Source: Acidobacteriota bacterium (GTDB lineage: Bacteria; Acidobacteriota; Thermoanaerobaculia; Multivoradales; J023). Taken from it: a DNA stretch of 32,781 bases. Shown piece after piece: positions 1 through 32,781 of the stretch; the first letter of the stretch is position 1; each line of letters opens with the position of its first letter. The translations under genes and the position numbers were made by a program. The notes under the pieces are model-generated. The model searched no databases and was not told the origin of the DNA. It was given only the letters and a program-made list of their open reading frames with translations. Location: contig RFGL01000187.1 of NCBI GenBank assembly GCA_003697015.1, positions 1-32,781 of the forward strand, read 5' to 3'.

Positions 1-68
1 CCACCGTCCCCCAACCCCCGCCCTACCCCGACCGCTCGTCGCCGGACAAACCGCCCGGGAGGGCAGGG

Positions 69-98
69 GTTGACAGCCAGTCAACTACCTGCTATTCC
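69..98 (+). promoter_or_regulatory. Sigma70-like promoter with overlapping dyad
   Basis: A perfect -35 hexamer TTGACA (70-75) is followed after 17 nt by TATTCC (93-98), a half-match to the -10 consensus. The -35 lies inside a perfect dyad, GTTGAC (69-74), 5-nt spacer, GTCAAC (80-85). A dyad on the -35 upstream of a helix-turn-helix gene is a common autoregulation layout. That the XRE protein at 173 binds here is inference. Confidence 0.45.
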
Positions 99-172
99 TG
101 CTCTCCTTGATCGACGGATCCGGGGTGACTCTCCACTACCTCGATCAGCGTTCCGCAAGCGCGGAGTCGACC

Positions 173-673
173 ATGAAAAAGATCTGCTACGAAACGATCA
201 CCGGAAGACGGCTCGACCTGAGCGGGCTGAAGCCGGAAGAGGGCGCCTTCCTCATCAAGGTGCTGACGAAGTTCCGCCAGCGGCCGCCGTGGGCGGAGTT
301 CGAGTCGTTCTGGCTGCCGGAATTCCAGCGTACGGGGCTGTCGACCGACTCGCCGGTCTTCCGCATCTGCAACGACCTCGACGCGCGGCTCGGCATCGCC
401 CAGGGCAAGGTGGCGCCGCCGGACTACCGCGACTACCTCCTCGACCTGATCGAAGACCGCTTCGGCACCCGCTACCGCTTCTGCAAAGAGACCGGCGTCG
501 ATCCGGGGCACTTGAGCCGCGTGCTGGCCGGCAAGTCGGACCTCTCGATCGCGCTGCTGCAGAGGCTGATGGAGCCCCTGGGCGCGGCGGTGGTGGTGCA
601 GCCGCGGGAAGTCCTCGACGCGCGCCTCAGCCCCGAGCACGCCCAGCGCCTGCTCGAAGCCCTCGCCGCCTGA
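173..673 (+). CDS. XRE-type helix-turn-helix protein
   Basis: This is a 166-residue soluble protein. Residues about 98-140 fit an XRE/Cro-type HTH, with the recognition-helix-like stretch VDPGHLSRVLAGKSDLS following a helix with FCKETG; this is the pattern of DNA-binding antitoxin and repressor domains. The N-terminal 80 residues are not recognised, so it is not a minimal Cro-like repressor. I chose the ATG at 173 because GCGGAG lies about 8 nt upstream and the protein begins with a natural MKKICYET; an in-frame start at 107 would fall within a few bases of the predicted -10. The promoter at 69-98 carries a dyad that could be its own operator. No toxin-like partner sits beside it; the next gene, on the same strand, encodes a large metallopeptidase-like protein. 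Its target is unknown. Confidence 0.75.
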   Translation: MKKICYETITGRRLDLSGLKPEEGAFLIKVLTKFRQRPPWAEFESFWLPEFQRTGLSTDSPVFRICNDLDARLGIAQGKVAPPDYRDYLLDLIEDRFGTRYRFCKETGVDPGHLSRVLAGKSDLSIALLQRLMEPLGAAVVVQPREVLDARLSPEHAQRLLEALAA

Positions 674-760
674 GGCGATCGCCCGTCCACATCCACCCAC
701 CGGCTTGCGGCCGGCGGGGGCGGTCTCCGTAGGACGGCAGGCGTAACGAATTCACCACCC

Positions 761-790
761 GGGACCCCTACTCCTCAAAAAGGAGGTCCC
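761..790 (+). promoter_or_regulatory. Hairpin sequestering the Shine-Dalgarno of the metallopeptidase gene
   Basis: The ribosome binding site AGGAGGT (781-787) is completely paired in a predicted hairpin. CTCCT (771-775) pairs with AGGAG (781-785) around a CAAAA loop, and GGGAC (761-765) pairs with GTCCC (786-790), separated by a 5-nt bulge (766-770). The stem ends one base before the ATG at 792. All ten pairs are Watson-Crick. This geometry would hold translation off until the stem opens, as in an RNA thermometer or a protein- or ligand-responsive leader. The structure is read from the sequence; the regulatory role is inferred. Confidence 0.5.
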
Positions 791-791
791 C

Positions 792-3399
792 ATGGTCAGA
801 TTTATCGACCGCTTTCGCCGCTGGCGTGAGCTGCGCCGGGCCTTGGCTCTCGCTACCGAGAAGCAGGATTTTATTCCTCTCGCGCAGCTCATCGAACGCC
901 GGCCAGCCGCCGTCGAAACCTTCGCCGGCCGCGCCCGCGCACAGATCGACGCCGGTGCGTACTGGTCCGGTCTCTGCTTGTGTCTGGGGCTGATTCGCGC
1001 CGGCCCTCGAGCTCTGGCGCGGGCTCAAGCCCGAACGCAGCTACGCCCCGCATTGGAAACGATTCCGCACCCAGATCGGCGGCGAGACGGCCCACGTCCT
1101 GCTGCGCTTCCTCCACCGCCACGGTACGCCCGAGGATCTCGAGACGGCCTACGAGCGCCTCGGCCAAGCGCAGCTCCGGCACCACCTGGGCGCTGCGGTC
1201 GGGGAGCACGACGAGCCCCCGATCCGGGCACTCCAGCTGCTTCGGCCGCTGCTCGGCAGCTCAACCCGGCTGCCGTCCTGGGACGGCCTCGACGAGGTCA
1301 CGATCGGGCGGCTGGTGCGGCTCTTCTTCACCCACGGCAGCAGCGAGGACGTCGACGTCGTCTTCCGCCGTCTCGGGCGCCATCACCTCCTGGCCGCGAT
1401 CCTGGAAGCGCGCCGCGCGCCGCGCGCCGCCTACCTGCCGGCCCTGCGCCGCGTCTGGTGGTCGCTCGAAGCCGAGGTACGAAGCGACTTCGATCAGTCG
1501 CCGGCGGAGGAGCCCCAGCCCTACGTGCTGGCCTGCGCCGACGCGACCGCCGCCGCCCTCGGCGCCTGCGCCGCTCGCGATCCGGACTACCGTGATTTCT
1601 CCGCCGACCAGACCCATCGCACGGAGCTCGAAGAGCTCTATCGCAAGCACAGAGAGCATGTCGAGGAGCACAACCGCCTGGTCGAGGCGTACAAAGCAGG
1701 CCACGTCGCCGCCGGCATGATCCTGCCGGCAAGCGAAGACGAACCGGTGGTCGAGATGATCAAGAACCTGCGGCGGATGATCGAAGCATCGGAGCACCAC
1801 CTCCGCCAAGCGGAGGTGCGCTACCGGGATCGAATGTCGCCGGGTTTCATCCTGTGGCGGATCCTGGCCGATGCTCAGGGCTACCCGATCGCCGTCCGCC
1901 AGGGCGCCGCTCACGGGCTCTACCAGCTGCTCGCCGACGGGCATCTGGACGATGCGGCACGCGAAGAGGTCTTCGAGCTGCTGCGGACCGCCGTCAGCGG
2001 TGAGGACGCACGCGATTTCGGCGAGCGGCGGGTCCGCCTGCCGGCGGCTGCCGATCGCACCGAGCTGCGCGCTTCCCTCGCCGACGGCCTGCAGTGGATG
2101 CTCGATCTGATGGAAGGCATCGGCGAGCGGTGGCAGCGCCAGTGGCGCGCGACCCTCGCCCGCCGCGGCGAGACGTCGCCCGAGGCGCGACCTGCGGTCG
2201 ACCCGCTCCTCGCCGCGATGAAGCGCTTGCAGCCCGGGGCGGAGGACGTCGAGCCGGAGGAGGCGGTGGACGGCCCCCGGCCCCCGGCGGGCCCCCCTTC
2301 CGAGCCACCAGGTCTCGGAAATGCCGGCGAAGGTGCCTCGGCTGAAGCTTCGCCGGCGGCGGCCGACGAGGAAGCCGGCACGCCGGCCGAGCGGCTGGCC
2401 CTCTTCGACCAGCTGCTGGCCGAGGATCGGCCGAGCGTCGAGGAACGCTTTCCCCGGCTCGACGAGATCGCCGGCGGACTCATCGAACGACTCCCCGGCG
2501 CCGTGGCGTTTCTCCAGCGCTACCCCCTGCGCCTGATGCGCCGCGACCACCAGCGCGCCCTCTTCGGGCTCTACGCCAAGCAGCCCATCCGCGTCCAGCT
2601 CTGGACGCGCTACACGCCGCCCAAGAACGCCGGCCCGGTTCATCGGCGCTACCTCGCCCTCGACGACCGTTCGACGCCGAATTCGATGGGCATCGCCTAT
2701 CCGCTCTTCCGCCACCCGCTGCTGGCCCTGCCCGTCGTCTACCACGAGTACCTGCACTACGGCGGCACCACCGGCGACCCGGAGAACGGCATCGGCAACG
2801 AGACCGAGGTCCTGCTGCGGGAGATCCTCTTCGCCCGCCGGTTGATCGCCGAGCTCGCACCGGCCGAGGACGACCGACTCGGGGACTTCGAGCGCCAGCT
2901 GATCGATGAGATCCGCGCCGTCGGCCTCGATCCTCTCCTGCCCCAGCTGCTCTGTGATCTGCGCCGCGACGACGTGCTCGAGGCCATCAACCGGTCGGTG
3001 CTCGCCACCTACGGCGAGAGGCTCGACGCCGAGCAGGCCCGCCGCCAGGCCGAAGTGCAGATCCACCTGGAGAACGTCGGCATCGAGCTCTCCAACCGCA
3101 CCCTGACCTGGGATCCACAGATCCGCTGGCCCCACCTGGGAAGCGAGAGCACCCGCGAGCTGACCGACCGCTTCCGCCGCGTGCTGGTCGCCTCGCGGCG
3201 GATCGACCATCGGGTGAGCCGAGCGCAGCGCGACGCCGTCCTCCAGGATGCGGACTCCGCCGCGGCGAGCACCGCGTGGCAGAGCTACCGCCGGCGAGCC
3301 GGAGCCGGCGTCGCCCTCGCCGCCGCCCATCCCCCCGTCTTCACTCCCCTCACCATCATCCGGCTCCTCGCGCAGGTGCGGGAGCCGCTCGCAGCCTGA
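792..3399 (+). CDS. Predicted zinc metallopeptidase-domain protein, apparent frameshift near 1004
   Basis: The gene starts at ATG 792 behind a near-perfect AGGAGGT. Reading stays in one frame to about 1000, then protein-like coding continues in the +1 frame to the TGA at 3399. The downstream frame is closed by a TGA at 991-993, so the shift lies between 994 and about 1009. One extra C in the run at 1004-1006 would explain it. Restored, the protein has about 868 residues. The C-terminal part has a zincin motif HEYLH (bases 2743-2757), followed about 15 residues later by NETE (2797-2808), which could supply the third zinc ligand in gluzincin style. A Pro/Ala/Glu-rich linker (about 2230-2390) separates an N-terminal helical region from this domain. 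No signal peptide is seen, so it is probably cytoplasmic. The family is not recognised and the substrate is unknown. If the indel is genuine, translation could restart at GTG 1315 and give about 694 residues. Confidence 0.6.
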
Positions 3400-3419
3400 A
3401 GCGATGGCCGCCAAGACAC

Positions 3420-3447
3420 TACGAGCGGGTCCGAAGACCCGCTCGTA
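3420..3447. terminator. Shared terminator hairpin between convergent genes
   Basis: A perfect 12-bp inverted repeat, TACGAGCGGGTC (3420-3431) and GACCCGCTCGTA (3436-3447), encloses a CGAA tetraloop. It lies in the 74-nt gap between the ends of the metallopeptidase gene (3399, plus) and the thioredoxin gene (3474, minus). There is no T-tract on either side, so it may act as a 3' stabilising stem as much as a classical intrinsic terminator. Confidence 0.7.
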
Positions 3448-3473
3448 CGCTCAACCTGCGCCGCGGCGCGGCG

Positions 3474-3815
3474 TCAGGCGACGGCGATCGCCGGGGCGAC
3501 GGATTCGAGCTTGTCGCGCAGCACGCGGGCCGGCGGCGCCCCGACCTGGACGTCGACCACCTGACCGCGGCGGAAGAGGATCAGGGTCGGGATGCTGCGG
3601 GTATCGTACTCCCGGGCGAGCTCGGGCGAGTCGTCGACGTTGACCTTGACGATCTTCACCCGGCCTTCGTATTCCGCCGCCAGGCGCTCGAGGGTGGGCG
3701 CCAGGGCGCGGCACGGCGGGCACCAGTCGGCGTAGAAATCGACCAACACCGGCTGCTCGGCGCGCAGGACCTCCTGCGGGAACTGCTCGGTGCGAATTGT
3801 CGTGACGTTTTTCAT
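3474..3815 (-). CDS. Thioredoxin with WCPPC active site
   Basis: This 113-residue protein has the length and full pattern of a single-domain thioredoxin: VLVDFYADWCPPC (active-site cysteines 32 and 35), the buried Asp of VDFYA, and the cis-proline region SIPTL followed by LFRRGQVV. It would reduce protein disulfides in the cytoplasm. The dipeptide between the cysteines is Pro-Pro rather than the usual Gly-Pro, which may alter redox potential and partner choice. There is no signal peptide. The ATG at 3815 is preceded by GGAGG at good spacing; an upstream in-frame ATG at 3842 would run through a hairpin and lacks a ribosome site. A 9-bp hairpin sits 17 nt upstream of the start. I give no trxA symbol because the active site is atypical and other thioredoxins probably exist in the genome. 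Confidence 0.9.
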   Translation of the reverse strand: MKNVTTIRTEQFPQEVLRAEQPVLVDFYADWCPPCRALAPTLERLAAEYEGRVKIVKVNVDDSPELAREYDTRSIPTLILFRRGQVVDVQVGAPPARVLRDKLESVAPAIAVA

Positions 3816-3831
3816 CGTTCCTCCAATCTGA

Positions 3832-3857
3832 CGGGCTCCCAAATCGGTGGGAGCCCG
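3832..3857 (-). promoter_or_regulatory. Hairpin upstream of the thioredoxin start
   Basis: CGGGCTCCC (3832-3840) and GGGAGCCCG (3849-3857) form a perfect 9-bp stem with an 8-nt loop. It lies between the dehydrogenase stop (3948) and the thioredoxin ribosome site on the minus strand. No T-run follows it. It could terminate the dehydrogenase transcript or structure the thioredoxin leader; the sequence does not decide between these. Confidence 0.45.
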
Positions 3858-3947
3858 GTCACGGACTTGGATGCACGACGGGGGGTCGAGGTTTCAACCC
3901 CTACGCCTCGGCGAGGGCCAGCACCGGCAGGGGGGCACCGCCGGCCG

Positions 3948-4709
3948 TCAGGCGCTGCGGCGGAGGAGGGCTTCGACCCAGCTGGCGGGGAGGCAGGTGC
4001 CGATGGCCATCACGAGGCGCATCTGCCAGGGGAAGACGACCTCGCCCTGACGCTTCTCGATCGCGCGGACGATGCGGCGGACGGCGCGGTCGGTGGGCAG
4101 GAGGAAGGGCATCGGCCCCTGGTGGCGGTCGGTCAGCTCGCTCTTGACGAAACCGGGGCAGATGGTGGTGACGGCGATGCCGCGGCGGGCGAGGGAGACG
4201 CGCAGGCTCTGCAGGTGGATGCGCATCGCCGCCTTGCTGCCGCAGTAGGCGGCGAAGTGCGGCAGGCCGAGGTAGGAGGCCACCGACGCGACGCCGACCA
4301 GGTGACCGCGGCCCGCCTCGAGGAAGCGCGGCAGCGCCCAGTCGATGACGTGCAGCGTGCCCCGAAGATTGACGTCGTAAAGGGCCAGGGCCTTGCCCGG
4401 CGCGAACCGCTTGGGGGTCTCGACCTCACCGTAGCCGGCGTTGGCCACCACCACGTCGGCTCCGCCGAGACCCTCGGCGAGCGCATCCAGGGCGCGCTGG
4501 GTGGCAACGCCGTCGGCGACGTCGGCCACCGCCCAGGCGGCGGTGCCGCCGGCGCCCTCGAGCTCCTCGGCGAGGGCCGCCAGGCGCTCCCGGCGACGCG
4601 CCAGGAGACCGACCCGGCAGCCACGGCCGACCAACTGGCGCGCCAGCTCGGCGCCGATGCCGGAAGAGGCACCGGTGATCAGGACGGAGGATCCGGCGAG
4701 CTGGCTCAT
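3948..4709 (-). CDS. Short-chain dehydrogenase/reductase (SDR)
   Basis: A 253-residue classical SDR. It has the dinucleotide-binding motif TGASSGIG (residues 12-19), NAG (about 90-92), the catalytic Ser at about 142 and the YxxxK motif YCGSK (Tyr155, Lys159), followed by CPGFVKSEL. These predict an NAD(P)H-dependent oxidoreductase acting on a carbonyl or alcohol; the substrate cannot be read. An Arg pair in the LLARRRERL segment after the second strand hints at NADP(H) preference. The C-terminal part, with LPTDRAVRRIVRAIEKRQGEV and a hydrophobic MRLVMAIGTCLPASW, resembles SDRs that associate with membranes. I used the ATG at 4709; an ATG at 4724 adds five residues and neither has a strong ribosome site. 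It is divergent from the yceH-like gene at 4779. Confidence 0.88.
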   Translation of the reverse strand: MSQLAGSSVLITGASSGIGAELARQLVGRGCRVGLLARRRERLAALAEELEGAGGTAAWAVADVADGVATQRALDALAEGLGGADVVVANAGYGEVETPKRFAPGKALALYDVNLRGTLHVIDWALPRFLEAGRGHLVGVASVASYLGLPHFAAYCGSKAAMRIHLQSLRVSLARRGIAVTTICPGFVKSELTDRHQGPMPFLLPTDRAVRRIVRAIEKRQGEVVFPWQMRLVMAIGTCLPASWVEALLRRSA

Positions 4710-4778
4710 GATGCGGCGGAGCATAGCAGGTCGGGTGCGATAAGCTAGCCCGCCAACCACCACGGCAGGAGCTCGACA

Positions 4779-5423
4779 ATGGCCCGTACGCGCAGCCTCG
4801 ACGCGATCGAGATCCGGGTGCTCGGCGCCCTGATGGAGAAAGAACAGACCACCCCGGACCACTACCCGCTGACCATCAACGGGGTGATCGCGGCGTGCAA
4901 TCAGAAATCCAACCGCGAACCGGTGATGAAGCTCACCGAGACCGAGGTGGTGGAGGCTCTCGACCGCTTGGCGGCGGACGTTCTCGCCTGGCGCAACGTC
5001 GGGCCGCGCAGCGAACGCTGGGAGCACCGCCTCGACCGGCGTTGGAATCTCGACCGGCCCAAGAAAGCGGTGATGACCCTGCTGTTGCTGCGCGGCGCCC
5101 AGACCGCCGGCGAGCTGCGCGGGCGCAGCGAACGCCTGCACCGCTTCGCCGGCGTCGCCGAGGTCGAGGCGGTGCTGGGCGAGCTCGCCAGCGGCCCCGA
5201 GCCCCTGGTCCGCCAGCTGCCCCGCCTGCCGGGCAAGCGGGAGACGCGCTGGATTCACCTGGTGGGCGACGAAGCGGCGGAGGAAGCGCTGACCGCAGCG
5301 GCGGCGGCACCACCGCCGTCGCGGGCGGGCGACGAGGCGGCGGCGCGCCTCGACGCCCTGGAGAAGGACGTCGCCGACCTGCGCCGGCAGCTCGCCGCCC
5401 TGGCGGCGAAGCTCGAGGGGTGA
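4779..5423 (+). CDS. yceH: YceH/DUF480 family protein
   Basis: This 214-residue protein matches the YceH (UPF0502/DUF480) family. Characteristic stretches near the start are LGALMEKEQTTPDHYPLTIN, then ACNQKSNREPVM, followed by a second winged-helix repeat beginning about residue 80 (WEHRLDRRW, then KAVMTLLLLRGAQTAGELRGRSERLH). Family structures show two winged-helix domains; the cellular role remains unclear. The C-terminal 30 residues (EAAARLDALEKDVADLRRQL onward) form a short coiled coil, seen in many homologues. The start is supported by AGGAG 8 nt upstream. The stop lies 7 nt before the next start at 5431, so the two are probably cotranscribed although no functional link is known. Confidence 0.9.
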   Translation: MARTRSLDAIEIRVLGALMEKEQTTPDHYPLTINGVIAACNQKSNREPVMKLTETEVVEALDRLAADVLAWRNVGPRSERWEHRLDRRWNLDRPKKAVMTLLLLRGAQTAGELRGRSERLHRFAGVAEVEAVLGELASGPEPLVRQLPRLPGKRETRWIHLVGDEAAEEALTAAAAAPPPSRAGDEAAARLDALEKDVADLRRQLAALAAKLEG

Positions 5424-5430
5424 GCAGGCC

Positions 5431-6498
5431 ATGCCCCGGCCACCCGAGTCGACGCCGCGCCTGGCCTCGCGCCTGCCGGCCGAGCGGCTGCCGCCGGGCT
5501 GGCTGGCGATCGACGCCGTCGACGCCCACGCTGCCGGCGAGCCTCTGCGGGTGGTGGTCGGCGGCTTCCCCGAGCTCCGCGGCGCCACCGTCCTCGCGCG
5601 CCGCCGCGACGCCCGGGAACGCTACGACCACCTGCGGCGGGCGCTGATCCTCGAGCCCCGGGGCCACGCCGACATGTACGGCTGCCTGCTCACCCCACCC
5701 CTCAGCGCCGGCGCCGACCTCGGGGTCATCTTCCTTCACAACGAGGGCTACAGCACCATGTGCGGCCACGGCATCATCGGCCTGGCGACGGTGCTGCTGG
5801 AGACCGGCATGCATCCGGCCCGCGAACCCGAGACCCGGCTCGAGATCGACGCCCCCGCCGGCCGCATCCGCGCCCGCGCCCGGGTGAGCGGCGGCCGCGT
5901 CGAGAGCGTCGCCTTCCGCAACGTGCCCTCCTTCGCCGTCGCCCTGGGGGAGCGCGTCGCGGTGCCCGGTCTGGGGGAGGTGACCTACGACCTGGCCTTC
6001 GGCGGCGCCTTCTACGCCTACGTCGAGGCGGCGGCGGTGGGGATCGACCTGGAGCCGGCGAGCTGCAGCCGGCTGATCGACGCCGGGCGGGCGATCAAAC
6101 GCGCGGTCGCGGCGGCGCGGCCGATCCTCCACCCCTCCGAGCCCGAGCTCGGCTTCCTCTACGGCGTCATCTTCGTCGGCCCCGCCGCCTCGAAGGACGC
6201 CCACAGCCGCAACGTCTGCATCTTCGCCGACGGCGAGGTCGACCGCTCCCCCACCGGCACCGGCGTAAGCGGCCGCCTCGCCATCCACCACGCCCGCGGC
6301 GAGCTCGCCCTCGAAGAGCCGATCGTCGTCGAGAGCATCCTCGGCAGCCGCTTCACCGGCCGCGCCGTCGAGCGCACCACCTGCGGCCCCCACGACGCCA
6401 TCGTCCCCGAGATCGAAGGCCGCGCCTTCCTCACCGGCCGCCACCGCTTCCTCATCGACCCCGACGACCCCCTGCGCCACGGTTTCCTCCTGCGCTGA
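5431..6498 (+). CDS. Proline racemase family enzyme, probable trans-3-hydroxy-L-proline dehydratase
   Basis: A 355-residue member of the proline racemase/hydroxyproline epimerase superfamily. The first catalytic position is conserved as MCGHG (Cys111). The second motif reads DRSPTGTG (Thr275) where racemases and 4-hydroxyproline epimerases have DRSPCGTG. In this superfamily the Cys/Thr pair is the hallmark of trans-3-hydroxy-L-proline dehydratase, which yields a ketimine/enamine precursor of proline. That would allow growth on collagen-derived hydroxyproline, consistent with an organism rich in peptidase-like genes. The specific activity is inference from one residue pair. The ATG at 5431 directly follows the yceH-like gene (7-nt gap). 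The N-terminal 20 residues are low-complexity and an internal start is possible. Confidence 0.88.
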   Translation: MPRPPESTPRLASRLPAERLPPGWLAIDAVDAHAAGEPLRVVVGGFPELRGATVLARRRDARERYDHLRRALILEPRGHADMYGCLLTPPLSAGADLGVIFLHNEGYSTMCGHGIIGLATVLLETGMHPAREPETRLEIDAPAGRIRARARVSGGRVESVAFRNVPSFAVALGERVAVPGLGEVTYDLAFGGAFYAYVEAAAVGIDLEPASCSRLIDAGRAIKRAVAAARPILHPSEPELGFLYGVIFVGPAASKDAHSRNVCIFADGEVDRSPTGTGVSGRLAIHHARGELALEEPIVVESILGSRFTGRAVERTTCGPHDAIVPEIEGRAFLTGRHRFLIDPDDPLRHGFLLR

Positions 6499-6536
6499 GC
6501 CGGCTGCGGGCGGCGGCCAGCTGGTAGGCTGGGGGC

Positions 6537-7073
6537 ATGTCGGAGCACGCCTTTCGCGAGCGCGATCCGCTGCCCTGGGCGCTGGTGCTCAGCGCCGCGG
6601 TCACCGCGTTCCTGATCTGGCTGATCTACTTCAAGTCCCCCGCCGTCGAGGGGGGGGCGTGGACGTCGGTGCTGCCGGCGGTGAACGCCACCCTGAACAG
6701 CCTCTGTGCCGTCTGTCTGGTGGCGGGTTACGTGAGCATCCGCCGCGGCCGGCGACGGGTGCACAAGCGTTTCATGCTCAGCGCCCTGGGCTTCTCGGCC
6801 CTCTTTCTCGCCGGCTACGTCACCTACCACCACGTCCACGGCGACACGCCCTTCACCGGCCGGGGGGTGGTGCGGCCGATCTACTTCGCCGTCCTGATCA
6901 GCCACGTGGTGCTGTCGGTGGTGATGCTGCCGCTGATCCTCTCCACCGTCGCTCTCGCCCTCGGCGAGCGTTTCCCGCGGCATAAGAAGCTGGCCCGCTT
7001 CACCCTGCCGATCTGGCTCTACGTGTCGCTTACCGGGGTGGTGATTTTCTTCTTCCTCGCGGCCTACAATTGA
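6537..7073 (+). CDS. DUF420 family membrane protein
   Basis: A 178-residue integral membrane protein with about five transmembrane segments (approximately residues 14-32, 46-66, 78-98, 113-137 and 153-175). It matches DUF420, with conserved histidines in VHKRFM, TYHHVHG, ISHVVLS and RHKKLARFTLPIWLY. Characterised relatives such as Staphylococcus CtaM are needed for maturation of a haem-copper terminal oxidase, so a role in respiratory-oxidase assembly is the best guess. No oxidase genes are in the window. It starts 38 nt after the dehydratase gene and may share its transcript. A G-rich stretch (AGGCTGGGGG) precedes the ATG. Confidence 0.85.
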   Translation: MSEHAFRERDPLPWALVLSAAVTAFLIWLIYFKSPAVEGGAWTSVLPAVNATLNSLCAVCLVAGYVSIRRGRRRVHKRFMLSALGFSALFLAGYVTYHHVHGDTPFTGRGVVRPIYFAVLISHVVLSVVMLPLILSTVALALGERFPRHKKLARFTLPIWLYVSLTGVVIFFFLAAYN

Positions 7074-7166
7074 GCCGTCATGTGGCGACGACCCCGTGGT
7101 TTGGACGCCCGCGTCACAAACGCCGTCGCGACGATCGATTCGTCCCCGGTTGACGCCATTCCGCGC

Positions 7167-7195
7167 TTGACACCGCCCTCCGGCCCTGGCATGCT
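7167..7195 (+). promoter_or_regulatory. Candidate sigma70 promoter for sodN
   Basis: TTGACA (7167-7172) is a perfect -35. After 17 nt comes CATGCT (7190-7195), which keeps the key A2, T3 and T6 of the -10. A transcript from here would have a leader of roughly 160 nt containing the hairpin at 7282-7307. A second dyad, GGCATTC (7221-7227) and GAATGCC (7239-7245), lies downstream and could bind a regulator. No binding protein can be assigned. Confidence 0.35.
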
Positions 7196-7281
7196 GGTGG
7201 CTGATCGGGTTTGGATCCCTGGCATTCTGGCAGGTTCGGAATGCCCTGGCGTCCCGGCTCCCCTACGGCGACGCCGACGTG

Positions 7282-7307
7282 CAGCCCCCGGCCCCCACCG
7301 GGGGCTG
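7282..7307 (+). promoter_or_regulatory. Strong hairpin in the sodN leader
   Basis: CAGCCCCCGG (7282-7291) and CCGGGGGCTG (7298-7307) form a perfect 10-bp GC stem with a CCCCCA loop, 53 nt before the sodN ATG. There is no T-tract. It is downstream of the candidate promoter, so it may stabilise the mRNA or act in leader control. It could equally be the 3' stem of the DUF420 transcript. Confidence 0.45.
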
Positions 7308-7360
7308 ACTTGCGTTCGAGCCACCGCAAAACCCTGAACTCTCACCACAAGGAGACGCTC

Positions 7361-7846
7361 ATGAGCCGTTCCGCCGTACGCTGCGCCCTGCTGGCCCTGG
7401 TGCTGGCCCTGGCCGGCGCCCCGAGCCTGCTCGCCCATTGCCAGATTCCCTGCGGGATCTACGGCGACGAGATGCGCTTCGACATGATGCTCGAAGACGT
7501 CACCACGATCGAGAAGTCGATGAACCAGATCAACGAGATCGGGGGCCAGGAGAAGCCGAATTGGAATCAGCTGGTCCGTTGGGTGCAGAACAAGGAAGAG
7601 CACGCCGCCAAGCTGACCGACGTCGTGACCTTCTACTTCATGGCCCAGCGCATCAAGCCGCCGGCGGACGATGCCGACGCGGCGGCGAAGCAGAAGTACG
7701 TCGAGCAGCTGACCCTGCTGCATCGGATCATGGTCCATGCGATGAAGGCGAAGCAGACCACCGACCTGGCTGAGGTCAAGACCCTGCGCGAGCTGATCGC
7801 CGCCTTCAAGGCTTCCTACCTCGGCGAGCACGGCCACCACCACTGA
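7361..7846 (+). CDS. sodN: Nickel-dependent superoxide dismutase with Sec signal peptide
   Basis: A 161-residue precursor. Residues 1-25 are a Sec signal peptide (basic start, hydrophobic core LLALVLALAG, end PSLLA). Directly after it comes HCQIPCGIYGD, the Ni-hook of nickel SOD. After cleavage His is residue 1 and the cysteines are residues 2 and 6, the ligands used in characterised NiSODs. The mature protein is about 136 residues, mostly helical, and ends in GEHGHHH, a possible extra metal site. It would disproportionate superoxide outside the cytoplasm. In actinobacteria and cyanobacteria the hook is exposed by a dedicated SodX peptidase; here signal peptidase I appears sufficient and no sodX is nearby. 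AAGGAG precedes the ATG. The next gene on this strand is a metal-transporter-like fusion. Confidence 0.93.
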   Translation: MSRSAVRCALLALVLALAGAPSLLAHCQIPCGIYGDEMRFDMMLEDVTTIEKSMNQINEIGGQEKPNWNQLVRWVQNKEEHAAKLTDVVTFYFMAQRIKPPADDADAAAKQKYVEQLTLLHRIMVHAMKAKQTTDLAEVKTLRELIAAFKASYLGEHGHHH

Positions 7847-7888
7847 AGCGGTGCGCCGGCGACCGGGCACCCGCCGGGCGCCGGCAAG

Positions 7889-7910
7889 AAATGAGAATCG
7901 GTTATTGTTA
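7889..7910 (+). promoter_or_regulatory. Fur-like box upstream of the metal transporter
   Basis: This AT-rich island in GC-rich surroundings reads AAATGAGAATC followed by GGTTATTGTTA. The first half, AATGAGAATC, matches nine of ten bases of the Fur consensus start AATGATAATC, and TTATT follows with one extra base. It lies about 40 nt before the ATG at 7951. A Fur-family regulator (Fur, Zur or Nur) is a reasonable guess given the metal-related genes on both sides. Confidence 0.4.
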
Positions 7911-7950
7911 AGCCCGCGTCCGCCGTCCCGCCGGCGGTGGGCCGGGCATC

Positions 7951-9552
7951 ATGGAACCGATCCTCTTCCTCCTCCTCAGCCTGTTGCCCCTGGCGCTGGC
8001 CCCTCCGCTGGCCGACGTCACCCGGCGCTCGCCGCCGGCCCACGCCGCCATGGACGCCTTTGTCGCCACCACCGTCGGCGGCCTGGCGCTGCTCCACATC
8101 CTGCCCCACGCCTACCGCCTGGCGGGGGGCATGGCGCTCCTCGCCGCCCTGGCGGGCTTTCTCGTGCCCCTCGTCCTGCACCACGGCATCCACCGCTGGG
8201 AGGAACGCGCTCTGCCGGGCCTGGCGGCGATCGTTCTTCTCGGCCTGGCGCTGCATGCGGTGGTCGACGGCATCGCCCTGGTCGGTGCGGGCGCCGGCCA
8301 CCACCGACCGCCCGCCGGCGATCACCTCCACCTGCCTCCGGCCGGTGCCCCTCCCTTGGCCCTGGCGGTGGTGCTCCACCGCCTGCCGGTCGCCCTGGTG
8401 ATCTGGTGGTTCGCGGCACCGCTCTGGGGGCGGTGGCGGGCGGGCGCGCTGCTGGCGGCGATCGGCGGCGCGACGATCGCCGGCTTCGCCGTCGGCGAGC
8501 GCCTGTGGACGACCCTCTCTTCCCCCCAGCTCGGCGTCGGCCAGGCGGCGATCGCCGGCATGCTCTTCCACGTCCTGCTGCGCCATCCGGGGGCGGAGAC
8601 GCCCACCGCCTCCTCCCCCGCCGCCCGCGTCGCGTCGGGCGCCGGCGCCGTCGCCGGCGTGGCGGTGGTGCTCGCTCTCGCCGTGCCGGAGCACCCGCTG
8701 GGCGGCGTGCTGGCCGGCGCCCTGTCGAGCCCCGCCACCTTCCTCCAGCTCTTTCTCGCCAGCGCCCCGCCCTTGCTGGCGGCCTACGCCGGCGCCGGCC
8801 TGCTCTTCGCCATCGGCCACGAGCGCTGGCGCCGCGCCCGCGACGGCGCCGTCGCCGCCGCCCTGCCGGTGGTCCAGCTGCCCGCCCTCGCCCTCGCCCT
8901 CGGCCTTCTCGGCCCGTGGCTCACCGGGCTGCGGGTGGCGGTGGTGCTCGCCGTCACCCTCCTGGTCGGCCGCTGGACGACGGCCGCGGGCGCGGCGCCG
9001 GCGGACGACGCCGGCCTGCGGCGCGGCTTCGCCACCGCCGTCGACGACACCCTGCCCTGGATCATGCTCGGCTTCGGCGTCGCCGCCCTGCTCGAGCCCC
9101 TGACCGGCCTGGGCTGGCTCCAGGAGCGACCGGCGTGGCAGCAGACGGTGCTCCTCGCCGCCCTCGGCGTGCCCCTCTCGTTCGCTGCCCTGGGCGCCAT
9201 CCCCATCGCCGCCCTCTTGCTGCACAAAGGCCTCGACGCCGGGCCGGTCGCCGCCTTCCTGATCGCCAGCGCAGTGGCCCTCGACCACCGCCGACTGGCA
9301 CCGGGCTGGCGCGGGCGGCGCAGCCGGATCCTCGCCACCGCCCTGCTGCTGATCGCCGTCGCCGCCGGCCTCCTGCTGCCGCCGTCGCCGGCCCCGGACG
9401 CCCTGCCCCTGCACCAGGCGGCGGCTGAGGGGGCGCCGATTCCGTCCGCCCTCGCCGGCCTGGCGCTCCTCGCCCTCTTCCTCGCCGCCCTCGCCCGCCG
9501 CGGCTTCCGCGGCCTCTTCGCCCTCACCGCCGGCGGCCGCCATCACCCCTGA
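7951..9552 (+). CDS. ZIP-like metal transporter fused to a DUF318/SO_0444-like permease domain
   Basis: A 533-residue, highly hydrophobic protein with about 13-15 membrane segments. The N-terminal part (residues 1-215) resembles ZIP transporters: LHAVVDGIAL (His102, Asp106) in the position of the ZIP HNxxDG motif, a His-rich loop (about 117-127) and LHRLPVALV (His143-Pro146) in place of HExP. The usual Glu of that motif is Arg here. The second part (about 230-480) resembles DUF318/ArsP-type permeases, with PATFLQLFLASAPPLLAAY, then DDTLPWIMLGFGVAALLEPL, then LGAIPIAALLLHKGLDAG. Both halves belong to families tied to metal or metalloid movement, but direction and ion cannot be read. It lies 104 nt after sodN and behind a Fur-like box, so nickel, zinc or iron are candidates. 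Its 3' end overlaps the convergent DUF1704 gene by 10 nt. Confidence 0.65.
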   Translation: MEPILFLLLSLLPLALAPPLADVTRRSPPAHAAMDAFVATTVGGLALLHILPHAYRLAGGMALLAALAGFLVPLVLHHGIHRWEERALPGLAAIVLLGLALHAVVDGIALVGAGAGHHRPPAGDHLHLPPAGAPPLALAVVLHRLPVALVIWWFAAPLWGRWRAGALLAAIGGATIAGFAVGERLWTTLSSPQLGVGQAAIAGMLFHVLLRHPGAETPTASSPAARVASGAGAVAGVAVVLALAVPEHPLGGVLAGALSSPATFLQLFLASAPPLLAAYAGAGLLFAIGHERWRRARDGAVAAALPVVQLPALALALGLLGPWLTGLRVAVVLAVTLLVGRWTTAAGAAPADDAGLRRGFATAVDDTLPWIMLGFGVAALLEPLTGLGWLQERPAWQQTVLLAALGVPLSFAALGAIPIAALLLHKGLDAGPVAAFLIASAVALDHRRLAPGWRGRRSRILATALLLIAVAAGLLLPPSPAPDALPLHQAAAEGAPIPSALAGLALLALFLAALARRGFRGLFALTAGGRHHP

Positions 9553-10835
9553 GCGGTGGCGGGCGCCGGCACCGGGGTCTCCGCCAGCAGCTTCTCGACG
9601 TGCTCCCGTACCCGCGCGAGGTCGATGCGGTTGAGGAAGGAGGAGTAGGCGAGGTAGGAGACCAGGAAGCGCCGGTCGTCGGCCCACGGCGGCAGGTAGC
9701 GCGGCGGCTCGAGCAGACCCATCGCCGCCAGCTGACCGAGGGCCGGGACGTCTTCCAGGTCGAGCTTGCCGCAGAACAGGAGGCGCAGGCAGTCGATGCG
9801 CCGCGCCGCCACCGCCGCCCGCAGGAAGTTGTGCACCCGCAGCAGGCCGTCGAGGTAGACCACGTCCTTGGTAAAGGCGAAGCCGCCGGTCAAGGGGGCG
9901 CCGCGGAACACCCGCCGGGCGTTCTCGAACGCCTGCTCGCGCTCGCCGGTACGTTCCTTGAAGTAGCGGTAGACCTGGAGAAAGTCGGCGCCGTCGATCG
10001 CCATCTGGATCGCCAGCACGCGGTCGGCGAGTCGGCGCAGGCGATGCGGGTCCATGGCGCCGGAGATCATCTCGGCGAAGACCGCCAGCCCCTCCTGCGT
10101 CTTGGTGGTGCCCGGATGGCCGGCGCCGAGTAGGGGCAGATGGTGCTGGGCGGCGCCGTTCAAGGAGGTGACGGCATGGACGAAAGCCTCGTGCTCGGTC
10201 AGCTGCACGAGGTCGCGATCGGAGAAGCAGGCACCGCGGCGGATGCGTACCCCGCCGCGCCCGGCCACGGCGTTGGCCGACAGGTGGTCCACCACCTCGA
10301 CCTTCAGACCGTCGTCGCCGAAAACCTGCGGCAGCACCGCCCGCATGCGCTCCGCCACCACGTCCGCCGAGTGGCAGGCCGGCGCCGGCGCCCCGAGATC
10401 GACGCGGTCGAAGCCCGACAGCACCTCGTCGAGCTGCCGGGCGAGGTCGAGAGGGGTGTGGACGCCGTCGATCAAGACCGTCGTCGGCGTGCCGTAAAGC
10501 TCCCGGGCGTGGTGGTAGAAGTCCTCCGTACCGGTCGCCGCCAGCATCCGCGCCCCGCCCTCGATCGCCCTCGCCACCCGCTCGAGCCAGCGGTCGATCG
10601 CCCCCTCGCCACCGAGCTCGGGGCGCATCGCCGCCACCGCCTCCAGGGTCGGCCCGCACGCCGGCGGCTGATACGTCGGCCGCGGCAGCTCGCGCTCCCC
10701 GGCGGCAAAGAAACGCTCCCGCACCTCCGGCGGCCAGGCGATGGTTCGCAGCACCCGGATCGGCCGCTCCGCCTCCCGCAACCGCGCCGCCAGCGAAAGG
10801 ATCCGTTCCTTCTCCTGCTCGTCACCCCGAAGCAT
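9543..10835 (-). CDS. DUF1704 (QEGLA motif) putative metallopeptidase
   Basis: A 430-residue cytoplasmic protein of the DUF1704 family, often annotated as flavohemoglobin expression-modulating QEGLA motif protein. It contains the HExxxH-type motif HEAFVH (residues 215-220) and KTQEGLAVF (QEGLA at 247-251), spaced as in the family, plus a conserved GVRIRRGACFSDRDL segment just before the motif. The eukaryotic members MATCAP1/2 are zinc carboxypeptidases that remove the C-terminal residue of tubulin, so a carboxypeptidase-like activity is possible; bacterial substrates are unknown. The ATG at 10835 has a GGAGAG ribosome site. The C-terminus overlaps the transporter gene by 10 nt in convergent orientation. 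Confidence 0.85.
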   Translation of the reverse strand: MLRGDEQEKERILSLAARLREAERPIRVLRTIAWPPEVRERFFAAGERELPRPTYQPPACGPTLEAVAAMRPELGGEGAIDRWLERVARAIEGGARMLAATGTEDFYHHARELYGTPTTVLIDGVHTPLDLARQLDEVLSGFDRVDLGAPAPACHSADVVAERMRAVLPQVFGDDGLKVEVVDHLSANAVAGRGGVRIRRGACFSDRDLVQLTEHEAFVHAVTSLNGAAQHHLPLLGAGHPGTTKTQEGLAVFAEMISGAMDPHRLRRLADRVLAIQMAIDGADFLQVYRYFKERTGEREQAFENARRVFRGAPLTGGFAFTKDVVYLDGLLRVHNFLRAAVAARRIDCLRLLFCGKLDLEDVPALGQLAAMGLLEPPRYLPPWADDRRFLVSYLAYSSFLNRIDLARVREHVEKLLAETPVPAPATAQG

Positions 10836-10904
10836 CCGTACTCTCCTTTCTCAGCATCACCGACCGCAAACCGCCTGCACGATTCTTCGGGCGACCGGGA
10901 ATGG

Positions 10905-10946
10905 GGCAACGAAAAAGGGGACCGCCCTCGCGGTCCCCTCGTTGCC
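10905..10946 (-). terminator. Intrinsic terminator of the TonB-dependent receptor gene
   Basis: On the minus strand GGGGACCGC (10938-10930) pairs with GCGGTCCCC (10925-10917) around a GAGG loop and is followed at once by TTTTT. Outer arms GGCAACGA and TCGTTGCC extend the stem. It begins 18 nt after the receptor stop. This is a textbook rho-independent terminator and the clearest one in the window. Confidence 0.88.
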
Positions 10947-10964
10947 TGCCGCCAACCGGCGGGA

Positions 10965-13900
10965 TCAGAAGGTCAGGCGCAGGCCGACGCGGGCGCGCCA
11001 GCGGGAGTTGATGTTGTGGGTCTGGAAGAGCGAGCCGCCGGTGGCCGGGCCGCGCAGGCTGATGGCGGGCTTGCCGTCGTCGACGCCGGGCACGCAGGCG
11101 CGGTTGTTGAACTGCGGATCGCCGCAAATCCCCTCCAGTTCCCAGGGCTCGATGGAGTTGAAGCGGACGAAGCGCAGGGCGCCGGAGTCGCTGTCCAGCA
11201 GGTTGATGAAGTTGAGGATGTCGAGGGTCACCTGCAACTTGGTCTCACCGCGGATCGGGATGTCCTGCGCCAGGTGGACGTCGAGGGTGTGGTTCCACGG
11301 TGCGTTGTCGGCATTGCGCGGCACGAGGCCGCCGCGATGGCGGTCGAGCACCGGATGCGAGCTGATGAAGGCATCGAGCTGCTGCCAGGTGCCGTTGGTG
11401 ATCACCACGTCGTTCTGGCTGGCCGGCACGAAGGCCAGATCGTTCGAGTCGAATCCGTCGCCGTTGTAGCTCTGGCCGAAGTTGAAGGTCCGGAAGTCCG
11501 AGCCCATCAGCCAGGAGAAGGGGCGGCCCGACTGCAGGTTGTAGAAGAACGACACCGTGGTCGAGTAGTTGGTCTTGCGGTTGAACTGGTAGGAGAGCGA
11601 GGCGTTGAAGCGGTGCTCGACCTCGAAGTCCGACCGCGACAGCTGGGCGTTGTTGGGATCGAACGCTTCCTGGAAGCGCCAGTTCGACACCGCGCGGCTC
11701 GAGGTGCCTTCGTTGACCACCTTGGAGTCGTTGTTGGCGTAGGAGACGTAGCCCCAGACGCCGTTCCGGTAGGGGCGCTCGATCTTGATCGCGAAGCTGG
11801 TCGACTCGCCCTGGTTGGTGTTGGTGATCAGGTAGGCGCCGTCGATGGTGCGATCGACCTCGCGGTAGAGCGGCCGGCCGTCGAAGGTCTGCCCGCCGGT
11901 CTGCACCACGTTGACGTTCTTGTAGTCGATCTCCTTCAGGCTGTCGCCGAACACCCCTTCGACCGACAGCACCAGATCCCACCAGGGGAGCTCGCGGTCG
12001 TAGGCCAGGTTGTAGCGCAGGACCTGCGGGAACTCGAAGTTGGGATCGATGAGGTTGAACTCGCCGACCTCGGTGTCGGCGCCGGGGATCGACGTCGGCT
12101 GGTTGTCCGGATCCGGATTGAAGGGGACGTCGTTGGCCGTCAGGGTGGTGAAGACCAGGGCATTGCGGGCGTAGACGTTGGAGATCCAGACGTAGGGCGT
12201 GCGGCCGGCGAAGATGCCGACGCCGCCGCGCAGCTGCGACTTGCCGTTGCCCTCGATGTCCCAGTTGAAACCGAAGCGCGGCTGGATCAGCTCCTCGCCG
12301 TCCGGCACCTCGTCGGTGCGCAGGCCGTAGAGGGTCTCGGTGATCGGGTTGCGACCCGGCCGGTCGGGCAGGAAGGGGATGTCGACCCGCAGGCCGTAGT
12401 TGAGGGTCAGGTTCGGCGCCGCGGCGTACTGGTCACCGACGTAGAAACCGAGCTGGTTGACGTCGAAGTCCTGGACCGGGTTCTGGCCCGGGTTGACGAA
12501 GGTGATCGTGTACTCCACCGCGTTGCCGGCGGCGAGGTCGTCCAGGGTGCTGAACTCGTAGGAGCCGAAGGCGTCCTGGACGAAGAGGTTCTTGAAGTTG
12601 AAGAGCTCGTTGTGGGTGCCGATGGTGATGGTGTGGTTGCCCTTGATCCAGGTGAAGTCGTTGTGGATCTCGAGGATGTCCTGGTCGAGGGAGTTGCGGG
12701 TCGAGAACTGCTCGGTGCCGGCCTCGAAGTCGAAGCCGCCGATGTCGTCGTTGAAGACCCGGACGTGGGGGAAACGGACGCCGCCGCGGCCGGCGCGCCG
12801 ATCCTCGATGGTCTGGAAGGCCACCCGCAGCTCGTTGAACTTATTCGAGCCGAAGACGCTGTTGAGCTGCGCCACGGTCGAATTGGTCCGGTTCTCGAAC
12901 CTGTAGGTCTCGCTGGGGAACTCGTAGAAGAAGATGCTCGGCCGGTTGATGTCGCGGCCGGCGTCGACGAAGTTGTGCCGCAGGGTCAGGTTGTTGCTGT
13001 CGTTGATGTTGAAGTCGAGACGCGCGAAGTACTTGTCCGACGGGTTGTCGAGGCTGTTTTCGCCCAGACCACCGGGGTCGAAGCCGTAATTCGAGATCAG
13101 GATGTCGCGGAAGCGGTTGGCGGCGTCGACCAGACCGCCGAAGCCGGCCGCCTGGCCGCTGGAGCCGTCGATCGACACGCCGGTCGGGGTGGTGCGCTCC
13201 TCGATGTCGGCGTTGACGAAGAAGAAGGCCTTGTCCTTGACGATCGGACCGCCGAGACGGAAGCCGTACTGCTGCTCGTCGAACTCGCCGAACTCGCCGA
13301 GCTCGTCCGGGCCGTCGCCGAAGAAGTCCTGGTCGCGATCGTAGAAGAAGACCGAGCCCTTGAAGCTGTTCGAGCCGCTGCGGGTGATGGCGTTGATGCC
13401 GCCGCCGGAGAAGCCGCCGTTGCGCACGTCGAAGTCCGCCAGCACCAGCTCCAGCTCCTGGATGGCGTCGAGGGAGATCGGCGCCGTACCCGACTGGCCG
13501 CCCGGCGTGCCGCTGTCGGCGAGGCCGAAGAGGTCGTTGTTGACCGAGCCGTCGATGGTGATGTTGTTGTAGCGGCTGTTGCGGCCGGCGACGCTGATCG
13601 AATCCGGGTCTTCGTTGTCCGAGGTGATGGTGAAGAAGGGGTTGGTGCGCGCGAAGTCGTTGAAGTTGCGCGATACCGTCGGCAGGGTCTCGATCGCCTC
13701 GGTCGAGACGTTCGACGCCGCACCGGTCTTGCCGGGATTGATCAGCGGCGAGGCCTCGGCCACCACCAGCACGGTCTCCTCGATGGTCTCGAGCTGGAGC
13801 TTGAACTGCAGATAAGCGGTCTCACCGAGCTTGACGTAGACGCCGGTCGCCTCCTGCGGCCGGAAACCGTCGAGGCTGGCGGTGACGGCGTAGGGCCCGC

Positions 13901-14141
13901 CGACGCGCACGTTCAGGATGCGGAAGCGCCCGTCGTCGCCGGCGATCGCCGCATAGCGCGTGCCGGTGGGTTGATGGACCGCGCTGATCGCGGCCCCTGG
14001 CAACGCGGTCGTGCCGTCCTGGTCGGTGACCAGACCGGAGATCGAGCCGGTGGTCGCCTGGCCGAAGACGGCGGGAGCGAAGATGAGCGACGCGCAGGCC
14101 AGAACGGCCGCCCATCGCAGGAACCGCGGGAGAGAGAGCAT
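10965..14141 (-). CDS. Oar-like TonB-dependent outer-membrane receptor
   Basis: A 1,058-residue outer-membrane protein. Residues 1-28 are a signal peptide ending FGQA. Residues about 30-115 form a carboxypeptidase-regulatory-like Ig fold (GSISGLVTDQDGTTALPGAAI, then GRFRILNVRVGGPYAVTASLDGF). A plug domain follows, with SPLINP, then SVAGRNSRYNNITIDGS and AIQELELVLADFDVRNGG, then a long beta-barrel rich in aromatic and Asn-containing strands, ending in RVGLRLTF with a terminal Phe typical of barrel proteins. This architecture is the Oar-like TonB receptor type abundant in Acidobacteriota and myxobacteria. It imports a large nutrient or takes part in surface adhesion; no substrate gene is adjacent. 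ATG 14141 has GGAGGT upstream. An intrinsic terminator follows the stop, so it is monocistronic. Confidence 0.93.
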   Translation of the reverse strand: MLSLPRFLRWAAVLACASLIFAPAVFGQATTGSISGLVTDQDGTTALPGAAISAVHQPTGTRYAAIAGDDGRFRILNVRVGGPYAVTASLDGFRPQEATGVYVKLGETAYLQFKLQLETIEETVLVVAEASPLINPGKTGAASNVSTEAIETLPTVSRNFNDFARTNPFFTITSDNEDPDSISVAGRNSRYNNITIDGSVNNDLFGLADSGTPGGQSGTAPISLDAIQELELVLADFDVRNGGFSGGGINAITRSGSNSFKGSVFFYDRDQDFFGDGPDELGEFGEFDEQQYGFRLGGPIVKDKAFFFVNADIEERTTPTGVSIDGSSGQAAGFGGLVDAANRFRDILISNYGFDPGGLGENSLDNPSDKYFARLDFNINDSNNLTLRHNFVDAGRDINRPSIFFYEFPSETYRFENRTNSTVAQLNSVFGSNKFNELRVAFQTIEDRRAGRGGVRFPHVRVFNDDIGGFDFEAGTEQFSTRNSLDQDILEIHNDFTWIKGNHTITIGTHNELFNFKNLFVQDAFGSYEFSTLDDLAAGNAVEYTITFVNPGQNPVQDFDVNQLGFYVGDQYAAAPNLTLNYGLRVDIPFLPDRPGRNPITETLYGLRTDEVPDGEELIQPRFGFNWDIEGNGKSQLRGGVGIFAGRTPYVWISNVYARNALVFTTLTANDVPFNPDPDNQPTSIPGADTEVGEFNLIDPNFEFPQVLRYNLAYDRELPWWDLVLSVEGVFGDSLKEIDYKNVNVVQTGGQTFDGRPLYREVDRTIDGAYLITNTNQGESTSFAIKIERPYRNGVWGYVSYANNDSKVVNEGTSSRAVSNWRFQEAFDPNNAQLSRSDFEVEHRFNASLSYQFNRKTNYSTTVSFFYNLQSGRPFSWLMGSDFRTFNFGQSYNGDGFDSNDLAFVPASQNDVVITNGTWQQLDAFISSHPVLDRHRGGLVPRNADNAPWNHTLDVHLAQDIPIRGETKLQVTLDILNFINLLDSDSGALRFVRFNSIEPWELEGICGDPQFNNRACVPGVDDGKPAISLRGPATGGSLFQTHNINSRWRARVGLRLTF

Positions 14142-14399
14142 CGCGTGACCTCCATCGGTTGCGAAGCCGGACTCGGGGCTTCGACGTTTCGGGGAACGGA
14201 ATTGTCGTTGGCTCGTCGGGCGCCTCATGTCCAGGCCAGGCGAGCGTTGATCCTCGGTTGCGCCCCTTCGCCGACGGCCCGCAGGCCGCCCGAATCGGGG
14301 ACGTGTCGGCTGGTCTGTCGCGGCGCCGACGGGCGAGAGGGCTGCGGCGCAGGGCGACGGTTGGATCTTGCGGTGCGCATGGTCAGCAAACGTGCCAAA

Positions 14400-14415
14400 G
14401 CACAATATTTTGTGC
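14400..14415 (-). promoter_or_regulatory. AT-rich palindrome in the receptor promoter region
   Basis: GCACAATATTTTGTGC is a 16-bp sequence with perfect 6-bp arms (GCACAA and TTGTGC) around TATT. It is the most AT-rich point of the intergenic region and the likely promoter or operator zone for the TonB-dependent receptor. No -35/-10 pair with good spacing could be fixed, and the binding protein is unknown. Confidence 0.4.
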
Positions 14416-14490
14416 ATCTAGCCATTCGACACCCCAAGTGTAGCATCATCGCGCTGGAGAAGCATGCCCTTTTGACCGTCTTTTTGTCTC

Positions 14491-14514
14491 GCGGGTGCCA
14501 GCATGGCCACCCGC
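14491..14514 (-). terminator. Possible 3' hairpin of the histidine kinase gene
   Basis: GCGGGTG (14491-14497) and CACCCGC (14508-14514) pair, with CC/GG extending the stem past a one-base bulge. It lies 34 nt beyond the kinase stop on the minus strand. There is no T-tract in the direction of transcription, so an intrinsic terminator is uncertain. Confidence 0.35.
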
Positions 14515-14548
14515 TCCCCCACGGTCTATACCACCGGAGGAGACGCCG

Positions 14549-16636
14549 TCAAGAGCCGGCGGCGGTCGCGACCGCCGGCAGCTCGACGTAGAAGGTGGTG
14601 CCGATCCCCACCTCGGTGTCGAAACGGATCGAGCCCCCCATCGCCTCGACCAGCTCCTTGGCGATGGTCAATCCCAGCCCCGAGCCCCCCGAGGTGCGGC
14701 GCGAGGAGGCGTCGGCCTGGGAGAACTTCTCGAACAGACGGCTGCGAAACGCCTCCGGGATCCCCGGCCCGCGATCGGCGACGTAGAGCACCACCCGGCC
14801 GTCCCCCGCCGTCGCGCCGGTCTCCACCGTCTGGCCGGTGGGGGAGAACTTGATCGCGTTCGACAGCAGGTTGAGCAGCACCTGCACCAGCCGGCGGCGG
14901 TCGGCCAGCACCCGCAGGCCGGTGGCGGCCGCGACCAGCCGCAGCTCGACCTGCAGCTCGTCGGCGAAGGCGCGGATGCCGGCCAGCGCCTCCTCCAGGG
15001 TGGGGCGCACCTCGAGCGGAACGATCTCGAGGGAGATCTTGCCGGCGGTCAGCTTCTGCAGGTCGAGGAGGTCGTTGATCAGCTGCAGCAGGCGGTGGCT
15101 GTTGCGGTTGGCGACCTCCAGCAGCTCTCGGCGGTGGGCCGGGTCGGCGACCAGGGAGCTCGATTCGAGCAGGCCGAGGGAAGCGATGATCGAGGTCAGG
15201 GGGGTGCGCAGCTCGTGGCTGACGGTGGACAGGAAGTCGTGCTTCATCTGCTCCACCCGGCGGCGCTCGGTGATGTCCTCGCAGCTGGTCACCAGGGCGA
15301 GGATGGAGCCGTTCTCGTCGCGTACCGCGTCGGCGACCAGGCGCACGGGGACGCGCCGCCCGTCGCGCCCGCTGACCACCCTCTCGTGGGTCCAGGGCTG
15401 ATGATCCGCCCACGCCTCGAGGGGCCGTGCCGCCGGCGCCTCGGCCCCCACCAGGTCGGCCGGCCGGCCGAGCAGCTCGTCGACGGCGTAGCCGAACATC
15501 TGCGCTCCCGCCGGATTGACGTAGAGCAAGGTCCCCTCGAGGTCGGTGATGCTGACCCCGATCGACATCGTCTCCACCGCCTTCTCCAGCATGCGCAGGG
15601 AACGTTCGGCGTGACGCCGCTTCGACGCCTGCACCACCAGCTCGCGGTCGACCCGCTCGAGCTCCTGGGTCTGCTTGGTCAGCTCGCGCTGGGCGCTCTC
15701 GTACTCGACCGACATGCTGTGCTCGCTGCGCTGGCGGGCGACGTAGTCGACCACCATGCCGCACAGCAGGGTGGCGTAGGCCAGCAGCTTGAGCAGGTAG
15801 AGGCCGGCCATCCGCGGATCGAGGTCGGCGCCGGAGGGAGCGAACGCGGCCTCGAGCTGACACAGGGCCTGGGGGATGGTGCTGACCACCAGGGCGTGGC
15901 CCAGCACCGTCGGCCGAGCGCGGTGCAGGCGGGGGAAGAACAACAGGCCGGCGACGACGAAGAGCGCCAGGGGCAGGAGCTCGAACGGTCGCGGCACCAG
16001 AGCGCCGGCGCGGTGGAGCGCCGGCGGCGCCAGCCAGCCGCCGGCGACCAGCGCGACCAGCGCCAGGGCGGCGCTGCCGAGCGCCGCCAGCGGCACGACG
16101 ATGCGCTTCGCCACCACCGGCCGGCGGCGCGGCGCCAGCACGGCGCCGATCAGCGGTCCGAGGGCGATGAGGAAGCGCGAGGCGGTCCAGCCGAGCAGCT
16201 GCTCCGCCTCCTCCGGCCCGCCGGTGCCGAGGGTGGGGCCGAGCAAGGCGCGAGCGCTCCAGGCGTCGAGCAGGGCGACGAAGGGGAGGGTGGCGGCGAG
16301 GATGACGACCGTCGGGTCGCGTTGAGTCACCTCGGGCACCATCGCCGCGCGGCTCAGGGCGAGGACGGCGAGGAACGCGGCGAGCAGGGCCGCGGTCCAC
16401 TCCAACAGGGCGTGGACGACGCGGCGCACCCCGTCTTCCGCCAGCGCCTGGGCCACGCTCTCGCCGAGGCCGAAGAGATCGCCGAGCCACAGCAGCAGGG
16501 CGAGGACGGCGACCACCGCGAGCAGGATGGGCGGCAGGCGGGCGGCGCTGACGTGGCCGCCCCACAGGGTGCGCCAGCTCACCATCCGCAGATCGTCGTC
16601 GCCGCCGGGCTCGCCGGCTCGGCGGTGGGGCGTCAC
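14549..16636 (-). CDS. Membrane PAS sensor histidine kinase
   Basis: A 695-residue sensor kinase. The N-terminal third has about eight hydrophobic segments, a MASE-like multi-pass sensor module without a large periplasmic domain. A short coiled region (about 310-345) leads to a PAS domain (about 338-455; MSIGVSITDLEGTLLYVNPA, then SCEDITERRRVEQ). HisKA follows with HDFLSTVSHELRTPLTS (phospho-acceptor His474), then HATPase_c with the N box NLLSNAIKFSP, ADRGPGIP and the G2 loop SGGSGLGLTIAKELV. It autophosphorylates in response to an unknown membrane or PAS signal. I chose the GTG at 16636 because its GTGA overlaps the stop of the response regulator gene by 4 nt, indicating translational coupling; an ATG at 16585 is the alternative. 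Its partner is most likely the regulator at 16633. Confidence 0.88.
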   Translation of the reverse strand: MTPHRRAGEPGGDDDLRMVSWRTLWGGHVSAARLPPILLAVVAVLALLLWLGDLFGLGESVAQALAEDGVRRVVHALLEWTAALLAAFLAVLALSRAAMVPEVTQRDPTVVILAATLPFVALLDAWSARALLGPTLGTGGPEEAEQLLGWTASRFLIALGPLIGAVLAPRRRPVVAKRIVVPLAALGSAALALVALVAGGWLAPPALHRAGALVPRPFELLPLALFVVAGLLFFPRLHRARPTVLGHALVVSTIPQALCQLEAAFAPSGADLDPRMAGLYLLKLLAYATLLCGMVVDYVARQRSEHSMSVEYESAQRELTKQTQELERVDRELVVQASKRRHAERSLRMLEKAVETMSIGVSITDLEGTLLYVNPAGAQMFGYAVDELLGRPADLVGAEAPAARPLEAWADHQPWTHERVVSGRDGRRVPVRLVADAVRDENGSILALVTSCEDITERRRVEQMKHDFLSTVSHELRTPLTSIIASLGLLESSSLVADPAHRRELLEVANRNSHRLLQLINDLLDLQKLTAGKISLEIVPLEVRPTLEEALAGIRAFADELQVELRLVAAATGLRVLADRRRLVQVLLNLLSNAIKFSPTGQTVETGATAGDGRVVLYVADRGPGIPEAFRSRLFEKFSQADASSRRTSGGSGLGLTIAKELVEAMGGSIRFDTEVGIGTTFYVELPAVATAAGS

Positions 16637-17034
16637 GCGCCGCCCCCGCTGCGGTAGCGCTGCCAGATGTCTTCCACCGTCCGGCACAGGGTCATCGGGT
16701 CAAAGGGCTTGACGATCACGTCGAGCGCGCCGAGGGCGCGGTACTCGACCACTTCGTCGGGCTGCGCACGGGCGGTGAGGAAGACCACCGGCGTGTCGGC
16801 CAGCGGACCGTCGCGCAGGGCCTCGAGGGTGCCGGGGCCGTCGAGCTCGGGCATCATCACGTCGAGCAGGATGAGGTCGGGGCGGAAAGCCGGGGCGCGC
16901 GCCAAGCCTTCCCGCCCGGAGCTGGCGATCGCCACTTCGAAGCCGCCGAGATTCTCGAGCACCAGCCGGGCCACCTTCTGGATGTCCCGGTCGTCTTCGA
17001 TCAACAGAATGCGGCGCAACGAGGCGGCTTGCAT
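16633..17034 (-). CDS. Single-domain (CheY-like) response regulator
   Basis: A 133-residue stand-alone receiver domain: ILLIEDDRD acidic pocket, phospho-acceptor Asp in LILLDVMMPELDG, the Thr of VVFLTARA and the conserved Lys of VKPFDP. It has no output domain, so it should act by protein contact or as a phosphate shuttle. It is the first gene of a two-gene operon and overlaps the sensor kinase start by 4 nt. The ATG at 17034 begins just before the receiver fold; an in-frame ATG at 17157 would add about 41 low-complexity residues and cross the palindrome at 17135, so I rejected it. No strong ribosome site is visible. Confidence 0.85.
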   Translation of the reverse strand: MQAASLRRILLIEDDRDIQKVARLVLENLGGFEVAIASSGREGLARAPAFRPDLILLDVMMPELDGPGTLEALRDGPLADTPVVFLTARAQPDEVVEYRALGALDVIVKPFDPMTLCRTVEDIWQRYRSGGGA

Positions 17035-17134
17035 GGCGTTTGCGTCACGGGCAGCGTAGAGCGCAGGGCCGCCGGGCGACAACGGCGCGCGGGCTACCGG
17101 GCCGGCGATGACGGTAGGCACGGGGCGCGGCATT

Positions 17135-17146
17135 GAGTATATACTC
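17135..17146. promoter_or_regulatory. Palindrome between divergent response-regulator genes
   Basis: GAGTATATACTC is a perfect 12-bp palindrome in a 191-nt gap between the CheY-like gene (minus, from 17034) and the OmpR-type gene (plus, from 17226). It is the only AT-rich spot there and could serve as a shared operator or -10 region for both directions. Confidence 0.4.
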
Positions 17147-17225
17147 GCCGGCAGCAATCCACGGCATCAGGGCGGGGGGAGGTCCGCCGCCCGCGGCGAC
17201 AACGGGCGCGAGGACCGAGCGATAC

Positions 17226-17928
17226 ATGACGAGCACAGAACCGGGTGCGGCACACGTCATACTGGCCGTCGACGACGATGCCGACATCCTGCGCGTGGTG
17301 CGCATGGCCCTCGAGGTCGAGGGCCTGGAGGTCGCCACCGCCCGCTCGGGGGAGGACGCGCTGGCGTGGATCGACCGCCACGGCCTGCCGCATCTGGCGG
17401 TGGTCGACATCATGATGCCGGGCATGGACGGCCTCGAGCTCAGCCGCCGCATCCAGCGCGCCAGCGACGTGCCGGTGATCATGCTCACCGCGGTCGACGA
17501 CGAGGCCACCCTCCTGGAGGCGATCGAGCAGCTGGCGGAGGACTACGTCGTCAAACCGTTCAACCCGCGCGAGCTGGCGGCGCGGGTCAAGCGGGTGCTG
17601 CGGCGGGTGGGCAGCTTCGCCTACGCCCTGGCGCCGCTGGTGAAGGTCGACGATCACCTGTCGATCGACCTGGTGCACCGCACCGCGACGGTCGGCGACC
17701 AGCAGGTCTCCCTCACGCCGACCGAGGCCAAGCTGCTCCACATCCTGATGCGCAGCGCACCGCGGACGGTGACCACCGATCACCTGCTGCGCCGGGTCTG
17801 GCCACTGGAAGAGGTCTTCGAAGACACCCTGCGGGTGCACATGCACCGCCTGCGGCAGAAGATCGAGCCCGATCCGTCGCAGCCGCGCTACCTGATCACC
17901 CAACGCGGCATCGGCTACAGCTTCGCGG

Positions 17929-17939
<11 letters not shown>
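17226..17939 (+). CDS. OmpR-family response regulator
   Basis: A 237-residue two-domain regulator. The N-terminal receiver has ILAVDDDAD, phospho-acceptor Asp in LAVVDIMMPGMDG, Thr in VIMLTAVDD and Lys in VVKPFNPREL. The C-terminal winged helix is of the OmpR/PhoB type: LTPTEAKLLHILMRSAPRTV, DHLLRRVWP, then DTLRVHMHRLRQKIE and RGIGYSFAVKG. It is a DNA-binding transcription factor. The ATG at 17226 was chosen by the start of the receiver fold and GAGGACCGAG just upstream; an in-frame ATG at 17133 would add 31 residues of non-homologous sequence. It is divergent from the CheY/kinase operon, and its 3' end overlaps the convergent hybrid kinase gene by 11 nt. Its cognate kinase may be either neighbour. 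Confidence 0.92.
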
Positions 17940-20133
<2,194 letters not shown>

Positions 20134-20281
20134 CCCGGGGCATGGTGGGCGCTCTGGCTTACGCTCAACATAACAGACGCCGCCGGCACGCGTACCTCAA
20201 CGTATGCACCGCGGCGCATGCGTCGCAAGAGTGGCTGTAAGGTTGGGCCATTAGCGTCGGCCCGGCTTGAGGAATCGATCC

Positions 20282-21568
20282 GTGAGCAATGAGTCCCCCT
20301 ACACCATCCTCGTCGTCGACGACAACCCGGTGATCCGCGATCTGGTGTCGACCGACCTGGAGCAGCACGGCTACCGCGCTCTGGCCGCCGAGGACGGCAT
20401 CGTCGCCTTGCAGGCCTTGAAGGCCGAGCCCGTCGACCTGATGCTGCTCGACGTGGTGATGCCGGTGCTCAACGGCTTCGAGGTGCTGCAGACCCTGCGC
20501 CGGCATCACTCCGCCGGCGAGTTGCCGGTGATCATGGCCACCGCCCGCGACGACAGCATGGACGTCGTCCGCGCCTTCGACCTCGGGGCCAACGACTACG
20601 TCACCAAGCCCCTCGACCTGCCGGTGGTGCGGGCGCGGATCCAGGCCCAGCTGCGCGCCCGCCGGCCGGCGGTGAGCGCCGCCGGGGAGACGCCGGCGAG
20701 GATCCGTCCGGGGGCGGAGATCGAGGGCCGCTTCCGCCTCGAGGCGCTGCTCGGCCGCGGCAGCTACGGCGTGGTCTACCGCGCCACCGACCTCAAGCTC
20801 GAGCGCGAGGTGGCGATCAAGCTGCTCCACGCCGGCTTCCAAGCCGACGACACCGCCCAGCGACGCTTCCAGCGCGAGGGCATCTCGGCCTGCCGCCTGC
20901 AGCACAGGAACGCCGTCGCGGTGCTCGACTTCAGCTTCACCGCCGAGGGCTCGCCCTACCTGGTGATGGAGCTGCTCCAAGGCGAGACCCTGGCCGACGA
21001 GCTGCGCCGCGCGGGCAAGCTCAGCCTGGCGCGCTGCGCCGAGATCGTGACGCCGCTGTGCGACGTGCTGGCGGCGGCCCACGAAGCGGGGATCATCCAC
21101 CGCGACGTCAAACCGCAGAACGTCTTCCTGCACCAGGGATCGGAGGGCGAGATCGTCAAGATGGTCGATTTCGGCCTCGCCAAGCTGATGGGGGACGCGG
21201 CGCTCAGGGAGCGGGTCACCCTCGAGGACGGCAGCCCGGGAACGCCGGCCTACATGGCCCCGGAGCGCTTCTCCCAGGGCTCCTACGACGGCCGTACCGA
21301 CGTCTACAGCCTCGGGGTCCTGACCTTCGAGATGCTCACCGGCCGGCTGCCGTTCGAGGAGATCGGCAGCAATCCGATGCGGATGATCGTGCAGCACGTC
21401 ACCGGCCAGCCGAAGCGCCTGCGGGAGCTCGATCCGGCCCTGCCCGAAGCGGTCGACGACCTGCTCGCCCAGGCCCTGGTCAAGGACTTCCATCAGCGGC
21501 CTTCGGCGGCGGAATTCGGCGCTCGCTTCGCCGCCGTCGCCGCCGCCGCCGGGGACGCCGGCGGCTGA
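20282..21568 (+). CDS. Receiver domain fused to Hanks-type Ser/Thr kinase (copy 1)
   Basis: A 428-residue cytoplasmic protein. Residues 5-125 are a complete receiver (ILVVDDNP, phospho-acceptor Asp57 in LLDVVMP, Lys109 in YVTKP). Residues about 150-410 are a Hanks-type kinase with GRGSYGVVY (glycine loop), VAIK (Lys180), HRDVKPQN (Asp275), DFG (Asp296) and [10 protein letters not shown]. All catalytic residues are present. There is no transmembrane or PASTA segment, so the input is probably phosphorylation of the receiver rather than an external ligand. The start is GTG 20282, with TGAGGAA about 8 nt upstream; a TTG at 20267 is less likely. It lies divergent from the hybrid kinase and is followed by a paralogue at 21699. 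Confidence 0.92.
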   Translation: MSNESPYTILVVDDNPVIRDLVSTDLEQHGYRALAAEDGIVALQALKAEPVDLMLLDVVMPVLNGFEVLQTLRRHHSAGELPVIMATARDDSMDVVRAFDLGANDYVTKPLDLPVVRARIQAQLRARRPAVSAAGETPARIRPGAEIEGRFRLEALLGRGSYGVVYRATDLKLEREVAIKLLHAGFQADDTAQRRFQREGISACRLQHRNAVAVLDFSFTAEGSPYLVMELLQGETLADELRRAGKLSLARCAEIVTPLCDVLAAAHEAGIIHRDVKPQNVFLHQGSEGEIVKMVDFGLAKLMGDAALRERVTLEDGSPGTPAYMAPERFSQGSYDGRTDVYSLGVLTFEMLTGRLPFEEIGSNPMRMIVQHVTGQPKRLRELDPALPEAVDDLLAQALVKDFHQRPSAAEFGARFAAVAAAAGDAGG

Positions 21569-21698
21569 TATAGTGGCGCCGATGCGGAGCTCGCTCCGCC
21601 GGCACCGATCGCCAACCCGCGAACCGGCGACGGCCGGAGCCCGGGTCGTGCAGGACGGTTCGGCCCGCGCCACCAGCTCCCGGGATCAACGTCGGCCC

Positions 21699-23039
21699 GT
21701 GTCGGAGAATCCACCTACGATCCTCGTCGTCGACGACGACGAGGTCACCCGCCAGGCGCTGTCGATCGCGCTCGAGCAGGACGGCTTTCGCGTGCTGCTC
21801 GCCGGCGACGGCAAAGCCGCCCTCGAGCAGCTGCAGGCGGCCGCCGTCGACCTGGTGCTGCTCGACGTCCTGATGCCCGGTCTCTCCGGTCTCGAGGTGC
21901 TGGCGGCGCTGCGGGCTCGGCACGGACCGCAGGAGCTGCCGGTGATCATGATCACCGGCCGCGACCAGAGCGAAGACGTGGTAGCGGCCTTCGAGCTCGG
22001 CGCCAACGACTACGTCACCAAGCCGATCGACTTCCCGGTGGTGCGAGCCCGCATCCGCGCCCGCCTGCCCCGCGCCGCGCCGGCGGAAGCGGTACCGCGC
22101 GCCAGCCGGGCGATGTTCGAGCCCGCCCCGGGGGCGGTGATCCGCGGCAAATACCGCCTCGACTCCCGCCTCGGTCACGGCCAGTTCGGCGTCGTCTACC
22201 GGGCCTACCATCTGACCCTCGAGCGACCGGTGGCGGTCAAGCTGCTGCGCCTCGACCGCCGCGACCGGGAACGCGGCCTGCGCCGCTTCGAACGGGAGGG
22301 CATCACCCTCTGCCGCCTCCACCACCCCAACGCGGTGATGGTTTACGACGCCGGCATCAGCGAAGACGGAACCCCGTTCCTGGTCATGGAGCTGCTCGAC
22401 GGCCACACCCTCGACCAGGAGCTCGAGCGCGACGGCCGCCTGAGCCTGGCGCGTGCGGTCGGCGTCGCGCTGCCGATCTGCCGGGTGCTCGCCGCCGCCC
22501 ACTCGCAGGGCATCATCCACCGCGACGTCAAGCCGCAGAACGTCTTCCTGCACCGGGGGCCCGAAGGGGAGGTGGTCAAGGTGGTGGACTTCGGCATCGC
22601 CCGCGTGCTCGGCGACGAGGCCCTCAAAGAGCGCTTGACCCTCGAGCGCGGGCTGGTCGGCACCCCGGCCTACATGGCGCCGGAGCGGGTGACGGCGGAG
22701 CGCTACGACGGCCGCGCCGACGTCTACAGCCTCGGGGTGATGCTCTACGAGATGCTCGCCGGTCGCAAACCCTTCGCCGTCGACCACAATCCGATCCGGG
22801 TGCTCTACGATCACCTCCACAGCCGGCCCGAGCCGCTCGGCGTCTTCCGGCCGGCGCTGCCGGCGGAGATCGAGCAGCTGGTGGGGCGGATGCTGGAGAA
22901 AGACTTCGAGAAACGACCCACCGCAGCCCAGGTCGAAGCGGCCTTGCGCACCCTGCGGGTGGAGCCGCAACGAGCCGCGCGGCGGCCGGCAGGGAGCGTC
23001 GAAACGGGCTCTGCCGGCGACCCGCGGAGCGACGGGTGA
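21699..23039 (+). CDS. Receiver domain fused to Hanks-type Ser/Thr kinase (copy 2)
   Basis: A 446-residue paralogue of the preceding gene with the same domain order. The receiver has ILVVDDDE, phospho-acceptor Asp56 in LLDVLMP and Lys108 in YVTKP. The kinase has [13 protein letters not shown] (Lys181), HRDVKPQN (Asp276), DFG (Asp297) and [10 protein letters not shown]. Both proteins share the unusual stretch NVFLH, then G-EG-IVK/VVK before DFG, showing recent common ancestry, while the linkers and C-termini differ. The C-terminal extension [19 protein letters not shown] looks disordered. The GTG at 21699 aligns with the start of copy 1; an ATG at 21573 would add 42 Arg/Ser-rich residues without counterpart. 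No clear ribosome site is visible. argG follows after 31 nt. Confidence 0.9.
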
Positions 23040-23070
23040 GCCGCCGGGCGGCGGCAGGAGAAATGACGAC

Positions 23071-24276
23071 GTGAAAGTAGTTCTGGCGTACTCCGGCGGT
23101 CTCGACACTTCGGTGATCCTGCGCTGGATCCACGACACCTACGACGCCGAGGTGATCGCCTACACCGGCGACGTCGGCCAGGGCGAAGACGAGGTGGCGA
23201 AGGCCCGCGCCGGAGCCCGGGCCACCGGCGCCGCCGGCGTGGTGGTGGAGGATCTGCGCGACGAGCTGGTGCGGGAATGCATCTTCCCCGCCCTGCGCGC
23301 CAACGCGGTCTACGAGCACTACTACCTGCTCGGCACCGCCCTGGCGCGGCCGGTGCTGGCCCGCGGCCTGGTGCGCGCCGCCGAGCGCCACGGCGCCGCC
23401 GCCATCGCCCACGGCGCCACCGGCAAGGGCAACGATCAGATCCGCTTCGAGCTGGCGGCCTATGCGCTCAAACCCGACGTGCGCATCATCGCGCCGTGGC
23501 GTGAGTGGCGGCTCAAGGGGCGCTCCGATCTGATCGCCTACGCCCGGCGCCACGGCATCAGCCTGGCCGCCGCCCCCAAGCCCGAGTATTCGATGGACGC
23601 CAACCTGATGCACGTCTCCTACGAGGGCGGCATCCTCGAAGACCCGTGGGCGCCGCCGCCGGCGGGCATGTTCCGCATGACCACCGACCCCGAGGACGCC
23701 CCCGAGGAGGCGGAGGAGGTCACCGTCCGCTTCGAGCGCGGCACGCCGGTGGCGATCGACGGCGAGGTGCTCGAGCCGGTGGCCCTCCTCGAGCGCGCCA
23801 ACGCGATCGCCGGTCGCCACGGCATCGGCCGGGTCGACGTGGTCGAGAACCGCTTCCTGGGAATGAAGAGCCGCGGCGTCTACGAGACCCCGGGGGTCAC
23901 CCTGCTGCTCCACGCCCACCGCGCGGTCGAGTCCTTGACCCTCGACCGCGAGGTCCAGCACCTGCGCGACGAGCTCAGCCCGCGCTACGCCGAGATGGTC
24001 TACAACGGCCTGTGGTTCTCCCCCGAGAGGGAGGCCCTGCAATCCTTCATGGACTCGGTGCAGCAGCGGGTCAACGGCGAAGCGCGGCTCAAGCTCTACA
24101 AGGGCACCGCCCTGGTCACCGGCCGCCGCTCCCTCACCCACACGCTCTACGACGAGAAGGTCGCCACCTTCGAGGCCGACGAGGTCTACGACCAGGCCGA
24201 CGCCACCGGCTTCATCCGCCTGCGCGCCCTGCGCTTGCGCACCCTCGGCGCGCGCCGCATCTCGGAGGGCGAATGA
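23071..24276 (+). CDS. argG: Argininosuccinate synthase
   Basis: A 401-residue enzyme that condenses citrulline and aspartate with ATP to argininosuccinate in arginine biosynthesis. It starts with the P-loop-like pyrophosphatase motif AYSGGLDTS, followed by [22 protein letters not shown] and the segment [17 protein letters not shown], all family signatures. The length is normal. The start is GTG 23071 with CAGGAG 10 nt upstream. An ATG at 23063 is out of frame. The 3' end overlaps argH by 4 nt (ATGA), which couples their translation. Confidence 0.97.
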
Positions 24277-25697
24277 GCACCCGGCGCGGCCTGCTCGGCG
24301 GCCGCTTCGAGCACGCGCCGGCGGCGGAGATGGAGCGCTTCGGATCCTCGATCGCCGTCGATCTCGAGATGGCGCAGGAGGACGTCGAAGGATCGATCGC
24401 CCACGCCACCATGCTCGGCGAGACGGGCATCCTGAGCCGCGAGGAAGCGGCGCAGCTGTGCGACCACCTGCGGGCGGTGGGCGACGAGCTGGCGGCGGGA
24501 AGCTTCCGCCCCAGCGACGCCGACGAGGACGTCCACATGGCGATCGAGCGGCGGCTGATCGAGCGCGCCGGGGAGCTGGGCAAGAAACTCCACGTCGCCC
24601 GCTCGCGCAACGACCAGGTGGCCACCGACGTCCGCCTGTGGCTCAAGCGCCGGCTGCTGGAGCTCGAGGCGGCGGTCGCCGAGCTGGTGGCGGTGCTCGC
24701 CGGCCGCATCGAGGCCGACGGCAAGACCCTGATCCCGGGCTACACCCATCTCCAGCGCGGCCAGCCGATCCTCCTCGGCCATCAGCTGCTGGGGCACGCC
24801 TGGCCGCTGGTGCGCGACCGCGAGCGCCTCGCCGCCGCCCGCGCCCGCCTCGACCGCTGCCCCCTCGGCGCCGGCGCCCTGGCCGGTACCCCGCACCCCA
24901 TCGACCGCCATCTCACCGCCCGCTTGCTCGGCTTCGCCGCCCCGGTCGAGAACGCCCTCGACGCGGTGGCGTCGCGCGATCACGAGCAGGAGGTCGCCGC
25001 GGCGTGCGCCATCCTCATGGGCCATCTGTCGCGCATGGCCGAGGAGCTGGTGCTGTGGTCGACCGGCGAAGTCGCCCTGGTGCGCATCGCCGAAGCCTAC
25101 GCCACCGGCTCGAGCATCATGCCGCAGAAACGCAACCCCGACGCCGCCGAGCTGGTGCGCGGCAAGGCGGCGCGGGTGATCGGCGAGCTCCACACCCTGC
25201 TGGTGGTGACCAAGGGCCTGCCGCCGTCCTACAACCGCGACCTGCAGGAGAGCCGGGCGCCGCTCTTCGATGCCGTCGCCACCACCCTGGCGTCGGTGCG
25301 GGTGATGAGCGGCATGTGGCGTACCTTGGAGGTCGACCGTGACCGCTTCGAGACCGAGCTGGCCGGCGACTTCAGCCTCGCCACCGAGCTCGCCGATTAC
25401 CTGGTCGCCCAGGGGGTGGCGTTCCGTCGCGCGCACCAGATCGCCGGTCGCATCGTGCGCTGGTGCGAAGAGGAGGGCGGCGACCTGCGCCGCTTGACGC
25501 CGGAGGACGCCGAGCGCTTCCACCCCGCCTTCGCCGGCGCCGACCTCGAGCGGATGCTGGCGCCGCGCGCCGCCGCCGAGCGCCGCACCTCCTACGGCGG
25601 CACCGCCTGGTCCGAGATCGAACGCCAGGTCGCTCTGCTGCGCTGCCTGCTGCCGCCGGTCGAGGACCCGGCCGCCGGCGCGGCGGAGGAGGATTGA
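24273..25697 (+). CDS. argH: Argininosuccinate lyase
   Basis: A 474-residue enzyme of the fumarase/aspartase superfamily that splits argininosuccinate into arginine and fumarate. The signature [12 protein letters not shown] is intact, with [13 protein letters not shown] and the TPH-like segment [14 protein letters not shown] earlier in the protein. The start ATG overlaps the argG stop as ATGA. A sulfatase gene begins 2 nt after its stop, an unusual third member for an arginine operon. Confidence 0.97.
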
Positions 25698-25699
25698 CG

Positions 25700-27157
25700 A
25701 TGCGCCGCTTCGCCCGCCTGCTGCGCCGCGGCCTCGGCCTCCTGCTCGCCCTGGCACTCGCCGCCCTGGCCTTCCAACTCCTCGTTCCCCGCCCCTTCGA
25801 CGACCGCCGGGCGACCCTCCGCAAAGAGGCCTACCTGGCACGGATCGCCGAGCTCGCCGCCGGCGGCGGGGAGCGTCCGAGCTTCGTCCTCATCCTCTTC
25901 GACGACCTGGGCTACGGCGACCTCGGTTGCTACGGCAGCCTGATCCGCACCCCCCATCTCGACGCCCTGGCGGCGGGCGGCGCCCGCCTCACCCAGGCCT
26001 ACGCCACCTCCCCCTACTGCTCCGCCTCCCGCGCCGGCCTGCTCACCGGCCGCTACCCCTTGCGCGCCGGACTCGACCATGTGGTGCAGGCGCCGTGGAC
26101 GTGGAAAGACGTGCTGGAGCGCGCCGGCGGCTTCAACCGCCGCCTGCCGGCGGAGGAGATCACCATCGCCGAGATCCTGCAGGCGGCGGGCTACGCCACC
26201 GCCATCTTCGGCAAGTGGCATCTCGGCGACGCGTCGCCGTCGCTGCCCAATGAGCGCGGCTTCGATCACTTCTTCGGCCTGCTGCACAGCAACGACCAGG
26301 GCAAGCCGGCGCTGCGCCGGGACGGCGAGATCGTCGAGCCCCATCCGATCGACCAGGCCACGCTGAGCCGGCGCTACGCCGAGGAGGCGGCGGCTTTCAT
26401 CGCCAGCAACCGCCGGCGCCCCTTCTTCCTCTACCTGCCCCACACCTTCCCCCACATCCCCCTCCACGTGCCGGCGGCGCGGCGCGGCCGCTCCTCGGCC
26501 GGGCTCTACGGCGACGTGATCGAGGAGCTCGACGACAGCGTCGGCCGGGTGCTCGAGGCGCTGCGGAGGTCCGGCCGCGAGGCGGACGCCCTGGTGCTGG
26601 TCAGCAGCGACAACGGGCCGTGGTTCCAGGGCAGCTCACGGGGCCATCGCGGCCGCAAGTTCGACGTCTTCGAGGGCGGCATGCGGGTCCCGTTCATCGC
26701 CAGCTGGCCGGGGCGGGTGGCGGCCGGGCAGGTGCTCGATCAGCCGGTGATGGGGATCGACGTCTTCCCCACCCTGCTCGAGCTGGCCGGCCTGCCCGCC
26801 CCCGAGGACCGGCTGATCGACGGCCGCAGCCTGGTGACGCTCCTCACCGGCGGCGAGGCCGGTGCGCCGGTCCACGACCGGATCCTCTACTTCCAGCTCG
26901 CCAAGCTGCGCGCCCTGCGCCAGGGCCGCTTCAAGTACCATGACGCCCAGTACGTCCTCTTCGGCAATCCGATGGGCTGGCCCTGGGCGCCGATGAAGAA
27001 ACGCGGCCCGTGGCTCTTCGATCTCGACAGCGACCCGGCGGAGACCTACGACGTCAGCGATCGGTATCCCGGCGTCGCCCGCCGCCTGCGCGACCTGCTG
27101 CTGGAGGAGCGACGGGCGATCGACGCCAACCCCCGCGGTTGGCGCCTCAGCCGCTGA
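25700..27157 (+). CDS. Type I sulfatase, membrane-anchored or secreted
   Basis: A 485-residue sulfatase of the alkaline phosphatase superfamily. It shows FDDLGYGDLGCYG (metal ligands Asp68 and Asp69), the formylglycine motif CSASR (Cys107-Arg111) within SPYCSASRAGLLTGRYP, FGKWHLGD, and SSDNGPW (metal ligands Asp and Asn). The Cys-type motif needs a formylglycine-generating enzyme, which is not in the window. Residues 1-30 are a basic stretch followed by a hydrophobic segment, a signal peptide or membrane anchor, placing the enzyme in the periplasm. The substrate, a sulfate ester of a polysaccharide or similar compound, cannot be told. The ATG lies 2 nt after argH, so expression is probably coupled to the arginine genes. 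Confidence 0.92.
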   Translation: MRRFARLLRRGLGLLLALALAALAFQLLVPRPFDDRRATLRKEAYLARIAELAAGGGERPSFVLILFDDLGYGDLGCYGSLIRTPHLDALAAGGARLTQAYATSPYCSASRAGLLTGRYPLRAGLDHVVQAPWTWKDVLERAGGFNRRLPAEEITIAEILQAAGYATAIFGKWHLGDASPSLPNERGFDHFFGLLHSNDQGKPALRRDGEIVEPHPIDQATLSRRYAEEAAAFIASNRRRPFFLYLPHTFPHIPLHVPAARRGRSSAGLYGDVIEELDDSVGRVLEALRRSGREADALVLVSSDNGPWFQGSSRGHRGRKFDVFEGGMRVPFIASWPGRVAAGQVLDQPVMGIDVFPTLLELAGLPAPEDRLIDGRSLVTLLTGGEAGAPVHDRILYFQLAKLRALRQGRFKYHDAQYVLFGNPMGWPWAPMKKRGPWLFDLDSDPAETYDVSDRYPGVARRLRDLLLEERRAIDANPRGWRLSR

Positions 27158-27170
27158 CCGCGGCCGCCGG

Positions 27171-27794
27171 CTACCGCCCCGGCCGACTGCCGACGGCGTT
27201 GTACATGCAGCAGCCGCGCAGCAGGTGCAGGCGGTAGTCGCGCAGGCGCAGCCAACGGCGGTGCGCCGCCGGCGACGGCTCGTCGACGGGCTCGGCGCCG
27301 GCCAGCAGCCGGCCGGCGGCGGCGAGCAGGCGAGCGCGGCGACGGTCGAGCCAGGCGACGAGATCGCCGAGCCGGGCGAGGTCGCCGTTGTCCTGGCGTC
27401 GGATGCGCGCCCGGGCCACCTGGCGCAGCTCCTCGTAGGGCACCGCGTCGCCGTAGCTCTCTTCGACGATCGCCGGCCAGGCCTCCGGCGGCGCAGCGTA
27501 GAGTCGGTCGACCACCCGCCGGCATTCGACGGCATAGAGCTCGCTGCCCGGATCGCCGGCCCCAGCCCCCATGTCGCGCGCCATCCGCTCGAGCAGGCCG
27601 AGGGCCGGCGCGGCGACCGAATGCGCCACCATCCACAGCATCGCGCCGTACGGATCGTCCCGCGCTTCGCCGCCGTCCGCCGGGAGGGGTGGCCGTCCTC
27701 CCCCCTCGAAAGCCTCCGACAAGGCCGCCGCCAGCGCCCGCAGGGTGGGCCGCAGAGGGCAGCGGATGCCGGCGATGTCGGCGAGATCGTCCAT
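27171..27794 (-). CDS. Hypothetical protein with conserved-looking C-terminal LLRGCCMYNAVG
   Basis: I do not recognise this 207-residue protein. It is predicted mostly helical and soluble, with no signal peptide. Visible points are a hydrophobic helix (about 50-72), an Arg-rich helical middle (RQVARARIRRQDNGDLARL) and a C-terminus WLRLRDYRLHLLRGCCMYNAVG with two adjacent cysteines, which could be a metal or redox site. It ends 13 nt from the convergent sulfatase gene. The ATG at 27794 has no strong ribosome site. Codon use is like its neighbours, supporting a real gene. Confidence 0.6.
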   Translation of the reverse strand: MDDLADIAGIRCPLRPTLRALAAALSEAFEGGGRPPLPADGGEARDDPYGAMLWMVAHSVAAPALGLLERMARDMGAGAGDPGSELYAVECRRVVDRLYAAPPEAWPAIVEESYGDAVPYEELRQVARARIRRQDNGDLARLGDLVAWLDRRRARLLAAAGRLLAGAEPVDEPSPAAHRRWLRLRDYRLHLLRGCCMYNAVGSRPGR

Positions 27795-27980
27795 GGCTCG
27801 TCAGCGCGCCCGGGCCAGCCCCGGGCGCAGGACGGCGGCCGGCGGGATAGACTCGGCCCGGATCCGCTGTCGGCGGCACCCCGGCGATCGGGGGCCATCC
27901 CACCGCACCCGCGCCTCACGCACCGGCGACCGGCGAGGCAGGGTACGGCAAGCGGGAGGTTGAACGTCATAGCCGTACTT

Positions 27981-28001
27981 AGGGTGAGCTATCCTCACCC
28001 T
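27981..28001. promoter_or_regulatory. Perfect inverted repeat upstream of the HTH-TPR regulator
   Basis: AGGGTGAG (27981-27988) and CTCACCCT (27994-28001) are perfect 8-bp inverted arms around CTATC. The site lies 50 nt before the GTG at 28052 and is followed by AT-rich sequence (28004-28031), the probable promoter. It has the form of an operator for a dimeric HTH protein. Autoregulation by the downstream regulator is inference. Confidence 0.5.
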
Positions 28002-28051
28002 GCTGTTGAGCTAAGAAAAACTCTGATACCGTAGCCAGGGGATCGTGGATC

Positions 28052-29347
28052 GTGGATACCGCGGATTTCATCGACCGTATCGCGTCGGCGCTGCGTTCGT
28101 TCCTCAAGCTCGAGGGGCGGGGAGCGGTATCGGCCACCGCCGATCGGATCGGGGTTCACCCCTCCTACTTCCGCGTCATGCTGCCCACCGGTCTGCCGAC
28201 GCGCAAGCTCGGCGCCACCCTCGCCGCCCTCGACCTCGAGCCGGCGATCTTCTTCGCCCGCGCCTTCGGCACCGTCGATCCGGTCGACCACTTCCGCTCC
28301 GACGCGCGGCGCCTGCGGCGGCGGGAAGCCGAGCACCCTCTTCTCGCCGGCCTGCGCACCCGGCTGCGCGGCGGCGAGCTGGCGCCCGAGCCCGAGGCCG
28401 ACGACGCCCGCTCAGACGAGCTCGAGGTCATCGACGATCTGCGTTACGAGAACCTCGGCCAGGCCACCACCCGCGCCGCCAGTGCCGTCCGCCGGGCCGC
28501 CGATCGCCTCACCGCCGCCCGCGCGCTCGGCATCTGGGCCTCGTGCATGCGGCTCCACCGCCAGCTCGACGACGCCACCCTCGCTCTCGATCTCGCCTTC
28601 GAGCTCGCCGGCACCGCCCGCCCGCTCGCCGGCGAGCTCGCCCAACGGGCGGCCTTCGTCCTCCACGAGCGCGGCGAATACCTGCGCGGCCTGGCGCTGG
28701 TCGAGCAGGCCTTGATCGCCTACGTCGAGGCCAACGATCCCGATCGCATCGGCCGGACCCTGGTCGACCGCGGCGTCCTGCTGTACCAGCTGGGCGAGCC
28801 CGCCGCCGCCCTGCTGTCCTACAAGAGCAGCCTGCGCTACCTGGCGGCATCGTCGCAGCGGAATCGCGGTGCTGCGATGCAAGGGCTCGGCCGCATCTAC
28901 TACGAGATGGGAAACCTCGATCAGGCGGCCGAGGTCACCCGCGAGGCAGCGCGGGTGCTGCCTTCCTCCGGCACCCTGGCCGGGCATCTCGCCTGGCTGC
29001 GGGCTGCCATCGCCTCCGATCTCGGCAACCACCGGCAGGCGGAGGCGCAGTATCGGCGCGCCCTCGTTCTCTTCGCCGAGGTGCCGGACGATGCGCTGTT
29101 GGTGGCAGCCCAGTTGGTGCGGCTCCTGTGCCGGCAGGGACGCACCGACGAGGGCTGCGACCTCACCCGCTCCTTGCTCTGGCTGGTCGAGCCGCTGGAG
29201 GGCGATCGGGTGCTTCAGGCCTGCCTCGCCGATCTGATCCGCGCCGGCATGGAAGGGAGCCGGGCTCTCACCCTGGAGTTGGTCGAAGCCACCATCCGCA
29301 CCATCGAGCGCGAGCGATCCCGGAGGATCGCCCGCGCTCAGCGATGA
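28052..29347 (+). CDS. HTH-TPR transcriptional regulator (RRNPP-like architecture)
   Basis: A 431-residue cytoplasmic protein. Residues about 20-62 fit a helix-turn-helix (VSATADRIGVHPSYFRVMLP), and residues about 130-420 are repeated helical pairs of TPR type, clearest in RTLVDRGVLLYQLGEPAAAL and GLGRIYYEMGNLDQAAEV. An HTH followed by a TPR superhelix is the architecture of RRNPP regulators such as PlcR and Rgg, in which the TPR binds a short imported peptide. That family is known mainly from Firmicutes; here similarity is of architecture only. The GTG at 28052 has CCAGGGGA about 10 nt upstream; a GTG at 28045 is in another frame. The gene converges, with one base between stop codons, on a gene for a small secreted repeat protein. 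The operator-like dyad is upstream. Confidence 0.72.
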   Translation: MDTADFIDRIASALRSFLKLEGRGAVSATADRIGVHPSYFRVMLPTGLPTRKLGATLAALDLEPAIFFARAFGTVDPVDHFRSDARRLRRREAEHPLLAGLRTRLRGGELAPEPEADDARSDELEVIDDLRYENLGQATTRAASAVRRAADRLTAARALGIWASCMRLHRQLDDATLALDLAFELAGTARPLAGELAQRAAFVLHERGEYLRGLALVEQALIAYVEANDPDRIGRTLVDRGVLLYQLGEPAAALLSYKSSLRYLAASSQRNRGAAMQGLGRIYYEMGNLDQAAEVTREAARVLPSSGTLAGHLAWLRAAIASDLGNHRQAEAQYRRALVLFAEVPDDALLVAAQLVRLLCRQGRTDEGCDLTRSLLWLVEPLEGDRVLQACLADLIRAGMEGSRALTLELVEATIRTIERERSRRIARAQR

Positions 29348-29348
29348 C

Positions 29349-29681
29349 CTAACTCAGCCTCACGCGCTGCGGCGATAGAGCACCGGCGAGCTGCTGGCCG
29401 TTCGGAATGATCACCGCCGACGCCGCAAACTGCTGGCCGCTCGGAATGATCACCGCCGACGCCGCAAACTGCTGGCCGTTCGGAATGATCACCGCCGACG
29501 CCGCAAGCTGCTGGCCGTTCGGAATGATCACCGCCGACGCCGCAAACTGCTGGCCGTTCGGCTCGATCAGGTTCCCGGCCGCAAGCTGCTGGCCGCTCGT
29601 GGCGGCGGCGATGGAGATGCCGCTCACCGCCGCCACCAGGACGGCTGCGAGCACCAAGACGGGGAGAACGTTGCGAGTCAT
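29349..29681 (-). CDS. Small secreted protein of 13-residue tandem repeats
   Basis: A 110-residue protein. Residues 1-27 are a clear Sec signal peptide (MTRN, then VLPVLVLAAVLVAAVSG, ending IAAA). The rest is almost entirely repeat: GQQ motifs in SGQQLAAGN, EPNGQQFAASAV, then IIP(N/S)GQQ(F/L)AASAV repeated, ending NGQQLAGALSPQRVRLS. The unit is 13 residues and there are six GQQ motifs. There is no cysteine and no recognised domain. The ATG at 29681 has AAGGGGG upstream. Possible roles: a precursor of repeated signalling peptides read by the adjacent HTH-TPR protein; an amyloid- or solenoid-forming surface protein, as the Gln/Asn-Gly and beta-branched pattern might stack; or an unmodified structural peptide. 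The convergent neighbour makes the first testable but unproven. Confidence 0.7.
   Translation of the reverse strand: MTRNVLPVLVLAAVLVAAVSGISIAAATSGQQLAAGNLIEPNGQQFAASAVIIPNGQQLAASAVIIPNGQQFAASAVIIPSGQQFAASAVIIPNGQQLAGALSPQRVRLS
29391..29600. repeat. Tandem 39-bp repeats
   Basis: Five full 39-bp units start at 29391, 29430, 29469, 29508 and 29547, each beginning CTGCTGGCCG; a partial sixth follows at 29586-29600. The first four differ from one another by only one or two bases, while the fifth has diverged. The unit length is a multiple of three, so each encodes one 13-residue block of the minus-strand protein. Near-identity at the DNA level points to recent expansion or homogenisation, and copy number may vary among strains. 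Confidence 0.95.
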
Positions 29682-29862
29682 GGGAAGACCCCCTTGTCCG
29701 CGGCTCGTGCGCCGGCCCCATGCCGGCGGGCGTCCGCGTCACCGCCACGGTAGCAATCTCAGAACCTCTCCGGTCAAGCCGTAAATCCGCATCAGTAGAT
29801 CTCTTAGGAATACAATCGACGGAATCGATAGCAAAAGCAAGGCTACGCTGATCAAGGCGAGC

Positions 29863-32313
29863 TCAGCGGCGCTGGGCGAAGAGCGGCAGCTGGGCGGCCT
29901 CCCCGGCCTCGCGCTGGTGCTGGGCGGCGGCGCCGAGCAGGCGGCCGGCGAGGGCGGTACCGCTCAGGAAGGCCGCCTCCAGGCGCGCACCCAGACACCA
30001 GTCGCCGCAGACTCCGGCGCCGCGGGCGGCGTCGAAGAGGCAGTCTTCGCCCAAGGGCGTCAGCGTCCGGGCGTAGCGCCAGCGATGGAGGGCGAGATGC
30101 CTGCGGCGCGGCAGCGAGCCGCCGACGAGGCCCGCGAAGGCCGCCAGCAGGGCGTCGACCACCGCTTCGCGAGGCGCTTCGAGGTGGGTCGTGCTCCACG
30201 CCGCCGTCGCATGCAGCACCCAGATCTCGGCCGCCGGGTCGCGCTCCGGCTTGCCGCCGTCCCGCGCCACCCAGGCGAATGGGGTGCCCTCCAGGTCGCC
30301 CGGCTCCAGATCGGCGATCAACGGCTCGTCGAAGGCGACGATCAGGGCCAGGCACGGGGCCATCGCCACCGTCGCAAGCCGTTCCTGGAGCTCGGGGATC
30401 GGCGCCAGCAGCGGCCGCGCCCGCGGCGCCGGCATCGCCAGGGCGACGGCGTCGAAAGCCTCCGCCACCTCGCCCGACGCCAGACGCAGGGACCAGCGGC
30501 GGGCCTTCCGCTCGAGGGCCACCACCGCGTCGCCGGCGACGAGGGTCAGATCGGCCGCCAGATGCCGCGCCAGCCGGTCCATGGAGGGCACGCCGACGTA
30601 GCGCTCGACGGCGCCGTCGTCGCGGCCGAGAGAGGAGGCGTCGCGCGGCCAGGGGGCGATCAGCCGGTCGTGCAGCCAGGAGCGGACGAAGGGGGCGAAG
30701 CGCGGATCGCGCTGGGTGAAGTACTGGGCGCCGAGATCGCAGGCCAGATCGCCGGCACGGTAGGTCGCCAGCCGGCCGCCGGGAAAGCGGCCGCGGTCGA
30801 ATGCCGTCACCTCCAGGCCGTGGTCGACCAGCACCCGGGCGCAGGTCAATCCGGCCATTCCGGCGCCGACCACCGCCACCCGCGGCGGCTGCTTGAGGGA
30901 CGGCCGGGCGGCCCGGGCGGCGAAACGCGGCAGGTCGAGGCGCCGGGCGTGCTCGGTGGTCGGCCGCGCCGGCACCGTGCCGTAGATCGGCCGCGGCGGC
31001 TCGCACGGCTGCTCGTCGAGCCCCAGGCATCCGAGAGCGCCGCCGTAGGACGCGGGGCCGCGGCCGTCGAGGGCGAACCGGTCGTTGAGATCGAGGAGCA
31101 GGGCGAGGGCGCTCTCGGGGTCGGCGGTCCAGGCGAGGAGCGCCTTGCCCCAGGTTCGCCGCAGGTCGTGATGCAGCTCACCGTGGATGCGGAGGCAGTT
31201 CTGGGCCGCGTCCCATAACGGGTCGCCGCTGCGGCTGCGGGCCAGGGTCTCCCACGACGGCAGAGCCGGCCGCGGATCCTCCCGGTGCTCGGACAGGGTG
31301 GCCAGGGCCCACGCCGGCAGGGCGCCGGCGGTGGCGTGACGGGGCTCGTAGAAGCACAGGTTGTACGCCAGCTCGCGCCGGATCACCAGCTGATCGAGAA
31401 AGCGGTGGGCGCCGTCGCTGCCCTCCTCCGCCGCCTCCCGCGCCAGGCGCAGGGGCGACACCATGCCGTAGCGCAGGTAGGCCGACATGCGGCTGGTGCC
31501 CTCCGCCAGGGGATCGTCGCGCGCCCGCTCGTAGGCCGCCAGCTTGCCGTCACGAAAGGCCCGCCAGCGGGCGTAGCCCGCCCGGCTGCCGCCGCGGGCG
31601 TGGGCCACCGGGGCCACCCCGTGGTCGATCTCGCAGCGCGCCACCAGAGCGGCCAGGTCGGCGGACTCCAGATCGATCGGAGCGAAGGGCAGATCCGGCG
31701 GGCGGTACGGAGGCTGGCGCGGCACGACGTCGTGCCAGGGCCGGCGCAGTCGGGCCTGGCGCAGGCTGGTGGTGGCGCGGCGAAAAGCGACGGCGCGGGA
31801 AAATCGCCGGCCGACGAGGCGCATCGGCACCACGCAGGCGGCGTCGACGGCCACCAGCGGTACCGTCACCCGCCGCGCCAGGACCGCGGTCCACGCGGCC
31901 AGCGGCATGACCGGCATGTCCTCGGTCACCACCACCGCCGCCCGCCGGGCGAGGCTCTCGAGATGGCGCCCGCGGTGACCCGGGCGGCTGAGGTGGAAGG
32001 CGTAGCCGACGCCGCGCCGGGCCAGCGCCGCCGCCAGGTCGCGGGCGCCTTCGAGGACGAAGACGTGGTGGCGGTCCGAGGCGTGGGGATAGCGCTCCGA
32101 CAGGGCCTGGTAGACGAAGGCCGGCAGGCCGAGGGCGTGGGCCAGGGCCAGGGCGGCGTCGAGGGCCGGATTCTCGCTCCCGCGCATCGCCGTACGCAGC
32201 CAGTAGAGGACGTAGCGCCCCGCCGCCGGCGGCCCGCCGCGCACCACCCGCACCCGTTCCGCCACCGCCGGCGGCAGCCGGGCGAGCCAGGTCGCGATGT
32301 CCTCGCCGGCCAC
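29863..32313 (-). CDS. Class II-like DNA photolyase fused to renalase-like FAD oxidoreductase
   Basis: An 816-residue two-enzyme fusion. Residues 1 to about 455 resemble class II CPD photolyases: YVLYWLRTAMRGSENPAL at the start, EGTSRMSAYLRYGMVSPL (FAD pocket), ELAYNLCFYEP, then WDAAQNCLRIHGELHHDLRR and LNDRFALDGRGPASYGG. From about 478 a second Rossmann FAD domain begins (VAVVGAGMAGL, GxGxxG at 483-488), with FPGGRLAT and DLGAQYFTQRDPRF, continuing to GVCGDWCLGARLEAAFLSG (FAD contact near the end). This half fits the renalase-like amine oxidase group. The first half would repair UV pyrimidine dimers with light; the second might oxidise NAD(P)H or an amine, or keep flavin reduced. The linkage is inference. 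The start is GTG 32313 with GAGGTG upstream; it is divergent from the DUF427 gene at 32382. Confidence 0.87.
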   Translation of the reverse strand: MAGEDIATWLARLPPAVAERVRVVRGGPPAAGRYVLYWLRTAMRGSENPALDAALALAHALGLPAFVYQALSERYPHASDRHHVFVLEGARDLAAALARRGVGYAFHLSRPGHRGRHLESLARRAAVVVTEDMPVMPLAAWTAVLARRVTVPLVAVDAACVVPMRLVGRRFSRAVAFRRATTSLRQARLRRPWHDVVPRQPPYRPPDLPFAPIDLESADLAALVARCEIDHGVAPVAHARGGSRAGYARWRAFRDGKLAAYERARDDPLAEGTSRMSAYLRYGMVSPLRLAREAAEEGSDGAHRFLDQLVIRRELAYNLCFYEPRHATAGALPAWALATLSEHREDPRPALPSWETLARSRSGDPLWDAAQNCLRIHGELHHDLRRTWGKALLAWTADPESALALLLDLNDRFALDGRGPASYGGALGCLGLDEQPCEPPRPIYGTVPARPTTEHARRLDLPRFAARAARPSLKQPPRVAVVGAGMAGLTCARVLVDHGLEVTAFDRGRFPGGRLATYRAGDLACDLGAQYFTQRDPRFAPFVRSWLHDRLIAPWPRDASSLGRDDGAVERYVGVPSMDRLARHLAADLTLVAGDAVVALERKARRWSLRLASGEVAEAFDAVALAMPAPRARPLLAPIPELQERLATVAMAPCLALIVAFDEPLIADLEPGDLEGTPFAWVARDGGKPERDPAAEIWVLHATAAWSTTHLEAPREAVVDALLAAFAGLVGGSLPRRRHLALHRWRYARTLTPLGEDCLFDAARGAGVCGDWCLGARLEAAFLSGTALAGRLLGAAAQHQREAGEAAQLPLFAQRR

Positions 32314-32381
32314 GTTGCACCTCGTCGTTCCGTGCCATACTTAGCACAGGGCCGGCCGGCGCCGGTCTCCGAGGACCCATC

Positions 32382-32781
32382 ATGGAGCGACGCATCCCAC
32401 CGGGGCCGGGACAGGAATCGGTCTGGGATTACCCCCGCCCACCCCGCGTCGAGCCGGCGGAGAAGCTGATCCAGGTACGCATCGGCGGCGTCCTGCTGGC
32501 GGAGAGCCGCCGCGCCCTGAGGGTGCTCGAGACCGGCCTGCCGCCGGTCTACTACCTGCCGCCGCAGGACGTGCGCATGGAGTCTCTCAGACCGTCGCGC
32601 CGCCGGCGCACCTTCTGCACGTACAAAGGCTGGGCCCACTACTACGACGCCGTGCTCGGCGATCGTCACGCCGAGGTCGTCGGCTGGGCCTACGCCGAGC
32701 CGACGCCGCCCTTCGCCGTTCTGCGCGACCACGTCGCCTTCTACGCCAGCGCCGCCGCCTGCTACGTCGACGGCGAACGCG
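32382..32781 (+). CDS. DUF427 family protein, truncated by the window end
   Basis: The first 133 residues of a DUF427 protein are visible. Family features are WDYPRPPRVEP near the start, GVLLAESRRALRVLETGLPP, VYYLPPQDV, TFCTYKGWAHYYDAV, GWAYAEPTPPF and LRDHVAFYASAAACYVDGER. No stop is reached before 32781. The function of the family is unknown; it is a small beta-rich soluble domain. The ATG has GAGGA upstream. It is divergent from the photolyase fusion, 68 nt away, and DUF427 and photolyase genes may share the intervening promoter region, where GTGC (32332-32335) and GCAC (32344-32347) flank CATACTTA. Confidence 0.9.
   Translation, partial: MERRIPPGPGQESVWDYPRPPRVEPAEKLIQVRIGGVLLAESRRALRVLETGLPPVYYLPPQDVRMESLRPSRRRRTFCTYKGWAHYYDAVLGDRHAEVVGWAYAEPTPPFAVLRDHVAFYASAAACYVDGER

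Follow-up and report, generated by a model that had tools for sequence, protein, structure and literature searches.

A conserved pairing of TPR regulators with small motif-bearing genes in Acidobacteriota suggests an RRNPP-like peptide-receptor module

The genes of the RRNPPA family have been reported from several Firmicutes genera, all but one of them within the Bacilli, and the receptors of RRNPP systems carry either an HTH or a three-helix bundle at the N-terminus (PMC9765709). RRNPP is presented as a Gram-positive system in a 2026 review (PMC13220807), and the examples given for RRNPP_detector come from Firmicutes and viruses (PMC10075063). The Phr propeptides contain 1-4 pheromone copies, and a route of duplication and divergence has been discussed for them (PMC11343458). 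Our literature search found no paper joining RRNPP and Acidobacteri-, although papers beyond the searched set could exist.

We analysed a stretch of 32,781 nucleotides (the window), which is contig C342 of a 5.34-Mb Acidobacteriota genome in 500 contigs. The original prediction had described an HTH-TPR protein lying one base from the convergent gene for a 110-residue exported repeat protein, and the coordinates, the strands and the spacing between the two gene ends were all correct. The features of the locus are the following:

27981-28001, no strand: perfect 8-bp dyad that precedes the receptor start by 50 bp, a candidate operator at most (sequence)
28052-29347, plus strand: receptor gene, GTG start, 431 aa (ORF list; 76 non-redundant homologous ORFs in relatives)
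28052-28276, plus strand: N-terminal domain of the receptor, residues 1-75, Cro/C1-type helix-turn-helix (AF2 helices, Pfam matches of relatives, alignment to PlcR-DNA)
28397-29341, plus strand: TPR superhelix of the receptor, residues 116-430, the presumed peptide-binding part (Pfam, AF2, fold matches, groove residues)
29349-29681, minus strand: gene of the 110-aa peptide precursor, convergent to that of the receptor (ORF and Shine-Dalgarno AAGGGGG; counterparts beside most receptors)
29604-29681, minus strand: Sec-like signal peptide, about residues 1-26 (hydropathy rule score 3.2)
29553-29570, minus strand: family-like peptide core LIEPNG, residues 38-43 (fits the consensus core of relatives)
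29385-29540, minus strand: 13-residue units, four of them and nearly identical, in which the core has diverged to IIP[N/S]G (39-bp array from TRF, unit comparison)

The dyad (AGGGTGAG-CTATC-CTCACCCT) exists as predicted, and no other exact or one-mismatch copy was found in the genome. It is weak evidence, since 8-bp dyads are frequent in the window (2.1 per kb); 3% of the composition-matched resamples of the upstream region contained one. The sole two-mismatch site elsewhere in the genome is G-rich and probably due to chance, and was rejected as a sign of a shared operator. A search for sigma-70 promoters and terminators at the locus, which is not informative for this phylum, found none. Beyond the precursor gene lies an 816-aa ORF (29863-32313, minus strand) in which, by eye, one half looks like a photolyase/cryptochrome and the other like an FAD-dependent amine oxidase.

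The AlphaFold model of the receptor (mean pLDDT 93.1, and >90 in the TPR superhelix) has a helical HTH at about residues 1-75, followed by the TPR superhelix at about residues 116-430. The window receptor matched Pfam TPR_12 (E 1.4e-13), and members of the aligned receptor family matched HTH_3/HTH_26 (best E 3.7e-7). With the fold matches, these results indicate that the combination of a TPR superhelix and an N-terminal HTH, a trait of the transcriptional members of RRNPP(A), is present. The top PDB folds for the model were LGN (Z 23.1), Rap with CSF (22.4) and phi3T Rap (21.9), followed by RapF with its inhibitory peptide (21.8) and NprR (20.6). PlcR-PapR-DNA was also among the matches and aligned from the HTH (residue 7), with a high rmsd. 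TPR folds are common, and the structure search did not single out RRNPP, as the eukaryotic LGN was tied with Rap.

When we compared the window receptor with RRNPP-specific sequence models, no match was found; Pfam gave generic TPR only, and NCBIfam gave a sub-threshold NsdA match. The latter, NF053720 (NsdA-family), resembled the TPR part through weak local matches of 24 and 43 bits, far under its cut-off of 75 bits, and the description of this model names no peptide partner. The known range of RRNPP(A) is Bacillota and their mobile elements, while the pairs described here occur in Acidobacteriota. Because neither the RRNPP-specific models nor this taxonomic range covers it, we keep the system apart from RRNPP membership.

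Among 55 receptors, the polar and aromatic residues of the TPR part are most strongly conserved on the A-helices at groove-facing positions (S/N164, R167, Y202, D206, K/R312, W315 and D/E354), the facing being derived from canonical TPR numbering and not from coordinates. As the original prediction required, the TPR domain has conserved residues at the canonical groove positions. The window receptor deviates at three of them (F202, H312 and Q354).

A first contig search with a single receptor as query found no relative. The receptor homologues used here (n = 76) were gathered without reference to the peptide, and are plentiful in two families of the order, that of the window and f5. A receptor was scored as paired when a neighbouring small ORF ended in [ILV..][DE]P[NSDHG]G. 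We observed such an ORF beside 39 of the 76 homologues, whereas five scrambled motifs gave 0, 1, 3, 0 and 0 beside the same receptors. Other genes of the same regions had a motif ORF in 6 of 197 cases (Fisher p=7e-20 versus the receptors), and four of these six adjoin apparent orphan precursors (the neighbours being pentapeptide-repeat, KAP-NTPase and unknown proteins). The window was left out of the 39 because its own motif has diverged and is not terminal. In another genus (G003:C279), a receptor homologue has a convergent, almost touching match to the repeat protein, which is one of the two best matches of this protein outside its own genome. As the original prediction required, a precursor adjoins close homologues of the regulator, although its copy number and flanking residues are usually different.

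The original prediction had allowed that the two genes might be paired by chance. A generic TPR regulator would then happen to adjoin an unrelated repeat ORF grown by replication slippage, which is extremely improbable. The four window copies are indeed recent 39-bp duplications and the window motif departs from the consensus, but the pairing is kept across genera and families with the controls at background, which contradicts chance for the family, and the first motif copy of the window, LIEPNG, is the family core. We conclude that the pairing is conserved and is not a matter of chance.

We also scanned for the motif itself. The pattern I[DE]PxG-stop occurred 36 times in 36 relatives, versus 2 times for a reversed control, and about half of the matches adjoin a receptor, including receptors that had previously been missed. 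Within the phylum but outside the order, the motif was at background level, and a receptor was found at none of the approximately 25 motif loci there. The stricter GPxI[DE]PNG-stop gave a single match in a genome collection of 85k species, beside a receptor in the Acidobacteriota MAG OFTM223, and the peptide-pattern scan of viral contigs found nothing. The diversity of A1 was too high for a scan with a degenerate pattern.

The resulting catalogue, from which two doubtful automatic pairs (L056 and L074) were removed, holds 53 pairs from 16 genomes (G000-G006, G010-G013, G018, G021, G025, G027 and G031) in families f1, f5, f6, f7 and f8 of one Acidobacteriota order. A small propeptide gene next to the receptor, another trait of RRNPP(A), is therefore present. 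The two genes are convergent in 39 pairs, and in the other 14 the precursor lies upstream and co-directional. The peptides follow the consensus G-P-x-I-[DE]-P-[NHSD]-G, and 38 of the 53 precursors end exactly with the motif. G (42/50) and P (31/50) prevail at the first two positions, which lay upstream of, and outside, the core motif used in the search. The ORFs at the receptor flanks end in GPLVEPNG (five times), GPTLEPDG (five, with variants), GPLIEPNG (five, with variants), GPSLEPHG, GPMLEPSG, GLIDPNG and the like, and stop just past the receptor stop. In its length, the conserved C-terminal core would fit the mature peptides of RRNPP(A), which are released by proteolysis and have about 5-10 residues. 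Strict motif copies range from 1 to 5, with two or more in 17 of the 53 precursors, an automatic count that is too liberal for one or two of them.

The precursors of the relatives behave as real genes and are under purifying selection. Three paralogous precursors of G025 gave pS of about 0.09 and pN of 0.015-0.023, and two precursor genes of 19 codons differ mainly at silent sites.

Several arrangements were seen in the catalogue and around it. One receptor (L122, G018:C266) has two tandem precursors upstream, both ending in SPHIDPDG, and on a 4.9-kb contig (L037/L012, G025:C348) three receptor-precursor pairs follow one another in tandem, head to tail. In many precursors a Trp-rich stretch, resembling an amphipathic helix, separates signal peptide and motif (e.g. 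WVSELGEVVLGFVKGWF; found in L016, L018, L045, L047, L065, L089, L097 and L108); it is absent from the window precursor. In the window's own genome, a precursor-like ORF ending in KARAELDPNG precedes a receptor by about 660 nt (L171, G000:C125), and an orphan precursor-like ORF of 14 aa, MAEMKHHLTIEPGG, occurs at L176 (G000:C127). Leaderless precursors (ending in SSDPDGGPFLTATGFDPNGGPLCAGSAMDPNG) at 3473-3577 and 8907-9050 of L177 (G010:C52) stand beside pentapeptide-repeat proteins, not a TPR receptor. Exported precursors ending in SIDPNG and VDIEPNG (L180, G018:C36, and L181, G004:C142) have no recognisable receptor; their neighbours are a KAP-family NTPase and an unknown protein.

We further compared the distances among receptors with those among peptides. 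The two were correlated (Mantel r=0.45, p<=0.0005), and this held as well for the convergent pairs whose receptors are <50% identical, so that the co-occurrence and co-variation looked for in related genomes were both observed. The correlation is one of co-inheritance, which alone can give such a signal, and is no proof of binding.

These data bear on the suggestion of a secreted effector, structural or antimicrobial product, whose gene the TPR regulator would control in response to something else and without binding the product. That a small repeat protein with an export signal adjoins a regulator would agree with this. However, the precursors have a single short C-terminal motif in common while the remainder differs, some of them (14-20 aa) are little but the motif, peptide and receptor diverge together, and no recurring modification or transport gene was seen beside the 13 pairs examined. 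We regard a secreted product of this kind as quite improbable.

The precursor of the window has a hydrophobic N-terminus with a strong Sec-like signal, and its ATG is preceded by a good Shine-Dalgarno. TRF reported an array of 4.4 copies of a 39-bp unit, with 96% matches and a score of 328. The prediction of six GQQ repeats holds in so far as six GQQ sites occur at an exact spacing of 13 residues; the element conserved across relatives is IxPNG and not GQQ, and the diagnostic feature is the C-terminal consensus given above. The units are ISIAAATSGQQLA, AGNLIEPNGQQFA and four of the form ASAVIIP[N/S]GQQ[L/F]A; a core is missing from the first (ISIAAATSGQQ), and it reads LIEPNG in the second and II-P-N/S-G in the last four. 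The window thus has one strict motif copy and four diverged copies. Its peptide lacks the conserved G-P, and about 15 residues follow the last copy. Candidate peptides of the window may include NLIEPNG, NLIEPNGQQFA, AVIIPNG and IIPNGQQFAASAV.

A multicopy design had been considered untypical of RRNPP pairs, but the duplicated Rap-Phr pheromones (phi3T and phi105; PMC11343458) already come as 1-4 identical or slightly different copies in one propeptide. The Acidobacteriota system is one that works like RRNPP, and multicopy precursors as such are already known. The Rap-Phr case is also similar in having one family-like copy beside diverged copies, and by analogy the one family-like and four changed copies of the window fit the duplication-and-divergence route of Phr. 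The two cases differ in that the window receptor is an HTH regulator and not a Rap, and in that the peptide is another one, with up to five copies and a putative cleavage.

By a simple hydropathy rule, a Sec-like signal is present in 30 of the 53 precursors, including that of the window. Export, which runs through Sec or PptAB for RRNPP(A) propeptides, would therefore not be universal, the other 23 (about 40%) being without a signal by this rule. The latter make it a live rival explanation that the small proteins act inside the cell, with the C-terminal [DE]PNG tail docking in the TPR groove and no export; the tail would then be a co-regulator or anti-repressor, and the versions with a signal peptide a side branch or a coupling of receptor to secretion. 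The leaderless precursors of genus g3, of only 14-20 residues (e.g. MRVATLIRAGVGPLADPNG, 19 residues), are in line with this, an exactly C-terminal motif would let the TPR read the free carboxylate without processing, and convergent genes permit tight co-regulation. On the other hand, more than half of the precursors carry the signal, and multicopy precursors make most sense if they are cut apart. We consider action inside the cell unlikely, and retain the exported precursor as our reading of the window.

When we examined the receptors with an upstream, co-directional precursor, those that could be aligned had no HTH. These HTH-less receptors (including L029, L081, L083, L089-L092, L097, L113 and L114) belong to sister families. 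Their N-terminus has an invariant H5, H31, C36 and C39 in the context HLxxxCPxCR, and seems to resemble the zinc-binding anti-sigma/zf-HC2 motif. As Pfam support for zf-HC2 is weak (E 0.019 at best, in 1 of 12 of these receptors), the zinc-finger-like reading rests on the four invariant residues. The model of an HTH-less receptor had a pLDDT of 84 overall and was low in the first 60 residues. The TPR domains of the two types are homologous (hhalign 99.9%, E 2.2e-36, 326 columns), and W322 and R170 are retained in the HTH-less receptors. With homologous TPR domains and different N-termini, one sensor seems to drive two outputs, much like the RRNPP receptors with their HTH or three-helix bundle. 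In two loci from both species of the window's genus (L094, G000:C263, and L096, G001:C99), HTH and TPR are on separate ORFs that adjoin an HHLTIEPGG precursor, possibly forming a two-gene receptor.

Compared with the RRNPP(A) systems (Rap, Rgg, NprR, PlcR, PrgX and AimR), the Acidobacteriota pairs are similar in the fold match to Rap, NprR and PlcR (LGN being equally close), in a cytoplasmic TPR receptor with a variable N-terminal output domain and strong paralogous expansion, and in an adjacent small propeptide gene with a short C-terminal peptide and multicopy variants. They differ in the host, which is an acidobacterium with a diderm envelope here and Bacillota there, in escaping the RRNPP-specific models (as seen with the window receptor), in sharing the peptide signature, and in the arrangement, convergent in two Acidobacteriota families and with a zinc-finger-like output domain in the others.

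The reading of the window pair as an HTH-TPR regulator and an exported multicopy precursor is strongly supported by the conservation of the pair, the co-divergence and the fold. Taking these computed results with the shared motif and the selection on the relatives' precursors, we find it fairly probable that the pairs are an RRNPP-like peptide-receptor module in a diderm phylum, of which the window is a multicopy, divergent member. What we infer are the later steps, from cleavage and the crossing of two membranes, past the periplasm, to import, binding and the control of transcription at target genes. The small gene would give a precursor, Sec-exported in the case of the window, which would be cut to a short peptide with the core I-x-P-N-G. 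Sec export in a diderm reaches the periplasm and no further. The peptide would re-enter the cytoplasm, probably via an oligopeptide permease; SBP_bac_5 oligopeptide-binding proteins are present in the genome, which is permissive for re-import and no more. It would then bind the concave groove of the TPR receptor and alter the activity of the N-terminal HTH, and hence transcription; the conserved groove residues and the co-divergence bear on this step indirectly. The neighbours in common near the 13 pairs were generic kinase-like genes and recent duplicates, and no target gene was shared. In the window, the one family-like copy (LIEPNG) and the four recent, diverged copies (IIPNG) may provide more dose or reflect a drift in specificity.

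It is almost as likely as not that the system is an independent or very anciently diverged form of peptide quorum sensing in a diderm phylum, with one TPR sensor family, two interchangeable outputs (HTH or zinc-finger, anti-sigma-like), an expanded set of cognate GPxI[DE]PNG peptides, and about ten receptors per genome at most. If the conserved pairs are receptors with their peptides, peptide communication would extend to an abundant and poorly cultured diderm phylum, which would raise the testable question of the route by which peptides leave and re-enter a diderm cell. Dozens of natural receptor-peptide pairs would become available for studies of specificity, and tiny genes that annotation usually overlooks would gain a likely function.
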